From: a virus
Length of the DNA stretch: 63,883 bases
Reading direction: 5' to 3' (one strand)
Virus record (IMG/VR): IMGVR_UViG_3300047380_000774
Span: 1 to 63,883 of that record
This document shows positions 1-63,883 of this stretch, in pieces. The position numbers and the translations under genes are program-made. The first letter of the stretch is position 1; each line of letters begins with the position of its first letter. Under the pieces are notes generated by a model. It was given only the letters and a program-made list of their open reading frames with translations, made no database searches and was not told the origin of the DNA.

Positions 1-619
1 AATCCCAACCCCATGAGTTTCTAACGATAAATCCGTCTTTGTCGTATCCAACAATACAAACGGCATGTCCCCCTTTTATTTTAGAATTACCAAATGAAGG
101 TGTCCAAAATTCAGGTTCGTTAGAATAAACAGGGAATGTCGCATAACACGGACCGTTTTTATATAACGACTTCTTCAACCCATCTATCGTATTAACTTTC
201 GCATATCCAACAATCGTGTGGTTTAAAGCTTCTTTAAATACCTCAGAAGGTATGTCTTCAATGTCTTTCCATTTTTTTCTGAATGACTTATCATACGGTA
301 ACCCATATTTTTGTAGTATTTGCATCGTATTTCGTGCGTACATTCCTCTTTGTGGTTTATTAGACCTAAGATTATAAATGAAATGTTTAGAAAGGGTTTT
401 TTTTAGTCCGTAGTCTTTAAGTTCTTGCCATTGTTTCATTGCTGCCGCAGCATATGCGGAACACGGACCATCAATACCTTGATTCCATGCCCCTGGAAGT
501 TCTTTTCGGTAGTCAATTTTTTTAGGTAGTTGTAAATCAGGATTGAGTAATCCTTCAACTTGTATGTCTCTTTCATCGAAGGGACTTATTTCTTCGTTCA
601 ATAAATCAAAATTTACCAT
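1..619 (-). CDS. papain-like (C1A) cysteine protease, 3' end beyond window
   Basis: I translated this from the complement: it opens with ATG at 619 and stays open for 206 codons to the left edge. Visible papain-family landmarks are the Cys motif NQGIDGPCSAYAAA (Cys53, with the oxyanion Gln at 47), the catalytic His in KGGHAVCIVGYD (His185) and the Asn in VRNSWG (Asn201). There is no signal peptide and only a short leader of about 35 residues, so the classical inhibitory prodomain is missing. C1A proteases are uncommon in phages. Possible roles are processing of a virion protein or attack on a host protein; the sequence does not decide. The C-terminus is cut by the window. An unusual hairpin lies upstream at 740-777. 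Confidence 0.85.
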   Translation of the reverse strand, partial: MVNFDLLNEEISPFDERDIQVEGLLNPDLQLPKKIDYRKELPGAWNQGIDGPCSAYAAAAMKQWQELKDYGLKKTLSKHFIYNLRSNKPQRGMYARNTMQILQKYGLPYDKSFRKKWKDIEDIPSEVFKEALNHTIVGYAKVNTIDGLKKSLYKNGPCYATFPVYSNEPEFWTPSFGNSKIKGGHAVCIVGYDKDGFIVRNSWGWD

Positions 620-739
620 ATGCGCACTTTATATATGATATAAATAGTATAATTTATTTGATTTTTAAATATTTTTTGTTAAAAGTGCTGGGATGCTAGA
701 ACTAGTAAGTGTAAAAAAATATTAGTAAAGTGTTATCAT

Positions 740-777
740 AAAAAAAACCTCAAGTCTGTACAACTGTAGACCTGAGG
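740..777 (-). terminator. hairpin plus T8, minus orientation
   Basis: The 10-bp arms are 748-757 and 768-777, with one G-T pair and a 10-nt loop. On the minus strand they are followed by eight T (740-747). It has intrinsic-terminator shape but lies upstream of the minus-strand protease gene, with no minus gene ending just before it. It may stop antisense transcription or act as a leader attenuator. Confidence 0.6.
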
Positions 778-841
778 CTTTAAATAAATTTAATACATAT
801 AGATTCTACTCTACTGTATTGATAAATATCCCTTTAAGGAT

Positions 842-850
842 ATATTTATA
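842..850 (+). promoter_or_regulatory. late-type promoter element ATATTTATA
   Basis: Copy of the nonamer found before many virion genes; its end is 15 nt before the ATG at 866. An inverted repeat (AAATATCC around 823-830, GGATAT around 838-843) overlaps it. Confidence 0.55.
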
Positions 851-865
851 TTAATAATATAGATT

Positions 866-3661
866 ATGTCTAAAATTAACGAGGGGTTTAAAGTTGATAA
901 GTCTGAATATAAAAAGATTTACGACGACGAAAATTATTTATTGGTTGTACCATTAACACACACGGCATCGTGTAAGTATGGTGCAAACACAAAATGGTGT
1001 ACAACAAAAAGAGACGACGATAGTGATTTTGACGAACACATCACAATGGGTGTGTTAGCATATCTAATCATTAAAAACCCAACCATTCACAATCAAATGT
1101 CTTCACAAAAATATGGACTATATAGGGGTAATGGTTATGAACTAAAAGACTTAATAGTTTATGACGAATTAAACAATGAACACCTAAATGGTATTAAATA
1201 TTTAAAAAATGAGTTTGATAAAGCAGATAGAGATTCAGACGGTATCAAAATTATTGATATTTATAATAAACACTACCAAGAAAATAGTATTGGATTTATG
1301 ATGAATAGACCTGAAAAAATTAATGAAGACCTATCGATAGAGTCGATTAAACCGTTGTGTAACCGAATGGTTATTCATAAGAAGGGTGGTTTCGCAATGT
1401 TATCAAAATCGTCTATGATATACTATACGAAAGGTGGTAAGTATGTCTCATCAGAACCCTTAAAAAACAATGGGTTAAATATCCCTTTTAGAATAGGCGA
1501 TTCTATCCATGAAGTTATGAAGTGGGTTGAAGAAAACAAATATGAAGTTAAACAATACAGTAGAACCGGTAAATCTAAAAGATTAAAAGAAGATACCGAA
1601 GAAAAGACCTACTCCCCATCACAACAAAGATTAATCGACGCCTTTAATGAAACCCCTGATTTGTATAACTTATGTTATATTGTTTTAAGTGGGTTATACG
1701 AAGATGATATGTTAGAAAAACATATCGACAATGAAGTAGAACTAAGGTCCATTGACCTTGTTGTTGACGGACGTAAAGGTTATTTTTCCGTTGAGTTTGA
1801 AGATGATGACGATTTTTCACAATTTTTTGCCGATGGTCAGACCGACAATTATGAGTTATGGAATGTTAGATACCGACAACCTGATTATGAATATTATTCA
1901 GATGGGGCTTGGGACGATGTTGACTCTGAAAGTTATCATATACGAGATATTGATAATGATGACTTAAAAAAATTATATAACGTTCTTATTGAAAAAGGAT
2001 TAATAGCAAAGAGAGAAAAAATTGAAGGACGCGCCGATGATTTTGAACTTGACGAGTATATCGCGGATACTTTAAAATCGATGTTTAATAAAGATGAGAG
2101 GAGACTAGCGGAAGAATACCAAGAATTCAGCACACGTTGTTATGCTGAAGGATTTTCAAAGGAAATGGAAAAAGTACATAATGATTGGCTGGAATACGGG
2201 TTTAAAACTATCGGGTTAATAGAAAGAGATGAATTACGAGAATACGAAATACAAGTATCAGGACTTTTTAAATATTTAATTAGACCATCACATAGGGGTT
2301 ACAATATTCAAAACACAATCGAAAAGTCTAAACACTTGAGGCGTGGTGTTGGTTCGCAATCCGATTTATTTAATATGTCAGATGCCAAATACGAATATTT
2401 TGATGACTCAGAAAGAGGTCCAGCATTTACAGAATTTAAAAAGGATTGGGTGGCATCGTTAATCGATAAAATTAATGATGAGTATGAACTTGAGGTTGAT
2501 GAGTTTAAGGAAGACCGTGTAAAATTACTTAAATATGGTCTCGATATTCTTAAATCCCCCGCTGCAGCTTATGATAATTATAGATATCTTTCAACATGGG
2601 ACCTTCAACGTTCAACGTATGATAATCATAAATACAAAACTGCTAACGGTGAAGAGTTTATATATTTGGGGTATTCTATAGATACAGGATACCATAGAAT
2701 TAGTATTGTCAATACAAATAATGATGTGGATTACGGAAGGTCATATATAAGACAAGTCGAATCTGACGATATAATAACCTTATTAACTCAAACCAGTTTA
2801 AAATTAAAAGAATCACCTCACATAATTAAGAGAAGTTTGTTTGAACAAGACGAAGAAACAATGTCGTTATACTATGCTATGATGAGTGATTTAGTTAAAT
2901 ATTATGGAGAGGGTAATGTCGATTTAATTGGTTCTCCAGCCAAAATAGTTATTCGTGGTAATAACATTAGATTAAAAGGTGAAACGTTAGTCTTTACCAC
3001 CAAAGGTAAAAAAGAAATAGTAAAAATAGAGGATTATTCGACTAATCGTCAAGGTGTTGTTTACCCATCAATAAAACTAATTACCAATAGAATACCTAAA
3101 ACACCCCCAACGAAAAAAGAAACAAAAGTAGTCACTAATGAAAATTACGTAGACGGCACTAAACTAAAGGCATCTCAAAATTTTTGGAACACAATAAAAA
3201 CCGATGAGGGTAGTGTAAAACAAAAAGGAGAACCCGTATTGAAAGCATATAAATTAGGTGATGGTAGAGTCACAATTGGATGGGGACACACAGGAGCACT
3301 TTCTGAACCAACCCCTAAAGTTGGTGATGTAATAACTAAAGAACAAGCGCAAAAATACTTACAGAACGATGCCACTGAATCGGCAAATTGTGTTAGACGT
3401 TTTCTAAACGAGTGGAAGTCAGATGATACTACAAAAAATAACCATATGATTACTCAAAATATGTTTGACGTATTAGTATCGTTGGTATTTAACGCGGGTT
3501 GCCAAGGTTTAAGAAAATCTAATTTCATTAAATTAGTTAAACAAAAAAAATATAAATCCGCTGCTAATATCTTGCCGAAAGACAGTACAATGATTAATGG
3601 TAAATTTAGTAAGGGGTTAATCTCAAGAAGACAAAGGGAATCTAAATTATTCCTTAAATAA
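866..3661 (+). CDS. 931-aa protein with C-terminal T4-type lysozyme domain
   Basis: The last ~160 residues look like a glycoside hydrolase 24 (T4 lysozyme/endolysin) domain: catalytic Glu781 in KTDEG, then AYKLGDG and VTIGWGHT (Thr803), and a C-terminal SRRQRESKLF helix typical of the family. The position of T4 Asp20 is Leu here, with Asp799 two residues on. The N-terminal ~770 residues carry a KYGANTKWCTT motif near residue 40 and acidic stretches; I recognise no enzyme there. A long non-lytic part joined to a muramidase suggests a virion-borne tail lysozyme rather than a free endolysin. A late-type promoter lies upstream and a strong terminator follows the stop codon. Confidence 0.8.
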   Translation: MSKINEGFKVDKSEYKKIYDDENYLLVVPLTHTASCKYGANTKWCTTKRDDDSDFDEHITMGVLAYLIIKNPTIHNQMSSQKYGLYRGNGYELKDLIVYDELNNEHLNGIKYLKNEFDKADRDSDGIKIIDIYNKHYQENSIGFMMNRPEKINEDLSIESIKPLCNRMVIHKKGGFAMLSKSSMIYYTKGGKYVSSEPLKNNGLNIPFRIGDSIHEVMKWVEENKYEVKQYSRTGKSKRLKEDTEEKTYSPSQQRLIDAFNETPDLYNLCYIVLSGLYEDDMLEKHIDNEVELRSIDLVVDGRKGYFSVEFEDDDDFSQFFADGQTDNYELWNVRYRQPDYEYYSDGAWDDVDSESYHIRDIDNDDLKKLYNVLIEKGLIAKREKIEGRADDFELDEYIADTLKSMFNKDERRLAEEYQEFSTRCYAEGFSKEMEKVHNDWLEYGFKTIGLIERDELREYEIQVSGLFKYLIRPSHRGYNIQNTIEKSKHLRRGVGSQSDLFNMSDAKYEYFDDSERGPAFTEFKKDWVASLIDKINDEYELEVDEFKEDRVKLLKYGLDILKSPAAAYDNYRYLSTWDLQRSTYDNHKYKTANGEEFIYLGYSIDTGYHRISIVNTNNDVDYGRSYIRQVESDDIITLLTQTSLKLKESPHIIKRSLFEQDEETMSLYYAMMSDLVKYYGEGNVDLIGSPAKIVIRGNNIRLKGETLVFTTKGKKEIVKIEDYSTNRQGVVYPSIKLITNRIPKTPPTKKETKVVTNENYVDGTKLKASQNFWNTIKTDEGSVKQKGEPVLKAYKLGDGRVTIGWGHTGALSEPTPKVGDVITKEQAQKYLQNDATESANCVRRFLNEWKSDDTTKNNHMITQNMFDVLVSLVFNAGCQGLRKSNFIKLVKQKKYKSAANILPKDSTMINGKFSKGLISRRQRESKLFLK

Positions 3662-3664
3662 AAA

Positions 3665-3691
3665 AAACACCCTATTGGGTGTTTCTTTTTT
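3665..3691 (+). terminator. bidirectional intrinsic terminator
   Basis: Stem AAACACCC (3665-3672), loop TATT, stem GGGTGTTT (3677-3684), then C and a T run. An A run precedes it, so it also works for the convergent minus-strand peptidase gene. Confidence 0.85.
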
Positions 3692-3696
3692 TGTGT

Positions 3697-4746
3697 TTAA
3701 AATAAACGGTACTGTGACGAGGGTGTGAATTTCGACTTTAGAGTTTCATATAATTTCTTACATTCTTTCTCTGTTAGGTAGACACAGTTTCCTGTTTCGT
3801 ATTCCTCAATCGTAATTCCCGATGAATCCTCATCAAATATTACAACACCTTCACTTAACCATTTAGAGTTTTCAGATTCGTAAACATCCTCTTTAGAATC
3901 GTTAAAATATTTAGGTGTGTCATTTTCATAGTAATATTTATCCTGTAAACCATACATAGTCATACTAATACCACAGTCAATCGCTTTTTCTACGTCTACC
4001 AGTGCAATAAATTCATTCACACTGTGCATGTTATAATACCCACATGAGATATTGATACACGACACAGGTAACTTGTTTTTAAGTTGCATCACGTCGGTAA
4101 AAGGGTGTGATTGTTCAATCATCGGGTTACCAAAGGAATTTTCGATAATTGGTTTCATTGTGTTGATAAATTCACCGTTTATTTCATACAAACGAACTCC
4201 CGAGCAAATCTCGGTAATTAAGTGGTCTCCAGGTGCGTCATACTCACAAACAAATGTCACATCGTTAAAAAACTCGACATCTGCGTTTGATGACCCTATA
4301 CAACCAATTTCTTCAGAAACAAAGAAAGCTAGTTTACACTCTTGGACGTTACGAAGGATTTCTAAACAAATAAAAATCCCTGATTTGTCGTCACCACCAA
4401 TACCCGTAGGATTTCCTTGGTCGTTAACTGCGTAAAGAACATCGAATTCTTCGTCACCAAATGACTTACCGAAAGTATTAGGTTTAGTTTTAATCCCTTC
4501 AACTACGTTGATGGAGTCTATTTCGTGTACCGTATCAGTGTGTGAGATAAAACACGGGTACGATTCAGACTCTCCTTTAGTCACATAAATGTTACTAAGT
4601 TCGTCTAAGTAGTAATCGAGATTAACCCCACTGTCAATCATATTGTCAAGTTGAGTACAGATGAAGTTAACCATCTGAGACTCATTTCTTGACTTACTTG
4701 GTACTGAAAGTAGTTTTTTAAACCTATTTAACCTTTGTTCGTTCAT
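3697..4746 (-). CDS. M20-family (PepT-like) zinc metallopeptidase
   Basis: A 349-aa di-zinc exopeptidase-like protein. The M20 signatures occur in order: SHTDTVH (His69, Asp71), GIGGDDKSGI (bridging Asp119 or 120), SEEIGCIGS (general base Glu145 and Glu146), CEYDAPG (Asp170) and a late His in NMHSVNE (His241). All five metal positions look intact, so it should be active. Family members are cytoplasmic amino- or tripeptidases. A phage could use one to recycle amino acids from degraded host protein, which fits the neighbouring ClpC gene; that link is inferred. A host-type promoter lies 18 nt upstream of the ATG. The last ~80 residues are acidic and not part of the usual fold. Confidence 0.85.
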   Translation of the reverse strand: MNEQRLNRFKKLLSVPSKSRNESQMVNFICTQLDNMIDSGVNLDYYLDELSNIYVTKGESESYPCFISHTDTVHEIDSINVVEGIKTKPNTFGKSFGDEEFDVLYAVNDQGNPTGIGGDDKSGIFICLEILRNVQECKLAFFVSEEIGCIGSSNADVEFFNDVTFVCEYDAPGDHLITEICSGVRLYEINGEFINTMKPIIENSFGNPMIEQSHPFTDVMQLKNKLPVSCINISCGYYNMHSVNEFIALVDVEKAIDCGISMTMYGLQDKYYYENDTPKYFNDSKEDVYESENSKWLSEGVVIFDEDSSGITIEEYETGNCVYLTEKECKKLYETLKSKFTPSSQYRLF

Positions 4747-4764
4747 CGTTTATTAATTTGAGTA

Positions 4765-4795
4765 CAAATATACTCTTTATTATTTAAGTAACCAA
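4765..4795 (-). promoter_or_regulatory. Bacteroidota-type promoter of the M20 peptidase gene
   Basis: On the minus strand TTG (4793-4795), a 20-nt spacer, then TATATTTG (4765-4772). This matches the -33 TTG / -7 TAnnTTTG pattern of Bacteroidota housekeeping sigma. Confidence 0.7.
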
Positions 4796-4800
4796 AAAGA

Positions 4801-6831
4801 TTATGACTTTTTTTCTGTTACTGAAATTTTTTCAGAATCCTTATTTATTTTAAGGGAGTAACTCTTCCCCTCAACAATACCTTTACCTAATACTTCCTCA
4901 GCGATAAAGTCTTCTATGTATTCTTGAATCGCTCTACGTATTGGTCTTGCTCCGTATTTGGCGTCAAACCCTTTGTCTGCGATAAAGTCGATGATTGATG
5001 GTCCAAAACTAATGTTATAACCTCTTTCTACAATTCTCTTTGAGAGTTTATTCATTTCAATCTTTACGATTTTACCAATGTTTTCTTTCTCTAAAGCTTT
5101 GAAGACAACAATATCATCTAAACGGTTTAGGAATTCAGGTGAGAATTCTGCTTTTAGTGCTTTTTGAATTACACCTTTAGTGAGTTCTTCGTGTTGTGAA
5201 ACCCTAGAGTCTGTACTAAATCCTAACCCCGTTCCGAAGTCTTGTAGTTTTCTTGCTCCAACATTAGAAGTCATAATAATTAAAGTATTTTTAAAGTTAA
5301 TCTTACGACCTAAACCATCTGTTAAGTGGCCCTCATCTAATACTTGAAGTAAGATATTAAAGACATCTCTATGTGCTTTCTCAATCTCATCGAAAAGTAT
5401 TACAGAGTAAGGTTTGTTTTTAACTTGTTCGGTTAATTGACCACCTTCGTCGTGTCCTACGTATCCTGGAGGAGACCCTACTAATCTTGATACTGAGTGT
5501 TTTTCCATTAACTCTGACATGTCCACACGAATCATTGCCGATTCATCACCAAAGATTTCACGTGCTAATGTTTTAGCTAAGTGTGTTTTACCTACACCTG
5601 TCGAACCTAAGAAGATAAAAGAACCGATTGGTCTATTAGGTTCTTTAATCCCTACACGATTTCTACGAATTGCTTTAGAAATTTTAGTAACTGCGTCATC
5701 TTGTCCGATTACGTTAGCTTTTAAGGTTTTTTCTAAATTAAGTAATGACTTAGCTTCGTCACTGTCTAAACGAGTTACAGGAATATTAGTCATATCTGAA
5801 ACAATTTTATAAACATCGTCTTCAGTGATTAAAGTTCTGTTTTCGTTTTGTTTTTGTTCCCACTCCTCTTTCTCAGTTGTTAACTTATTAATTAACTTCT
5901 TTTCTTGGTCTCTTAGTTCAGCAGCGATTTCATAGTTTTGTGTCTTAACCACATCCAACTTCTTTCTCTTAATTTCAGCTACTTGTAATTTAAGGTCTTC
6001 GATAAATTCAGGTAATTTAACATCGATTTGCGCCTTTGCACCTACCTCATCTAAGATATCGATAGCCTTGTCAGGTAATTCACGGTCAGTAATGTATCTG
6101 TCCGATAAAGTAACACAAGCCTCTAATGATTCTTCGCTATACTTAACCTTATGATGGTTCTCGTATTTAGATTTGATATTAGAAAGGATAATCATTGTTT
6201 CCTCAGTTGTCGCAGGGTCAACCAATACTTTTTGAAAACGTCTTTCTAATGCTCCGTCTTTTTCAATATTCTCACGATACTCGTCTAACGTAGTAGCACC
6301 AATACATTGTATTTCACCACGAGACAGTGCTGGTTTAATGATGTTCGAAGCATCTAATGAACCTGAAGAGTTACCAGTTCCAATGATGGTATGTATCTCA
6401 TCAATAAAGACTACTACATTATCATTATCAACCAACTCTTCTAAAATCGCCTTAAGTCTTTCCTCAAACTGTCCACGGTATTTAGTACCTGCAACAACAG
6501 AAGTTAAATCTAATGAAACTATACGTTTATCCGCTAAGTTTTTAGGACAGTCTCCTTGGTGTATTTTTATTGCTAACCCTTCCACGATTGCGGTTTTACC
6601 TGAACCAGGTTCACCAATAACAATCGGGTTATTCTTTTTACGACGAGATAAAATCTGTGCGATTCTATTAATCTCTTTCTCTCTACCAATTACAGGGTCA
6701 AGTTTTCCTTGTTCTGCTAATTTAATTAAATCACGAGAGAAATTATCCAACACGGGTGTTCTCGAATCGTTTTTACTTTTCTTCATTGGAAGTCTTCTAC
6801 CTCCTCCTTGTTCTTCGAATTCTGTATCCAT
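4801..6831 (-). CDS. clpC: ClpC-like AAA+ unfoldase lacking the Clp N domain
   Basis: A 676-aa Hsp100 unfoldase with two AAA+ modules. D1 has Walker A GEPGSGKT (73-80), aromatic pore loop AGTKYRGQFEER (114-125) and Walker B VVFIDE (140-145). A UVR-like middle segment (NYEIAAELRDQEKKL, about 300) is typical of ClpC. D2 has Walker A GSTGVGKT (409-416) and the ClpP-docking tripeptide LGF (536-538). Host ClpC proteins are ~830-850 aa; here the N-terminal adaptor/substrate domain is absent and replaced by ~25 basic residues. It probably threads substrates into host ClpP with altered substrate choice, since no ClpP gene is in the window. It is divergent from dnaK and shares its control region. Confidence 0.95.
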   Translation of the reverse strand: MDTEFEEQGGGRRLPMKKSKNDSRTPVLDNFSRDLIKLAEQGKLDPVIGREKEINRIAQILSRRKKNNPIVIGEPGSGKTAIVEGLAIKIHQGDCPKNLADKRIVSLDLTSVVAGTKYRGQFEERLKAILEELVDNDNVVVFIDEIHTIIGTGNSSGSLDASNIIKPALSRGEIQCIGATTLDEYRENIEKDGALERRFQKVLVDPATTEETMIILSNIKSKYENHHKVKYSEESLEACVTLSDRYITDRELPDKAIDILDEVGAKAQIDVKLPEFIEDLKLQVAEIKRKKLDVVKTQNYEIAAELRDQEKKLINKLTTEKEEWEQKQNENRTLITEDDVYKIVSDMTNIPVTRLDSDEAKSLLNLEKTLKANVIGQDDAVTKISKAIRRNRVGIKEPNRPIGSFIFLGSTGVGKTHLAKTLAREIFGDESAMIRVDMSELMEKHSVSRLVGSPPGYVGHDEGGQLTEQVKNKPYSVILFDEIEKAHRDVFNILLQVLDEGHLTDGLGRKINFKNTLIIMTSNVGARKLQDFGTGLGFSTDSRVSQHEELTKGVIQKALKAEFSPEFLNRLDDIVVFKALEKENIGKIVKIEMNKLSKRIVERGYNISFGPSIIDFIADKGFDAKYGARPIRRAIQEYIEDFIAEEVLGKGIVEGKSYSLKINKDSEKISVTEKKS

Positions 6832-6863
6832 ATATAAAAACTTTTTTTTTGTTTTTGACTCTA

Positions 6864-6893
6864 CAAATATACTACATTTTATCTAAAAAACAA
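6864..6893 (-). promoter_or_regulatory. Bacteroidota-type promoter of clpC
   Basis: Minus strand: TTG (6891-6893), 19-nt spacer, TATATTTG (6864-6871). The start codon is 33 nt downstream. A half copy of the operator (TGTCAGTA, 6907-6914) sits just upstream. Confidence 0.7.
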
Positions 6894-6926
6894 TAGAATT
6901 ACTATTTGTCAGTATTATTAGATTAC

Positions 6927-6945
6927 AACTGACACTTTGTCAGTT
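6927..6945. promoter_or_regulatory. palindromic operator candidate between clpC and dnaK
   Basis: Perfect 8-bp inverted repeat AACTGACA (6927-6934), CTT, TGTCAGTT (6938-6945), with a third half site TGTCAGTA at 6907-6914. It lies upstream of both divergent promoters. It is not CIRCE. A transcription factor site shared by both chaperone genes is likely; the factor is unknown. Confidence 0.55.
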
Positions 6946-7045
6946 AATCCCTATTCGGTATTTTTTTTGACCTAAGGAACCACAAAGATATGTATTATAG
7001 TTTAATCGACCAAAACATAACATATTAAATAAATCAAAACGTTTG

Positions 7046-7076
7046 TTGAATCTTTTAAAAAGATTATTTACTTTTG
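7046..7076 (+). promoter_or_regulatory. Bacteroidota-type promoter of dnaK
   Basis: TTG (7046-7048), 20-nt spacer, TACTTTTG (7069-7076), which matches TAnnTTTG exactly. The ATG of dnaK follows 41 nt later after an A-rich leader without Shine-Dalgarno sequence. Confidence 0.7.
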
Positions 7077-7117
7077 GTATGACTACAAACGTCTAATATA
7101 AACAAATTAAAAAACAT

Positions 7118-8977
7118 ATGGGAAAAGTAATTGGTATTGACTTAGGAACAACAAACTCATGTATCTCTTTTATGGAGGGTGGAGAACCTAAAGTTATTGT
7201 AAATAATGAGGGAGGTAGGACTACCCCTTCAATTGTATCGTTTAAGGATGGCGATATTAAAGTAGGAAACACCGCAAAAAGAGTTTCCGTTACAAATCCT
7301 TTAAACACCATATACTCGGCTAAAAGATTTATCGGTCAGAGATATAGTGAGTTAAATGACGACCATAAAAACGTCGCATATAAAATTAAAAAGGGAAATA
7401 ACGACTCTGTTGTTATAACCGCAAATGGTAGAGACTACGTACCTCAAGAGATTTCAGCAATGGTCTTACAAAACATTCGTAAAAGTGCTGAAGCGTTTTT
7501 AGGTGAGTCTGTTACTGAAGCGGTTATTACGGTACCCGCCTATTTTAACGATTCACAACGTCAAGCAACTAAAGAGGCGGGTGAAATTGCGGGATTAAAG
7601 GTATTACGTATTATTAACGAACCAACGGCAGCTGCGTTAGCATATGGATTAGATAAGAAAGATAAAGACATGAAGGTCGTTGTCTTTGACTTAGGTGGTG
7701 GTACATTTGATGTGTCTATTTTAGAGTTAGGTGATGGTATCTTTGAGGTATTATCTACTAACGGTGATACACAATTAGGTGGTGATAACTTCGATGAAGC
7801 GATTATCGACCACTTTATGTCTCTAATCGAGATTCAATCAAATGTAGATATCTCTGAAGACCCAATGGCGATTCAAAGAGTTAGAGAGGCCGCTGAGAAA
7901 GCTAAGGTGGAATTATCAACGGCAAATCAAACCTCTATTAGTTTACCTTATATATCTGCAGGTGCTAGTGGACCAATTCACTTTGAGACTACATTGACCA
8001 GAGCAGACTTTGATAGATTAACATCTAATTTAGTTGACCGTTCAATCAAACCTTGTGAAAAAGCATTGTCAGATGCGAACCTAACAATTGGTGAGATTGA
8101 TGAAGTAATCTTAGTAGGAGGTTCAACTCGTATACCAGCAGTACAGAATGCGGTTAAGAAGTTATTCGGTAAAGAACCAAATAAAGGAGTAAATCCTGAT
8201 GAGGTTGTTGCAATGGGAGCATCGATTCAGGGTGGTGTATTGTCAGGAGACGTTACAGATGTATTATTATTGGATGTCACTCCACTTTCATTAGGTATTG
8301 AAACAATGGGTGGTGTTATGACAAAATTGATTGAATCAAATACAACAATCCCCACTAATAAGTCACAGACGTTCTCAACGGCAATCGACAATCAAACGGT
8401 AGTAGAAATACACGTTTTACAAGGTGAAAGACCAATGGCCACAAATAACAGAACATTAGGTAAGTTTAAATTAGAAAGTATTCCAATGGCACCAAGAGGT
8501 ATCCCACAGGTAGAAGTAACTTTTGATATTGACGCCAATGGTATTTTAAATGTTTCGGCTAAAGATAAAGGAACCGGTAAAGAACAAAAGATTAAGATTG
8601 AATCCTCAACAGGTTTATCTGACGCAGACATCCAAAAGATGAAAGACGAGGCAGAACAAAATAGAGAAGAGGATAAAAAGAAGGAAGAAAAGATTAAACT
8701 TATTAATGAAGCCGATTCATATGTGTTTACAACAGAGAAACAAATGTCTGAGTTAGGTGACAAAATTTCTGAAGATGAAAAAACAAACTTAGAGAAGTTA
8801 ATAGGAGAACTTAATGAAGCTAAGACTTCAGAAAACTTAGAACTTATCACGAGTAAGAAATCTGAACTTGAGGGTGTGTGGAATCAAATAACCACGAGAC
8901 TATATCAAACAGGTGAAACAGGTGATAGTGGTGGACCTGATGAGGGGACACAAGATGTCGATTACGAAGAAGTTTAA
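7118..8977 (+). CDS. dnaK: full-length Hsp70 chaperone DnaK
   Basis: A 619-aa Hsp70 of normal bacterial length. The nucleotide-binding domain shows [10 protein letters not shown] (6-15), [28 protein letters not shown] and [10 protein letters not shown]. The linker [15 protein letters not shown] leads into the substrate-binding domain, followed by a helical lid rich in Lys/Glu and the EEV end typical of bacterial DnaK. Everything needed for ATPase and substrate binding seems present. No DnaJ or GrpE is in the window, so host co-chaperones may serve it. T4-like phages usually rely on host chaperones. Likely uses are folding the large virion proteins or countering stress during infection. It is divergent from clpC and followed by a strong terminator. 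Confidence 0.97.
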
Positions 8978-8987
8978 GTATAAATTG

Positions 8988-9010
8988 AAACCCCTCGAAA
9001 GAGGGGTTTT
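8988..9010 (+). terminator. intrinsic terminator after dnaK
   Basis: Stem CCCCTC (8991-8996), GAAA tetraloop, GAGGGG (9001-9006) and a T tract; the arms are extended by AAA/TTT. An A run precedes the stem. Confidence 0.85.
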
Positions 9011-9030
9011 CTATTTTAATATAATTCTTA

Positions 9031-9039
9031 ATATTTATA
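9031..9039 (+). promoter_or_regulatory. late-type promoter element ATATTTATA
   Basis: Ends 19 nt before the ATG at 9059, directly after the dnaK terminator, so it starts a new transcription unit. Confidence 0.6.
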
Positions 9040-9058
9040 TTAATAAACACGCGTATTT

Positions 9059-9316
9059 ATGGCAATTATCTCAGAAAAGATATTAGGTAAAAAAATTAAT
9101 GTTGTGTTAGATTCGTCTAACTTAAAAGAAGCAACATATCATACAGACAGTAAAACTCTTTTAGTAGAGTTTAAAAATGGTGTCGAGTACGAATATTCTG
9201 ACGTTCCGTGGGAAATATTCACAAAATTCAGAATGGCAGATTCACAGGGAAGTTTCTTCAATAAAAATATTGGACGTGTTTTTGAGTATAAAAAAATCGA
9301 AGAAGATGAAAATTAA
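9059..9316 (+). CDS. KTSC-domain protein
   Basis: 85 aa, almost entirely one KTSC domain: a short beta-rich unit with a YEYSDVPWEIF core, then ADSQGSFFNKNI, which matches the family consensus of aromatic/VP followed by S-x-G-x-[FY]-[FY]-N. KTSC domains occur alone or fused to nucleases and synthetases and have no settled function; a nucleic-acid or protein contact role has been proposed. It is the first gene after a late-type promoter, and its last codons overlap the start of the nucleotidyltransferase gene by 11 nt, so the two are probably translationally coupled. Confidence 0.8.
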   Translation: MAIISEKILGKKINVVLDSSNLKEATYHTDSKTLLVEFKNGVEYEYSDVPWEIFTKFRMADSQGSFFNKNIGRVFEYKKIEEDEN

Positions 9317-10070
9317 AGAACAAAAAGACCCTAAAATCATACAAAGTTTCAAAACTAAGGACGAGTTATGTAGTGATATTTGGGAAGGAACTGAAGGTAG
9401 TCCTAAAATGGTTTCTGAAATTAGAGAACGTTTAATGGAGATTACTAACGAATTTTTAGATTTCTTAGTTATTGAATTAGACATTGCTGACGTGATAATG
9501 ACAGGTTCTTTATCTAACTATAATTGGTCTGAATTCTCAGACGTTGATTTACACGTTGTTTTAGACTTTGAAGATGTTGGTGAAAATGTTTCATTCATTA
9601 AAGAATTTTTTGATAGTAAACGTATCAATTGGAATACATCACACAATATTCAAGTAAAAGGTTTTGAGGTTGAGTTATATGTACAAGACGCAAATGAAGC
9701 ACATTTTTCTTCAGGTGTGTATTCGATATTAAAAGATAAGTGGATTGTAGAACCAAAATCGGGTGGTAGAGAACCTGACGAAGAAAAATTAATATCTAAG
9801 GTAACACAGTGGATGAAGATAATCGATGAAGTTGTTGAAGAATCTAAGGGTACCGGTGATTATGATAAAATCATGGAGGATATTAATAAAATAAGAAAAA
9901 AATTAAAACGTTTCCGTTCAACAGGGTTAGAAGAATACGGTGAATATTCATATGAAAACTTGGTTTTCAAATTCTTAAGAAGAAACGGTTATATAGGTAA
10001 ATTATTAGATGCTAAGAACGAACTATATGATAAGTCTTTGTCGTTAGATGAGGATAAAGTAGAAGAATAA
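9306..10070 (+). CDS. nucleotidyltransferase-fold protein
   Basis: 254 aa counted from the ATG at 9306, which overlaps the KTSC stop; a longer reading from 9177 would lie inside the KTSC gene and has no family match. The core is MTGSLSNYNWSEFSDVDLHVVLDF: the G-S then D-x-D signature of the polymerase-beta superfamily, with a third acidic residue likely in FEVELYV. The C-terminal ~80 residues are Lys/Glu-rich helices. Family members transfer a nucleotide to RNA, protein or small molecules; the target here is unknown. The gene belongs to the unit starting with the late-type element at 9031. Confidence 0.75.
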   Translation: MKIKEQKDPKIIQSFKTKDELCSDIWEGTEGSPKMVSEIRERLMEITNEFLDFLVIELDIADVIMTGSLSNYNWSEFSDVDLHVVLDFEDVGENVSFIKEFFDSKRINWNTSHNIQVKGFEVELYVQDANEAHFSSGVYSILKDKWIVEPKSGGREPDEEKLISKVTQWMKIIDEVVEESKGTGDYDKIMEDINKIRKKLKRFRSTGLEEYGEYSYENLVFKFLRRNGYIGKLLDAKNELYDKSLSLDEDKVEE

Positions 10071-10090
10071 TATTTTTTTGTTAAAAACAG

Positions 10091-10099
10091 ATATTTATA
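10091..10099 (+). promoter_or_regulatory. late-type promoter element ATATTTATA
   Basis: Lies 45 nt before the ATG at 10145, in the gap after the nucleotidyltransferase gene. Confidence 0.6.
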
Positions 10100-10144
10100 A
10101 TAGTATATACACGATAAACTAAATTTAGTTAAAGACATTTTAAA

Positions 10145-11686
10145 ATGAAAATGAAACCATTAGGTAGCGAAAAGCTAACAGGGCAAGATAAGATTCAAAG
10201 AATGATTGAAATTGCCAACTATAAGACAACGGACCATTCTGTGAATGAGTCAACAACTGAGTATACTAAATACGCAGTTGATGGTAATACGTACGCAATC
10301 GTTAAAGAAAACGATGGGTATTACGTTAAAACAGGTTTAAACGAGTCATCATTAGATTATGTTGATGGTATTTTAAACAAAAATAAAAACAGATTCAGTT
10401 CTTATTCAGGAGCACTTAAGAAAATCAATTTAATGATTAAACCGTTAAACGAACAGTTTAATGAAGGTAAAGAAGACCCTGTATTAAATGAGACTAAATA
10501 TGTTTTAAAGAAACCAGCAGCCCCTTCACCAGAACCTGCAATGGACGAACCAATGATGGACGAACCAGCAATGGATGAGCCAGCAATGGACGTAGAGGAT
10601 GAAGATTTAGACTTATCAGGTCTTAATTTAGGTGATGATTCAGAAGAGGATATCGATATCGAAGATGATTTAGATATGGATTCTGAGATTGGAGAACCTA
10701 AAGACGAAGAAGAAGGAAGTGGGTCATTAAAAAAAGTACAAAAATTAACAGGTAAGTTAGGACAAGCTTTAAGAGAGATTAAAATCGACTTAGAGTCTTC
10801 TGACATTAAATACGTATTAAATTCAATAATTTCAGCAGTAGACTTAACAAAGTTAAATTCTGAAGACTTAGAAGATGTTATGTCTAACTTTGAAGAGTTA
10901 GATGAATTCGAAATTGATGGTGAAGAGTCATTAGATTCGTCAGATGAAGAATCAGGATTAGAAGACTTAGGTTTAGATATGGATGATTTACCAGCTGAAG
11001 AGGATGAAATGGAGTTAGAAGATGATTTATCCGAAGTTATTGATATAGATGAAGAAGAAAAAGAATTAAACGAGTGGGGAAGTTCAGACCAAACCGCATT
11101 TAATCGTTCAGTACACACCGACTTAGGTGAACCTGAAAAAATGCCATCACCATTCTCATCAGAGTTTGAATCGGCAGTTGAATCAGCGGTTGATTTCTAT
11201 TGGGATGATTGGTCAGAATATGAAGAAGACAGAAACGGATTAATCGAACACGGTAAGAGATGTTACTTAAGAGCATACTTCAAAGAAACTTTTGATATGT
11301 TAGTTAAAATGTTCGAACCAGCGGTTGAAGATGAGGATATGGGTATGGAACCAAATTTAGAAATGGATTTAGATGAAGGGGCGTTTATGGACGGTCTTAA
11401 AACATTAGGTTCTAAATTTTTAACATATTATAAAGAAAATCCTGAAGCTAGAAAGATGGTAAATGATTTAGGTGCTAAAGCGGTTTCAAAGGGAACTAAC
11501 AAAATTGCAGATAAATTAGACAAATCTGACACTATAGACATTGATGGAAAATTTTCTGAAAAGTTAAAGAACGTAAATCCAACGGATAGTGAAATTGATA
11601 AGTTAGGTAACTTAATCTTTGGAGACTTAAGTGAGAGTGAAGTTTCAACAAAAATAGATAACGTTTTAGGTAAATACTTCAAATAA
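10145..11686 (+). CDS. acidic protein of unknown function, probable virion protein
   Basis: 513 aa, not recognised. It opens with a short folded-looking region (to ~115), then a Pro/Met/Glu repeat (PAMDEP-like units, about 125-150), then long Asp/Glu-rich stretches around a helical segment (about 195-260), a second ordered region near 330-400 with several Trp/Tyr, and a helical C-terminus. Extreme acidity and a late-type promoter suggest a packaged or head-core-associated protein. The next gene starts 1 nt after its stop, so a five-gene + strand unit seems to begin here. Confidence 0.6.
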   Translation: MKMKPLGSEKLTGQDKIQRMIEIANYKTTDHSVNESTTEYTKYAVDGNTYAIVKENDGYYVKTGLNESSLDYVDGILNKNKNRFSSYSGALKKINLMIKPLNEQFNEGKEDPVLNETKYVLKKPAAPSPEPAMDEPMMDEPAMDEPAMDVEDEDLDLSGLNLGDDSEEDIDIEDDLDMDSEIGEPKDEEEGSGSLKKVQKLTGKLGQALREIKIDLESSDIKYVLNSIISAVDLTKLNSEDLEDVMSNFEELDEFEIDGEESLDSSDEESGLEDLGLDMDDLPAEEDEMELEDDLSEVIDIDEEEKELNEWGSSDQTAFNRSVHTDLGEPEKMPSPFSSEFESAVESAVDFYWDDWSEYEEDRNGLIEHGKRCYLRAYFKETFDMLVKMFEPAVEDEDMGMEPNLEMDLDEGAFMDGLKTLGSKFLTYYKENPEARKMVNDLGAKAVSKGTNKIADKLDKSDTIDIDGKFSEKLKNVNPTDSEIDKLGNLIFGDLSESEVSTKIDNVLGKYFK

Positions 11687-11687
11687 T

Positions 11688-12110
11688 ATGAGATTAATTT
11701 ATGTTAATGAACTTGGACCAAACTACATAGGTAATAATATTTATGAATTTATCTTTGGTAGTAATGAGGTAGAACCTTTTGGTGACGGATGGGAATCTGT
11801 ACCAGCTGCGGGTAACGCAAATCCTCCTGAGTTACAATACATAAAAAAGGTTGGAATATTAAAAGAATCAAATTTAAAACTACACTTAATACAAAATTCA
11901 GACTATTTTTGTGTTTATGACGCAGTTGAAGATGTTGTCGCTTTAGGGTGGGAAGATGCTGATACTGAGGAGATTGTAGACAAAGGTTTAACTCGTTTAG
12001 TGTTTAGGTTTGGTGAATCGTTAGATTCAGTTTCAGACAAACTATACGAGAGGGATTTTGTTTTAACCTTTGATAAAGTAATTGATATCGTAGAACAAGA
12101 TGAAGAATAA
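11688..12110 (+). CDS. hypothetical protein (140 aa)
   Basis: Not recognised. It looks like a compact alpha/beta protein with an N-terminal strand MRLIYVNELG, many aromatic residues and an acidic C-terminus. It is tightly packed: 1 nt after the preceding stop, and its end overlaps the next start by 11 nt. It presumably works with its neighbours in late infection. Confidence 0.65.
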   Translation: MRLIYVNELGPNYIGNNIYEFIFGSNEVEPFGDGWESVPAAGNANPPELQYIKKVGILKESNLKLHLIQNSDYFCVYDAVEDVVALGWEDADTEEIVDKGLTRLVFRFGESLDSVSDKLYERDFVLTFDKVIDIVEQDEE

Positions 12111-12936
12111 TAAAAAATATAATGATTTATTAAGGGAAGGGTTTACAGAAAAGACCCTATCTATTCTTAATGAGAAAAAAATAGCAATCTTACATAGTAG
12201 GATTTTCTCTGAAGCGACATATAAGGTTTCTTCAGACAATGTGGACCAAATTAAAGATAAAGTCGATAGTGATGACACTATTGAAGTTACTGAGGAGGAT
12301 GAAACACATGAAGAGGAATTAGATGAGGAGTCTGATTTCACTAAACCTGTATCTGCGGATAAGGGGTGGAAACAAGATACACACTCAAAACAAGTATCAG
12401 ACAATAGATTAGACAAGACTGACGGAACGTTAAACTCTGTTAAGTTTGTTGAAAAAGGGAAACAAGCTAAAGAAGTTTCTAAGTCGGGTCATACAGGATT
12501 TGCACAACCAAAAGAAAAAGTTAATATTGGAGGTAAAAAGAAAGGGACTAAGTCCACTTCAGGGTCTTCAATGTCAGAATCAAAAACAACCAAAAAAGAA
12601 TTGGTAAAATTCATATCTGAAATGGTAGAAAACACTACCTTAGCATCTCAAACTAAAACAGATAAATTACCCGACTTTATGGATATAGACATTTTTGATG
12701 GAAAATTAGGTGACATATTAGGAAACTCACCTGTAGAGACACCTGTAAAACCAACAACAACACCAGGTATAAAACCAGGTAAACCAATTGTTAAACCAAG
12801 ACACTCACCAAAACCAAAAGCACAGATGGAAGATGAAAACATCGAAGAAAATGGAAGAACTTTCGCTGGTGGTGATGAGAAGAAAGGTGGGTTACCTAAA
12901 CAAAGAGGTTCTAAACCTCAACAAATGAAAAAATAA
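12100..12936 (+). CDS. hypothetical low-complexity protein (278 aa)
   Basis: Not recognised. N-terminal helical ~40 residues, an acidic stretch near 60-80, then Lys/Gly/Ser/Thr-rich sequence and a Pro/Lys segment (KPTTTPGIKPGKPIVKPR around 225) that is probably disordered. The start overlaps the preceding gene by 11 nt, and the next gene begins 3 nt after its stop. Composition fits a linker or scaffold-associated protein, not an enzyme. Confidence 0.6.
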   Translation: MKNNKKYNDLLREGFTEKTLSILNEKKIAILHSRIFSEATYKVSSDNVDQIKDKVDSDDTIEVTEEDETHEEELDEESDFTKPVSADKGWKQDTHSKQVSDNRLDKTDGTLNSVKFVEKGKQAKEVSKSGHTGFAQPKEKVNIGGKKKGTKSTSGSSMSESKTTKKELVKFISEMVENTTLASQTKTDKLPDFMDIDIFDGKLGDILGNSPVETPVKPTTTPGIKPGKPIVKPRHSPKPKAQMEDENIEENGRTFAGGDEKKGGLPKQRGSKPQQMKK

Positions 12937-12939
12937 GGT

Positions 12940-14307
12940 ATGAAAGATTTTGGATTCATATCGAAAGGTAGTATCTTAGCTGAGATTAAAAAAAACTTAG
13001 ACGAGATGCCAATGAAATTTGACGGGACTCAAAGACCCGACCCTTCGATAGAAAAAACGATTGCAGATAAAGACAGTCCATTATCTGACAACCCTGCGTT
13101 AGATATTGACGTTAATGATAACGACATACCTGATACCTTTGAAGAGCTTTTAGCCTCAGAGAGATACAAACAGGTGGTCGATAAGTTTAAAGACGCCACA
13201 GGGTTCACTTCAGACGTTCAAACAGGTATGCAAGGTATTATGCAATTAATGCCGATGATTGGTCAATCATTCCAACAGGTTCAAGCAACAGAAAGTAGGT
13301 ATAAGTCAGAATTAGAAAGACTTTCTATTAAATTAGTTGCTGATGAAGAAGGATTAACTGAATTTGAGCCAGGGATATATGGAATAAAATCACACCCTGA
13401 AAAAAGATTTAGATTAGAATCTAAATTGGTTGGTATGGGACAAGTAAAACAAGATGATTTTACACAAACACCCGAAGAACCAACAGAAGAAGAATTTGAA
13501 CAAGAAGAACAAGCATTTGAGACTTTCGAAGACTTAAAGTTAGAAAGAGCTAAAAGACGTTTTATAAACGCAATCATGCAAGGTTCATCTAAAAGAGGTC
13601 ATTACATGTACGCATTGGTACAAAGAGAGTTAAGAGAACTAACAGGTTCTGATAACTTATTCAATCAATACGGTATTATGATGACTGCTAACGATATGTT
13701 ATATTGGCAAGTACCAGCATCGACTATGTTACCGGGAGGTTCTCCTGGTGGTGGTGATGCACCTGTTGGTGGTAGAGAAGAAGTGGATATGGAAACTGAC
13801 CCACCAACGATTAAAGCTACGGCAATTTCGTTTCCAATTTTATTACACGAACTGATTAAAGGTATTAAAGAATACTTAGGAGCATATTCTATGGATGATT
13901 TATCACCTGACCAAGCAGATAAAGTAGTTGAATTAGAAGATACGTTAGATAAGGAGATATGGGATTTAAGATTAGGTCCGGCTATTTGGGATAGATTCAG
14001 AGCGTCATATCCACAAGAAGTTTTAATGGATGACGACAAGAAATTCCTACAAAACGCCCTTTATGCTGAGTTTGTTGTGATGGACGCCAAAACATTACTA
14101 TCATTATCTAATGAGGTAATGAGTGGTACTGATAGAGGTAAGTTAGTTTTACAACAATTAGTTGATGGTATTATTGAAAGAATGAAAGGTGAGGAGTCTG
14201 AGGAAGCAATGGAAGAGTTCCGTAACTCTATGGAAGATATTAATGATGGTTTTAGTGATGATGATTTAGGTGACTTTTTGAGTGACTTTGGTATCGGATT
14301 GAACTAA
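12940..14307 (+). CDS. conserved-looking phage protein of unknown function (455 aa)
   Basis: Not recognised as an enzyme. It is mainly helical with several Met/Gln-rich stretches (MQGIMQLMPMIGQSFQQ around 100-115), an acidic Glu/Gln segment near 180, a Gly/Pro-rich loop (LPGGSPGGGDAPVGG around 265-280) and an acidic C-terminus. Upstream genes are packed against it and a strong terminator closes the unit 24 nt later. Position just before the terminase/portal block suggests a head or internal virion protein. Confidence 0.6.
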   Translation: MKDFGFISKGSILAEIKKNLDEMPMKFDGTQRPDPSIEKTIADKDSPLSDNPALDIDVNDNDIPDTFEELLASERYKQVVDKFKDATGFTSDVQTGMQGIMQLMPMIGQSFQQVQATESRYKSELERLSIKLVADEEGLTEFEPGIYGIKSHPEKRFRLESKLVGMGQVKQDDFTQTPEEPTEEEFEQEEQAFETFEDLKLERAKRRFINAIMQGSSKRGHYMYALVQRELRELTGSDNLFNQYGIMMTANDMLYWQVPASTMLPGGSPGGGDAPVGGREEVDMETDPPTIKATAISFPILLHELIKGIKEYLGAYSMDDLSPDQADKVVELEDTLDKEIWDLRLGPAIWDRFRASYPQEVLMDDDKKFLQNALYAEFVVMDAKTLLSLSNEVMSGTDRGKLVLQQLVDGIIERMKGEESEEAMEEFRNSMEDINDGFSDDDLGDFLSDFGIGLN

Positions 14308-14331
14308 ACACAAACAATCATATTAAATACT

Positions 14332-14359
14332 ATGGGGGCTTTATGTCCCCATTTTTTTT
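14332..14359 (+). terminator. intrinsic terminator
   Basis: Stem ATGGGGGC (14332-14339), loop TTTAT, GTCCCCAT (14345-14352) and a T tract. Ends the 10145-14307 unit. Confidence 0.85.
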
Positions 14360-14366
14360 AGATAAA

Positions 14367-14403
14367 ATTATTATTCGCACACTATGAGATTATTATTCGC
14401 ACA
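14367..14403. repeat. 15-bp perfect direct repeat spanning a start codon
   Basis: ATTATTATTCGCACA occurs at 14367-14381 and 14389-14403, offset 22 bp. The ATG at 14384 lies between the copies, so the second copy encodes the first residues of the following gene. Confidence 0.8.
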
Positions 14404-15064
14404 ACATTTAGACCCTTCACTTAGAAAGGGTTTTGAAAACTTTTTTAATAGAGACCTAAAAGAAGAGATAATCACAATGACTAGGGTGTCTATTAAATCT
14501 GCATTAAAATTTTATTCTGATATTCATTTGTATTGTGATAAGGAGAGTGAAAAACATTATAACGATTTACCTATAACATTACACGAATTAAAAACGACAC
14601 CTGAATTTTTTTGTGGTGCGAAGTTAGAGGTTTTAGAGGACCAAAAAGATTGTGATTTTATTTGGGTCGACCCTGATATTTTTATATCGACTAAGTTTAA
14701 TATTAAAGACGATGTTAGGTTTATGTATGAGAAAAGCACCACATTGGATGACAAGTATTATGAGAGGTTATCATATTTCTCAAAAAAGTACCCTGAATAT
14801 CCAATGGTTAGAGAGTGGTTAAATGCTGGATTGTTATGGTTTAAAGATAGGGAGGTTTTAGATTACCATGTTAATTTATATAAGGAGTTAATGACTAAGA
14901 CATTAGACGCTAGAATTGTTGAAACTTGGAATCTTTCACATTGTGCGACACAATTCACTAATCATGAGTTTAGAATGACTACTGAGTATTTACATTTTGA
15001 TGGGTATAAAAAATTCTTTGGTATTAGTAGAGATATGATAAAACAATTAGATTTATATTTATAG
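14384..15064 (+). CDS. putative glycosyltransferase (GT-A-like)
   Basis: 226 aa. Features that suggest a GT-A fold are an N-terminal strand MRLLFAQHL, a SDIHLYCD element typical of nucleotide-sugar-binding domains, and a metal-site-like FIWVDPDIFI (DxD variant) near residue 95, followed by a WLNAGLLWF segment. Overall similarity to a named family is not certain. It lies 3 nt upstream of the terminase gene. It may modify host surface sugars, virion protein or DNA, like the other glycosyltransferases in the window. Confidence 0.45.
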   Translation: MRLLFAQHLDPSLRKGFENFFNRDLKEEIITMTRVSIKSALKFYSDIHLYCDKESEKHYNDLPITLHELKTTPEFFCGAKLEVLEDQKDCDFIWVDPDIFISTKFNIKDDVRFMYEKSTTLDDKYYERLSYFSKKYPEYPMVREWLNAGLLWFKDREVLDYHVNLYKELMTKTLDARIVETWNLSHCATQFTNHEFRMTTEYLHFDGYKKFFGISRDMIKQLDLYL

Positions 15065-15067
15065 TAT

Positions 15068-16846
15068 ATGACTAAACAGGAATTAATAACAGAATATACT
15101 AAATGTTTAAAGGATACTCCTTACGCATTGAAGACTTATTTAGAGACGTATGATAATACGCAGTCTAAATACGTCCCCTTTGAATTATTTCCTGACCAAG
15201 AACAACTAATAAGGGATTACGACACATATAATGAAAACTTAGCACTTAAGTATAGACAGGCGGGTGTTTCTACGGCAACCTCGGCTTGGGTTAGTAAAAA
15301 ATTACAATTCGCATCCCCTAAACAACCTGAGAAAGTTCTAATTATTGCGAACAAACTTGATACCGCCAAAGAAATGGCGAATAAGGTTAGAGGGTTTTTG
15401 AATCAATGGCCTGAATGGATTAACGTAGGGTTTTCTAAAGATAAAGATTCTCAGTCACACTTCCGTTTGAATAATGGTTGTGAGGTTAAGGCGGTCGCAA
15501 CCTCTATGGATGCACTAAGGGGGTACACACCAACGGTGTTGGTTTTTGATGAAGCGGCGTATATTGATGCCGGTAACGATTTTTGGGCTGCGTGTATGGC
15601 GTCTCTGTCTACGGGGGGTAAAGTAATTGTGGTATCAACACCTAACGGGTTTGATAAAATTTACTATGAGATATACGCTCAGAGTCAACAAGGATTAAAT
15701 GATTTTAAGATTACTGAAATGGTGTGGTATAAAGACCCTCGTTTTACTAAAGATTTAAAGTGGATTAAAACCAAAGATATTATTGACTATATTTTAAACA
15801 GAGATAAGTATGACGACAATGAAGTTGTATTAATTGAAAATAATCAAGACGAATTCCCTAAATTAATTAAGAAGGGTTATAAACCATATTCTAGTTGGTT
15901 TGAACAAATGTCTAAAAAGTTAAAGTATGATAGACGTAAAATTTCACAGGAGTTAGAGAATAACTTTTTAGGTTCAGGGGATAATGTAATCCCTCCTGAC
16001 ACAATCGAAATGATTAAAGAAAGAATGATAGAAGAACCTAAAGAAAAATATATGGCGGGCCAAATGTGGGTTTGGAACGAACCAAAAAAAGACCATAGAT
16101 ATATTATGGGGGTAGACGTATCTCGAGGAGATTCTGAAGATTCATCGTCTATTTGTATTGTTGATTTTGATACGAGAGAACAGGTCGCTGAGTACTTAGG
16201 TAAGATACCGCCAGATGAGTTGGCAGATGTTTGCTTCAAATGGGGAACTATGTATTCTGCCTTTACCGTTGTGGATATTACCGGTGGTATGGGGGTTGCG
16301 ACTGTTAGAAAATTACAGGAATTAGGTTATAAAGATTTATATGTTGATGGTATCAACGCGTTTGATAAATGGTCTTGGAATCCTAAAGCCCACGAAAAAA
16401 TGCCGGGTTTATCATTTAATAGTAAACGAACACAAATTGTTGCCGCATTTGAAGAATCGTTGAGACATAATTTTGTTGTTAAATCGACAAGATTACTTAA
16501 CGAGATGAATACTTTTGTCTATATTAATGGTAAGGCAGACCATATGAAAGGTCATCATGATGATTTAATTATGGCGATGGCGATGTGTGTATATGTTGGT
16601 GAGTTCTCATTTTCTTTATTAAAGAAATCTGAGGAATCGACAAAGGCTTTATTAGAAGGGTGGACAGTCGCTGAAAGACCGAACACACCTCAACCACAAC
16701 AGAACAGTAATAGAAGACAATTAGGGTCACTGGACCCGTTTAGAGGTATCACACCAAATAATCCATCAAATCCAAACCGTATCGCTGGTAGACAAGACTA
16801 TTCAGATTTTTCATGGTTAATGGGTGGTAAAAGAAGAAATAATTAA
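15068..16846 (+). CDS. terminase large subunit (T4 gp17-like)
   Basis: 592 aa, close to T4 gp17 (610). The ATPase half has a Walker A variant KYRQAGVSTATSA (about 62-73, GxST in place of GKT/S), Walker B TVLVFDEAAYI (Asp161, Glu162) and a motif III-like VVSTPNG. The nuclease half starts with MGVDVSRGDSED (Asp350), has a second acidic position in VVDITGG and a third in the HHDDLIMAMAMC segment, giving an RNase H-like triad. It pumps DNA into proheads and cuts concatemers. The Pro/Gln/Asn-rich C-terminus is probably the portal-docking tail. I found no small subunit. The portal gene follows. Confidence 0.96.
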   Translation: MTKQELITEYTKCLKDTPYALKTYLETYDNTQSKYVPFELFPDQEQLIRDYDTYNENLALKYRQAGVSTATSAWVSKKLQFASPKQPEKVLIIANKLDTAKEMANKVRGFLNQWPEWINVGFSKDKDSQSHFRLNNGCEVKAVATSMDALRGYTPTVLVFDEAAYIDAGNDFWAACMASLSTGGKVIVVSTPNGFDKIYYEIYAQSQQGLNDFKITEMVWYKDPRFTKDLKWIKTKDIIDYILNRDKYDDNEVVLIENNQDEFPKLIKKGYKPYSSWFEQMSKKLKYDRRKISQELENNFLGSGDNVIPPDTIEMIKERMIEEPKEKYMAGQMWVWNEPKKDHRYIMGVDVSRGDSEDSSSICIVDFDTREQVAEYLGKIPPDELADVCFKWGTMYSAFTVVDITGGMGVATVRKLQELGYKDLYVDGINAFDKWSWNPKAHEKMPGLSFNSKRTQIVAAFEESLRHNFVVKSTRLLNEMNTFVYINGKADHMKGHHDDLIMAMAMCVYVGEFSFSLLKKSEESTKALLEGWTVAERPNTPQPQQNSNRRQLGSLDPFRGITPNNPSNPNRIAGRQDYSDFSWLMGGKRRNN

Positions 16847-16857
16847 TATTGACTTAG

Positions 16858-16881
16858 AATAATATTTCAACTAATATTATT
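16858..16881 (+). terminator. AT-rich hairpin between terminase and portal
   Basis: Perfect 9-bp stem AATAATATT / AATATTATT with a 6-nt loop, followed by a short TTG. It is a weak terminator or a transcript-end stabiliser directly before the portal promoter. Confidence 0.4.
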
Positions 16882-16885
16882 TTGA

Positions 16886-16894
16886 ATATTTATA
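16886..16894 (+). promoter_or_regulatory. late-type promoter element ATATTTATA (portal)
   Basis: Only 7 nt separate it from the ATG at 16902. If it is the -10 element, the transcript is nearly leaderless. Confidence 0.6.
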
Positions 16895-16901
16895 TGTTAA
16901 C

Positions 16902-18734
16902 ATGGCAGAGCAAAATTATACAATTTATCAAAGATTAGGTAAACTATTTGGAGGAACTACAGGAGCAAGTCCTGTTAGTGACCCAGCACCTACATACAAT
17001 TTTGATAAGAAAGAATTGTTAAGGACTACGGATAGTGCGGAGTATGAGCAGGAAAAACTACAAGCACAACAAGCGTTGTTCTTAAATAACCAATGGACTA
17101 AAATCGATAGTCAGTTATATCAACAGGCGGTTTTTCATGAACCAAATAGGATGGCTGCGTATTACGATTATGAGTCTATGGAGTTTACTCCTGAGATATC
17201 AGCGGCTTTAGATATATATGCTGAAGAAGCAACGACACTGTCAGAACAAGGGTATATCTTAAATGTTTATTCAGAGAGTAAAAGAATTAAATCAATATTA
17301 GGTGATTTATTTAATAACATATTAGACATTGACACTAACTTACCTATGTGGACTAGAAACACATGTAAGTATGGTGATAATTTTCTTTATCTTAAATTAG
17401 ACCCAAAGAAAGGTATTATTGGTTGTAACCAATTACCGAATATGGAAGTTGAAAGAATAGAGAAAGGAATGAATGTTCACGGGTCAAGTGGTAATCAAAG
17501 TAATTCTTCAGAATCAAGAGAAACCAAATATGTTTGGAAAGAAAAAGATATGGAGTTTAATGTGTGGGAAATAGCACACTTTAGATTATTGGGTGACGAT
17601 AGAAAATTACCTTATGGTACTTCTATGTTAGAAAAAGCAAGACGTATTTGGAAACAATTAGTTTTGGCTGAGGATGCGATGTTAATCTATAGAACTTCAA
17701 GAGCACCTGAAAGAAGGGTATTCAAAGTATTTGTGGGTAATATGGACGATAAAGATGTTGACCAATATGTACAACGAATTGCGAACAAGTTTAAAAGAGA
17801 TAATGTGGTGGACCCAGCAAACGGGCAAGTGGACCAAAGGTATAATCAAATGGCGGTTGACCAAGATTACTTTATCCCTGTACGTGACCCTAACGCACCT
17901 AACCCAATCGATACGCTACCAGGAGCACAAAACCTTTCTGAGATTGCTGATATCGAATACATACAAAAGAAATTATTAGCGGCACTTCGTATACCTAAAG
18001 CGTTTTTAGGGTTTGAAGATGTGGTCGCTGACGGTAAAAACTTATCATTACAAGATATACGTTTCGCAAGAACTATTAATCGTATTCAAAAGGCAATGAT
18101 TCAAGAGTTAAATAAAATTGCCGTAATCCATTTATATATGTTAGGGATGGAGGATGAACTTAATAACTTTACATTAGGTTTAACAAATCCTTCGACACAG
18201 TCTGACTTACTTAAGGTTGAGGCTTGGAAAGAAAAGATATTACTTTATAAAGATGCGGTAAGTGACCCAGGAAATGGTATATCTGCAGTATCACACACAT
18301 GGGCTAAGAAAACAATTTTAGGTATGTCTGATGAAGAGGTTAAACTTGATTTACAACAACAACGTTTTGAAAAGGCAATTGCTAGTGAATTGGAAACGAC
18401 ATCAGAAGTGATAAAGAAAACAGGTGTCTTTACAAATATAGATGAATTATACGGAGACCCTGATGCTCCTGAACCTACAGGTGATGTGGATGATGGTTCT
18501 GATATGGGAGGTATGGGAGACACAGGTATGGATTCCCCAGCAACGGAAGAACCTTCTGACGATATACCAATGGATACTGACGGTGGAGAATTAGGTGAGA
18601 GTAATACCGAAGAAGATTTATCCATTATATTAGAAACTAAGGACTTTGGTGTCCCTAAAAAATTAAATCTAATGAAGGGTCAAGAAGTGACTACTGAGTT
18701 AGAAAAAAAGCTTAAAAATATCTTAGGAGAGTAA
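16902..18734 (+). CDS. portal vertex protein (T4 gp20-like)
   Basis: 610 aa (T4 gp20 is 524). The early segment YYDYESMEFTPEISAALDIYAEEAT is the classic gp20-type start, followed by a beta-rich wing, a long helical region around IYRTSRAPERRVFKVFVGNM and KKLLAALRIPKAFLGFED, which is typical of the stem/crown of T4-family portals. The C-terminal ~100 residues are acidic and Met/Gly-rich. Twelve copies form the DNA channel. It is placed between terminase and prohead protease, as in T4. Confidence 0.95.
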   Translation: MAEQNYTIYQRLGKLFGGTTGASPVSDPAPTYNFDKKELLRTTDSAEYEQEKLQAQQALFLNNQWTKIDSQLYQQAVFHEPNRMAAYYDYESMEFTPEISAALDIYAEEATTLSEQGYILNVYSESKRIKSILGDLFNNILDIDTNLPMWTRNTCKYGDNFLYLKLDPKKGIIGCNQLPNMEVERIEKGMNVHGSSGNQSNSSESRETKYVWKEKDMEFNVWEIAHFRLLGDDRKLPYGTSMLEKARRIWKQLVLAEDAMLIYRTSRAPERRVFKVFVGNMDDKDVDQYVQRIANKFKRDNVVDPANGQVDQRYNQMAVDQDYFIPVRDPNAPNPIDTLPGAQNLSEIADIEYIQKKLLAALRIPKAFLGFEDVVADGKNLSLQDIRFARTINRIQKAMIQELNKIAVIHLYMLGMEDELNNFTLGLTNPSTQSDLLKVEAWKEKILLYKDAVSDPGNGISAVSHTWAKKTILGMSDEEVKLDLQQQRFEKAIASELETTSEVIKKTGVFTNIDELYGDPDAPEPTGDVDDGSDMGGMGDTGMDSPATEEPSDDIPMDTDGGELGESNTEEDLSIILETKDFGVPKKLNLMKGQEVTTELEKKLKNILGE

Positions 18735-18751
18735 TTAATACAAACTTTAAG

Positions 18752-18760
18752 ATATTTATT
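18752..18760 (+). promoter_or_regulatory. late-type promoter element ATATTTATT
   Basis: 17 nt before the ATG at 18778; preceded by G as in many copies. Confidence 0.55.
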
Positions 18761-18777
18761 AGTAAACACATTGTAAT

Positions 18778-19503
18778 ATGATTGCTTTAGGAAAATTAAG
18801 ACAACAGGTTTATACTCGCTTAGCCGAAGAATATACAAACAAAGAAACGTTTAAAAAAACGTTCAATACAATAATGACTGTATTAAATGAAAACAAATCT
18901 CTTAATAAGGTTTTTAACATTTATACAGATTTCGAAAATAGGCATATCTCTAGTAAAGAAATCGCTTCAGAGTTTATTGTTGAGGCAGTAAATGAAATCA
19001 AATCTTTAATGACTAAAGATTACGTTTCAGGAGTTAAGAAACTTTCTACGTTGGTTGGTCAAGTAAAATGTAATGAGAACGAAACTACAAAACATTTAGA
19101 CATTTTAGTTCACAATCACGGGTACGAAACATTAGTGGAACGTATTGAGTCAAAGAATACTTTAGTTGGTATTTTAACCGAACCTAAAGAGATTAAGGAA
19201 TCTACTAATCCTGTAACACAATCAATATTATCTTCTTTATTGGTAACTAAATTTAATGACAAATTTTCGGTAATGACCGAATCTGAGAAAGAAAAGTTTA
19301 AGAAATATACTGACATGAATACGTCAGAAGTTAATGATATAGTTACTGAATTAAAAACACAACTTAGAGAGTCAATTAATGAATTGAAGTCTAATGTTGA
19401 ATTAAAAGAGATTGTTTTAGAAGTTGAAAAGAAAGTAGACGAAAGTGGTTCAGATTTATTATCTTTAGTAAAATTAGAACAACTTAAAGAAAGTTTATCT
19501 TAA
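18778..19503 (+). CDS. hypothetical protein in the head gene block (241 aa)
   Basis: Not recognised. Strongly helical with many Lys/Glu heptad-like stretches, especially the C-terminal 70 residues (ELKTQLRESINELKSNVELK), which could form a coiled coil. No signal or membrane segment. It sits between portal and prohead protease behind its own late-type promoter, so a head-assembly or prohead-core role is plausible. Its stop overlaps the stop of the convergent bS21 gene by 3-4 nt, without a terminator between them. Confidence 0.6.
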   Translation: MIALGKLRQQVYTRLAEEYTNKETFKKTFNTIMTVLNENKSLNKVFNIYTDFENRHISSKEIASEFIVEAVNEIKSLMTKDYVSGVKKLSTLVGQVKCNENETTKHLDILVHNHGYETLVERIESKNTLVGILTEPKEIKESTNPVTQSILSSLLVTKFNDKFSVMTESEKEKFKKYTDMNTSEVNDIVTELKTQLRESINELKSNVELKEIVLEVEKKVDESGSDLLSLVKLEQLKESLS

Positions 19504-19694
19504 AGTTCTTCTCTATCACTTTTAGCTTGTAGGTATACCGCCTTAGATTTTTGTTTTCTTTTAATAGACGAAGGTTTTTCGTGATATCTGTTTTCTCTTA
19601 TTTTTTGTTGTTGTTTAACGTTACGAACTTTCCTTTTATACCTTTTCAAGGCTCTTTCGATAGATTCATTTTTTCCTAATTTTATAATTAACAT
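19500..19694 (-). CDS. rpsU: ribosomal protein bS21 of Bacteroidota type
   Basis: 64 aa, the same length as Bacteroidota bS21. It starts MLIIKLGKNESIERALKRYKRK, matching bS21 residues 1-22 in family pattern (short strand, ALKRYKRK helix), then a KPSSIKRKQKSKAVYLQ segment including Tyr54. Known for the family: bS21 joins the 30S platform beside the 16S 3' end; in Flavobacteriia it helps bS18 and bS6 hide the anti-Shine-Dalgarno sequence. The phage copy is more basic in the middle than host forms. It may replace host bS21 on ribosomes late in infection. A late-type element lies upstream, and the gene is the only minus-strand one in the head block. Confidence 0.9.
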   Translation of the reverse strand: MLIIKLGKNESIERALKRYKRKVRNVKQQQKIRENRYHEKPSSIKRKQKSKAVYLQAKSDREEL

Positions 19695-19719
19695 ATATTG
19701 TATTTAAATTCTTATTTAT

Positions 19720-19728
19720 TATAAATAT
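19720..19728 (-). promoter_or_regulatory. late-type promoter element of the bS21 gene
   Basis: Minus strand reads ATATTTATA; 25 nt to the ATG at 19694. A TATCTTTG box on the plus strand (19735-19742) lies next to it without a clear TTG partner. Confidence 0.55.
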
Positions 19729-19844
19729 ACGGAATATCTTTGTATTATACAATACTTCTAAAAAAAAGTAAGTTTTTTGACATGTAGGGTTATTTTTACT
19801 ATAATATTATCAGGGACAATAAAAAGAAAAGATTATGATAATAT

Positions 19845-20282
19845 ATGAAATCAGGTAAATTCATAAATTTAAATGTTAATGAACAATTTAAATGTGGGTA
19901 CGGAACTGTAGACTCAAAAAACTTAAAATCAATATACTCTAAAATAACCTGTTGGATTGAACCAACAAATAACGTAACTAATTGGAATACCGTAATAGGT
20001 GGTTTAAAACGTAAGATATCAGGTAAATTAACAGAAACTCTAAATATTACAGATAAATTTAAAAAGGATAGGTTTATTGTTGATTTAGATATTAGGGCGA
20101 GTGGGTTAGAAAAAGGTAAGAAGTCTTTTATGAACTGTGAGATAACACTGTTTACAAATGGTAGTTATGAGATTAGAGACGTAGATTTTAAAACAGATGT
20201 TAATCACATAATAGAGAATATAATCGATAATTCGGTTATCCCCTATTCAAGTTTTACGTACTATAAAAGTAAGAGAGGTTAG
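19845..20282 (+). CDS. hypothetical protein (145 aa)
   Basis: Not recognised. Beta-rich with a WIEPTNNVTNWNTVIGGLKRKI segment and a C-terminal half resembling a small alpha/beta domain; single Cys residues only, no motif. The start is ~100 nt downstream of a TATCTTTG box (19735-19742). The stop codon lies inside the hairpin of the following terminator. Position between bS21 and prohead protease. Confidence 0.6.
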   Translation: MKSGKFINLNVNEQFKCGYGTVDSKNLKSIYSKITCWIEPTNNVTNWNTVIGGLKRKISGKLTETLNITDKFKKDRFIVDLDIRASGLEKGKKSFMNCEITLFTNGSYEIRDVDFKTDVNHIIENIIDNSVIPYSSFTYYKSKRG

Positions 20283-20297
20283 TCCTCTCTTTTTTTA
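20272..20297 (+). terminator. intrinsic terminator overlapping the stop codon
   Basis: Stem AGAGAGG (20272-20278), loop TTAGT, CCTCTCT (20284-20290), T tract. The TAG stop of the preceding gene is within the loop. Confidence 0.8.
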
Positions 20298-20332
20298 TAC
20301 CCAAACTTTATAAAATTTTTCTTTGTATTAAT

Positions 20333-20341
20333 ATATTTATA
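20333..20341 (+). promoter_or_regulatory. late-type promoter element (prohead protease)
   Basis: ATATTTATA, 22 nt before the ATG at 20364, right behind the terminator at 20272-20297. Confidence 0.6.
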
Positions 20342-20363
20342 GTATAGAAACATATGTAACATT

Positions 20364-21053
20364 ATGAAAATATTGAACCAAAACGATACGAACACAAGAG
20401 GTATCCTTATAGAATATGACGCTGGTCATATAAAACCTTCTGAAAACAAATCAGTTATCAGAGAGATGAAGGAGATGAATAAAGATAACTTTGTGTTGTA
20501 TGCGGTACTTCAAAAATACGATACCCCAAACAAAAACGGTAGAATTTACGGTGAAAGAATCCTAAAGAGAGAAACCGACAACTATAAAACATTAATAGAA
20601 CAAGGAAGAGCGTTAGGTGAATTAAATCACCCTGAAACTTCTTTAGTCGATTTAGAGAGAACATCACACCGTATTACTGAGTGTTGGTGGGACGGTAAAA
20701 TATTAATGGGTAAAGTTGAATTATTGACATCTGAAGCATTTAGGTCTACAGGACAGATTACGTGTATGGGTGATATCGCAGCGAATTTATTATTACACGG
20801 AGTCACATTAGGTATTTCATCAAGAGGTGTAGGGTCATTAAAAAAATCAGGAGAATATAATGAAGTACAAGATGACTTCGAAATGGTTTGTTTTGATTTA
20901 GTATCATCACCATCAACACCAGGAGCATATCTATTCCAAGACGAGGGAGATAGAGAGAAATATGCTGAGTCTATAGATAAGAAAGAACCTACTATCACTG
21001 ATAATAAGACACTAAACTTAATGAATAAATTAAACTCATTCTTAGGAAAATAA
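20364..21053 (+). CDS. prohead core protease (T4 gp21-like)
   Basis: 229 aa (T4 gp21 is 212). Family hallmarks are GRIYGERIL, ALGELNHPE with catalytic His89, and VTLGISSRGVGSL with the nucleophile Ser152 or Ser153, followed by the conserved DLVSSPSTPGA. Known role: it cuts scaffold and capsid propeptides after [I/L]-x-E and then itself, before DNA packaging. Genes for the expected substrates follow directly (acidic scaffold, then major capsid protein), the T4 order gp20-gp21-gp22-gp23. Confidence 0.95.
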   Translation: MKILNQNDTNTRGILIEYDAGHIKPSENKSVIREMKEMNKDNFVLYAVLQKYDTPNKNGRIYGERILKRETDNYKTLIEQGRALGELNHPETSLVDLERTSHRITECWWDGKILMGKVELLTSEAFRSTGQITCMGDIAANLLLHGVTLGISSRGVGSLKKSGEYNEVQDDFEMVCFDLVSSPSTPGAYLFQDEGDREKYAESIDKKEPTITDNKTLNLMNKLNSFLGK

Positions 21054-21105
21054 AAAAAAACTTAATATTTATTCGTTTGTAGTATGTTTTTTTCGTACTA
21101 CAAAT

Positions 21106-21114
21106 ATATTTATA
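21106..21114 (+). promoter_or_regulatory. late-type promoter element (scaffold-capsid unit)
   Basis: ATATTTATA, 41 nt before the ATG at 21156; a related ATATTTATT is at 21065-21073. The capsid gene has no copy of its own and is probably read from here. Confidence 0.6.
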
Positions 21115-21155
21115 TAAGTATAATAAAATAAATACATTAAAAAAACATAGAAAAA

Positions 21156-22439
21156 ATGGCTAAATCAATCTTAGAAGAAGCATTACTTCAGGTGTCACAA
21201 CTTGAGGAAGCGGTTAAGAACAACGCAAAAGAAATACTTGCATCTACAATGAAGCAAGAAATTGATGAGCTAGTAAGAGAATCTATGGAAGAACCTCAAG
21301 AGGACGTAGAAGCATCGTTAGAGATGGAACCTACAGAAGAATTATCAGAAGAATCTACAGACGTAGAAGAAACTGAATTAGACGAACAATTTGAGGGGTC
21401 TGAAGATGAAGACGAATCTGAAGAATCAGATGACGACGAAATAGAAGACGAAGACGAAGACAACGATGACGATGAGTCAGAGGAGTTAGAAGACTTCGAT
21501 TCTAAAGAAGAGTCAGAAGAGGAATCGGAATTCGGAGACATTGAAATGCCAACGTTAGAATTACCATCACTTGATGATGAGGAGGACGAGGTTATTGATA
21601 TGACAGGCGCATCTGACGAAGAGATTCTAAAAGTCTTCAAATCCATGGGAGAAGAAGACGGTATCATCGTATCACAAGAAGAAGACGGAACTGTTCACTT
21701 AGAGGACGGAGATGACGAGTACAGAATTGAAGTTAACGAATCTGAAGACGAAGAGTCTGATGAGGAAATTGCTGAAGAGGAAGTATCGGAATCGACGGAA
21801 CCTATCGAAGAGTCGTCTGATGAAGTAGTTTATGAAATAGAATTAGACGAAGAAGTTACTGAAGAAGTGGCAGAAGAAGAAGTTACTGAAGAAGTAGTGG
21901 AAGAAGAAGTTACTGAAGAAGTTACTGAAGGGTCTGAGGAAGAAGAAGAAACTCCTGAAGCTGATATGGAAGAGGCATCAAGAACTCACGCAGCTGACGC
22001 AAGAGTCCCTTCAAATCAAGGTAAAAAATATAAAGCAGGTCGTGCTGACTTAAGCGAAGATATTAAAACTTTGAAAACGAAGAACGGCGAATTAACTGAA
22101 GCCTTAAAGGTATTCAGAGACAAATTAAACGAAGTTGGAGTATTCAACGCAAACTTAGCATACGCTACGAGATTGTTTACGGAACACACAACAACGAAAT
22201 CGGAGAAATTAAACATCTTAAAGAGATTTGACGGTATTGAAACGTTAAAAGAATCTAAGTCGTTATACAATTCGATTAAAAATGAATTAACTGCTTCAGA
22301 TACAAAGTTAACTGAAACAGTTGTAAACAAAATTTCATCATCACCAAAATCAGGTTCATCTGAAAAATTAGTGGAGTCTAAAACTTATGAGAATCCACAG
22401 ATTAGAAGAATCAAAGAGATGATGGGTATTGTTAAATAA
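21156..22439 (+). CDS. acidic prohead scaffold (T4 gp22-like by position)
   Basis: 427 aa. The middle 250 residues are extraordinarily rich in Glu, Asp and Ser with near-tandem EEVTEEV units around 230-260; the ends are helical (N-terminal 45, C-terminal ~130 with coiled-coil character). Composition and position between prohead protease and capsid fit the gp22 scaffold/core protein, which is longer here than in T4 (269). Sites of the [I/L]-x-E type recognised by gp21-like proteases occur repeatedly. The leader is A-rich without Shine-Dalgarno sequence. The identification rests on synteny, not on a motif. Confidence 0.75.
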   Translation: MAKSILEEALLQVSQLEEAVKNNAKEILASTMKQEIDELVRESMEEPQEDVEASLEMEPTEELSEESTDVEETELDEQFEGSEDEDESEESDDDEIEDEDEDNDDDESEELEDFDSKEESEEESEFGDIEMPTLELPSLDDEEDEVIDMTGASDEEILKVFKSMGEEDGIIVSQEEDGTVHLEDGDDEYRIEVNESEDEESDEEIAEEEVSESTEPIEESSDEVVYEIELDEEVTEEVAEEEVTEEVVEEEVTEEVTEGSEEEEETPEADMEEASRTHAADARVPSNQGKKYKAGRADLSEDIKTLKTKNGELTEALKVFRDKLNEVGVFNANLAYATRLFTEHTTTKSEKLNILKRFDGIETLKESKSLYNSIKNELTASDTKLTETVVNKISSSPKSGSSEKLVESKTYENPQIRRIKEMMGIVK

Positions 22440-22474
22440 TAAAATAAATAAAATTAATATAAAACCAAATTAAA

Positions 22475-24214
22475 ATGGGAGCATTATTAGAATCAGGATT
22501 AGTTGGTAACATCGGGTTAAAACACCTAAAAGTTATCAAAGAAGACACAATTAACAAATGGGACAAATTAGGATTTTTAGAAGGTCTTAACGGTCACCAA
22601 AAAGAGAACGTTGCACAGTTATTTGAAAACCAAGCATCGTACTTAATTAACGAGGCAGCTCACACGGATTCAGCAGGTTCATTCGAAACTGTAGTATTTC
22701 CAATCGTAAGAAGAGTATTCTCAAAATTATTAGCTAACGATATCGTATCGGTACAAGCTATGAACTTACCAATCGGTAAATTATTCTTCTTCGTACCAAA
22801 GGTACAAGATAGAAAAAGTGATAATGGTCACTATAAGCCATTCGGATTTCCAGGAACTGATGAGTACAACTCTTCATCAATGGCAGGATATGAAAACGGT
22901 TCAAAGAATTTATATGATAGATTCTACGAAGACGGTTCGACTGACTCAGGAATGTTTGATTACTCAAAAGGTGAATTCATTCAAGGTTCTGTAGCAGGTA
23001 CGGCAATCGTAGTAGCAGACCCTAATGCAAATCCACCAATTGCAGGTTCAGTAGGAGATTTAACGTCAACTGATGATTTATCTTCAGCAGTATCTAAAGT
23101 AAAATTAAACTTTAAAGGTTTCCAAGATGCAGGTGCTGGTAAATTACACGGACCAAACGGTCAAGAAGTAGATTCAGAAGAATTCTTAGCTTCATTAACA
23201 GTTAAATTAAACAATAAAGAAGTAGACTTTAGAGTAGTAACTCAGAAGTATGGTCAAGGTATCGTTGGAGGTTTAACTTCAAAGGATTCAGCAGCTACAC
23301 CAGGTGGTCAATTCCAACAAATATGTGATGCTGATGGTATCATACATTTAGAAGCTGATGTTGAAACATATGACGCAGCAGCAGGATGGTCAGCACAATC
23401 AGTAGCTATTACAGATTTCAAAGTAGAGTGGAGACAATACTCTGATTTAGAATTTGAAGACGCTATCGGTGAGGTTTCTTTTGACTTAGAGTCAGTAACT
23501 GTATCTGTAACGGAAAGAAAATTAAGAGCATCTTGGTCACCAGAATTGGCACAAGACGTTTCTGCTTTCCATAACATCGATGCTGAAGCTGAATTAACGG
23601 CTTTATTATCTGAGCAAGTAGCAGCAGAAATCGATAGAGAAATCTTAAGAGACTTAAGAAAAGGTGCAGCATGGCAATTAAAGTGGGACTACAATGAGTG
23701 GAAATACGGAAACGGTGGAAATTCATTCGCAGGTTACACACAGAAAGATTGGAACCAAACATTAATCACTAAGATTAACCAAGTTTCAGCACAAATCCAC
23801 AAATCTACCTTAAGAGGTGGAGCTAACTGGATTGTTGTTTCTTCTGAAGTATCAGCAGTATTTGATGATTTAGAATACTTCCACGTATCTAACGCATCAC
23901 CTGAACAAGATTCATACAACATGGGTATTGAAAAGGTAGGAACATTAGCAGGTAGATACCAAGTGTATAGAGACCCTTACTTCCCAGCAGGAAAAATCTT
24001 AATGGGACATAAAGGTACATCTTTATTAGACACAGGTTATGTATACGCACCATACGTGCCATTACAGTTAACACCTACAATGTATAACCCGTTCAACTTT
24101 ACTCCGATAAAGGGTATTATGACGAGATACGCTAAGAAAATGGTTAATAACCGTTTCTATGGTGTGATTTCAGTAGCGGGTCTACAATCATTCGATATCT
24201 CTGAATTAAGATAA
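22475..24214 (+). CDS. major capsid protein (T4 gp23-like)
   Basis: 579 aa (T4 gp23 is 521). Typical segments are DSAGSFETVVFPIVRRVFSKLLANDIVSVQAM, LPIGKLFFFVP, the VTERKLRASWSPELAQDV region, AEAELTALLSEQVAAEIDREIL and a C-terminal YAKKMVNNRFYGVISV. A processing site of the gp21 type, YLINE/AAH, predicts removal of the first 60 residues, close to the 65 in T4. An insertion around 165-240 may be a surface domain. It forms the HK97-fold shell. The codon choice and A-rich leader fit very high expression. A UUCG-loop terminator follows. Confidence 0.97.
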   Translation: MGALLESGLVGNIGLKHLKVIKEDTINKWDKLGFLEGLNGHQKENVAQLFENQASYLINEAAHTDSAGSFETVVFPIVRRVFSKLLANDIVSVQAMNLPIGKLFFFVPKVQDRKSDNGHYKPFGFPGTDEYNSSSMAGYENGSKNLYDRFYEDGSTDSGMFDYSKGEFIQGSVAGTAIVVADPNANPPIAGSVGDLTSTDDLSSAVSKVKLNFKGFQDAGAGKLHGPNGQEVDSEEFLASLTVKLNNKEVDFRVVTQKYGQGIVGGLTSKDSAATPGGQFQQICDADGIIHLEADVETYDAAAGWSAQSVAITDFKVEWRQYSDLEFEDAIGEVSFDLESVTVSVTERKLRASWSPELAQDVSAFHNIDAEAELTALLSEQVAAEIDREILRDLRKGAAWQLKWDYNEWKYGNGGNSFAGYTQKDWNQTLITKINQVSAQIHKSTLRGGANWIVVSSEVSAVFDDLEYFHVSNASPEQDSYNMGIEKVGTLAGRYQVYRDPYFPAGKILMGHKGTSLLDTGYVYAPYVPLQLTPTMYNPFNFTPIKGIMTRYAKKMVNNRFYGVISVAGLQSFDISELR

Positions 24215-24244
24215 TCTTAATCTAAAGATAACAATTATAATTAA

Positions 24245-24269
24245 GGGTTCCTTCGGGGACCCTTTTTTT
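24245..24269 (+). terminator. intrinsic terminator after the capsid gene
   Basis: Stem GGGTTCC (24245-24251), TTCG tetraloop, GGGACCC (24256-24262), seven T. Confidence 0.9.
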
Positions 24270-24364
24270 ATGCTAAGAAAAAAGGATTATCTTTACAATA
24301 GAAATGTAACGTGATAAGATTTTTGAAATAACTTTACAGATGGATTATATTAAGTATAAGAACC

Positions 24365-24389
24365 AAAAAAAAACGAGAATTAACTCGTT
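24365..24389 (-). terminator. intrinsic terminator of the minus-strand tail operon
   Basis: On the minus strand AACGAG, loop TTAATT, CTCGTT (stem 24372-24389) followed by nine T (24365-24373). Ends the operon running from 31616 down to 24395. Confidence 0.85.
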
Positions 24390-24394
24390 TTGTA

Positions 24395-24661
24395 TTATTG
24401 TTTTTCTGATATGGTTATTTTAAGGTCACCAGTACCTTTAAATATTCTATGATATACCATCTTAGGAATTTTATATGTTCGTCCTTCTAATAAGACCTGA
24501 GGTAGTTCTTCATCCATTTGTAACATCCATCCATTACTCTGTTCTATAAAAACCTCACGAGTGTTTAAATCTCTATGCCATACGAGTTCTTCAGAATCCA
24601 CATCTTCGGTGAATATTCTTTTGAATTTATATTTACTAATATTTTCCTGTTCGTATACCAT
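24395..24661 (-). CDS. small cupin-like protein
   Basis: 88 aa. The sequence LVWHRDLNTREVFI, GWMLQMDEELPQ, IPKMVYHRIFKGTGDLKITI suggests a tiny single-domain cupin or beta-barrel with spaced His residues (two HR motifs) at the strand ends, as in small cupin-like proteins of marine T4-like phages. No function is assigned to these. The ATG overlaps the stop of the M23 peptidase gene by 1 nt, and a terminator follows 6 nt after its own stop, so it closes the tail operon. Confidence 0.5.
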   Translation of the reverse strand: MVYEQENISKYKFKRIFTEDVDSEELVWHRDLNTREVFIEQSNGWMLQMDEELPQVLLEGRTYKIPKMVYHRIFKGTGDLKITISEKQ

Positions 24662-26289
24662 TACCAGAACCTACCTGAAACGTTCTTACCGAAATCTTTG
24701 TGTGCTCTACAAGCCCAATAACCAGCTTTGGTTTTGTCTTTCTTCTCGGCACATCTATGTCTAGCAGCGAATGATTTACGTGCAACTGGGTCATTCCATT
24801 TGGCTGACATATCAGGAGAACCGTAACTTATCTTTTTAACTTTACCCGTCTTAGGGTTTTTAACATAAACATACCACTTCTTAGTACCTCCCGATTTAGG
24901 TTTATTTAAATCAACGTCTTTACCTTTATATTCTGATTCAGCAATCATAGGGAAGTCGAAAGGTAATCTCTCACCCTCATATATGAAAAACTTACCACAG
25001 TCAGATTCTAATAATTCAATTTCTTCTTCAGACCATTCACCAACTCCTTTATTATAAAGTTCACGAGATTCGTTAATTAGATTAAAGTATTTCGGACTAC
25101 CATGTCTAAATATGTTTTCAGTAATTAAAAGGTTGTTACTTAAATGAAACTGTAACTCATTAGAACTTTCTTTTAAGTCATTAGCAATACCTTTAAAAAC
25201 GGTACTCATTACTTTTCTAAATTTTGCTAACTCTTCAGGAGTTGCGTCTTTAACATCGGTAGTTTGATTATCTGACCATACAAGACTTGAAAAATTGTCT
25301 TTATCAAAACCACTATTTACCCAATCTTCTTCGGTAAATTCGACACCTTCATCTTTGTTGATGTATTTCATAGGGTCCACTAACTTACCATTCTTTTTCA
25401 TTTCGAAATGTAGGTGAGCACCTGTAGAACGACCTCTATGTGGGTCATTTTTACCCCCACCTGACAAACCAATAACCTGACCTCTTTTGACAGGAGTACC
25501 AAGTTTTAAAAAGTTTATCTTTTTAACGTGACAATAACGAGTTGTTATTTTACCTCCATGTTGAATCTTCATTGTACCACCACAATGATTATTATGATAT
25601 CCAGTGTCCTTAATCATAACACCATCTAAAGGAGATATTATGTTACTACCCGACGGCAATGCCAAATCAACTCCCCAGTGTTTTCTTGTACCACCACCTC
25701 TAAGTTCTTTAAATTTACCCGTAACCTTTGTTGATTTAACAGGATTTAATATTGTGACTTCAGATAACTCTTTAGACGATTCTTCAAAATCTTCCTGTAA
25801 CTTATTAATTGTTTCTAAATGATTAAGACTTTCAGATATTGTATCATTTAATAATGGGATAGACGGCATATTAGATAGATGATTAGTTTTGAAATCAATC
25901 ATCTTTTCTATAAACTTTTCTAATATTAAATCCTCTAAAAACCCGACACTAAAAGAAGTAATGGAACCAATACCTGAACCAGGTAACGATTCAATAACTC
26001 TTTGTACGACATCAATTAAATCCCTTTTAAATGTATCTTCATATTCTGATAACTCTTTAATTGATTCTTCGTCAAATTCAGGTTTAGACAATATGTACTC
26101 ATCAAATTTTTTGTTATTACGTTTTAGTTCAAAAATGTTTTTTGCCAATGCGGGAATCGTAACCAATAAATCAGGTCCATCAACCGTAGCGGCTAATTGT
26201 GGAATTGCATCTCCTAATGTGTCTGTAATAAAATCAAGTAAACCTGATTCTTTGATGTATATCTTTTTTTTCATAATATTATTTTTCAC
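24661..26289 (-). CDS. tail-associated M23 (LytM) peptidoglycan endopeptidase
   Basis: 542 aa. Residues 1-175 are helical with a hydrophobic stretch near 104-125. Residues 185-315 form an M23 domain with zinc ligands in HWGVDLA (His204, Asp208) and AHLHFEM (His292 or His294), plus RYCHVKKI and GQVIGLSG. The last 90 residues are Lys-rich with WYVYVKNPKTGKVKKI and ARHRCAEKKDKTKAGYWACRAH, a Cys-containing tail module that I have seen associated with phage virion proteins. It should cut stem peptides during DNA injection. The start overlaps the upstream gene by 11 nt; a second Met five codons in is possible. Confidence 0.85.
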   Translation of the reverse strand: MKNNIMKKKIYIKESGLLDFITDTLGDAIPQLAATVDGPDLLVTIPALAKNIFELKRNNKKFDEYILSKPEFDEESIKELSEYEDTFKRDLIDVVQRVIESLPGSGIGSITSFSVGFLEDLILEKFIEKMIDFKTNHLSNMPSIPLLNDTISESLNHLETINKLQEDFEESSKELSEVTILNPVKSTKVTGKFKELRGGGTRKHWGVDLALPSGSNIISPLDGVMIKDTGYHNNHCGGTMKIQHGGKITTRYCHVKKINFLKLGTPVKRGQVIGLSGGGKNDPHRGRSTGAHLHFEMKKNGKLVDPMKYINKDEGVEFTEEDWVNSGFDKDNFSSLVWSDNQTTDVKDATPEELAKFRKVMSTVFKGIANDLKESSNELQFHLSNNLLITENIFRHGSPKYFNLINESRELYNKGVGEWSEEEIELLESDCGKFFIYEGERLPFDFPMIAESEYKGKDVDLNKPKSGGTKKWYVYVKNPKTGKVKKISYGSPDMSAKWNDPVARKSFAARHRCAEKKDKTKAGYWACRAHKDFGKNVSGRFW

Positions 26290-27649
26290 TAATCACGTAA
26301 AAACTAATTTCCTTTCTGTAGGTATTAACTTCTCTGTTTGTATCTAATTGTAAATCCATATGGTATTCCTTATTTGGGATTAACATAGAAGTATCTAATA
26401 AGAAATAATTTGAATTGTATGCCCTATTTACGTCTGTGAATGGTATCACATCTATAGACGTATTACCTTCTTTAACATAAATTCTATATTTTAAGTTGTC
26501 TATTTGTACTCTATCGTCATATGTAAATGGGACTTTAACATCCACATAAACCTTTCTAATATCTCCTCTAACGATTTTCTCGTCTCTTTTTAAACCAGTA
26601 AAAGAGTAACTATACTCCATAGGGTTTAATTCGTCGGTTCCAATCTTAAATAGTTCCGAAGACGGTCTTAATGTGAATTCTTGATTAATCTCAGAAAGAC
26701 TATACCCGTCTATTGAAACCCCTTTCCATACATCATTTAAAATAAGTGGGGTAGGGCAAGACTGTGGGTCAACGGTGAATGATACTTTATATATTCCTTT
26801 ACTAACATGTTCTGATTGTAAATCTGAAAGTAATACTTCGTCTCCGTTCATTATATCTACCGTAGGTTCAGTATCTAAATTTGTTGGTTCGTTACCTTGA
26901 TTTACATATAATATTAAATTTCTAACAACTCCCGTATAGAAGTCATTTCTGTGGTCAATAAAGTGGTCATTAAATGTAGTTTCTAAGTAAGGCTCAAAGA
27001 ATGTTTGAGTATACTTAGTAAAAAATGCGACACTACGATATATCTGTAACGTATTGATTGCTTCGTAAGGAAGGTCAAAAGATATCCCTAATCCGTAATG
27101 TGTTTCAGTACCGTTTAATATGTCATTTATATAATCAGTAACATCTAATTCTATATTTTCATTACCATTATCAAAATGTTGTGTTGAAATGATTTCACCT
27201 TCATTCACACCCTCCTGAGTCCAATCATTAAGATTAGTCGCACTAAACCAATTAGATGAAGTGTCAGAGTGAGTACTTTGTAATGGAAATTGGTTAGAAG
27301 TGTTAATATAATCATAACCAACACCCTCATCCCATTCTTGATTTACTTTAAACACTATTAAATCGAAAGATGTTGCCCTTTTAGAATTAAGACTCGTAAT
27401 TTCATTAAAATACGAATTTTCTGTAGGGTTAATAGTGTTAGTTAGTTTTAATATGTGTTTTTCAATTGAATTTGTATTGATATACCCATCAGTAATTTTG
27501 TGGATTAATTCTGACAAATCAATTTGTAATAGGAATCTAGTGTGAAACCCACCATAAAATAATTCACTAACAGGGTTCTTTGCCGTATTAGTATACGAAT
27601 CACTTATGATTGTGTTGTTCTTACTGAAATAAGATTTAAATATAGACAT
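26279..27649 (-). CDS. baseplate/appendage structural protein, beta-rich
   Basis: 456 aa. The N-terminal ~230 residues (SDSYTNTAKNPVSELFYGG, FLLQIDLSELI, then alternating strands with many Asn/Thr/Tyr) resemble jelly-roll domains of the DNRLRE/carbohydrate-binding type. The C-terminal half looks Ig-like, with repeated VDV/VSF strand patterns. No catalytic motif. It starts the downstream part of the tail operon behind a late-type element and overlaps the M23 gene, so it is probably a tail or baseplate component that may contact surface glycans. Confidence 0.6.
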   Translation of the reverse strand: MSIFKSYFSKNNTIISDSYTNTAKNPVSELFYGGFHTRFLLQIDLSELIHKITDGYINTNSIEKHILKLTNTINPTENSYFNEITSLNSKRATSFDLIVFKVNQEWDEGVGYDYINTSNQFPLQSTHSDTSSNWFSATNLNDWTQEGVNEGEIISTQHFDNGNENIELDVTDYINDILNGTETHYGLGISFDLPYEAINTLQIYRSVAFFTKYTQTFFEPYLETTFNDHFIDHRNDFYTGVVRNLILYVNQGNEPTNLDTEPTVDIMNGDEVLLSDLQSEHVSKGIYKVSFTVDPQSCPTPLILNDVWKGVSIDGYSLSEINQEFTLRPSSELFKIGTDELNPMEYSYSFTGLKRDEKIVRGDIRKVYVDVKVPFTYDDRVQIDNLKYRIYVKEGNTSIDVIPFTDVNRAYNSNYFLLDTSMLIPNKEYHMDLQLDTNREVNTYRKEISFYVISEK

Positions 27650-27664
27650 TACAAATGTTTTATT

Positions 27665-27673
27665 TATAAATAT
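27665..27673 (-). promoter_or_regulatory. late-type promoter element ATATTTATA
   Basis: Minus strand; 15 nt before the ATG at 27649, located in the short gap after the upstream gene's stop at 27681. Confidence 0.6.
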
Positions 27674-27680
27674 CCAGTAA

Positions 27681-29192
27681 TTAGTTAATTCTAATTTTAT
27701 TAGAAAGGATATTCTGTTTAAAGTTCTGAAATTTTTCCTCTATGTCTAATTTTATATTTGGAAAAACAACGGGCGGTTCAGCAGGGTTATGTACGTGAGT
27801 TGTTAAGTAGAGATAAATTATATCTAAAAGTTCGTGTAATTGTTCACCCCTCACTAACGCATATGTTTCAGGTTCTATATTATTAATTATTTCATCCTGA
27901 CTAATTTCGTAGTTAGACACTTTAGAGAAGTTAATCCCTTTTTTAGATGTAGGAATATTATTACCGTAAGCGAGTATGTAATTCTTATCTGATAATACCA
28001 CAACGTTTTTACTGGGTTTATCAGTGTTTTTAACGATAGTCTCTTTTATTTTTATCTCCTTCTCAGGTGTGTTATCTTCTTCATTACTAAATAAAAGACC
28101 AAACCCTTTTCTGGTTTTAATATGTATATTTTTTAATATCTCATTATTAAAAGCATCGTTGGTTTTCTCAACGTCGTATTGTGTTGGAACATTCCTGAAA
28201 TATAACGGAAATATTGATGTCATTTTTTGTGGGTCAACATTTGATGGGTGTTTGATGTAGTTCTCTAAAGAACTTAACCCTGTTAATCCACGATTTATTA
28301 TCTGTTTAATTTCATGTCTGAGATTAAAGGATAAATCTTCTAAATCATCACCATTAACGATAGTAGAAAATAACAATTCTTTTTTATCGTTTTCAATTTC
28401 AGTTGTTTGATTAAAGTATAACGTTTCTGTTATTTCTTTTTGTTTCGCTAATTTATACACATAAAGAGTCGAAGTACAATTTCCATCACAATTAAGGTCA
28501 TCAATAAGGTATTCAATTAATACTTCAGTATGTACAAATTGATTCACTTTAGAGGTGATTTCTTTACCTTCACTTATTGTTGTTGTCGTATCAAATTTAG
28601 ATACCTGAATCATCGCAGGATTAGAGTCTCTAATAGGTTCTCTTTTTGAGACAACCTCATCGTCTTTAATTTTTCCAGCCCTAATCACTATTGCTTTTTG
28701 AGTCCAAAGAATATCTGAGTTTAATCTACTCGATATTGCAAAATCTTCAGTTTTAGGAATTGCTCCGTCATAAGTTTTTTTAACAAACTCTCCTGTTGAT
28801 TTATAAATGTCTTTTGCTTTCTTATACTTTAACCCCTCTTTTGATTGTGACATCATATGCTCCGCACTTGAAGGGTTTGGATATCCTTGGTCGACTATAG
28901 ACATTGGTATATAGAAACCATCTATAAATTTAGAGTCGGTATCGGTATATAATATATTAACGGATTCACCCACCTTAGGAACCATATTGATATGGTTAGG
29001 TAATAATGGTACAAACATAAACGGGTCAGATACTGCGTTCCACCTGTCTTTTTGTTCTGAATACTTTCCTGAATACTCTGTAACATAAACCTCATCAGAA
29101 ACAATCCACTCAACAGGGTCGATTCTAATTCTACCTAACGATTTCGGGTCTTTATTGTCTTTTACAACCCCCTTAAAAATGAGTTTAGACAT
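27681..29192 (-). CDS. baseplate hub / spike protein with gp5-type OB fold
   Basis: 503 aa. The N-terminus FKGVVKDNKDPKSLGRIRI followed by FVPLLPNHINMVPKVGESVNILY and DSKFIDGFYIP is the OB-fold start of T4 gp5 and related spike proteins. T4 gp5 continues into a lysozyme and a beta-helix; here neither is visible. The rest is alpha/beta with Lys/Glu stretches and a C-terminal helix. Muralytic domains are instead found on the M23 protein two genes downstream and on the 931-aa protein at 866. It overlaps the small upstream gene by 8 nt. Confidence 0.75.
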   Translation of the reverse strand: MSKLIFKGVVKDNKDPKSLGRIRIDPVEWIVSDEVYVTEYSGKYSEQKDRWNAVSDPFMFVPLLPNHINMVPKVGESVNILYTDTDSKFIDGFYIPMSIVDQGYPNPSSAEHMMSQSKEGLKYKKAKDIYKSTGEFVKKTYDGAIPKTEDFAISSRLNSDILWTQKAIVIRAGKIKDDEVVSKREPIRDSNPAMIQVSKFDTTTTISEGKEITSKVNQFVHTEVLIEYLIDDLNCDGNCTSTLYVYKLAKQKEITETLYFNQTTEIENDKKELLFSTIVNGDDLEDLSFNLRHEIKQIINRGLTGLSSLENYIKHPSNVDPQKMTSIFPLYFRNVPTQYDVEKTNDAFNNEILKNIHIKTRKGFGLLFSNEEDNTPEKEIKIKETIVKNTDKPSKNVVVLSDKNYILAYGNNIPTSKKGINFSKVSNYEISQDEIINNIEPETYALVRGEQLHELLDIIYLYLTTHVHNPAEPPVVFPNIKLDIEEKFQNFKQNILSNKIRIN

Positions 29193-29394
29193 CTGTTATA
29201 CCTTTTCTTTTTTTAACTTCTTCGGAGATTTGATAATAACTGTTTTCCACATTATCTAAATGGTGTGATAATTGAATCATTAATGTCTTAGTGTCTTCAA
29301 ATTCCTTTGATAAAATAGTTGCCGCTTCGATTAAATCTTTATTAGACCTTTTCGATGCGTTTTCTGCTATTTCTAAAATTATCTTTATATCCAT
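29185..29394 (-). CDS. small helical protein (69 aa)
   Basis: Not recognised. One long amphipathic helix with heptad spacing (MIQLSHHLDNVENSYYQISEEV). It lies between two baseplate-type genes, overlapping one by 8 nt and abutting the other, so it is part of the tail operon. Possible chaperone or small baseplate part. Confidence 0.65.
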   Translation of the reverse strand: MDIKIILEIAENASKRSNKDLIEAATILSKEFEDTKTLMIQLSHHLDNVENSYYQISEEVKKRKGITDV

Positions 29395-31242
29395 TTAATA
29401 TGATGTTAGTGGTACTGACTTACCCGTTACAAATGGTGTTACTACAGGACCTAATGGATGAGCTCCAGTTGCCGGTAATGACACAAATTGATTAACCCCA
29501 TTCTCACCTAGTTCTTTCATTGCTCCTTTCATAATAGAATCTACTAATAGTATATGTTTATTTGGTGAACCGTCCGGTAAACTACCAAGACTCACACCTT
29601 GTTTTTCCATGAATTGAATCGCATTGTTGTAAGCTCTTGTTGAGTTTGCCCCTTCCCTTGCGTATGCACCATAAAGAAGTGGAAACGGTACCCCTAAAGG
29701 TATACCTGATTTAAGGTTAAGTAAAGATAATAGTCCTTGAATGATACCTATACACGTACTAAAGTCTGTTGTGGTTATAAATTTGTGTAACATAGATAAT
29801 AGGGCTAGTATAATAGCATATCTACCTCTTAATTGTTGTTTAGCAATTTCTTTAAGAACCATAGAAACTATTTGAGTTAACTCTTTTTTAATTTCATCCA
29901 TCAGTTCTTTTTTATACATATCAAACACCCTTTTACCAACTCGAGTCATAAAACGTTTGTTATTTTCAGCAAATTCCTTTACGTCCTTCGACTTACCTTT
30001 AGCCTCATCAATCGCTTTAGTTAATATTATAAATGGAAGAACCGTTTTTGGTCCCAGCACTTTACCCATTATTGTTGTTGGTAATTGTTTGAATATGTCT
30101 AAATTAAGGTTAAGATTTATTGTAGGAACATCAAATCCTGATTGTTCTACAAATCCACTACCGATATTTTGTAATAACCCTTCTAATACCTCAGACTCAG
30201 AAATATTATCTGAATCTAAATCGAGTAAAGAATCGATTAATAAATCAGTATTCATCTCACCCTCAAAATTCCCACAATTAACTAATTTATATATTTTATT
30301 AATTTTATAATTAAACTCCTCTTCAATTTGTCTTGTATCTTCATCGTCAAACGCATAAGACAAATCTTCGTCTTGTGTTGACAAACCATCAATTAAACTT
30401 TCTTGTATTAACGCATCCTGTTCGTAAAAGTCACTACACAAACTAGCCAAAATTTGCATCATCTTGTTTAATTCTGCGAATGACTTTACCCTTTTGGTTG
30501 AGACATCAATTGAAGCCACACCAAATAGTTGGTCCATTAAGTCAGACATTAAGTCTTTTGTGTTGAATAGTTCAAAAGATGAGTAATAGTGAGAGACAAA
30601 ATCGGTTACGTTAATGTCCTTAAATTTTAAATTATATTCTTGAGTGAAGTCGTCAAAACTAAGGTCAAACATTTCTTTACCGTTTGCCGAGGTAAATGTT
30701 TTAGGGGAATTTAGGTCATTACTTATCGTAACGTCGTATAACATTTTATTAAGTGGTAAAGGATACAATTCGTTATCTATATCACCTTTTTCGTACATTA
30801 CTCTACCTGGCATTCCTTCAGGAGAAACTTTTAATAAATCAAAGAAGTCTATTTCTTCAGGAGATAGGTTTATCTCAATACCCGTCAATGAAAAATCAGT
30901 TTCACAATTAATCGCCCTAAACAATTCTTCGATAACTATCTTAGTTATTTTTGGTGAATCGGTAGAAACTTTCTTAATAATTTTTTTAACGAATGTTTTT
31001 ACTTTATCAGGGCCACCACCGGAACTTTGAAGTAACGTATTAACTAATTTTCCGATAAAATCAGTATTAACTGATTTACCACTACCGTCACCTAATAATT
31101 TTTTCTTTAACTTATTTGTGTCTAAATAAGCGGAACCAACAGACTGAAGGTCAATTTTCTTCATGTCCGACATTGACTGTAGTACCAACTTTATTGAGTC
31201 AATACCTTTATCTAATTTGTTTTGTTCCGTCTTTAATCCCAT
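29395..31242 (-). CDS. large tail/baseplate protein of unknown function (615 aa)
   Basis: Not assigned to a family. Mostly helical; the N-terminal half has acidic stretches, and the C-terminal ~120 residues contain a hydrophobic run (AIILALLSMLHKF, then GIIQGLLSLLNL) that could insert in or contact a membrane. The end is Pro/Gly-rich. Its length, operon position between a baseplate spike protein and a coiled-coil protein, and late-type expression make a baseplate wedge or tail-tip role plausible. It overlaps the upstream stop by 1 nt. Confidence 0.5.
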   Translation of the reverse strand: MGLKTEQNKLDKGIDSIKLVLQSMSDMKKIDLQSVGSAYLDTNKLKKKLLGDGSGKSVNTDFIGKLVNTLLQSSGGGPDKVKTFVKKIIKKVSTDSPKITKIVIEELFRAINCETDFSLTGIEINLSPEEIDFFDLLKVSPEGMPGRVMYEKGDIDNELYPLPLNKMLYDVTISNDLNSPKTFTSANGKEMFDLSFDDFTQEYNLKFKDINVTDFVSHYYSSFELFNTKDLMSDLMDQLFGVASIDVSTKRVKSFAELNKMMQILASLCSDFYEQDALIQESLIDGLSTQDEDLSYAFDDEDTRQIEEEFNYKINKIYKLVNCGNFEGEMNTDLLIDSLLDLDSDNISESEVLEGLLQNIGSGFVEQSGFDVPTINLNLNLDIFKQLPTTIMGKVLGPKTVLPFIILTKAIDEAKGKSKDVKEFAENNKRFMTRVGKRVFDMYKKELMDEIKKELTQIVSMVLKEIAKQQLRGRYAIILALLSMLHKFITTTDFSTCIGIIQGLLSLLNLKSGIPLGVPFPLLYGAYAREGANSTRAYNNAIQFMEKQGVSLGSLPDGSPNKHILLVDSIMKGAMKELGENGVNQFVSLPATGAHPLGPVVTPFVTGKSVPLTSY

Positions 31243-31616
31243 TACATATTAAAATTATCGTCAGATGGTGTATCATTACCTAAACCATTAACCAAATCCT
31301 TTAACATTTCTTTATCGTCATCACTCAAAGAACCACCAATGTCTTCTCGACCTTCTGATGATTTTTGTATAATGACCTGTTGTAGTTTAGCTAATGATAG
31401 TTTTTTTTCTAAAACACTATCTAATATTTTTTGTTGTTCTTTAATGATAGGACCCAATAAGGTTAAGTCTTCAGGACCTTTCATAAATCCTAACATTTTA
31501 TTTTGTATCCTAACTGCGGTATTTCTCTGCTCTACAGTTTCGTTATATATCTCCTGTAGAAGTGCCATTAAACTTTTTTGTGAAAAATTAATTTCTTTTT
31601 TAGTTGTTCTTCCCAT
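31242..31616 (-). CDS. coiled-coil protein (124 aa), first gene of the tail operon
   Basis: Not recognised. Predominantly helical with a basic N-terminus (GRTTKKEINFSQKSLMALLQEIYNETVEQRN), a middle coiled coil and an acidic end. It is the first gene after a late-type element and ends in a 1-nt overlap with the next gene. Small helical proteins in this place of tail operons are often chaperones or short baseplate subunits. Confidence 0.6.
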   Translation of the reverse strand: MGRTTKKEINFSQKSLMALLQEIYNETVEQRNTAVRIQNKMLGFMKGPEDLTLLGPIIKEQQKILDSVLEKKLSLAKLQQVIIQKSSEGREDIGGSLSDDDKEMLKDLVNGLGNDTPSDDNFNM

Positions 31617-31622
31617 ACTAAA

Positions 31623-31630
31623 TAAATAGT
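31623..31630 (-). promoter_or_regulatory. late-type promoter element CTATTTAT
   Basis: Minus strand variant with C at the first position; 6 nt before the ATG at 31616 and directly after the stop of the sigma factor gene. Probable start of the tail operon. Confidence 0.45.
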
Positions 31631-32332
31631 TTATTCCTGAATTACCTGTAACATCATCTCAGAGTATATTTTTTTATACTTTTTCATTGACGTTCTAATT
31701 TCTTTTGTGGTCATAGATGTCATGTCTCTTAATGACAATAATATAAGGTTCTTATTGAATTTATTTCCTTCCCCTCCTTGAAATATAACTTCGTAGTTAG
31801 TGAACACTTCTATTAACGCATATCCTAACTTTTCTTCATTTTTATTAAGGTTAGTGATTTCCATAAAATCTTCTAATTCCTTAACTAAACGTTTAACAAC
31901 GTCTTCATAATCTAAAGAGTCGTTATGTAAGAAGTATGTCATATCAGGTCTGCTCTCAACTGAGGACGATATGTCTTCATAAGATATCTTTCTATTTAAT
32001 TCTTTTTGGTCCTTTAATATCGCACCCATTAAATAGTTTTTACAAATCGTACCAAAATACGAATAAGCCTTAGACCCTTTAGAGGGGTCAAACTTATCCG
32101 CTTTAGTGATTAAAAATGATGATACGTCAGTATGTAAAGATTCGTAATCGAAGTCTCTACGATATAATTTATATCTACGAATTATGCTTTCGACCATTTT
32201 ACTTAATGGTTTTCTAAGACTCTGATTGTAAATCAGATTTCTTTCCTCATAGGTTTCTGCTTCTAAATATTTTACTACCGCAGCTTCCTCCTCAGGACCA
32301 AAGTATTGTTTGTTTTTTCTAGGTCTAGGCAT
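31631..32332 (-). CDS. phage late sigma factor (T4 gp55-like)
   Basis: 233 aa counted from the ATG at 32332, 9 nt after the upstream stop; an in-frame ATG at 32407 would overlap that gene by 67 nt and adds no conserved sequence. The segment 79-109, DKFDPSKGSKAYSYFGTICKNYLMGAILK, follows the sigma region 2 pattern of gp55 (FDxxK...AYxxxxxxxxFxxxI). Regions 3 and 4 are not evident, as in gp55. T4 gp55 recognises only a -10 box. Here the window shows a recurrent nonamer ATATTTATA without -35 box before virion genes, the natural candidate target. The sliding clamp and co-activator partners are not in the window. Confidence 0.75.
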   Translation of the reverse strand: MPRPRKNKQYFGPEEEAAVVKYLEAETYEERNLIYNQSLRKPLSKMVESIIRRYKLYRRDFDYESLHTDVSSFLITKADKFDPSKGSKAYSYFGTICKNYLMGAILKDQKELNRKISYEDISSSVESRPDMTYFLHNDSLDYEDVVKRLVKELEDFMEITNLNKNEEKLGYALIEVFTNYEVIFQGGEGNKFNKNLILLSLRDMTSMTTKEIRTSMKKYKKIYSEMMLQVIQE

Positions 32333-32340
32333 AATAAGTT

Positions 32341-33117
32341 TTAGTCTTGGTATGTTATCGCTCGGTCTTCTGTGAAAAATTGCTCTTTCTTTGCCGTCTC
32401 TAACCAAAACATTGCCTCGTCAGAACTTAACTTATTTTCTCCTTCTTTGTAATCCCAAAATAGAGAACCTTTTCTAAAGTTAGTGTGTCTATACGTTAAC
32501 TTAGGTATAACGAATACTTCATTAGACATATGCGTTAAACGAAGTAAAAATTCGTAACCAAAAGATAATTTAACATTACTCTTAAGACCACCAACTTCGT
32601 TATAGACAGACGTTTTAATAATCATACCACTGGTTTGATAGTTCTCGTAAGACGATAACGATTCGTTATCTAAGTATCCTATAGTTTCTGTTAGGTTCAT
32701 CGCCCAAACAGATTCATTTGTAAATGACAAGAACTCACCCTGTGAATTAGTGTCTATGACGATAGGTAGAAAGGTTGATACATCAGGATACGCGTTAATG
32801 TGTTGTATAGCGTTTTGTATGTATGTTGGAGTAATCTCATCATCCACCTCAGTAATTGCGATGTATTCTGATTTAGTGTTTTGTGCTCCAAAATTAATCT
32901 GTGAACAAAAATCAGTTTCTCCAGTGTTCTCTAATAAGGACACATAAGATTCTAAGCTATATTCATTCAAATATTTGGTTAACTCTTTTGTTGGTTTATA
33001 AACAATAGTTAATGTAAAATCCTTAACTGTTTGTTTAGATACCGATTCCATAAAGGTCTCAAATCTCGACCTGAGCTCTTTATTGATTGTATGTATAGGT
33101 AAAATTAAATTAATCAT
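32341..33117 (-). CDS. family 2 glycosyltransferase
   Basis: 258 aa with a GT-A fold: MINLILPIHTINKELRSRFETFMESVSKQT (N-terminal strand-helix), TLTIVYKP, NFGAQNTKSEYIAITEVDDEITP where VDD is the metal-binding DxD equivalent (Asp101/102 region), and a TSGMIIKTSVYNEVGGL segment as in GT2 enzymes. Cytoplasmic, no membrane helix. It overlaps the next glycosyltransferase by 8 nt and forms a pair with it. Substrate unknown; modification of phage DNA, virion glycans or host surface sugars are options. Confidence 0.8.
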   Translation of the reverse strand: MINLILPIHTINKELRSRFETFMESVSKQTVKDFTLTIVYKPTKELTKYLNEYSLESYVSLLENTGETDFCSQINFGAQNTKSEYIAITEVDDEITPTYIQNAIQHINAYPDVSTFLPIVIDTNSQGEFLSFTNESVWAMNLTETIGYLDNESLSSYENYQTSGMIIKTSVYNEVGGLKSNVKLSFGYEFLLRLTHMSNEVFVIPKLTYRHTNFRKGSLFWDYKEGENKLSSDEAMFWLETAKKEQFFTEDRAITYQD

Positions 33118-34168
33118 TTTCTTCTAATTCTTTAAATTTATCGACTGTGAACTCTAATTGTTCTTTTCTCTTTTTTGTTATGTTTGTAAAAACACTTAAC
33201 GTTTCTTTTGTGAATGTTTCATAAGTTAATTTACTTACCGTTGAATCCATCTCATCGTATAAGTCTGATGGTATTCTATCTTCTAACCATCCCTTAAATA
33301 CAGACGCAACTAAATCCACAATTTGATTTGAATCTATAGTCCAAATACCATTATCCTCTGTCATCCAATCAGGTTTAAGTGTTGGTATTTTACCAATAAC
33401 AGGTACTCCTGATTTCATAGACTCTAATGGGAATGTTCCATAACCTGAAACGTCATCAACCCAAACAGATAAACACGACTCTCTTAATGTTGTCGCGAAT
33501 TCTTCTTGAGTTAATCCTCTCATATCTCTAAATGTTACCCATTTAAATTGTGGGTACTTCACATAGAAAGATTTGATTAATTTCATAGTATCTCTTTGGT
33601 CACGTGTGTGTATAGAAATAATTGGTTTTTGTGGTTTATCTGACTTTGTAAACAATTCAGAAATAAACGGTGTAATAACATCGATATTCAGTTTCTTAAA
33701 TAAGTCATTAAGATATTGTTTTTGGTCTAAACTTGTAGTTATAACCTTATTAAACCCAAAGGAGTTCCAAGTAGCACCTGGTTTTAATGTTTCAAATAAA
33801 TAATCGTATGACTGACATAGAACTACTTTATTACATGGCATATCCGCAATTTGTTCCATTACGTGAGCAAATAACTCAGGTATGATAACTAAGTCATCAG
33901 GTCTAACTTGAAGACTACCCTCTTCTATTGAAACAACAGGTGTTTCATCATACTCTAATGGTAACCAAGAAGAAACCCCTTCATAGTCTTTATTTTCAAC
34001 TAAGATATGAGCGTTGAACTCATTCTCATTTAATACTCTTACTAAATCGTAAGAATGTTTGATTGATGCTTTAGCATTACCTTTAGCATCTTGTACGAAC
34101 ACATAAACGTTCGACTCTAATTTGTCGAGACGTTCGATAGCCTCGTTAATTACTTTTACTTTATCCAT
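33110..34168 (-). CDS. GT-B glycosyltransferase
   Basis: 352 aa. The C-terminal domain has KPIISIHTRDQRDTM, FKWVTFRDMRGLTQEEFATTL and SGYGTFPLESMKSGVPVIGKIP, the nucleotide-sugar-binding E-x7-E-like region of family 1/4 GT-B enzymes. The N-terminal acceptor domain is alpha/beta with VYVFVQDAKGNA. Coupled to the GT2 gene by an 8-nt overlap. No membrane anchor. The upstream leader lacks a clear promoter of either class. Confidence 0.8.
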   Translation of the reverse strand: MDKVKVINEAIERLDKLESNVYVFVQDAKGNAKASIKHSYDLVRVLNENEFNAHILVENKDYEGVSSWLPLEYDETPVVSIEEGSLQVRPDDLVIIPELFAHVMEQIADMPCNKVVLCQSYDYLFETLKPGATWNSFGFNKVITTSLDQKQYLNDLFKKLNIDVITPFISELFTKSDKPQKPIISIHTRDQRDTMKLIKSFYVKYPQFKWVTFRDMRGLTQEEFATTLRESCLSVWVDDVSGYGTFPLESMKSGVPVIGKIPTLKPDWMTEDNGIWTIDSNQIVDLVASVFKGWLEDRIPSDLYDEMDSTVSKLTYETFTKETLSVFTNITKKRKEQLEFTVDKFKELEEND

Positions 34169-34206
34169 GCTCTTTATTTAATGGTTTAATAATTTATTTG
34201 TAAATC

Positions 34207-34377
34207 TTATCCTTGTTCCTCTACAGAAGATTTACGATAATCAGTTACTAATTTCTTAATCTCACCGATTGATTTACGTGCTCTTGTTTGAGACGCTTTA
34301 GTAGTTCCATTGTGGTTTTCTACGAAGTCATTGTAGTGACTTTCTATTGCTTCGAAAATTTCTTGTTTTTTTGACAT
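34207..34377 (-). CDS. small Hc1 / histone-H1-like protein
   Basis: 56 aa, read directly from the complement: it starts at 34377 and ends TAA at 34207-34209. The core KASQTRARKSIGEIKKLVTDYRKS matches the pattern of the short Bacteroidota histone-H1-like (Hc1) proteins, in which a TRARK motif is followed by a basic amphipathic helix; the N-terminal helix IFEAIESHYNDFVEN also fits. Host versions bind DNA non-specifically. A phage copy may condense phage or host DNA. It differs by acidic residues at both ends, so DNA binding is not proven. Confidence 0.65.
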   Translation of the reverse strand: MSKKQEIFEAIESHYNDFVENHNGTTKASQTRARKSIGEIKKLVTDYRKSSVEEQG

Positions 34378-34389
34378 TTTTTTTTGTTT

Positions 34390-34749
34390 TTAATTTAATG
34401 GTTTAATTATACCATAGTTTAGTAATGTATTGAAACTTAATTTAAATGAGAACGGCATTTTTTTAAATCCATATGATATTCCCATTGCGGAGTCAATATC
34501 TTCCCCACCTTTTTCGTCCATAACAACTTCTAAAACATATTTTAAAAGTTCATATTTGGAGACGTTTAATCCCCCATCTTCCATTTCTTCTATTTCACTT
34601 TCGACACCTTTATCATCTTCTACCACTTTAACCACTTTTCTTGGTGGCATTTTAACGGCTTCGTGATAAGCATCTAAATCTAAAATATACGATAACCCCT
34701 CAACATCTAAGGTATATGGGATTAAATATGATTTGTCTTCGTTCGGCAT
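34390..34749 (-). CDS. hypothetical protein (119 aa)
   Basis: Not recognised. An N-terminal PYTLDVEGLSYILDL segment, a charged linker around 45-60, then a helical half with KYELLKYVLEVVMDEKGG. No motif. It starts 1 nt inside the end of the upstream gene, so the two are co-expressed. Confidence 0.6.
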   Translation of the reverse strand: MPNEDKSYLIPYTLDVEGLSYILDLDAYHEAVKMPPRKVVKVVEDDKGVESEIEEMEDGGLNVSKYELLKYVLEVVMDEKGGEDIDSAMGISYGFKKMPFSFKLSFNTLLNYGIIKPLN

Positions 34750-35333
34750 TATAACTCTATTTCTTTTACATTCGTTAATGTTTCTACTGAATGGTTAGAT
34801 TCATAATCTTTATTATATTCAGTTTCAACCTTTATTGATATTTTATCGTTTGGTTTTTGTTCTAAAACCTCACAGTCTGTTGTAATCCATATGTCACAAT
34901 TTTCCCACATTGAATCAATAGTGTCTTTTTTATAAAACTTATAGTTATCGACATAACTACTATTTTTAGACATAAAGAATAGAGACGCCGCTTTACCCTT
35001 ACCTAATTCATCAGAGACTATTGTGATTTCCCAATCTTTCTTTTCTTTCAAAAGGTCTGTTAGGTCTTTAAAAGCCCCCATATATGTTGGGGCAGAATGA
35101 CCAAATATTTCCATAGCAAACTCAATAAAGAAGAAATACTTTAATTCATCTTCATCTTGAAATTTAAAATGGTTTGAGATGTCATTTGTATTAACAGGTA
35201 AAACCATATCATACTCAAAACTCTCCTCGTCTTCAGAATCTGATTCGATATAATACTTACGATATTCAGACGCTGCTTTTGCGAATGTGTCTCGTAATAC
35301 ACCTGTAATGTTAATATACACTTGTTTCATCAT
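34749..35333 (-). CDS. HAD-like protein with degenerate catalytic motif
   Basis: 194 aa. The order of elements resembles small HAD 5'-nucleotidase-like phage proteins: a first strand YINITGVLRDTF where the catalytic DxD would lie, WEITIVSDELGKGKAASLFF (strand with Ser, motif II position) and CDIWITTDCEVLEQKPND (motif III/IV position). The usual Asp pair in motif I is replaced by Asn/Thr, which predicts loss of phosphatase activity. Identification is tentative. It is followed by a 1-nt overlap with the next gene. Confidence 0.4.
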   Translation of the reverse strand: MMKQVYINITGVLRDTFAKAASEYRKYYIESDSEDEESFEYDMVLPVNTNDISNHFKFQDEDELKYFFFIEFAMEIFGHSAPTYMGAFKDLTDLLKEKKDWEITIVSDELGKGKAASLFFMSKNSSYVDNYKFYKKDTIDSMWENCDIWITTDCEVLEQKPNDKISIKVETEYNKDYESNHSVETLTNVKEIEL

Positions 35334-35375
35334 TAAAATATAGATTTAATATACTTAAAGTAAAGTTTGTTATAT

Positions 35376-36095
35376 TTAGTCGTATTTCTCTAAAATCTGT
35401 GAGATTAAAGGGTTCCTAACAATGTCTTTATTATCGAACTCAAAGACTCCCACCTCATTCACACTACCTAATCGATTAACGATGTCGTATAAACCTGATT
35501 GTCTTTTATCTTTGTATCTGTCCGTTTGTTCTAAATCTCCTGATATGAAGAATTTAGAATTAAACCCAATCCTTGTCAGTAGTAATTTCATTTGACCCGG
35601 AGTTGCGTTCTGTGCTTCTTCAAAAATTAAAATAGAATTGTCGATATTCATACCTCTCATATATGCAAGTGCAAATACTTCGATATAATTCATCTCTTTT
35701 AATTTTTCTCTTTGTTCTTTTCCTATGATTTTATTTAATAAGTAATATGTTGGAAATATATAAGGGTCTAACTTTTCTTCAACTCCACCCGGTAATGAAC
35801 CTAGTTTCTCTTCGGCCTCAACGGCAGGTCTAACAATTATTATTTTTTCATACTTATTATCTTCTCTGTGTAATAACTCAACGGCTTTCATCATCGCCAC
35901 ATATGATTTACCAACACCCGCAGGTCCTGAACATAGAGTTATTTGATTTTCTTCTAAGATATTCCAATATTCTTTCTGTGCTTCAGTTAGAAATTTTTTC
36001 TTAGGGTTTTTTATAAGTGAACGTACAATCTCCTTTTTAGACATTCTATGTAAAGGTAGTTGTGGTTCTGTATTTTTATTTTTTCGTGCTCCCAA
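35376..36095 (-). CDS. phoH: PhoH-like ATPase
   Basis: 239 aa. The P-loop is TLCSGPAGVGKSYVA, followed by IIVRPAVEAEEKLGSLPGG, Walker B-like SILIFEEAQNATPGQMKLLLTRIG and KFFISGDLEQTD, all typical of PhoH. Cellular PhoH has ATP- and RNA-related activities; phage copies are widespread in marine and Bacteroidota phages with unknown role. The reading frame begins with TTG at 36095 after AAT; the first ATG is at residue 18 (36044), just before the conserved region, so the true start is not certain. Confidence 0.9.
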   Translation of the reverse strand: MGARKNKNTEPQLPLHRMSKKEIVRSLIKNPKKKFLTEAQKEYWNILEENQITLCSGPAGVGKSYVAMMKAVELLHREDNKYEKIIIVRPAVEAEEKLGSLPGGVEEKLDPYIFPTYYLLNKIIGKEQREKLKEMNYIEVFALAYMRGMNIDNSILIFEEAQNATPGQMKLLLTRIGFNSKFFISGDLEQTDRYKDKRQSGLYDIVNRLGSVNEVGVFEFDNKDIVRNPLISQILEKYD

Positions 36096-36180
36096 ATTAA
36101 TTGTGTTTAATTTATCACTTTATGATACTACTAATATCACCTATAACCGTCAAAAATCAATAGATAGTCTAACCCCTTTA

Positions 36181-36804
36181 TTAATTTTTTCCCGTAGACC
36201 CAAAACCTCCATCACCTCTGTCGGTATTAACTAAAGAATCAACAGGGCTCAAAGTGGCACTTAACTTAGTTAGTACGGGGCATAACACTGCTTGTGCTAT
36301 TCTATCACCTTGTATTATCTTTGTAATTTCATTCGATAAGTTGACTAAGATAATTTTAATCTCACCAGTATAACCTTGGTCCACAGTCCCCGGTGTGTTT
36401 AACACAGTTAGACCTTGTTTTGCTGCTAACCCACTTCTTGGTCTAACTTGTAGTTCGTAACCCACAGGAATTTTAAAATATAACCCTGTTGGTACGACAA
36501 ATCTTTCTAACGGTTTTAACGTTATGGATTCTCCGCAATTAGCTCTTAAGTCAAACCCACTATCCCCGTCATAAACATATTCAGGGTCTTTGTTACTTGA
36601 TTTGTTAATAAACCCTAAACTCACCACTGGTTTATTTTCTTCAATAATCGCTTTTTGAAGTTCATTTGTTAACTCAGAGAATTGTTCGTTTATTTTATTC
36701 TCATCAAAATCTACATCATCGACATCAAAATTTTCGTCAGATAAGTTACCAAACTTTTCAGTGACAATACGTGTTAGTTTTTCGTAATCAAAGTTATTTT
36801 CCAT
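36181..36804 (-). CDS. dut: dUTPase with N-terminal extension
   Basis: 207 aa against ~150 for the trimeric family. All five motifs can be read in order: DSGFDLRAN, PRSGLAAKQG, NTPGTVDQGYTGEI, GDRIAQAVLCP and the C-terminal RGDGGFGSTG. The first ~65 residues are an acidic extension with no match. It hydrolyses dUTP to dUMP and so limits uracil in phage DNA. The gene overlaps the upstream HD-like gene by 11 nt, which indicates a nucleotide-metabolism cluster together with PhoH. Confidence 0.95.
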   Translation of the reverse strand: MENNFDYEKLTRIVTEKFGNLSDENFDVDDVDFDENKINEQFSELTNELQKAIIEENKPVVSLGFINKSSNKDPEYVYDGDSGFDLRANCGESITLKPLERFVVPTGLYFKIPVGYELQVRPRSGLAAKQGLTVLNTPGTVDQGYTGEIKIILVNLSNEITKIIQGDRIAQAVLCPVLTKLSATLSPVDSLVNTDRGDGGFGSTGKN

Positions 36805-37372
36805 TATTCATTTCTTTTTCTTCTAAAATGGCTAAATCTGTCGCTTGTTTTAATAGTTGACCTAATTTAGTTGTATACCATCTTACTTGTTTATCATCAT
36901 CACTTTTATCGTGATTTAAGATTGCTTGGTATTCATCTTCCGTTAATTTAACACCGTTAGAGAGTGCGTAATGTGCACTCCTTTCTCCAACCCTCATTGA
37001 TACTAATTCTTCGTTATACTCAAAGTATTTACCCAAATTAGTCATATGCCACTCACTTTTACAAGGGGTGAATAAGAATGTCTTACCAATTTCGGATAAA
37101 AATGAAACCTTAAGTATAGATTCCATAGTTTCCTGCATTGATTCGGGAATTACTTTATTCAGATAAACGGCATATTTAGCAACCTTTATGGTGTGGTCTA
37201 ATAACCCACCAGGAAAAGCATTATTCATATCCTTCATAGGAGACGCAGGTGATAGAAAATATCCCTGACCCAAAAAGTCTAAAAGGTCTTTTGTGAAAAT
37301 ATTATATTTTTCATTAACCTCTTCAAACTTTTTAATGTTTTTCTCTAATTTTTGTTTATCTAATGTTACCAT
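36794..37372 (-). CDS. HD-domain-like protein with altered metal site
   Basis: 192 aa. GGLLDHTIKVAKYAVYLNK has the first His of HD-type phosphohydrolases; the segment LSEIGKTFLF takes the place of the canonical HDIGK, with Ser-Glu instead of His-Asp; further His residues are in RSAHYALSNG and AILNHDK. It most resembles the HD part of YhaM-like 3'-5' exoribonucleases. Because the HD pair is altered, hydrolase activity is doubtful. Coupled to the dUTPase gene by an 11-nt overlap. Confidence 0.55.
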   Translation of the reverse strand: MVTLDKQKLEKNIKKFEEVNEKYNIFTKDLLDFLGQGYFLSPASPMKDMNNAFPGGLLDHTIKVAKYAVYLNKVIPESMQETMESILKVSFLSEIGKTFLFTPCKSEWHMTNLGKYFEYNEELVSMRVGERSAHYALSNGVKLTEDEYQAILNHDKSDDDKQVRWYTTKLGQLLKQATDLAILEEKEMNNGK

Positions 37373-37374
37373 TT

Positions 37375-37611
37375 TTAGTTAGTGTAATACTTTGGAGAAA
37401 GTGTTGGGTTTAATACATCCTCGAATGTTGATTTAGTTATTGTTAACACTTCAGAACCTCTACTATCTTCACTTCTGTATTTTGCAATAACAATCATAGC
37501 TTCCTCAACGGATTGAGCCTCTACTAAGTAACGTGACTTTTTCATTTTAGGGTTTCCGTCTTTGTCTAAGTTTTCAGTTTCGTAACCTACTGTAATCGTG
37601 TAATTCATCAT
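37375..37611 (-). CDS. small DUF4494-like protein
   Basis: 78 aa. One alpha/beta unit: YTITVGYETEN, KKSRYLVEAQSVEEAMIVIAKY. The strand followed by YLVEA-x-SVEEA-type helix matches a small Bacteroidota/phage family of unknown function (DUF4494-like; from memory). Two consecutive Met codons can serve as start. Located 2 nt upstream of the HD-like gene and 2 nt after the preceding glycosyltransferase stop, so it is part of one operon. Confidence 0.5.
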   Translation of the reverse strand: MMNYTITVGYETENLDKDGNPKMKKSRYLVEAQSVEEAMIVIAKYRSEDSRGSEVLTITKSTFEDVLNPTLSPKYYTN

Positions 37612-37613
37612 TT

Positions 37614-38837
37614 TTATTTATTTATTAATTGTTTATAAAATTCTTTTCTTTTCTCTGTAGTCGTTTTAAGGTGATATTTGTCTTTAACACTCTCATATAA
37701 TCTCTCACCTAAATCCTCGACTAACGAAGGATTGTTCATTAATCTCTTAATGTGTTCAAACCAAAATTTATGATTTTTATTTGAAGAAATCAAAAATGCG
37801 GTACCTTTATCGTTAAACTTCCCTCTATCCCAAGCATTAACTAATGTTGAGGAATACATACCAAAATCTTGAGAGATTAATGCTTTCTTATAGAAACCCG
37901 CTTCAATTATCTTTAACTCTGACTTCATTGAGTTAAATTCGTTTTCAACTAGTGGAGCCAAAGATACGTCAAATTGAGTATAACCCAACGCGTATTTGTT
38001 AATTGGTTCTGTCCATATTCTACGATAGTTTTCGTTAGAATCATCATACTCTAAATCTCTGTTGAATTTCAAAAGATGTTCCCTATAATCGTCAGATAAA
38101 TTTTTAAATTTATTAGTTAGGATTGCTTCATATCCAAACCAAGAGGTTTCCCATGGTTTAACGGGTCTTTTCTTCTGTCCCTGAGGAGTTTGTTCGATAA
38201 TGTTACCTCGAGTGTCATAACCACAAAGAACAAACTGATACTTATCCTTAAATTGAGATTCCATCTTACCTGACATCCCATCCATAAGTTTAATGTCTTC
38301 ACCGTGAGAAGAACCACCTAACCACCCAATTCTAAGTTTATCGGTTTTTTTAGTCTCACCTTTAAACTGTTTTTCTTCAGGGTCGATAGCATTTTCAATT
38401 ACTATGACATTTTTAATACCAACACTTTTTAGTTTAGATGCGAAGATAGGTGTGGTTGTTGTTACATAATCCACAGACCTTAATAACGATAACTGATTTT
38501 TAGAATATCCGTTATCTTTATATGACTTCTGTAATGGATGGCCATTAGGTAATAACCAATAATCATCAACGTCCATAACCACCTTAGAACCTCCTTTTTG
38601 GATTTCTTTAATCTTACTTACTTGCCATTCAGTATCTTTACCTCTGACCAGACGTTTATGGAAATGTATGATGTGATAATCATTGAAATTAACATTCTCC
38701 ACGTTATCAAAAACAATGTCAACAAAGAACTCGTCTGAGTAATGGTTGTTTAAGTAAATGTGTGGGTCTAATGAACGATATTTACCAATACCTGAAGTGT
38801 CGGATGGTAATACCAATATTTTAATAAGCTCTGACAT
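37614..38837 (-). CDS. GT-B glycosyltransferase (family 4-like)
   Basis: 407 aa. The N-terminal domain begins LIKILVLPSDTSGIGKYRSLDP, with VVMDVDDYW and TTTTPIFASKL; the C-terminal domain has LRIGWLGGSSHGEDIKLM, YQFVLCGYDTRG, and an SLAPLVENEFNSMKSELKIIEAGFYKKALI region that places the conserved Glu residues of family 4 enzymes. No membrane segment. Third clear glycosyltransferase on this strand. An 8-bp inverted repeat (TTAACTAC / GTAGTTAA, about 38849-38870) lies just upstream of the start and may be a terminator or operator. Confidence 0.85.
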   Translation of the reverse strand: MSELIKILVLPSDTSGIGKYRSLDPHIYLNNHYSDEFFVDIVFDNVENVNFNDYHIIHFHKRLVRGKDTEWQVSKIKEIQKGGSKVVMDVDDYWLLPNGHPLQKSYKDNGYSKNQLSLLRSVDYVTTTTPIFASKLKSVGIKNVIVIENAIDPEEKQFKGETKKTDKLRIGWLGGSSHGEDIKLMDGMSGKMESQFKDKYQFVLCGYDTRGNIIEQTPQGQKKRPVKPWETSWFGYEAILTNKFKNLSDDYREHLLKFNRDLEYDDSNENYRRIWTEPINKYALGYTQFDVSLAPLVENEFNSMKSELKIIEAGFYKKALISQDFGMYSSTLVNAWDRGKFNDKGTAFLISSNKNHKFWFEHIKRLMNNPSLVEDLGERLYESVKDKYHLKTTTEKRKEFYKQLINK

Positions 38838-38891
38838 AAATTATAATTTAACTACTTAAATGTAGTTAAACCATAATAATAAGTCAAAAGA

Positions 38892-39497
38892 TTACTTAAC
38901 GTTTCTAACGTCTGTTATTTTTCCTATGAACATAGAGTCACCAACTCTAATTTGTAGATTCTCACTAATTTCTTTATTAGACTCCATTAACTTATTTAAC
39001 TTAGATTCTACGATATCATCTAAAGTCTCTGTAATGGCTTCTTTAATGAAACTCTTTAACTCTTCATTTAAGTTAAGTGAAGTAGTTTGTCTTTGTATTG
39101 GTTGTGTTGGTTGAGGTATTTTTTGTGCTCCTGAAGTGAACTTAGATTGTTCCTCCATTTTCTTAGCAACCTCATCTATAAAATCAGACGATAAGTTATT
39201 TTCAAAATTAACGGTAGGAATTGGATTCTCTAACATTAATTGTTTGATGTTGTCAGGTAAGTTTGAACCTTTAATTTTATCTTCTGACATATTACTTTTA
39301 ACATCTCTTTGTGTTCTGTTAGAACTAACCGGTGTTTGTTGAGGAGATGGTTGTTGAGGAGAGGATTGTAAATTGTTTGTGTCCTGAGATAACATAGACG
39401 CATCAACATTACCTGTTGTGTACGATTTATTATCAACCTTAGACATAACTTGTTTAGCTGCTAATAATGAGTTTTGTAACTTTTCGAATCCTTCCAT
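38892..39497 (-). CDS. hypothetical protein with Gln/Pro-rich linker (201 aa)
   Basis: Not recognised. The ATG at 39497 is chosen because a longer frame to 39614 runs into the upstream gene and only adds unrelated residues. N-terminal helix EGFEKLQNSLLAAKQVM, a disordered Ser/Gln/Pro segment around 45-65, then helices and a short beta-like end (QIRVGDSMFIGKITDV). No enzyme motif. A weak ATATTTAC sequence is upstream. Confidence 0.55.
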   Translation of the reverse strand: MEGFEKLQNSLLAAKQVMSKVDNKSYTTGNVDASMLSQDTNNLQSSPQQPSPQQTPVSSNRTQRDVKSNMSEDKIKGSNLPDNIKQLMLENPIPTVNFENNLSSDFIDEVAKKMEEQSKFTSGAQKIPQPTQPIQRQTTSLNLNEELKSFIKEAITETLDDIVESKLNKLMESNKEISENLQIRVGDSMFIGKITDVRNVK

Positions 39498-39534
39498 AAT
39501 ACTATTTTTTAGTAAATATAAGTAACTTTTGTAA

Positions 39535-39912
39535 TTAGTCAAACTTTGCAATCTCAAAAACTTGAGACATGTGCTTATCCCCTTTTGGGTTAAAATACGG
39601 TCTAGGCGTTTCAAAAGTGTCGTTAGTTGGTGAACTATTAGTTATTTTATCTAATCTAAATAATCTCCACCCTGGTTGGTTTTCAGGGGTATCACTCGAC
39701 CCTCTAACTTGCCAAGCCCTTAATACAACGTTTCCTGATACATTATGAGGACCAAAGGCAACAGGTTCGATTTCCCTATAACCTTTATTAATCGTTTGGT
39801 CACCTGCGTAAAAAATAGTGATAACTTTTTTGTTACGTATTGCGTCAGCGATAGTATCACGACTAACGGCCTCTTTAATAATTAAAGATTTAAGTGACTG
39901 TATTAGTTTCAT
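39535..39912 (-). CDS. small WYL-like domain protein
   Basis: 125 aa. ADAIRNKKVITIFYAGDQ, YREIEPVAFG, VVLRAWQVRG and GWRLFRLDKITN follow the strand pattern of WYL domains (ligand- or nucleic-acid-binding regulatory domains), here without any DNA-binding or enzymatic partner domain. Stand-alone forms occur in other large phages. It may sense a nucleotide ligand in a defence-interaction role, which is conjecture. The gene overlaps the repeat protein gene by 1 nt. Confidence 0.5.
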   Translation of the reverse strand: MKLIQSLKSLIIKEAVSRDTIADAIRNKKVITIFYAGDQTINKGYREIEPVAFGPHNVSGNVVLRAWQVRGSSDTPENQPGWRLFRLDKITNSSPTNDTFETPRPYFNPKGDKHMSQVFEIAKFD

Positions 39913-40298
39913 TAGAAATTAGGATATTCGTTTGATGGTCCATATTGATTAGTCGACGTATTACTACCTCTGGTTAAAATATCAGTGGTCCCACCAATAG
40001 TGTTAGTTTGTCCTTTACCAGCCTCATCACCATCTGATAGTGCGTTAGGATGAGAAGAACCATAAGAGTTAGAATCGTTATATTCGTTACTATTAACTAA
40101 TGTTTGCCTTGTTAGTATATCAGTCGAACTACCTGTTGTGTTAGTTAACCCTTTACCAGCTTCGTCACCGTCTGACAGTGCGTTAGGGTGGGTAGAACTA
40201 TATTCATCACTCTCAGTACCGTCGTAGGTGTTTGAGGTCATCAAAGCAGTTCTTTGTTGATTTGCGATTTCTGTTAGTTTTTCGTTTGCGTTTGACAT
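39912..40298 (-). CDS. repeat protein with two near-identical ~45-aa units
   Basis: 128 aa. Two copies of an HPNALSDGDEAGKG ... NT ... TDILTR unit stand in tandem (about 36-66 and 83-112), joined by Asn/Ser/Thr/Tyr-rich linkers. There is no hydrophobic core, so it is probably extended or disordered. It has its own late-type element 11 nt upstream, which favours a virion role. Function unknown. Confidence 0.6.
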   Translation of the reverse strand: MSNANEKLTEIANQQRTALMTSNTYDGTESDEYSSTHPNALSDGDEAGKGLTNTTGSSTDILTRQTLVNSNEYNDSNSYGSSHPNALSDGDEAGKGQTNTIGGTTDILTRGSNTSTNQYGPSNEYPNF

Positions 40299-40309
40299 AT
40301 TCTTTTTAT

Positions 40310-40318
40310 TATAAATAT
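40310..40318 (-). promoter_or_regulatory. late-type promoter element ATATTTATA
   Basis: Minus strand; 11 nt before the ATG at 40298 and overlapping the stop codon of the upstream gene. Confidence 0.6.
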
Positions 40319-40755
40319 TACTTAATTAGTTTATGGTATCTTTTAATACTTTCAGATAACCTACTTACGTCAACAGAAGGTACTTGACCGTTCTTTTCAT
40401 GTGACTTTCTATACGCATTACTTTTACCCGGTGTTAAATCAGCAGCTCTTTGTGCGGATTTTTTCTGTTGTTCAATTTCTTTTCTAGCGTTGTCTAATGT
40501 ATTATTAACCCACTTATACATAACCTCACCACCGTTAAGATTAAATGAATCAGAATTTTCTTCTTGGTTAATGTTTTTAAAGTCGTATTTTAATCTCTTA
40601 AGTTGTTGATATGTCATAACCCTTTCTTCAACCAATCTACGTAAACGTTTCATTCCTTCACCTTTAACGTGACTCATTTTCTTTAAAGTCTCGTTTAAGT
40701 GTTTAACAATGTTGTTCGGTATTTGAAATTCTTTGTTATGTAATTTACGATTCAT
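40318..40755 (-). CDS. hypothetical basic helical protein (145 aa)
   Basis: Not recognised. Helical throughout and Lys/Arg-rich (LKKMSHVKGEGMKRLRRLVEERVMTYQQLKRLKYDF), ending KRYHKLIK. It could bind nucleic acid or a partner protein. It starts 2 nt after the preceding gene and probably shares its late-type promoter at 41504. Confidence 0.6.
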   Translation of the reverse strand: MNRKLHNKEFQIPNNIVKHLNETLKKMSHVKGEGMKRLRRLVEERVMTYQQLKRLKYDFKNINQEENSDSFNLNGGEVMYKWVNNTLDNARKEIEQQKKSAQRAADLTPGKSNAYRKSHEKNGQVPSVDVSRLSESIKRYHKLIK

Positions 40756-40757
40756 TA

Positions 40758-41486
40758 CTACTTAAGTTTGTTAATGATATATTTTTTATCTTCGTCAGAT
40801 AAATCTATTAAAAATTTTAATTTTCTATCTAATATTGGATTTGGTTCAGATTCGACATCGTCTTCCTCTTCTATTGTTGGTTCTAAAATGTCTTTAGGTG
40901 AATCTTTTTTAGATATTACCGAATCAACATATTCTTCAATCTGACCTTTAGTCATCTTTTCGATAAGTCTTACCTTATCTTCTGATGATGGGATATAACC
41001 CATTTTTTCTAATCTTTCTTTAGCATCGATTTCCTCGAAGTCTAATTCGTCCATAAAATACTTTAACGCCTCTTCATAAGATGCGTTCTTACCCATTGTT
41101 TCTTCAAACCCTAAGGAATCGTCCATTTCTGACTCACCCCAGTATCTTCTCATATAATGTCCTTTTTGGAATGGAGGTTGAGAGGTTGCACTTACTTGCG
41201 CATCAGAGGTCTTTCTAGCGGTAACGCTTTTAGCCCTAATATCTTTAGGTATTTTTGATGTCGGGATTGACCCGTCAAAATCTACAATTTCTTCAATTTC
41301 TTCTTCAGTTGCCTTTTCAGGTAACTTTTTGAAGTTTGTATCTTTAGCAAATTCATCAGCCATTTTACACCATTTCTTCTTTTCTTTTTTTGAAAGTGAA
41401 TCGTCATTACACTTTGCAAAGAAGAATTTTTGTTGTTTTTTTGACTCGAATTTCTCTAATACTATCTGTTTTAATCTTTGGTCCAT
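40758..41486 (-). CDS. hypothetical protein (242 aa)
   Basis: Not recognised. N-terminal KQQKFFFAKCNDDSLSKKEKKKWCKMADEF is a compact charged helical unit with two Cys; the centre has PPFQKGHYMRRYWG; the C-terminal half is acidic with LDRKLKFLIDLSDEDKKYIINKL. No catalytic motif. It is the first gene after a minus-strand late-type element that shares a 55-bp gap with an oppositely directed one. Confidence 0.6.
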   Translation of the reverse strand: MDQRLKQIVLEKFESKKQQKFFFAKCNDDSLSKKEKKKWCKMADEFAKDTNFKKLPEKATEEEIEEIVDFDGSIPTSKIPKDIRAKSVTARKTSDAQVSATSQPPFQKGHYMRRYWGESEMDDSLGFEETMGKNASYEEALKYFMDELDFEEIDAKERLEKMGYIPSSEDKVRLIEKMTKGQIEEYVDSVISKKDSPKDILEPTIEEEDDVESEPNPILDRKLKFLIDLSDEDKKYIINKLK

Positions 41487-41503
41487 AGATAAAATTCTTT
41501 ATT

Positions 41504-41512
41504 TATAAATAT
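41504..41512 (-). promoter_or_regulatory. late-type promoter element ATATTTATA
   Basis: Minus strand; 17 nt before the ATG at 41486. It is part of a palindromic TTTATAAAT context. Confidence 0.6.
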
Positions 41513-41527
41513 CAAACAACTTTAAAG

Positions 41528-41536
41528 ATATTTATT
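41528..41536 (+). promoter_or_regulatory. late-type promoter element ATATTTATT
   Basis: 6 nt before the ATG at 41543; only 15 nt from the divergent copy at 41504-41512. Confidence 0.6.
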
Positions 41537-41542
41537 ATTATC

Positions 41543-42991
41543 ATGAGTATAACAAATAAATATCAAAATTCAGGTTCTGAACTAGGAATAAACCTAAATA
41601 AAGGGTATTTCTACGATGTTACACCACAAGTAAAAAATATAACAAATATGAATTTATTGTATAGTAATCGTCTTTTTGATGATAAATTAGCGATAGATGT
41701 AAACCCAAACGATAGGGAAATCCTTTACATTAGTGATACAACTATCCCACAATCTATGATGGCAAACTTCGTAGGTAAGGATGGTTTTGATAACAATCTT
41801 TTTTATAGATATCACTTTAAACAACCAGGAAAACAAGTTTTTCAAAATATAATGCCATGTGGATGGACATTTGAAACTGTAATGAACTTCGATAATAAAG
41901 ATATGACTGATTTTAGTGTGTTTTATTATTTAGGTGTTGGATTTGAAAAAGAATTGATAGACGGAGAATTGGTGGACACATCAAGAAGTTACAAAAAAGA
42001 TTATTTACACAACAATATTGCGTTTGGTTTTGATAAGAACAAAAGTATTGTTGTTCGTTCAGCAAGATACACTGAGGAGTGTTATGGTTGTGATGAAGAA
42101 GAAAAGAACTATTCTTCAACTGCATGTGGTGGGGATAGTAGTGTAACAGTTACTTCAGGTAATTTAGTTACGGGTTCTACGTTATACGAACATTCGTTTG
42201 ATAAAGCGATATGTAGTGATGATAATACTAACTTTTTAGTTACTGTTAAGTTTGAGAGAGACTCGAGTATCATTAATAATATGTGTACAGAATTAGGGAC
42301 TAAGTTTGTAGAATCAGAATCAGAACGAATTGGTACTTTAAAGGTCTACGTTAATGGGTTATTATATGGTTCAATATATGGTTTTGAAGATATTGTTACT
42401 CGTAGAGCTAGTTTACCTGTTCATGAATTTGTACAGGGTTGGGGTTTTTCAGATAACTTCTTTATTAGTGAAGATTATAATATGTTTGGAACATTTGAAG
42501 GTAAACAACCAAGAGGTAGATTTCACTCAAACCCATTGTCTTTATCTGAAATAAGACACAATTACAAACAATTAAAGGATTGTTATGACATTATTGGTTG
42601 TTTTGATTTAAACTGTGGTCCTACGTTCCCTGAAAAGGTGATTGAAGAGTGTCCAAATAGTAAAACTGATGAGACTACGCCAATATCGACTACAACAACA
42701 ACTGAAGAAATAACAACAACAACGTCTACAATGGAAGAAGTTACCACAACTACGACAAATGTAGACCCAACTGATACAACAGAACCACCCATCTGTAATC
42801 CATTTGAGGTGAATGGTTATTACCCATTGTATTTAACACAAGACTGTGCTGAACGACACGTTGGTGGTAACGGTCAATTTCATACTCACGATTTTGGAGA
42901 CCCAATGGTGACATATTATATGCCAAATGGTTTAAATATGGACCCTAATAATGGTTTAGTAACAATGTGGCACGGTAACTATACGACTTAG
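41543..42991 (+). CDS. virion appendage-like protein with lectin-like domain and Thr-rich linker
   Basis: 482 aa. N-terminal ~330 residues are beta-rich with GWTFETVMNF, LKVYVNGLLYGSIYGFED and QGWGFSDNFF, reminiscent of concanavalin/LamG-like jelly rolls. Then a low-complexity Thr/Glu linker of about 40 residues, and a C-terminal Cys-containing module of ~65 residues (NGYYPLYLTQDCAERHVGGNG, FHTHDFGDP). This arrangement fits a surface-exposed head fibre or tail appendage that binds glycans. No catalytic residues are visible. It is expressed from a late-type promoter. Confidence 0.55.
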   Translation: MSITNKYQNSGSELGINLNKGYFYDVTPQVKNITNMNLLYSNRLFDDKLAIDVNPNDREILYISDTTIPQSMMANFVGKDGFDNNLFYRYHFKQPGKQVFQNIMPCGWTFETVMNFDNKDMTDFSVFYYLGVGFEKELIDGELVDTSRSYKKDYLHNNIAFGFDKNKSIVVRSARYTEECYGCDEEEKNYSSTACGGDSSVTVTSGNLVTGSTLYEHSFDKAICSDDNTNFLVTVKFERDSSIINNMCTELGTKFVESESERIGTLKVYVNGLLYGSIYGFEDIVTRRASLPVHEFVQGWGFSDNFFISEDYNMFGTFEGKQPRGRFHSNPLSLSEIRHNYKQLKDCYDIIGCFDLNCGPTFPEKVIEECPNSKTDETTPISTTTTTEEITTTTSTMEEVTTTTTNVDPTDTTEPPICNPFEVNGYYPLYLTQDCAERHVGGNGQFHTHDFGDPMVTYYMPNGLNMDPNNGLVTMWHGNYTT

Positions 42992-43015
42992 TAATTAATT
43001 AATATATTTAATAAT

Positions 43016-43360
43016 ATGGAACATTTTATAAAACAACATTCACAGGAACCAATTTTATCGGTTACGTTATATAACGACGAAAAATTCTTTAAAGAACCTT
43101 TTGGTGATAGAATTGAGAATTCTATTATTACTTTTAATATGGTTGATGAAAAAGGGGCGTATAAAATATTAAACGGTGAGTGTGACTTAATTTTTGAAAA
43201 TGGTGACTACTCTATCATATATCCTTTTACCAAGTCAGATACTAAAAAAATTGGGGAATATAAAGGAGAATTTAAAATACAATTCTTAAACGACACGTAC
43301 AGAGTGTCTACTGAAACCATACTTCCAATAAAAGAAGAATTAATCGTCTCAATTATTTGA
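43016..43360 (+). CDS. small beta-rich structural protein (114 aa)
   Basis: All-beta pattern: ILSVTLYNDEKFF, SIITFNMVDEKGAYKIL, CDLIFENGDYSIIYPFT, IGEYKGEFKIQFL, ETILPIKEEL. The overall series resembles the small N-terminal Ig-like domain of baseplate upper proteins in other phages, but I cannot fix a family. It lies 24 nt after the appendage-like gene in the same direction and may be its partner. Confidence 0.5.
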   Translation: MEHFIKQHSQEPILSVTLYNDEKFFKEPFGDRIENSIITFNMVDEKGAYKILNGECDLIFENGDYSIIYPFTKSDTKKIGEYKGEFKIQFLNDTYRVSTETILPIKEELIVSII

Positions 43361-43386
43361 TAATTTACCAAGTTTTCGTATCTTTG
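43357..43386 (+). promoter_or_regulatory. Bacteroidota-type promoter of DNA polymerase
   Basis: TTG (43357-43359), 19-nt spacer, TATCTTTG (43379-43386). It overlaps the end of the preceding gene and predicts a leader of roughly 35-40 nt that contains the hairpin at 43407-43424. Confidence 0.7.
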
Positions 43387-43406
43387 TTTTGAATGTCAAA
43401 GAGTAA

Positions 43407-43424
43407 TCTCACCATTGTGTGAGA
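43407..43424 (+). promoter_or_regulatory. hairpin directly before the DNA polymerase start codon
   Basis: Perfect 6-bp stem TCTCAC (43407-43412), loop CATTGT, GTGAGA (43419-43424); the ATG follows after 4 nt. A second inverted repeat GAGACA / TGTCTC overlaps the ATG. T4 gp43 represses its own translation through a hairpin at this place, so the same logic is possible here. Confidence 0.45.
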
Positions 43425-43428
43425 GACA

Positions 43429-46299
43429 ATGTCTCAGACGAAAAACAATATTAAAATGGTAACTACAGAACAAATTGAATCCTTTCTACTAGGAGAAGAC
43501 GACGAAAAATATATTGTCGCATTAGAGTATGACTACAGAACCGACAAGGTATACAAAGTTATTCAAGACCCTGATAAGGGCAAACAAATCAAATCAGATA
43601 CCTTTACTCCATTCGCTTGGGTTGGCGACCTTAGAGGGAAGAACTTCTATAATGGGTCAAAAGCACAACAAAAAGATGCGATGACACATAACGGTATTAT
43701 GATTGAAACTCTTAATACTATGGGTGACCCGAGAATGGAATCAGGTCTTAGGTACATCGTAAAATCAACAAAATCTTACTCATCATTAGTAAACTTCTTT
43801 AGAAAGGGTGGTTTAGACCCGTGGAGTCGTGATAATTCAGATTGTATAACAATACTACCACCAGTGGAGATGTATTTGGTACAAAAAGAAAAAAGACTAT
43901 TTAAAGGGTTTGAAGAGTATGACGAACTACACCGTTTTGTTTTCGATATTGAAACAACGGGTCTATCACCTGAAACGAGTAAAATATTCTTAATAGGGAT
44001 GAAAGATAACAAAGGTTATCAAAAATCTTTATCCGCAGAGAACGAAGAAGAAGAAGCTAAAATCATTGAAGAGTTCTTTGAAGAGATACATAAAATAAAA
44101 CCAACATTAATTGGCGGGTATAACTCGGCATTTTTCGATTTTCCATTTATATTACGTAGAGCGGAGATTTTAGGGTTAGATATTAAAAAGATAGCAAGAA
44201 CCTTACACCCTGAAAAACCATTACGACAAAAAGATTCAATTCTTAAGTTAGCCAATGAAATGGAGGACTTCACACAAACAATGATGTGGGGGTATAATAT
44301 TATTGATATCGCACATGCGGTACGTAGGACACAAGCAATTAATTCAGACATTAAGAGTTGGGGTCTTAAATACATCACACAATTTATTGGTGCTGAAAAA
44401 GAGAATCGTGTATACGTACAGGGGGATAAGATTGGTAAAACCTATTTTGATAACGAGCAGTTTTATTACAACCCTAAGTCTGGCGGGTTTAAGAAAATAG
44501 GAGACCCTGGTACAGAAAACTTACTACAGAGATTCCCAAATCAATTTGAGATTAAGACAGGTAAGAATATCATTGAGATGTATTTGGATGATGACCTTTA
44601 TGAGACTATGGTTGTCGATGAAGAGTTTAATCAAGCGAACTTTCTACTATCTAAATTGGTACCGACAACATATGAGAGACTATCGACTATGGGTACTGCG
44701 ACATTATGGAAGATGATTATGCAGGCTTGGTCATATAAAAATGGTTTAGCAATTCCATCGAGGGGTGAGAAGAGACCATTTACAGGGGGGTTATCAAGAT
44801 TACTAGCCGTGGGTTATTCAACCGATGTACTTAAACTCGATTACTCGTCACTATATCCGTCAATTCAGTTAGTACACGATGTGTTCCCTAAGTGTGATGT
44901 GACAGGTGCGATGAAGATGATGTTAAAATATTTCCGTGATACTCGTATTAAATACAAAAAGTTAGCAGCAGATTTCTATGTGGAAGACCCTAAATTATCT
45001 TCTCAGTATAACCGTAAACAACTACCTATTAAAATTTTCATTAACGCATTTTTTGGTTCATTATCAGCACCACACGTATTCCCGTGGGGTGATATGGATA
45101 TGGGTGAACAGATAACATGTACAGGTAGACAATATCTTAGACAGATGATTATGTGGTTTATGGAGAGAGATTATAAACCATTAGTAATGGACACAGATGG
45201 GGTTAACTTCTCAGTACCTGAGGGTAGAGATGCTCACACATATGTCGGTAAAGGATTAAATGGATTAGTTGTTGAGGGTAAAACGTATAGTGGTTCTGAA
45301 GCGGATGTTGCTGAGTATAATGACATCTTTATGAGAGACGAAATGGGGTTAGATACTGACGGACAATGGCCCGCGACAATTAACTTAGCACGTAAGAATT
45401 ACGCCCTTTTAACCAACACGGGAAAGGTTAAATTAACGGGTAACACTATTAAGTCTAAAAAAATGTCTACATATATTGCAGATTTCTTAGATAAAGGGTT
45501 GGCGTTATTATTAGATGGTAAGGGACATGAATTTTTAGAGTACTATTATGAGTATGTAACAATTATCTATAACAGACAGATACCACTTTCTAAAATTGCT
45601 AATAAAGCACGTGTTAAGCAATCAACCTCAGATTATAAAATACACATACAAAAGAGAACTAAGTCAGGTTCATTAATGTCTAGACAGGCACATATGGAGT
45701 TAATTTTAAAACACGAAATTAAAGTAGGTTTAGGTGATACAATATACTACGTTAACAACGGAGCACGTAAATCTCACGGTGACGTACAAAAAGTAAAAGA
45801 TGTTGTAAAACTTAATTGTTATTTTATTCCTGAAGACGATATTACAAAACACCCCGATAAGTTAGGTGAGTACAATATCCCAAGATACTTAGCGGCATTT
45901 AACAAACGTATCGAACCACTATTAGTGGTATTCAATACAGAAATTAGGGATGAAATATTAGTTGACGACCCTAACGACAGACAATACTTCACACGAGGTC
46001 AAACAGAGTTGGTTAGAGGTTATCCTCGTAGAGACGGTGACCAAGATACGTTAGATGAGGTATTAACACTATCTGATACAGAACTTAAGTTTTGGAAAGA
46101 TGTAAATATAGACCCATATTATATGTACGTAGACGGTACAATGTCATTGGTTGATAATAAAAGAATTGAGCATAACCAAGATTTATTAAAAAACTTTGTA
46201 GAGGTAGAGAAGAAAGCTTCAATAACCAATAGGGTAATACCACAACCTAAACCTTTTGTTAAACCTAAAACGAACCAACAAACGTTTAAATTTAAATAA
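43429..46299 (+). CDS. family B DNA polymerase (T4 gp43-like)
   Basis: 956 aa. Exonuclease motif I FDIETTG (Asp173, Glu175), Exo II near GGYNSAFFDFPF and Exo III in the following region; polymerase motif A KLDYSSLYPSIQ (Asp471), motif B KIFINAFFGS, motif C VMDTDGV (Asp588, Asp590). Both proofreading and polymerisation should work. The substitution of Ser by Gly in DTDS is a variation seen in some phage enzymes. A start at 43456 (residue 10) is possible, but the hairpin and spacing favour 43429. A bidirectional terminator follows. Confidence 0.96.
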   Translation: MSQTKNNIKMVTTEQIESFLLGEDDEKYIVALEYDYRTDKVYKVIQDPDKGKQIKSDTFTPFAWVGDLRGKNFYNGSKAQQKDAMTHNGIMIETLNTMGDPRMESGLRYIVKSTKSYSSLVNFFRKGGLDPWSRDNSDCITILPPVEMYLVQKEKRLFKGFEEYDELHRFVFDIETTGLSPETSKIFLIGMKDNKGYQKSLSAENEEEEAKIIEEFFEEIHKIKPTLIGGYNSAFFDFPFILRRAEILGLDIKKIARTLHPEKPLRQKDSILKLANEMEDFTQTMMWGYNIIDIAHAVRRTQAINSDIKSWGLKYITQFIGAEKENRVYVQGDKIGKTYFDNEQFYYNPKSGGFKKIGDPGTENLLQRFPNQFEIKTGKNIIEMYLDDDLYETMVVDEEFNQANFLLSKLVPTTYERLSTMGTATLWKMIMQAWSYKNGLAIPSRGEKRPFTGGLSRLLAVGYSTDVLKLDYSSLYPSIQLVHDVFPKCDVTGAMKMMLKYFRDTRIKYKKLAADFYVEDPKLSSQYNRKQLPIKIFINAFFGSLSAPHVFPWGDMDMGEQITCTGRQYLRQMIMWFMERDYKPLVMDTDGVNFSVPEGRDAHTYVGKGLNGLVVEGKTYSGSEADVAEYNDIFMRDEMGLDTDGQWPATINLARKNYALLTNTGKVKLTGNTIKSKKMSTYIADFLDKGLALLLDGKGHEFLEYYYEYVTIIYNRQIPLSKIANKARVKQSTSDYKIHIQKRTKSGSLMSRQAHMELILKHEIKVGLGDTIYYVNNGARKSHGDVQKVKDVVKLNCYFIPEDDITKHPDKLGEYNIPRYLAAFNKRIEPLLVVFNTEIRDEILVDDPNDRQYFTRGQTELVRGYPRRDGDQDTLDEVLTLSDTELKFWKDVNIDPYYMYVDGTMSLVDNKRIEHNQDLLKNFVEVEKKASITNRVIPQPKPFVKPKTNQQTFKFK

Positions 46300-46305
46300 A
46301 AAAAG

Positions 46306-46333
46306 AAACCCATCAATTACGATGGGTTTTTTT
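46306..46333. terminator. bidirectional intrinsic terminator
   Basis: Stem AAACCCATC (46306-46314), loop AATTAC, GATGGGTTT (46321-46329), with T and A tracts on the two sides. It separates the convergent polymerase and neck-like genes. Confidence 0.9.
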
Positions 46334-46352
46334 AATTCGATGATACTCTAAA

Positions 46353-47462
46353 TTAAATTGCGTTGAATGGTCCTTGGAATGGTCTGTAAGAAAGAGTCTT
46401 ATTAAGGTTTTCCGCCTCACTTGCTCTTCTTTCTAACATCTTATCAGGACGTAATCTTTCTAATCTTGCTTGTAGTTCTTCGATTAGTTTCATTTTTTCG
46501 TCTTTACCTTCAGTAAGTAATGAATCGTATTCTAAACTTAATTCCGAATCAGGAACTTTTAAGTTTCCACCAAACTTACCTCTAACACGACCCAAAGCTT
46601 CTTTACACGTCGCGATAAAGTATTTTCTTACCCAGTTTTGACCAGGTTTATTTAATGTCTCCCATGTCATATCTTCTGTTTCAACATCAGAAGGTAATTT
46701 AATAACGTCAGGATTATCTTTCATACATGCCTTTCTATCTTCAGTGTCGTAATACCAATACCATACTTTTGATTGGTTTAGTGATTTTGAACCAAAATCA
46801 AACCTACCACCTGGTACGTTCAATAAATGAATGAATTTACCACCATCAGGTGCTGCGGTAACTCTATATGTTAAATCACCACCGATAATTCTATTTTTTA
46901 AGTTACGGTCCTGCATCCTTAGTAGAATGTCAAAGGCTGGCATCATAAAGTATGACCCCATAATACCCATTTGTGCGAATCCACCACCACCTCCGATACC
47001 TGTACCACCAAAACCACCAAAACCACCCATAAAAGGGTCGATAAGTGACTCATTAAGTTCAGCACGGTTAAACCAAAGTAGTTCGTTTAATTCACGTCCT
47101 TTTGGTATGTGATACATTTGTTGACCTTCCTCTAATTGGATAAAGTCTTTTTGTAATACCCAATCACCGCCTGTCTGTAAACCAACAATCTTTGAGTATG
47201 CGTATGTATATTGTGTTTCGTAATCCATACTTCGAGTTGTAAATGCTCTCGACAATGATTGTTCGTCAACATTTAATCCGTTTAACGAGGTCCATTGTGA
47301 TTCAATCAACCAATCCTGTATGAATTGTTCATATTCACCTAAAGAAATTTCCAACAAAGAATCCATTTGGTCGTCATCTAATTCGATTGAACGAATAGGT
47401 GCTCCCAACAAGTGCATTGTTTGTTTGTATAATTTACCTTTATTTTTTGAGTTTATAACCAT
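46353..47462 (-). CDS. putative neck / head-tail connector protein
   Basis: 369 aa. Segments DLTYRVTAAPDGGKFIHLLNVPGGRFDFG, VWYWYYDT, WVRKYFIATCKEALGRVRGKFGG and LIEELQARLERL recall structural proteins of large T4-like phages that are placed at the neck (gp13 position); this is from memory, not a search. A Gly-rich loop (GGFGGFGGTGIGGGGGF, about 146-162) interrupts the centre and may be flexible on the virion surface. Its own late-type element lies 12 nt upstream. Alternative: another baseplate protein. Confidence 0.45.
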   Translation of the reverse strand: MVINSKNKGKLYKQTMHLLGAPIRSIELDDDQMDSLLEISLGEYEQFIQDWLIESQWTSLNGLNVDEQSLSRAFTTRSMDYETQYTYAYSKIVGLQTGGDWVLQKDFIQLEEGQQMYHIPKGRELNELLWFNRAELNESLIDPFMGGFGGFGGTGIGGGGGFAQMGIMGSYFMMPAFDILLRMQDRNLKNRIIGGDLTYRVTAAPDGGKFIHLLNVPGGRFDFGSKSLNQSKVWYWYYDTEDRKACMKDNPDVIKLPSDVETEDMTWETLNKPGQNWVRKYFIATCKEALGRVRGKFGGNLKVPDSELSLEYDSLLTEGKDEKMKLIEELQARLERLRPDKMLERRASEAENLNKTLSYRPFQGPFNAI

Positions 47463-47474
47463 TATCTCTTTTAT

Positions 47475-47483
47475 TATAAATAT
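47475..47483 (-). promoter_or_regulatory. late-type promoter element ATATTTATA
   Basis: Minus strand; 12 nt before the ATG at 47462. Confidence 0.6.
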
Positions 47484-47498
47484 CTTTACTTCGGTTAT

Positions 47499-48743
47499 TT
47501 ACTTAATCAGTTTAAGTAAGTTTCTAATGATATTAATATCTTCATTCAGTTCTGTCACACCTGTTTGGAAAGCGATACCACCATCGCGTACGACATATTT
47601 ACCATTTTCAGGAAAACACAGATTCGAAAGTGCGACGATATACGACCCATCTTTAGGGTGTTTTCCGAAAACAATATAATCGGTTGTATATCTTTTAGCC
47701 TGTCCCACACCATGTATGATTGTTGAATTATTATCTAATGTAACACCAGTAAAAGGTTTTATTTGTATTGTGTGTGTAATTTCTTCAGGTACGGTTTCAT
47801 ATGTGATAGCGTCTACCCCATCAACCATATCTTCTCCAACACCTGAACCACCTAATTTTTTAATGTTTAATCCGTTGAATAGAGGGCAATTTGTTAATAA
47901 CTCAACAGTTTCTTCTTCTGTCTTATCACCTTTAGCGGATGTTACACCGATTATTCTCTCAACTATTGATTTATATAGTTCACCGTCTTCTGATAGAATT
48001 GATAAGAGATTACTTCTATAAAATTGTTTAAGTTCGTAATATATCCCACTTGTTGGTCTCCACAAATCAACACCCATTTCCTCAATAAGTTTAGCCATAA
48101 CGATGTAGTTGGTGTTTATTCTATTTAAGGTATGATGCCACTCACCATCTTTGGTCCACACTCCTTTTTTGTATCTACCGTTGTCGTCTTTCTCTCCGTA
48201 CCACCTTTTTTTAGGTGAATAAACATACTCTAAGGCTTTATTTAAAAAGACTCTCCAATCACTGTTATAACCTTTTCCGTAAGTACTCATAATATCACGA
48301 GCAATATCAACTGATTTTCTCTCAGGACTTCTTAAAATTGCCGGTTTGATATAATTGATATAATAAAAACCCTCCTCTAAAAATAATGACTTATACTCAC
48401 GCCTAATTAAATTTTTAACTTCAACTAATAATAAACCAGCATCTTTATTTAAATCGGCTGAGGATAAATCTAATAACACAGACATTACTTTGTGGTCAGT
48501 ATTTATTCTATTTAGTATTTGATGCCATTCACCATTAGAGTCTAAAACCCCCGTGGGTGTGTCGGCACCACTTGATTCTTGCCATCTATCTAATGGTTCG
48601 TATATGTGTTTTAAAACTTTGTTTATAAACACCCTCCATTCTGATTTAGGCCCATTACCGTATTGTGTTACTATATCCTTAGATTTTACTAACGATTTCT
48701 TAACATCGTATTTTTCCATTATAAGCATGCTTAAATTTTTCAT
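47499..48743 (-). CDS. candidate PD-(D/E)XK nuclease with duplicated N-terminal domain
   Basis: 414 aa. Two ~115-residue units are clearly related: the pairs QYGNGPKSEWRVFINKVLKHIY / TYGKGYNSDWRVFLNKALEYVY and GEWHQILNRINTDHKVM / GEWHHTLNRINTNYIVM. The C-terminal third has GVDAI followed by THTIQIKPF, the spacing of a D ... QxK active site of restriction-endonuclease-like folds. Thus a nucleic-acid-cutting enzyme with a duplicated recognition domain is plausible but unproven. Three Met codons (48743, 48728, 48719) compete as start; a late-type element sits 13 nt upstream of the first. Confidence 0.5.
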   Translation of the reverse strand: MKNLSMLIMEKYDVKKSLVKSKDIVTQYGNGPKSEWRVFINKVLKHIYEPLDRWQESSGADTPTGVLDSNGEWHQILNRINTDHKVMSVLLDLSSADLNKDAGLLLVEVKNLIRREYKSLFLEEGFYYINYIKPAILRSPERKSVDIARDIMSTYGKGYNSDWRVFLNKALEYVYSPKKRWYGEKDDNGRYKKGVWTKDGEWHHTLNRINTNYIVMAKLIEEMGVDLWRPTSGIYYELKQFYRSNLLSILSEDGELYKSIVERIIGVTSAKGDKTEEETVELLTNCPLFNGLNIKKLGGSGVGEDMVDGVDAITYETVPEEITHTIQIKPFTGVTLDNNSTIIHGVGQAKRYTTDYIVFGKHPKDGSYIVALSNLCFPENGKYVVRDGGIAFQTGVTELNEDINIIRNLLKLIK

Positions 48744-48756
48744 ATTATCCTTTTTA

Positions 48757-48765
48757 TATAAATAC
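48757..48765 (-). promoter_or_regulatory. late-type promoter element GTATTTATA
   Basis: Minus strand; 13 nt before the ATG at 48743. Confidence 0.5.
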
Positions 48766-48810
48766 CGTAAAAATATTAAACCCCATATTTCAAATCATAT
48801 TAAAATAAGT

Positions 48811-48841
48811 TTGTAGTAATAGAATATTTTACTTATCTTTG
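48811..48841 (+). promoter_or_regulatory. Bacteroidota-type promoter
   Basis: TTG (48811-48813), 20-nt spacer, TATCTTTG (48834-48841), 36 nt before the ATG at 48878. Confidence 0.7.
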
Positions 48842-48877
48842 TAGTATAATAATAAGAACCATAAAAAAATAAATAAT

Positions 48878-49642
48878 ATGTCTACAGTTTACTCTTTCAT
48901 CAGCGAATACAACGGAAACAATTCTTTCTTAAACTCTTTAAAGACGGGATACGCAAAGTATGGCCGATTAACACCATCACAGTTGTCAGCGGCGGACAGA
49001 GTAATCACAAACATTCGTGAAAAAGTTAAATCAATGGCACCAATCGAAGTTCGTAAGAATATCGAGCAAATTATGGATTACAAAGGGGATAATAAGTTCG
49101 TATTAGACCTTAAAGCTAAGTACGAAAAATACGGGAAACTAACCGAGAAACAAATCGACGCAGGTTTGAAAGTTGTAAACCGTAAGGTTCAGAACAAAAT
49201 GGCAAAACCTTTACGTTTACCTAAGACTGAAACAATTGTAGTTGGTCAAAGAACGGGTCGTAGTATCAAAGAAGAGAAGGGATTAGATTTCTTACCAATC
49301 CAAATTGATGTATCTCACATAATCGGTGTTTCTCGTAAAGCGGTTCATTTGAGAGGGAAACTATCTACTGTTGTTGGTTCTGTATGTCGTTGTTGTGGTA
49401 GAAAATTAACTGATGAGTTGTCAAAACTTACAGGTATGGGTAGAACATGTGCCAAAAACACCAATGTACCATACGTTAAAAACACGGACGACCTTGAGCG
49501 TTTTATGGAAGACTTAAAGGTTCGTGTAGATGAAATTGGAGAATTTGATTTTTGGATTCCTAAATCACAAATTATCGAGTGGAAAGGAATTTACAAAGCA
49601 ATGGCAAAAACAAGTTTCAGAACTTATGTGGTTACTTCTTAA
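48878..49642 (+). CDS. zinc-binding protein sharing modules with the phage SNF2 helicase
   Basis: 254 aa. Two repeats (about 10-44 and 67-101) of a YxGxNxFxxxLKxxYxKYGxLTxxQ unit; then a Cys cluster CRCCGRKLTDEL...TGMGRTCAKN (Cys170, 172, 173, 191), probably one zinc site; then FWIPKSQII (about 225-233). Both the unit and the WIPKSxII motif recur in the N-terminus of the helicase encoded at 50271-52019. The protein may therefore bind the same partner or DNA structure as the helicase. It is read from a host-type promoter, unlike virion genes. It ends in an 11-nt convergent overlap with the next gene. Confidence 0.7.
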   Translation: MSTVYSFISEYNGNNSFLNSLKTGYAKYGRLTPSQLSAADRVITNIREKVKSMAPIEVRKNIEQIMDYKGDNKFVLDLKAKYEKYGKLTEKQIDAGLKVVNRKVQNKMAKPLRLPKTETIVVGQRTGRSIKEEKGLDFLPIQIDVSHIIGVSRKAVHLRGKLSTVVGSVCRCCGRKLTDELSKLTGMGRTCAKNTNVPYVKNTDDLERFMEDLKVRVDEIGEFDFWIPKSQIIEWKGIYKAMAKTSFRTYVVTS

Positions 49643-50240
49643 GTTTAATGATAATCTCGTCCCCTTTTCTTTTAATACTAAAGGAATCGGGGGATAGGTT
49701 TTTGTAGTAGTCTTCATACATTGAAAACTCATCTGTTGTTTTACTATTTTTAGATTCTTTTAGAGGTGTAATCACTTTTTCGCTCATCTCCTGAATCTCC
49801 ACTTCGCTGACATCGTAACTTCTAACATCCCTCTCTATCAACTCTAATTCGTTCCACTCTGAATCTTCAAGAATTCTTTTTTCTATGTCCTCTTTGGAAT
49901 AACCTTCAAGGGTACCTTCATAATAATCTGTGCCATACCCACTCCACATAACTTCAGCTCCTACCTCAAATCGTTTAAGTTTTGGTTCTTTAATGAAATT
50001 TTCGTCATTTACGTTTAACGTTGGGGATAATTGAAAGCTAGCAATCGCTTTGTTAACTAATCCTTCCTCTTGCCATTGAAACCCAAACTGTCTTGCGTAT
50101 TTTCTAATCGATGATACTATTTTCTCGGGGTCATCACTAAAATTATGATATTTAGATGATAACACTCTAGAAACAAAAACAAGAAATTGGTCATATTTAA
50201 CCTCTGTTATTTCTTCCGTAATACGTTTTCTTAAATTCAT
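49632..50240 (-). CDS. hypothetical protein (202 aa)
   Basis: Not recognised. Helical N-terminus, then a RFEVGAEVMWSGYGTDYYEGTLEGYS segment that looks like a small SH3/KOW-like barrel, an acidic helix, and a C-terminal strand pair (FSIKRKGDEIIIKLKK). It overlaps the convergent gene at its end by 11 nt. A late-type element is 18 nt upstream. Confidence 0.6.
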   Translation of the reverse strand: MNLRKRITEEITEVKYDQFLVFVSRVLSSKYHNFSDDPEKIVSSIRKYARQFGFQWQEEGLVNKAIASFQLSPTLNVNDENFIKEPKLKRFEVGAEVMWSGYGTDYYEGTLEGYSKEDIEKRILEDSEWNELELIERDVRSYDVSEVEIQEMSEKVITPLKESKNSKTTDEFSMYEDYYKNLSPDSFSIKRKGDEIIIKLKK

Positions 50241-50258
50241 TAGTGTGTGTTGTAAAAT

Positions 50259-50267
50259 AATAAATAG
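50259..50267 (-). promoter_or_regulatory. late-type promoter element CTATTTATT
   Basis: Minus strand variant, 18 nt before the ATG at 50240 and just after the helicase stop codon. Confidence 0.4.
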
Positions 50268-50270
50268 TCA

Positions 50271-52019
50271 TTAACCCTCTTTGAGAGCCGAAAGTAGGTC
50301 TTCCATAACCGAATTACCCATATTATCTTCGTTATCTCCCATAACAGTGTCTATAACATTTTTCTTTCTTTGTAAAATATCATAGATAATCATTTCTATT
50401 GTGTTTTCAAACACTGGATAAAATACAGATACGTTTGATTGTTGACCATAACGATACGCTCGGTCCTCTGCTTGTGAATGGTCTGAAGGTACAAAAGATA
50501 AATCGTTAAAGATTACGACCTCACCTGCGGTTAGGGTAATACCCACACCAGCGGCCTTAATGTTTCCAACAAAAACCTGTATTTTGTCGTCAGTCTGAAA
50601 CCTATCAACAGACTCTTGTCGTTTTGATTTACTCATTTTACCGTTTAAGGTTACAGAACGTTTGTTGTATTTCCACGCAATCTCTTCTAATGTTGCGGTA
50701 AAACTTGTAAACACAATGACTTTTTTACCTTGTTCGATGGCACTGTCAATTAATTCGTATGTTGACTTTAGTTTGGCCTCTGCAATTATTTGTCTAGCGA
50801 CCATTAACTTAGATAATTTAACCGCCAATGTTTTTTTAGTGTTATCGTTGTTTGCCCATTCAACATATTCACCAATCTCTTTTTCATATTCTTTAGATTT
50901 TAAATTAAGATAAACAGGGGTTATAATCTTATCGGGTAAATCTAAGATGTCTTCTTTTAGTCTTCTAAGTACTTGAGGTTTTGTTCTATCTCTTAATTCC
51001 TCTAAATTAGATGCTCCGTTAACATTCCACACTTTTCTATTACCGGCTTGGAATTGGTAACCATCACAATATCTCTTAACATAACCCGCCCAATTAATAG
51101 TTAAGGGAGAGTCTACAATATGTAATAAGTTAAAGTAGTTGATTGGTCTTGATGTCATTGGTGTTCCTGTGAGTAACCATACACGACCAACTTGTCTAAC
51201 CATATGGTTTACTAATTGTGTTCTTTTAGCTTGTTTGTTTTGTATATAATGGGCTTCATCAATTAAAACCAAATCAAACCCTTCATCTAATATTTTAGAT
51301 TTAAACTCGTCATCGTTCTTTTTTGGTATTTCATGGAAGTTTTTTAATATGTCATAATTGATAATAACAAACTTACCATCATCCCATTTTTTACCTTCAA
51401 CTATGGCGACATTTTCATCGGTATAGTTTTTAATTTCTCGTTTCCAATTTAATTTAAGTGATGCGGGACAAATAACCAATATTTTATTTGCACCACTTTC
51501 AACCGCAGCAATGACCGCTGAGGTTGTTTTCCCTAACCCCATATCATCAGCTAAAATATATTTATCGTTTCCTAACAATTTTACAATAGCCTCTTTTTGG
51601 TGGTCCATTGGAGGTCTATGGTTATATGGTTCCCAATCAACCTCAACTTTTCGTTCGTTGTATGTGATAATATGAGATTTAGGAATCCACATACATTCTA
51701 AGGCGGCTTTATCTAATATTTTACCATAGATGTGAAACGCCTTTTCTGTTTGTGTTAGTAATTTCTCGATATATATTTTTTTGATTGGTTGTGGTAATAG
51801 TCTTTCTTCTCTTAACTTATCACCAAAGTAAGAGTCCAACTCAACCCACTTTCTCGCAACTTTAGGAGTATTTTCGTGGTTTTTAATTATGTACTCAGCC
51901 TGTGAACGAGACGGTTTATATCCCTTAGTAAAGAAAAGTTTTTCCTTACACCCTAGAATATAGTTATTTCCTCCTTCATATTTTTTTAATATTTCTATTG
52001 CTTTCTGTTCTGGAATCAT
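50271..52019 (-). CDS. SNF2-family DNA helicase/translocase
   Basis: 582 aa. Motif I ADDMGLGKTTSA (159-165 for the core), Ia LVICPASLKLNW, motif II LVLIDEAHYI, motif III LLTGTPMTSRP, motif IV VIVFTSFTATL, V GVGITLTAGEVVIFND and VI SQAEDRAYRYGQ. These are the SNF2 signatures (DEAH, QAEDRAYRYGQ) rather than UvsW-type. The N-terminal ~130 residues carry a KYEGGNNYILGCKEK unit and WIPKSHII, shared with the zinc protein at 48878. Likely it remodels forks or recombination intermediates, similar to SMARCAL1-like enzymes found in large phages. Confidence 0.95.
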   Translation of the reverse strand: MIPEQKAIEILKKYEGGNNYILGCKEKLFFTKGYKPSRSQAEYIIKNHENTPKVARKWVELDSYFGDKLREERLLPQPIKKIYIEKLLTQTEKAFHIYGKILDKAALECMWIPKSHIITYNERKVEVDWEPYNHRPPMDHQKEAIVKLLGNDKYILADDMGLGKTTSAVIAAVESGANKILVICPASLKLNWKREIKNYTDENVAIVEGKKWDDGKFVIINYDILKNFHEIPKKNDDEFKSKILDEGFDLVLIDEAHYIQNKQAKRTQLVNHMVRQVGRVWLLTGTPMTSRPINYFNLLHIVDSPLTINWAGYVKRYCDGYQFQAGNRKVWNVNGASNLEELRDRTKPQVLRRLKEDILDLPDKIITPVYLNLKSKEYEKEIGEYVEWANNDNTKKTLAVKLSKLMVARQIIAEAKLKSTYELIDSAIEQGKKVIVFTSFTATLEEIAWKYNKRSVTLNGKMSKSKRQESVDRFQTDDKIQVFVGNIKAAGVGITLTAGEVVIFNDLSFVPSDHSQAEDRAYRYGQQSNVSVFYPVFENTIEMIIYDILQRKKNVIDTVMGDNEDNMGNSVMEDLLSALKEG

Positions 52020-52069
52020 AATTGCGCATTATACTAAATAATAAACATTAAACTAAACTTAATCAAGAG

Positions 52070-52078
52070 ATATTTATT
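52070..52078 (+). promoter_or_regulatory. late-type promoter element ATATTTATT
   Basis: Only 3 nt separate it from the ATG at 52082, so a transcript from it would have essentially no leader or start inside the codon. This is the shortest spacing in the window. Confidence 0.5.
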
Positions 52079-52081
52079 AGT

Positions 52082-52594
52082 ATGGGTAAAAAGAAACAAC
52101 CGATTAATAGATTAAACAAGTTTTTTTCGTATGACGACTTTGACTTAGATTTATCTATGGGTGAGGAATGGTTACACGGAGACATAAACTTTGATTTGGT
52201 TTTATTTAGAGTTGATAGGTCTAAAACTGTTGATGACGTATATGGTGAATCGGGTAAAGGGGAGATTAAGTTCTTACCACCGACCGAATTTAAAGGGATG
52301 GTTCTTATTGGTGCACCTGACAACAAAACATATTCAAATGGATTGGGTAGGTATTTAGAGCCTGGTAATATGACCATATCGGTCTATAAACACCATTTAG
52401 AAGAGAAGGGTATTGATGTGTCCTATGGGGATTACATCGGATTCTATGAGTCAGAGACAAGAGTAAGATATTATGAGGTTGCCAATGACGGTAAAGTGGT
52501 TTCAGATAATAAACATACAATCGGAGGATTCAAATCTTTTTACAGAACATTACTTTGTACACCTGTAAGTGGTGACCAATTTAAAGGAGTATAA
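52082..52594 (+). CDS. putative neck / head-completion protein (170 aa)
   Basis: Beta-rich: INFDLVLFRVDRSKT, EFKGMVLIGAPDNKTYSNG, SVYKHHLEEKGIDVSYGDYIGFYESETRVRYYEV, GGFKSFYRTLLCTP. The SYGDYIGFYES...RYYEV pattern resembles neck proteins of T4-like phages (gp14 position), but this is a weak, from-memory similarity. It opens the neck/tail unit and is 1 nt from the next gene. The virion role is supported by context. Confidence 0.4.
   Translation: MGKKKQPINRLNKFFSYDDFDLDLSMGEEWLHGDINFDLVLFRVDRSKTVDDVYGESGKGEIKFLPPTEFKGMVLIGAPDNKTYSNGLGRYLEPGNMTISVYKHHLEEKGIDVSYGDYIGFYESETRVRYYEVANDGKVVSDNKHTIGGFKSFYRTLLCTPVSGDQFKGV
52583..52589 (+). promoter_or_regulatory. Shine-Dalgarno sequence AAAGGAG (exceptional here)
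   Basis: It lies 6 nt before the ATG at 52596, a textbook spacing. Most other genes in the window have A-rich leaders and no such motif, so this gene may depend on ribosomes with an accessible anti-SD. Confidence 0.6.
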
Positions 52595-52595
52595 T

Positions 52596-53867
52596 ATGGG
52601 GTTACCTAAGAAATATAAAAACGATATAAACGTATATTCTAATAAGGAATTATTAGAAAGAAGGCGTGAACTTCTTGAAGAGATTACAAATCAAGACACT
52701 AACCTTCCTGAGTCTATTTTACACGAAGACTTAGATTTTGGTATGTTGGAGTTTGTTAAGAACAATTTATTATTTCAAACGGGTGACGGTAATACTATTA
52801 ATTTTATTGAAAGAATTTTAACAATACAAAGATGGGCAGAGATGTCGAACACATTTCCTTTTACAGACGAAGATGGTAATATCGAGTTACCTTTTGTTGT
52901 TGTAATTAGAAAACCAGAAGTTCCTTTTGGAACCAACCCATCACTACAATATACAATACCTGATAGACAATCGTTTTTTTATAGGAGAATACCAACATGG
53001 AATGGAAACAGAATCGGTGCTGATATCTATAAGATACCACAACCAATACCTGTTGATATGTCTTTTGACATTGTTGTTGTTTGTAATAGAATGAGAGAAC
53101 TTAACAGGTTTAATAAAAAAATAATGCAGAAGTTCTCATCGAGACAATCCTATACTAATGTTAAGGGACATTACATTCCTTTAGTGTTAGAGGGTATTTC
53201 TGACCAATCACAAATTGATTCATTAGAGGGTAGAAGATACTACCAACAATCATATACAATACAATTACAGGGATTTTTAATTGATGACGAAGAGTTTGAG
53301 GTAACACCAGCTATTGATAGAACACTTATAATGACGGAACTAATTGCGGATGTTAAAGGACCTTCTTCGGGTGTTATGACAAAAGTAATTAAAAATAATG
53401 TTGAAGTTACTACAGAAAAGTTTTTAAGTGATGGTGTCACAACGACATATAAAACACAAAAGAAAATAAACAATCTGTTCTATGTGGAATTAAATGGTTT
53501 AGTGTTGGTTAAAGATGTTGATTATTTACACAACGGCAATAGTTCTAATATTATATTTACTACCCCACCACCATTAGACAGTGTGTTGAGGATTGTTTAT
53601 ACCTTTGATAATACTATGAGTTCTATGGAGGGGAGTGTTTTAAATCTTAAAAAAGAGACAATTGAATTTGTTGATGGACAGATGACATACCCATTAGAAT
53701 TTCCAATATACGATATGATACTATTAGATGTTGGTGGTTTATTACAAATTGAATCTGACTATTATACGTTTAGTAAAGGTCAGTTTAGTATCACGGTCAA
53801 TGAACTTCCACCTGTGACAACACCTACAACCAAAATGAGTTTGGTTTATCTAACTTCGGAGTTATAA
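52596..53867 (+). CDS. tail-neck structural protein (423 aa)
   Basis: The ATG at 52596 is chosen: it follows the previous stop by 1 nt and has an AAAGGAG 6 nt upstream; a longer frame to 52569 overlaps the previous gene. Segments PVDMSFDIVVVCNRMRELNRFNKKIMQKFSSR, GHYIPLVLEGISDQ and YQQSYTIQLQGFLIDD are seen in neck or tail-completion proteins of T4-like phages. The C-terminal part has Ig-like repeats (VELNGLVLVKDVDYLH). No catalytic residues. It is in one unit with the gene before it and upstream of the sheath gene. Confidence 0.5.
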   Translation: MGLPKKYKNDINVYSNKELLERRRELLEEITNQDTNLPESILHEDLDFGMLEFVKNNLLFQTGDGNTINFIERILTIQRWAEMSNTFPFTDEDGNIELPFVVVIRKPEVPFGTNPSLQYTIPDRQSFFYRRIPTWNGNRIGADIYKIPQPIPVDMSFDIVVVCNRMRELNRFNKKIMQKFSSRQSYTNVKGHYIPLVLEGISDQSQIDSLEGRRYYQQSYTIQLQGFLIDDEEFEVTPAIDRTLIMTELIADVKGPSSGVMTKVIKNNVEVTTEKFLSDGVTTTYKTQKKINNLFYVELNGLVLVKDVDYLHNGNSSNIIFTTPPPLDSVLRIVYTFDNTMSSMEGSVLNLKKETIEFVDGQMTYPLEFPIYDMILLDVGGLLQIESDYYTFSKGQFSITVNELPPVTTPTTKMSLVYLTSEL

Positions 53868-53878
53868 TAATTACGACA

Positions 53879-54040
53879 TTATATTTCGTCTCCGTAGATA
53901 TCTCTTTTCACTTTACAATTGTCCTCAATTAGTTTTTCTACGAAGTTAAACATCTTAAGACCTCCTTTATTACAGTGGTCTTTTAGTAGTTTATGGTGGT
54001 ATTCCGAGATTTTTAAGTTTTTAACCCTTTTGTCGTTCAT
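53879..54040 (-). CDS. small ribbon-helix-helix-like protein (53 aa)
   Basis: Read directly from the complement (ATG at 54040, TAA at 53879-53881). RVKNLKISEYHHKLLKDHCNKGGLKMFNFVEKLIEDNC has one strand, helix, turn, helix as in small Arc/MetJ-type DNA-binding proteins of phages. Upstream are three half sites GTATGA/TCATAC (54049-54077), which could be its operator. It lies antisense between two tail genes. A minus-strand late-type element (54082-54090) is 41 nt upstream. Confidence 0.6.
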   Translation of the reverse strand: MNDKRVKNLKISEYHHKLLKDHCNKGGLKMFNFVEKLIEDNCKVKRDIYGDEI

Positions 54041-54048
54041 TATCTGTA

Positions 54049-54077
54049 GTATGAAAAAAGTATGAATATAATCATAC
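54049..54077. promoter_or_regulatory. operator candidate: three GTATGA half sites
   Basis: GTATGA at 54049-54054 and 54060-54065 (direct), TCATAC at 54072-54077 (inverted). The 7-bp perfect inverted repeat AGTATGA / TCATACT spans 54059-54078. It lies just upstream of the small RHH-like gene. Confidence 0.45.
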
Positions 54078-54081
54078 TCTT

Positions 54082-54090
54082 AATAAATAT
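54082..54090 (-). promoter_or_regulatory. late-type promoter element ATATTTATT
   Basis: Minus strand; upstream of the RHH-like gene (41 nt) and of the operator candidate. Confidence 0.4.
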
Positions 54091-54125
54091 TCGGTTTAAT
54101 AAAAAGTCTTTTATAAAAATACTGA

Positions 54126-54134
54126 ATATTTATA
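54126..54134 (+). promoter_or_regulatory. late-type promoter element ATATTTATA (sheath)
   Basis: 41 nt before the sheath ATG at 54176; the leader after it is A-rich. Confidence 0.6.
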
Positions 54135-54175
54135 GTAGTAAAGAAATAAATTACAATTAAAAAAATATTCAAATA

Positions 54176-56983
54176 ATGGCAAATTCTAACAGAGTTTTCG
54201 TCTCACCAGGAGTATTCACATCAGAAAAAGACTTGAGTTTTGTTTCTCAAAGCGTTGGTGTATCTACTTTAGGTTTAGTAGGTGAAACAAAAAAAGGTCC
54301 CGCATTTGAACCAGTATTGGTTTCGGGTTATAATGGATTCAGAACAATGTTCGGTGGTTCTTCACCTGAAAAGATGGGTGAAACATTAAAATACCCACTT
54401 CCGTATTATGCAAAATCATACCTATCTCAATCATCACAATTATTTGTGACAAGAGTATTGGGTTATTCAGGTTATGATGCAGGTTCGGCACATTCGATAA
54501 AAACTATCGCTGGTGTTAATACAACAACAATAGGACAATCAAATTCACTTAAAGCGGATTTTGTTATTGAACTTAATAGTGGTTCTTTAGATATCGCTGG
54601 TTTAGGTCAATTAGAAACAGATTATCTTAATACTGAATTTGAATCAAATGCAGGTGTTACTACAAGTTTCTTAGATTTCGTAAACTTAAACCTATCAGAA
54701 GATAAGGTAATGGTTATGGGTCCATATTATAATACATTCGATTGGAACGCTATTGGTGTTGATGATACGGATAAAGTTGTTTATCCAATGTCAGACTCTA
54801 AATGGGCAGACCAAATAGAATTTACAGGAACAAATGAAAGCGGATTAGCGTTTTACGCAAGTAAATTCGACGACGCGGGGGTTATTAAAGTACAGATTGT
54901 GGTTATGGAATTAGATGTCGTAAGATTTTCAGAGTTTCATAATAAGACAATTGCTATATTACGTTCAAGAGCGGAATATACAGGTGACGATTTAAACTTC
55001 AAATTAAACAGTAATATTACGATTACTAGTGATGTGGTAAACGACAATGCTTTAGCTGACTTTGATTTATCATTCACATCAGCGGCAGGAGTACACAGTT
55101 TTACGTGTAACTTATCACCATCATCTAAGAAATTTATAACTAAAGTGATTGGTGAATCAGCGTTTGATAAAAACCCTGATGATTATCCTGTTTATGTTGA
55201 TAAGGTTTATGACAATTATTTAAATTGGTTAATCGCAACAGGAAAAATTAAAGGATTATATACAGGAACTTTAGATAGTGTAAATGAGGGTGGAGACTTT
55301 AAGTCGAAATATACATCATCATATACTCCATATGTTGTTTCTGAAGTAAGAGGTGGTTTTGTGTCTAACTTATTTAGATTCGCAACGATTTCAGACGGAG
55401 ACGCATCAGCAAGAGAGGTTAAGATTTCTTTTGTAAACATTTCAATTGAAAAACAAGAGTTCGATATCATTGTTAGAGATTTCTTCGATACGGATGCAAG
55501 TCCAATCGTTTTAGAAAAATTCTCAAGATGTTCTATGAATCCAGACGTACCAGGTTACGTAGCGAGAAAAGTAGGTACATCTGATGGTGAGTACGAATTA
55601 AAATCAAGTTATATTATATTAGAATTATCTGATGACGCACCGATAGACGCGGTACCATCAGGATTTAGAGGTTACGAGGTTAAAGATTATAACTTCGCTT
55701 CATCTTCTAACGCAAGTATTAACTATAAAAACGAATACTACACTGCAGGACAGGTTATCGGTATAGATAATGATGGTAATGATATTGTGGTAAATTCAGA
55801 TAAAGTAAGAAAAACATATTTAGGTGTTTCTAACACAGTTGGTTTTGACCCGTCATTCTTTGAATTTTCAGGTGATTATCAAGGTGTTGAATTACTTAAA
55901 GGTTTCCACCTTTCATCACAAGCTAACGGAGTTGAGTTTGTTAAAACTAATGAAAACTTTGAGTTATCAGAAGGAAACTTTGAAAAGTTAGTTGGTTGTA
56001 AATTCACAATAGCACCTGTGGGTGGTTTTGACGGATTTGATATCTTTAGAAAAGAAAGAACTAACGGTGACCAATATATAAAAGGTAAATCACCATATGC
56101 GAACGCAGGGTTTGACCCTTACGTTGGTAACTCTGATTACTATGCGTTCTTAGACGGTATTAGAACATACGCTAACCCTGAAGCAGTAGATATTAACTTA
56201 TTCTCAACACCAGGTCTTAACTTCTTTGACAATTCATCTTTAGTTGGTGAAGCAATCGACATGATTGAAGAAGAAAGAGCTGATTCATTATACGTAATTG
56301 ATTCACCAAACAGGTCATCAGTAGATGAGATTGTAGGTGACATTGAAGACATAGGTTTTGATTCTAACTACTCAGCAACATATTGGCCTTGGATTCAGGT
56401 GAGAGACACTGAAAATTCAGTTCAGGTATACGTGGCACCAACAGGTGAGGTATTAAAGAACATCGCGTTAACAGACAACGTGGCATATCCATGGTTCGCA
56501 TCAGCGGGTTACACAAGAGGTTTAGTAAATGCAATCAAAGCGAAAAAGAAATTAACATTAGATGAAAGAGATGAATTATATGTTAATAGAATTAACCCAA
56601 TAGCAACATTCTCAGACGTAGGTACGATTATCTTCGGTAACAAAACATTACAAGTTAGAGAATCGGCATTAGACAGAATCAACGTAAGAAGATTATTACT
56701 ACAAGCAAGAAAACTTATTTCAAACGTGGCGGTAAGATTATTATTCGAACAGAATGATGAAGTTGTAAGAAACGAATTCTTAAGTTTAGTTAATCCAATT
56801 TTAGAAAACATAAAAAGAGAAAGAGGTTTAACAGAATTTAAAGTTGTATTGTCATCTTCACCAGAAGATATGGATAGAAATCAGTTATCGGGTAAGATAT
56901 ACATTAAACCAACAAGAGCTCTTGAATTCATTGATATTGAATTCTTAGTAACACCAACAGGAGCATCTTTTGAAAATATTTAA
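54176..56983 (+). CDS. contractile tail sheath protein (T4 gp18-like)
   Basis: 935 aa, larger than T4 gp18 (659). The N-terminus RVFVSPGVFTSEKDLSFVSQSVGVSTLGLVGETKKGP is the typical sheath start with the interlocking strand. The conserved C-terminal core includes SPNRSSVDEIVGDIED, WPWIQVRD, GYTRGLVNA, LTLDERDELYVNRINPIATF, GTIIFGNKTLQ and INVRRLLLQARKLI. The extra ~270 residues are inserted in the middle (about 130-480), probably as surface domains. It contracts on host binding. The leader is A-rich; a terminator follows 10 nt after the stop. Confidence 0.97.
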   Translation: MANSNRVFVSPGVFTSEKDLSFVSQSVGVSTLGLVGETKKGPAFEPVLVSGYNGFRTMFGGSSPEKMGETLKYPLPYYAKSYLSQSSQLFVTRVLGYSGYDAGSAHSIKTIAGVNTTTIGQSNSLKADFVIELNSGSLDIAGLGQLETDYLNTEFESNAGVTTSFLDFVNLNLSEDKVMVMGPYYNTFDWNAIGVDDTDKVVYPMSDSKWADQIEFTGTNESGLAFYASKFDDAGVIKVQIVVMELDVVRFSEFHNKTIAILRSRAEYTGDDLNFKLNSNITITSDVVNDNALADFDLSFTSAAGVHSFTCNLSPSSKKFITKVIGESAFDKNPDDYPVYVDKVYDNYLNWLIATGKIKGLYTGTLDSVNEGGDFKSKYTSSYTPYVVSEVRGGFVSNLFRFATISDGDASAREVKISFVNISIEKQEFDIIVRDFFDTDASPIVLEKFSRCSMNPDVPGYVARKVGTSDGEYELKSSYIILELSDDAPIDAVPSGFRGYEVKDYNFASSSNASINYKNEYYTAGQVIGIDNDGNDIVVNSDKVRKTYLGVSNTVGFDPSFFEFSGDYQGVELLKGFHLSSQANGVEFVKTNENFELSEGNFEKLVGCKFTIAPVGGFDGFDIFRKERTNGDQYIKGKSPYANAGFDPYVGNSDYYAFLDGIRTYANPEAVDINLFSTPGLNFFDNSSLVGEAIDMIEEERADSLYVIDSPNRSSVDEIVGDIEDIGFDSNYSATYWPWIQVRDTENSVQVYVAPTGEVLKNIALTDNVAYPWFASAGYTRGLVNAIKAKKKLTLDERDELYVNRINPIATFSDVGTIIFGNKTLQVRESALDRINVRRLLLQARKLISNVAVRLLFEQNDEVVRNEFLSLVNPILENIKRERGLTEFKVVLSSSPEDMDRNQLSGKIYIKPTRALEFIDIEFLVTPTGASFENI

Positions 56984-56993
56984 AAAATTATAG

Positions 56994-57015
56994 AGGGGAG
57001 GGTTTCCTCCCCTTT
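56994..57015 (+). terminator. intrinsic terminator after the sheath gene
   Basis: Stem AGGGGAGG (56994-57001), loop GTTT, CCTCCCCT (57006-57013) with a short T tract, so possibly leaky. Confidence 0.7.
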
Positions 57016-57028
57016 GTATGTATAATAT

Positions 57029-57880
57029 ATGAAACAAACATTAATAGAATCAGAAATTAAAAGACTTATGGAAATCATGAGTGTTGAGGTGTCTGAAGGT
57101 TTTAACGAAGAGGGTTTACCTGATTTTAAGTATTACGCATTTGATTGGGATGATAACCTAATGTATATGCCAACTGAAATTATGGTGAAAAGTTTTGGAG
57201 ACCAAGAAATAGGTATGGGTACTGCAGATTTTGCTGAGTACAGAGGACAGATAGGAAAAGAAGATTTTGACTATAAAGGTCATACTATAGTTGGTTTTGC
57301 TGAAAATCCTTTTAGAAATTTCGGTGTAGATGGAAATGACCAATTTGTTAAAGACGCTATGATTGCTAAAACAGGTCCTTCATGGAATGACTTTATAGAA
57401 TGTATTAACGGAGGTTCAATATTTTCTATTATCACGGCAAGAGGACATAACCCTGAGACATTAAGAGAGGGTGTGGAAGCTATTGTTAAAGACGGTAAGG
57501 GTGGTTTATCATTCGAATCGTGTGTGGAGTCACTTAAGAAATATAAAGGTGTTATAGACGGGGATGGTGAAGAATTATTCCAAGAATATTTAGACCTATG
57601 TAGATTTCATCCTGTTTCACACGGAGCGGGTAGTGCTGCTAACCCTGAAGAAGAAAAAATTAAGGCATTAGAATTATTTATTAAACACGTTAATTCTTTA
57701 TCTGAAGAATTGGCGGTTACGATGGAGTTAGAAAATGACATCAAAAATAATTTTGTCCCGATGATTGGGTTTTCTGATGATGATAAAGCTAATGTCGACA
57801 ATGTAAAAAAATACTTAGACGACAAAGGAGAAGAAAATGTCAACGTGTATTACACTAAGACTGATAAAACAAAGATGTAG
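57029..57880 (+). CDS. HAD-superfamily phosphatase-like protein
   Basis: 283 aa. Motif I is YYAFDWDDNLMYMPT (Asp39 nucleophile, Asp41), motif II SIITARGH (Thr136), and the C-terminal GFSDDDKANV with tandem Asp fits motif IV. A Lys for motif III lies between. Cap insertion of ~80 residues after motif I. Possible substrates are nucleotides or phospho-sugars; target unknown. It starts 13 nt after the sheath terminator, so part of its expression may be read-through. Unlike the HAD-like protein at 34749, the catalytic Asp residues are intact. Confidence 0.7.
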   Translation: MKQTLIESEIKRLMEIMSVEVSEGFNEEGLPDFKYYAFDWDDNLMYMPTEIMVKSFGDQEIGMGTADFAEYRGQIGKEDFDYKGHTIVGFAENPFRNFGVDGNDQFVKDAMIAKTGPSWNDFIECINGGSIFSIITARGHNPETLREGVEAIVKDGKGGLSFESCVESLKKYKGVIDGDGEELFQEYLDLCRFHPVSHGAGSAANPEEEKIKALELFIKHVNSLSEELAVTMELENDIKNNFVPMIGFSDDDKANVDNVKKYLDDKGEENVNVYYTKTDKTKM

Positions 57881-57883
57881 ATA

Positions 57884-57982
57884 CTAGAACTAGTATACTA
57901 GTAATATTTAAGTTATTATATTTTATATATTTTATTTCTTAAGTGTTTTTAAGTGAGTTATACTGGAACTAGTTTAAACAAA
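57884..57982. repeat. short repeated element around CTAGAACTAGTA in a gene-free gap
   Basis: CTAGAACTAGTA occurs at 57884-57895, a related CTGGAACTAGT at about 57963-57973, and an identical 12-mer at 696-707 near the other end of the window. All lie in gaps without genes. The gap 57881-58070 otherwise holds only the tube promoter. Confidence 0.4.
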
Positions 57983-58028
57983 ATAATTAAAAGTGTCAAC
58001 TAATATCGAAAGATTTTTAAATTACTTG

Positions 58029-58037
58029 ATATTTATA
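58029..58037 (+). promoter_or_regulatory. late-type promoter element ATATTTATA (tube)
   Basis: 33 nt before the ATG at 58071, with an A-rich leader following. Confidence 0.6.
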
Positions 58038-58070
58038 GATAAATAAGAAACAAATTAAAAAAAATACAAA

Positions 58071-58559
58071 ATGGCTGATTTATTAATGAAAATGCCTGTT
58101 CCTTACGAACCAAAGAAAAAGAATAGGTTTATTTTAAGATTCCCTTCAAGTTTAGGGATAAATGAGTGGTATGTAAGTACAACATCTAGACCTTCAGCGA
58201 ACATAGGTTCAGTTGAAATACCATTCCTAAACACCTCAACATTCGTTGCAGGTAGGTTTAATTGGAACACTATTAATGTAACGTTTAAAGACCCGATTGG
58301 TCCTTCAGCGGCACAAGCATTAATGGAATGGTTTAGATTACACGCAGAATCTGTTACAGGTAGAATGGGTTATGCTGCGGGTTATAAGAAAGATATTGAA
58401 TTAGATATGTTAGACCCAACAGGTGTTGTGGTAGAAAAATGGATTATACAAGGAGCCTTTTTAACTGACTTAAACTTTAATGACTTATCTTACTCTGATG
58501 AAGGTTTAGCTGACATCTCAGTAACGTTAAGACCAGATAGATGTATATTAGTATACTAA
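58071..58559 (+). CDS. tail tube protein (T4 gp19-like)
   Basis: 162 aa, against 163 for T4 gp19. The beta-barrel fold can be followed: KKNRFILRFPS, WYVSTTSRPSANIGSVEIPFLNTSTFVAGRFNWNTINVTFKDPIGPSAAQALMEWF and the end WIIQGAFLTDLNFNDLSYSDEGLADISVTLRPDRC. Hexameric rings stack into the inner tube of the contractile tail. The leader (A-rich, no SD) and own promoter fit a highly expressed gene. A terminator follows 28 nt after the stop. Confidence 0.96.
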   Translation: MADLLMKMPVPYEPKKKNRFILRFPSSLGINEWYVSTTSRPSANIGSVEIPFLNTSTFVAGRFNWNTINVTFKDPIGPSAAQALMEWFRLHAESVTGRMGYAAGYKKDIELDMLDPTGVVVEKWIIQGAFLTDLNFNDLSYSDEGLADISVTLRPDRCILVY

Positions 58560-58587
58560 AACTATAACGGCCATATAAAATTAAAGA

Positions 58588-58612
58588 AACTCACTTCATG
58601 TGGGTTTTTTTA
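58588..58612 (+). terminator. intrinsic terminator after the tube gene
   Basis: Stem AACTCAC (58588-58594), loop TTCAT, GTGGGTT (58600-58606, one G-T pair), T tract. Confidence 0.85.
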
Positions 58613-58662
58613 TGCTTTACAATGTGGTTATATGGTGTATTATTAAAACAAAAGTGTTTAAT

Positions 58663-59412
58663 ATGGACGAACAAAATTATAAAATGGAAGTAGCCTTCGA
58701 TGTAATACCGTTACCGACTAACGGGGTATTCTACAAAAATAAGAAAGACACACTTAAAGTTTCTTTTCTTACTGCATCGGATGAAAACATTTTAACATCA
58801 CAAAACTTAATCCAACAAGGTTTGGTTATTGATGAGTTACTTAAGGTTAAAATCTTAGATGACGATATTACCGTGGATGAATTACACGATTCAGACAAAG
58901 AAGCCGTTTTATTGTTTTTAAGAAATACCGCATATGGTTCTATGATTAAACTATCTGTAATTGACCCTGATACCGGTTCTTCGGTTGAGGTTGATTATGA
59001 CCTACAAAACATTAAGTATAAAAAATTTACTCTAACATCTGATAGTGAAGGGTTATTTGATTATACACTACCAACATCTAAAAAAGTCGTTAAATTTAAG
59101 TTCTTATCACCAAATGATGAGAGAGAATTAGAAAAAATTAGTGAGGTTTATAAAGATATGTTAATAAAACCAACAGTCACTAAAAGGTTAGAAAAGATGA
59201 TTATTTCAGTTGATGGTGAAAAAGACCCAATGAAAATATCACACTTCATTAGTACAATACCTATTAGAGATTCTCAGAGTTTTAGGAAGTATGTCACTGA
59301 CAACACACCAGGTTTAGACAAAGGGGTAGAGATAACTTTACCTTCGGAAAAAAAAATACAAACATTCTTTAACCTTGACACAGAATTTTTTCGTCCATTC
59401 TACGGACTATAA
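58663..59412 (+). CDS. baseplate hub assembly protein (T4 gp26-like)
   Basis: 249 aa from the ATG at 58663. A longer frame opens at 58600 within the terminator hairpin, which is unlikely to be coding. The N-terminus DVIPLPTNGVFYKNKKDTLKVSFLTASDENILTSQNLIQQG matches the 'LPSxGxxY ... DE.IL' start of gp26-like hub proteins; Val/Leu-rich beta segments and a C-terminal FFNLDTEFFRPFYGL follow. It resembles tail-assembly chaperones in position, just before the tape-measure candidate. It overlaps the next frame by 38 nt. Confidence 0.6.
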   Translation: MDEQNYKMEVAFDVIPLPTNGVFYKNKKDTLKVSFLTASDENILTSQNLIQQGLVIDELLKVKILDDDITVDELHDSDKEAVLLFLRNTAYGSMIKLSVIDPDTGSSVEVDYDLQNIKYKKFTLTSDSEGLFDYTLPTSKKVVKFKFLSPNDERELEKISEVYKDMLIKPTVTKRLEKMIISVDGEKDPMKISHFISTIPIRDSQSFRKYVTDNTPGLDKGVEITLPSEKKIQTFFNLDTEFFRPFYGL

Positions 59413-59578
59413 AACATCTGTTTTAGAAGAAATCTATTATTTAGGGAAACATCTGAATTTCACGTATAGTGATGTTATGATTATGCCTGTCTACGAAAGA
59501 AAGTTTTTTGTTAATATGTTAGTTGAGGAATTTGAAAAAAAGAAACAAGACTACGAGAACGAAAAGGCTAAAAGGTAA
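59375..59578 (+). CDS. small gp51-like protein or frameshift extension of the gp26-like gene
   Basis: 67 codons in the +1 frame relative to the upstream gene. The conserved-looking part EEIYYLGKHLNFTYSDVMIMPVYERKFFVNMLVEEFEKK resembles the small hub-assembly protein encoded after gp26 in T4-like phages. There is no usable ATG: the first Met is residue 35, inside the conserved region. Translation must start at TTG 59375 or arise by a +1 frameshift in the overlap, which contains A9 (59348-59356) and T6 (59386-59391) runs. Either way it is co-expressed with the upstream gene. Confidence 0.6.
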   Translation: MTQNFFVHSTDYKTSVLEEIYYLGKHLNFTYSDVMIMPVYERKFFVNMLVEEFEKKKQDYENEKAKR

Positions 59579-59611
59579 TCTACATTATATCCACAAAAAA
59601 ATGGTTGACAG

Positions 59612-59620
59612 GTATTTATA
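59612..59620 (+). promoter_or_regulatory. late-type promoter element GTATTTATA
   Basis: 17 nt before the ATG at 59638. Confidence 0.55.
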
Positions 59621-59637
59621 GTTATACTTAATATCAA

Positions 59638-61482
59638 ATGAATATTACATTTAAAGACTTAATTGCTGATTTAGAGATAACAGACCCTCAAAAGAAGAAC
59701 AAATTGGATAGATATGTTCAGAGTGTTGCTAATGAGGCGGCTAATAAGTCTAATAACAAAATCAGTAGTAGTGGAACCTCTGCGTTAGATGGTGTTAGTA
59801 ACTATATAACAGAATTAGGTCAAGTTAATGCTTCTGCGATAGCTTTTGATAAAAATATTTTACAGTTAACTGACGATGTTTTAGATTTTGGTAAAGCCAT
59901 GATTAGTATGGACTTTGGTAAAATTATGACATCCTTAAGTACTGTTGCTAAACCAATAATAGCACTCGATGGTGCTCTTAGAAAACAAGTAAATGTTAGT
60001 CTTGGTTTAACAGGTGGATTGGCTAGAGACCTTAGAACCGACATGATTGAGGTTGCTGAGGAGACCACAAAATATGGTATTCAAATAGAAGACGTTGCTG
60101 CTGCATACTCATCTTTTATAACCGACTTAGGACTTGCGGTTCCTATCAGTAGGGATGTTGCTGAAGGATTGATGTTACAATCCAAAGCCGTAGGGTTGAG
60201 TGCAACTCAAGCAGGTTCTTTCTTAGCTACCTTAACAAATTTTGGGGTTGGTTTAGAAAAAGGACCTGAAACACTCAAAGAAATGGCTTCAACTGCGAGG
60301 TCAATGGGATTGTCTACCAACAAATTTATGAACTTTGCCACTACAAATTTAAAGATGATAAATACTTTAGGTTTTAGTAAGGGAATTAGAGGTTTTACTC
60401 AGATAGCCGCAAAGGCGTCTTCTATTGGTTACGACCTTGCTAGTGCACAGTCCGCAGCTGAAAAACTTTTTGATATTGATGGTGCGGTTGAAATGGCGGC
60501 ACAACTAAATGTTTTGGGGGGTGATTTTGGTAAGTTAGGTAACGCAATTGATTTAATGTTCTCACCAACGAACGACATGGAAGGGTTTACTAATTCATTA
60601 ATGGATGCGACTAAACAGTTCGTTTCTTTTAATGCGGAGAAAAACACATTTGATGTTAGTCCTTTAGATTTAAGACGAGCACGTGAATTTGCTAAAGTAA
60701 CGGGGATGAGTATCGAAGAAGTTATACGAAGTGGTAAGAGATTGGCGAAGATGGATATGATAAAGGATAAAATATCTTTCTTACCAGATTTATCCGAAGA
60801 CGAAAGAACATTAATAGGAAATTTAGGGTCTATAAGTGATAGTGGTGAGGTTACTTTAAAAGGTAAAGTTGTTAGTGAAATGGGAAGTGTGGAACTTACA
60901 AACACACTTAGGTCTTTAAAACAAGAAGACAAGAAAAAGGCGATGACTGAGAAAGAAATATTAAACGAACAGTTAAATATGTTTAGTAAATCCGTTTATT
61001 ATTTAAAGGCAATAGCATTACAGGTTACAGGTGCAGGAGATGGTGGTGGCGCCTTTACTGCCGTTGGAGATGACTTAAACGATTTGGTATACGATATGAT
61101 TAAAGACGATACCAAGAGAGAGGCTATGTTAGATAGTTTTATGACGATGTTTGCCAAAAATGATATTAGAGGTATTGAGGCTAGTTTAGAAGCAAATGCT
61201 AAAACAGATGACCAAAAAATTGCGGTACAAGGAATTAAAGACAAGATGCAGTCTTATATGGATGAATATCAAAAAGTTATGGGGGTATCGGCAAAAAATA
61301 GTGGTATCTCAGGGGTTGGTAGTTCTTTGAAAGAGAATGTTGAGGTTAAGCTTAGTCCAACGACAAATGTTAGTGTTACCATTGATAGTCAATTGGAGAA
61401 ATTCACTAATGATGAAAGAAAAATACTTAAAAATTATGCTGCGAAAGTGATTGTGGATAATCAAGGAGATAGCGGTAGATAA
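59638..61482 (+). CDS. tail tape-measure protein candidate (T4 gp29-like)
   Basis: 614 aa, comparable to T4 gp29 (590). Long helical stretches with Ala/Gly/Ser-rich, phage-tape-measure-like wording: SMDFGKIMTSLSTVAKPIIALDGALRKQVNVSLGLTGGLARDL, ATQAGSFLATLTNFGVGLEKGPETLKEMASTARSMGL, AAKASSIGYDLASAQSAAEKL. No enzymatic motif. It follows the hub-assembly genes, the place expected for a tape measure. If it is the ruler, the tail should be near T4 length. Confidence 0.6.
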   Translation: MNITFKDLIADLEITDPQKKNKLDRYVQSVANEAANKSNNKISSSGTSALDGVSNYITELGQVNASAIAFDKNILQLTDDVLDFGKAMISMDFGKIMTSLSTVAKPIIALDGALRKQVNVSLGLTGGLARDLRTDMIEVAEETTKYGIQIEDVAAAYSSFITDLGLAVPISRDVAEGLMLQSKAVGLSATQAGSFLATLTNFGVGLEKGPETLKEMASTARSMGLSTNKFMNFATTNLKMINTLGFSKGIRGFTQIAAKASSIGYDLASAQSAAEKLFDIDGAVEMAAQLNVLGGDFGKLGNAIDLMFSPTNDMEGFTNSLMDATKQFVSFNAEKNTFDVSPLDLRRAREFAKVTGMSIEEVIRSGKRLAKMDMIKDKISFLPDLSEDERTLIGNLGSISDSGEVTLKGKVVSEMGSVELTNTLRSLKQEDKKKAMTEKEILNEQLNMFSKSVYYLKAIALQVTGAGDGGGAFTAVGDDLNDLVYDMIKDDTKREAMLDSFMTMFAKNDIRGIEASLEANAKTDDQKIAVQGIKDKMQSYMDEYQKVMGVSAKNSGISGVGSSLKENVEVKLSPTTNVSVTIDSQLEKFTNDERKILKNYAAKVIVDNQGDSGR

Positions 61483-61518
61483 AAACAAAAAAATAATTAA
61501 GAATACTATATATAATAT

Positions 61519-63883
61519 ATGTCTAATTTAAATTTTACAAATACTGAGATATTAAGAAACAGTTTACTAAGTAGGAATCTAGATAATTCTTATGGGGTTA
61601 GTACTCCTTTGCCTAATACTTTCACCGATTCCACATATGGAATACAAGGTACTTCAGACCTTTCAGTAAATGACCAATTGGATGTTAGTGAAACGGCTGA
61701 ACCAATCATAGACACGATTGGTGTTTTAAATCAATATGGTCCTGAACAATATAGTATAACAAGTATTCAAACGGTAATAAGTAGTATTGGTAGTCAATTA
61801 GACTATTTACAGAGTTTTGTTCCTTCACCGAGTAGAGGTAGTTTAGGGTTAATTTCAATATTAACGGGTGACGATAATGGTGAGGGTGATACTGAAATGG
61901 TTTCTATCGCACGTGCTCAACTTAGGGGTATGGCATTGGAAACGATGGGTGTTAAGTTAAGAGAATCTACTTTAGGTAGAATTAACGCATTAGACGCTAT
62001 TAATGACCCAACGGCTTTAGACGGGTTACTAACAGGTAGAGAAAATATCATTGAAAGAGATTACCAAATTACAGTCCCCGGTAATCCGATAACAAGAGCG
62101 GCAGAATATTTCGCAAGAGTTTCGGGGACACAGTTACCCGTTTCTTATATTCCTGGTGAGTTCTTTGAAGAAAATGTTGAAAAAGGTAAAGTTGAAGGGT
62201 TTTTAGATAAGGCTGGTTCTGCGATTGGTCAAGTATTAAATTTAGACTTTAACAGTCACAAAAAAACATATAGTCAAAAACTATTACAATATACTTCGGG
62301 TGGTCAAAAATCAAGACTATTTAAATCCGTAAATTATAACAAATATAAACCAAACTTTGATAGTAGTGTTGGGGGTGTTTTAAACAATGTTGTTGGGTTT
62401 GTCCAAGGACTTGTAGGGTTAGACCCTTCAGATGGGTCTTTTTACGTTGGTTCGCCAGACTCAGACCCAGGAACAATCTTTAACTATGATAGTCAAAGTA
62501 ACACACAAAAAGGGTTTATTGTTTCAGGACCGTCTAAGATGGTTAAAATGTTTGAGGGTGATATACCATTAAACACATACCCACAGAGTGGTAGAAAGTA
62601 CTTAAACGGTACTAGACCAAGAAATACAGAAACCGATTTCATTTGGATTGGTGATGGTAATGATATACCAAGAGGAACGATAGATGGTGTTTCCGTACAA
62701 TCAAACGAGAAAACCATTAAAGAAGATACTCTTTTAGGGTTCACAGAAAAAATGGTTCAAGACGCATCCGCATTAGAGGGTGAAGCAAGATTAAAACATC
62801 CCGGTACTGTTATAAGTAACGTGGCCTATAAATATCATGATGGGTACAAAATAATATCCAAAGGTAGTGGGGTTATAGGTGAGGATGATGACTTCTGTCG
62901 TGTATGGACTAAAGATTACGGTTATGACCGTTATGGAAGGTTGGTTAGACATAAAGGAATACAAAATAATCAGAGAAGGGTTCCTGGTTCTGTAATCAGG
63001 TCACAAATGATGTTAAATATCGGACCAACTAAAGATAATGATGGAGAAAATATAAATTTTGGAACAGATAAAGAAGGTAAGAACTTAACTAAGTATATGT
63101 TCTCAATTGAGAATTTAGCGTGGGTTGGTTCTGACAAATTAAAAGACCGACCAATATGTGAACAAGGACCTAACGATGGTAGAATTATGTGGTTCCCTCC
63201 TTATGATTTAAAATATACTGATGATAATAGGGCGAGTTGGACCTCACACACGTTCTTAGGTAGACCTGAACCCGTATATACATATAATAATTCAGAAAGA
63301 AGTGGTACTATTAATTTTAAAGTTGTTGTTGACCACCCTTCAATTGTTAATTTATTAAGAAAAAAATTAGAGAAGAATATACCAGTAGAAAAACAAGAGG
63401 AGATAATGACCGCTTTCTTTGCTGGTTGTAAAGATTATGATATTTACGAATTAGCGAGTGAGTTTAGTTCACTATCAATGAACGATGTTGAAAGGCTTGA
63501 CGAATATTTAAAATTAGAAGGGGACTTAAAATCTGATGTAAAAGATGGAGAAAGAGTCATTGCTAAACCAGTAGAATCGGTGAAGAAAATTAAGTCTGTT
63601 TTTGAAGAAAAATATGATAGTAAAACGAAAGATATTCAGTTATATTGGTTTAATGATGTGCCGGGACCAAACACAACGGCAGATAAGACACCTAATTCGG
63701 AGTTTGATAATGACCTTAATGGTTATATAGAAAGGTTTGACGCACCTCAAGAAATAGATAGTGATTACCAAAAAAAGGTTAACGAACTTACAGACGATGA
63801 TTTATTTGAAGGAGATGTTAATTGGGGGGAAAATGAATTATTGAATTTTAAAGGTATTTTAGATAATATTAAATCGGTTGTTG
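61519..63883 (+). CDS. large tail structural protein, 3' end beyond window
   Basis: Translated by me from ATG 61519; open for 788 codons to the right edge. It begins SNLNFTNTEILRNSLLSRNL and has FLGRPEPVYTYNNSERSGTINFKVVVDHPSIVNLLRKK, a segment I associate with very large tail/baseplate proteins of Bacteroidota myoviruses that often continue into an OmpA-like peptidoglycan-binding domain; that end is not visible here. Central parts are rich in Gly/Asn/Asp, and no catalytic motif is seen. It lies 36 nt after the tape-measure candidate, without its own clear late-type element. Confidence 0.55.
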   Translation, partial: MSNLNFTNTEILRNSLLSRNLDNSYGVSTPLPNTFTDSTYGIQGTSDLSVNDQLDVSETAEPIIDTIGVLNQYGPEQYSITSIQTVISSIGSQLDYLQSFVPSPSRGSLGLISILTGDDNGEGDTEMVSIARAQLRGMALETMGVKLRESTLGRINALDAINDPTALDGLLTGRENIIERDYQITVPGNPITRAAEYFARVSGTQLPVSYIPGEFFEENVEKGKVEGFLDKAGSAIGQVLNLDFNSHKKTYSQKLLQYTSGGQKSRLFKSVNYNKYKPNFDSSVGGVLNNVVGFVQGLVGLDPSDGSFYVGSPDSDPGTIFNYDSQSNTQKGFIVSGPSKMVKMFEGDIPLNTYPQSGRKYLNGTRPRNTETDFIWIGDGNDIPRGTIDGVSVQSNEKTIKEDTLLGFTEKMVQDASALEGEARLKHPGTVISNVAYKYHDGYKIISKGSGVIGEDDDFCRVWTKDYGYDRYGRLVRHKGIQNNQRRVPGSVIRSQMMLNIGPTKDNDGENINFGTDKEGKNLTKYMFSIENLAWVGSDKLKDRPICEQGPNDGRIMWFPPYDLKYTDDNRASWTSHTFLGRPEPVYTYNNSERSGTINFKVVVDHPSIVNLLRKKLEKNIPVEKQEEIMTAFFAGCKDYDIYELASEFSSLSMNDVERLDEYLKLEGDLKSDVKDGERVIAKPVESVKKIKSVFEEKYDSKTKDIQLYWFNDVPGPNTTADKTPNSEFDNDLNGYIERFDAPQEIDSDYQKKVNELTDDDLFEGDVNWGENELLNFKGILDNIKSVV

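Follow-up and report, generated by a model that had tools for sequence, protein, structure and literature searches.

The polB locus and its leader

The window, meaning the whole stretch of DNA analyzed, is a single virus record of 63,883 bases. The phage carries T4-type portal (gp20), capsid (gp23), and tail sheath genes. The gene that we call polB encodes a family B DNA polymerase, as judged from Pfam exonuclease and polymerase domains, the PHROG DNA polymerase, and family B polymerases in the PDB. Its match to T4 gp43, likewise of family B, is weak (hhalign probability, 34%; E of 0.0004 over 177 columns). We found no close relative among cultured phages: there was no DNA match, and the polymerases were at best 24 to 29% identical in 17 records. 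An AlphaFold model of the polymerase was unusable (mean pLDDT, 45.6), and a search for RegA in seven records gave no match, with the control also lacking a match anywhere. Elsewhere, the window holds a full-length HSP70/DnaK gene (positions 7118 to 8977; Pfam E of 1.8e-251), which also occurs in 2 of 15 related records searched, and a 128-aa ORF on the minus strand (39912 to 40298) with an internal near-repeat, SSTHPNALSDGDEAGKG / GSSHPNALSDGDEAGKG. The features around the polB start are as follows (MFE, minimum-energy fold).

43016-43360, + strand: upstream co-directional ORF, 114 aa, no assigned function; its stop codon TGA (43358-43360) overlaps the -33 box
43356-43359, + strand: -33 promoter box TTTG; box and spacing shared by 76 leaders
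43365-43370, + strand: UUACCA, predicted to pair in upstream-initiated RNA with UGGUAA (43457-43462), across the polB start codon (MFE of 43360-43480)
43379-43386, + strand: -7 promoter box TATCTTTG, consensus TAnnTTTG, from the published consensus and the -12 to -5 position
43385-43390, + strand: 5' strand of the distal helix, UGUUUU, predicted partner of 43442-43447 in upstream-initiated RNA (MFE of 43360-43480)
43391, + strand: predicted transcription start, from the -12 to -5 box position
43394-43397, + strand: P1 5' strand UGUC, from covariation in relatives
43401-43403, + strand: P2 5' strand GAG, from leader comparison
43404-43406, + strand: internal loop 5' side UAA, from leader comparison
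43407-43424, + strand: P3 hairpin UCUCAC-CAUUGU-GUGAGA; sequence changes in relatives, pairing kept
43425-43432, + strand: internal loop 3' side GACAAUGU; AAU and then a purine in 76/76 distinct leaders
43433-43435, + strand: P2 3' strand CUC, from leader comparison
43437-43440, + strand: P1 3' strand GACG, from covariation in relatives
43436-43455, + strand: A-rich ribosome-entry stretch, predicted open in promoter-born RNA and paired in upstream-initiated RNA
43456-46299, + strand: polB, family B DNA polymerase, 947 aa; start set by leader comparison

The hairpin TCTCAC-CATTGT-GTGAGA lies at 43407 to 43424, as the initial annotation of this DNA had noted. That annotation placed the polB start at the ATG at 43429. 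All 76 distinct leaders compared carry ATGGT at the site corresponding to 43456, and an in-frame ATG within 75 nt upstream of this position occurs in just 8 of them. Since polB thus starts at 43456, the hairpin ends 31 nt before the start codon rather than 4 nt, and the leader measures about 65 nt instead of about 37 nt. An overlapping GAGACA/TGTCTC pair, proposed to alternate with the hairpin as a switch, does occur at 43423 to 43435, with its arms as drawn separated by a single unpaired base; the shifted pair TGAGA/TCTCA belongs to the MFE structure of the window's promoter-born RNA. This second helix is not kept in relatives, as its pairing letters are gone in the 39 of 76 distinct leaders with a GGG/CCC, GGU/ACC, or GGU/GCC outer helix. 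We rejected a switch between mutually exclusive helices because the outer helix P2 covaries (GAG/CUC, GGG/CCC, GGU/ACC) without a matching change in the 3' arm of P3.

From the window alone, the hairpin is unremarkable. Versions of it with up to two mismatches were observed four times in the window, with 1.9 expected, and the leader folded just slightly better than shuffled sequences did (z = -1.1; 34/200 shuffles equally good). It is conservation that gives the hairpin its significance.

Conservation and covariation of the leader core

Leaders of relatives were collected in protein-guided scans that gave 23 loci, then 80 loci (kept from 182 relatives), and then 80 more on partly repeated contigs; from this third scan we used 40 of the 80, as the rest repeated second-scan contigs or had no leader. 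A pattern expression found the same core before polB in 77/77 leaders (the window plus 76) and, after the 40 loci were added, in 115/117 (the window plus 116 IMG/VR loci). The two nonmatches were L181, in which the expression failed and the motif is visible in the sequence, and L162, with too short an upstream stretch. Some loci are cut inside or just before polB and have no or almost no leader (e.g., L013, L021, L023, L077, and L079; also L082, L083, L187, and L203). The search expressions demand parts of the motif; the raw leader sequences show it without them. All relatives belong to one polymerase clade and share nearly one genomic context.

The core consists of P2 (three pairs), an internal loop with (A/U/G)AA opposite NNAAURN, and the hairpin P3. 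Among the 76 distinct leaders, P2 was GAG/CUC in 35, GGG/CCC in 22, GGU/ACC in 16, GGG/CUC in 2, and GGU/GCC in 1. The 5' side of the internal loop read AAA (43 leaders), UAA (31), or GAA (2), and the 3' side had AAU plus a purine in 76/76, a count to be read with the fact that the search expression itself required AAT plus a purine. The sequence of P3 is highly variable while its arms stay paired, and its apical loop varies as well, mostly between 3 and 6 nt. A simple count of P3 pairing failed in 9/76 leaders, eight of them with a C-A first pair enclosing the stem and one (L066) with an internal mismatch.

The initial annotation had suggested comparing related leaders for compensatory changes, and these are present along with the hairpin itself. 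In nine gap-free sequences, 100% of the cells were paired and 5/14 pairs had changed on both sides; in 42 sequences (40 distinct), 98.4% of the cells were paired and 10/14 pairs had changed on both sides. The larger alignment was fitted to the model and is biased towards it. Its 42 sources were chosen to avoid a chance match (L035, minus strand) in the first large CM alignment, so that these pair counts lean towards model-detectable sequences. Structures slid along the same alignment were 31 to 50% paired, and the covariation score of 0.381 was reached by none of 500 shuffles (0.141 in shuffles). P1 also covaries in relatives (UGUC/GACG, UGUU/AACG, UACC/GGUG, UACU/AGUG). Wobble-type cells were G-U in 43 cases and A-C in 3 (13 and 3 without the outermost P1 pair), which indicates that the strand that folds is the mRNA sense strand.

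Scans with patterns carrying no information on polB matched 41, 47, and 24 stretches, and polB lay directly downstream in 40, 46, and 23 of these (109/112); the remaining three break off no more than about 120 nt from the motif. A model search of 25 whole records gave a single strong match in 21, while model R2 missed the 4 with GGU-type leaders (G017, G018, G019, and G022). Second matches in the 25 records had E values of 0.06 or worse. The window has one copy, its second match (E of 0.05) not being convincing. Bacterial genome contigs yielded one unrelated weak match. In Rfam release 15, the window leader had no match near any gathering score, and five relatives had 0 hits. The phrase "DNA polymerase" appeared zero times in the phrase-searched text of two papers on candidate structured RNAs (PMC2864571 and PMC8040213). 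Literature searches confined to open-access papers gave no title suggesting a polB-leader element, which does not prove its absence from print.

The promoter and the exposure of the start codon

The polB promoter matches the Bacteroidota type, for which excerpts of the literature give a TTTG near -33 with a TAnnTTTG box (PMC7366714) and place the latter at -12 to -5 (PMC9723704). In 76 leaders, the -33 box read TTTGAC (67), TTTGAT (5), or TTGACT (4), and its spacing to the -7 box was 20 in 72 leaders and 19 in 4; the script allowed only these two values, and a run allowing 18 to 22 had a similar outcome. From the -12 to -5 position of the -7 box, transcription in the window is predicted to start at 43391, upstream of the hairpin, so that the hairpin would be part of the transcript. 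Judging by this promoter type, the phages seem to infect Bacteroidota.

The ORF upstream of polB is co-directional in 67/68 loci with enough sequence (L049 gave no ORF call), and most relatives have a homologous ORF of about 117 aa at this place. Its stop codon usually overlaps the -33 box, which leaves no room for a terminator. Four loci (L050, L063, L064, and L071) carry a different gene family [MDCPK(A/S)TQDLE...] before polB, with the promoter and RNA core unchanged, as if the upstream gene had been swapped right up to the promoter. In these loci, the stop codon of the unrelated gene precedes the box and TTTGAC is still present; the -33 box is therefore no mere by-product of coding.

In the window, the -7 region and the sequence preceding the polB start codon are complementary, and the 5' strand of the distal helix (43385 to 43390) lies upstream of the predicted transcription start. 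As the conserved -7 box is T rich and the leader is A rich, some of this pairing comes for free. We compared the pairing of each pre-start segment with its own upstream segment and with those of other clades. Own segments paired better, by about 2.5 kcal/mol, with P reaching its floor of 0.002 in each finer clustering (12, 17, and 22 clusters); the effect was weaker with a coarser division into 5 clusters (P = 0.019 for 30 nt and 0.059 for 14 nt). In the 44 leaders with a short spacer, the gain persisted without the 4 nt immediately preceding P2 (P = 0.001 to 0.006) and thus covers DNA upstream of the predicted transcription start. No significant gain was seen in the 32 long-spacer leaders, the window included, for sequence lying over 12 nt upstream of P2 (P = 0.09 to 0.19), nor across all leaders when the distal helix was cut more deeply (P of about 0.4).

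Exposure of the start codon was measured as the mean unpaired probability of positions -14 to +4, with the longer RNA containing 60 nt more upstream sequence. Across 17 clusters, the predicted exposure was 0.70 in promoter-born RNA, 0.35 with own upstream sequence, and 0.58 with shuffled upstream sequence, own being below shuffled in 17/17. With the upstream sequences of other phages for comparison, the values were 0.68 (promoter-born), 0.32 (own), and 0.53 (other phages'). Own was below swapped in 21/22 clades (short-spacer leaders, 11/12; P = 0.003); the exception, L092, went in the opposite direction (0.59 own and 0.52 swapped). The same test at control sites, consisting of the upstream gene's start and three internal ATGs, gave no effect (P = 0.22 to 0.92). 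In the window, exposure was predicted to fall from 0.78 in promoter-born RNA to 0.12 with its own upstream sequence, where UUACCA pairs with UGGUAA across the start codon in the MFE structure. The longer RNA of L037 folds far better than its shuffles (z = -4.0; 0/200 as good), which that of the window does not (z = -1.2; 26/200 as good). The promoter-born RNA of the window is predicted to prefer an alternative fold (-12.0 kcal/mol, compared to -9.9 for the consensus), with a P2 pair probability of 0.03.

Control of polB and known phage systems

It is well supported that this phage, whose capsid and portal genes are T4-like, has a cis-acting RNA control element before its family B polymerase gene. 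This part of the initial annotation stands; a literal gp43 operator, the start codon chosen there, and the exclusive helix pair are not supported. The leader structure is almost certainly a functional RNA. Our main reading, to which we give a probability of roughly 0.55, is that this conserved structured leader controls polB translation through two layers, one set by transcript origin and the other by a trans-acting factor. Read-through transcripts from the upstream gene would contain the promoter region, and in them the distal helix, P1, P2, and P3 would form a single extended rod in which the start codon and the region before it are paired, so that no polymerase would be made from them. In promoter-born transcripts, the distal helix would be missing its 5' strand, leaving the start open. 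The folding predictions make such occlusion in upstream-initiated RNA fairly probable. The core remaining at the 5' end (P2, internal loop, and P3) is a putative site for a trans-acting factor; as the core stops some 20 nt short of the AUG, a bound factor would block ribosome entry. The conserved internal loop resembles a site for protein binding, and that a factor binds it is plausible and slightly favored. The most economical candidate, by analogy with T4, would be the polymerase itself, an identity that we propose only tentatively.

A simpler explanation is a pure gp43-type operator, in which polB translation is repressed by polymerase bound to the core, with the flanks serving only to stiffen the operator and transcript origin playing no part. 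The exclusive association with polB and the conserved unpaired bases, which suggest a specific binder, would fit, as would the position of the window hairpin at -49 to -32, given that an excerpt of PMC3014915 places the T4 hairpin "about 40 bases upstream." We nevertheless judge this explanation to be rather improbable. T4 conserves an 8-nt apical loop, whereas the apical loop here is variable and the conserved bases lie in an internal loop; the two polymerases match only weakly; and nothing in it predicts coevolution between the region upstream of the transcription start and the start codon region. A hairpin that shields the 5' end of polB mRNA from decay would agree with P2 lying a few nucleotides from the predicted 5' end (6 to 8 nt from box to P2 in the 44 short-spacer leaders), but that function calls for no conserved internal loop, and one would expect the hairpin on further phage genes; we found a single strong copy per record. 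Such a stabilizer is therefore improbable.

Still less credible is a small-molecule riboswitch, for instance a nucleotide-sensing one. A conserved internal loop between covarying helices close to a start codon is what such an RNA might display, yet this element is very small, has no Rfam relative, and was found only in phage contigs before one gene. We give as little credence to an element acting at the DNA level, such as an operator or a replication origin linked to the promoter. The promoter and dyad do adjoin a replication gene, and the helices overlap the -7 box, but the stem sequence is free to vary as long as pairing is kept, the intermediates are G-U rather than A-C, the position is fixed to the polB start, and the GC skew shows no clear sign of a replication origin.

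The two-layer reading has a stronger form, which we consider somewhat unlikely: an undescribed phage RNA family that both gates translation by transcript origin and carries its own feedback operator. The promoter itself would then supply the 5' strand of the rod that silences read-through RNA, and the internal-loop site in promoter-born RNA would let the polymerase or a replisome partner limit polymerase synthesis. If true, these phages would possess a polymerase operator with an RNA architecture other than that of T4, in hosts that seem to be Bacteroidota. Translation in Bacteroidota rarely uses Shine-Dalgarno pairing, and the leader offers a concrete, testable case of posttranscriptional control in such a setting. 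A strongly supported structured RNA family, in no Rfam entry and tied to one essential replication gene, spans many uncultivated T4-like phages. Polymerase autoregulation is a textbook T4 finding, and the leader raises the question of whether it evolved again with another RNA shape. The layout, with the promoter inside a stem, allows control by transcript origin to be tested directly.

Like the T4/RB69 gene 43 operator (PMC3014915), the polB leader is a cis element before a family B phage polymerase gene, has a hairpin about 40 nt before the AUG, and would control translation initiation; by analogy with T4 gene 43, the polymerase may regulate its own synthesis. The T4 operator is an 18-nt hairpin with the 8-nt loop AAUAACUC and a conserved UAAC, whereas the polB leader has two or three stacked helices, a variable apical loop, a conserved internal loop, and an embedded promoter; the conserved UAAC apical loop was not found across the 76 distinct leaders. 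In L072 and L074, the eight letters of the T4 loop, AAUAACUC, appear in the 3' strand of the internal loop together with P2, probably by chance because the other leaders differ. Rfam release 15 families share the character of a covarying cis-regulatory RNA, with no gathering threshold reached.

The leaders of T4 genes e, soc, 49, and I-TevI resemble the polB leader in that the initiation region is sequestered in an RNA helix, and for gene e, promoters around the 5' strand yield transcripts that lack this strand and are well translated (both from an excerpt of PMC3014915). In our folding predictions, the polB initiation region is likewise paired in upstream-initiated RNA and open in promoter-born RNA. 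The predicted start places the promoter within the 5'-strand DNA, clearly in the 44 short-spacer leaders and only partly in the 32 long-spacer leaders, including the window, and the gene order (67/68 co-directional) allows upstream transcripts to enter polB. The systems differ in that gene e is a lysis gene, silent on early transcripts, whereas polB is a replication gene with a Bacteroidota-type promoter and a conserved core within the rod. Since the gp43 loop is absent and the gene e features are seen only in prediction, we assign the polB leader to neither system; by analogy, it would work like T4 gene e control and possibly like gene 43 control as well.
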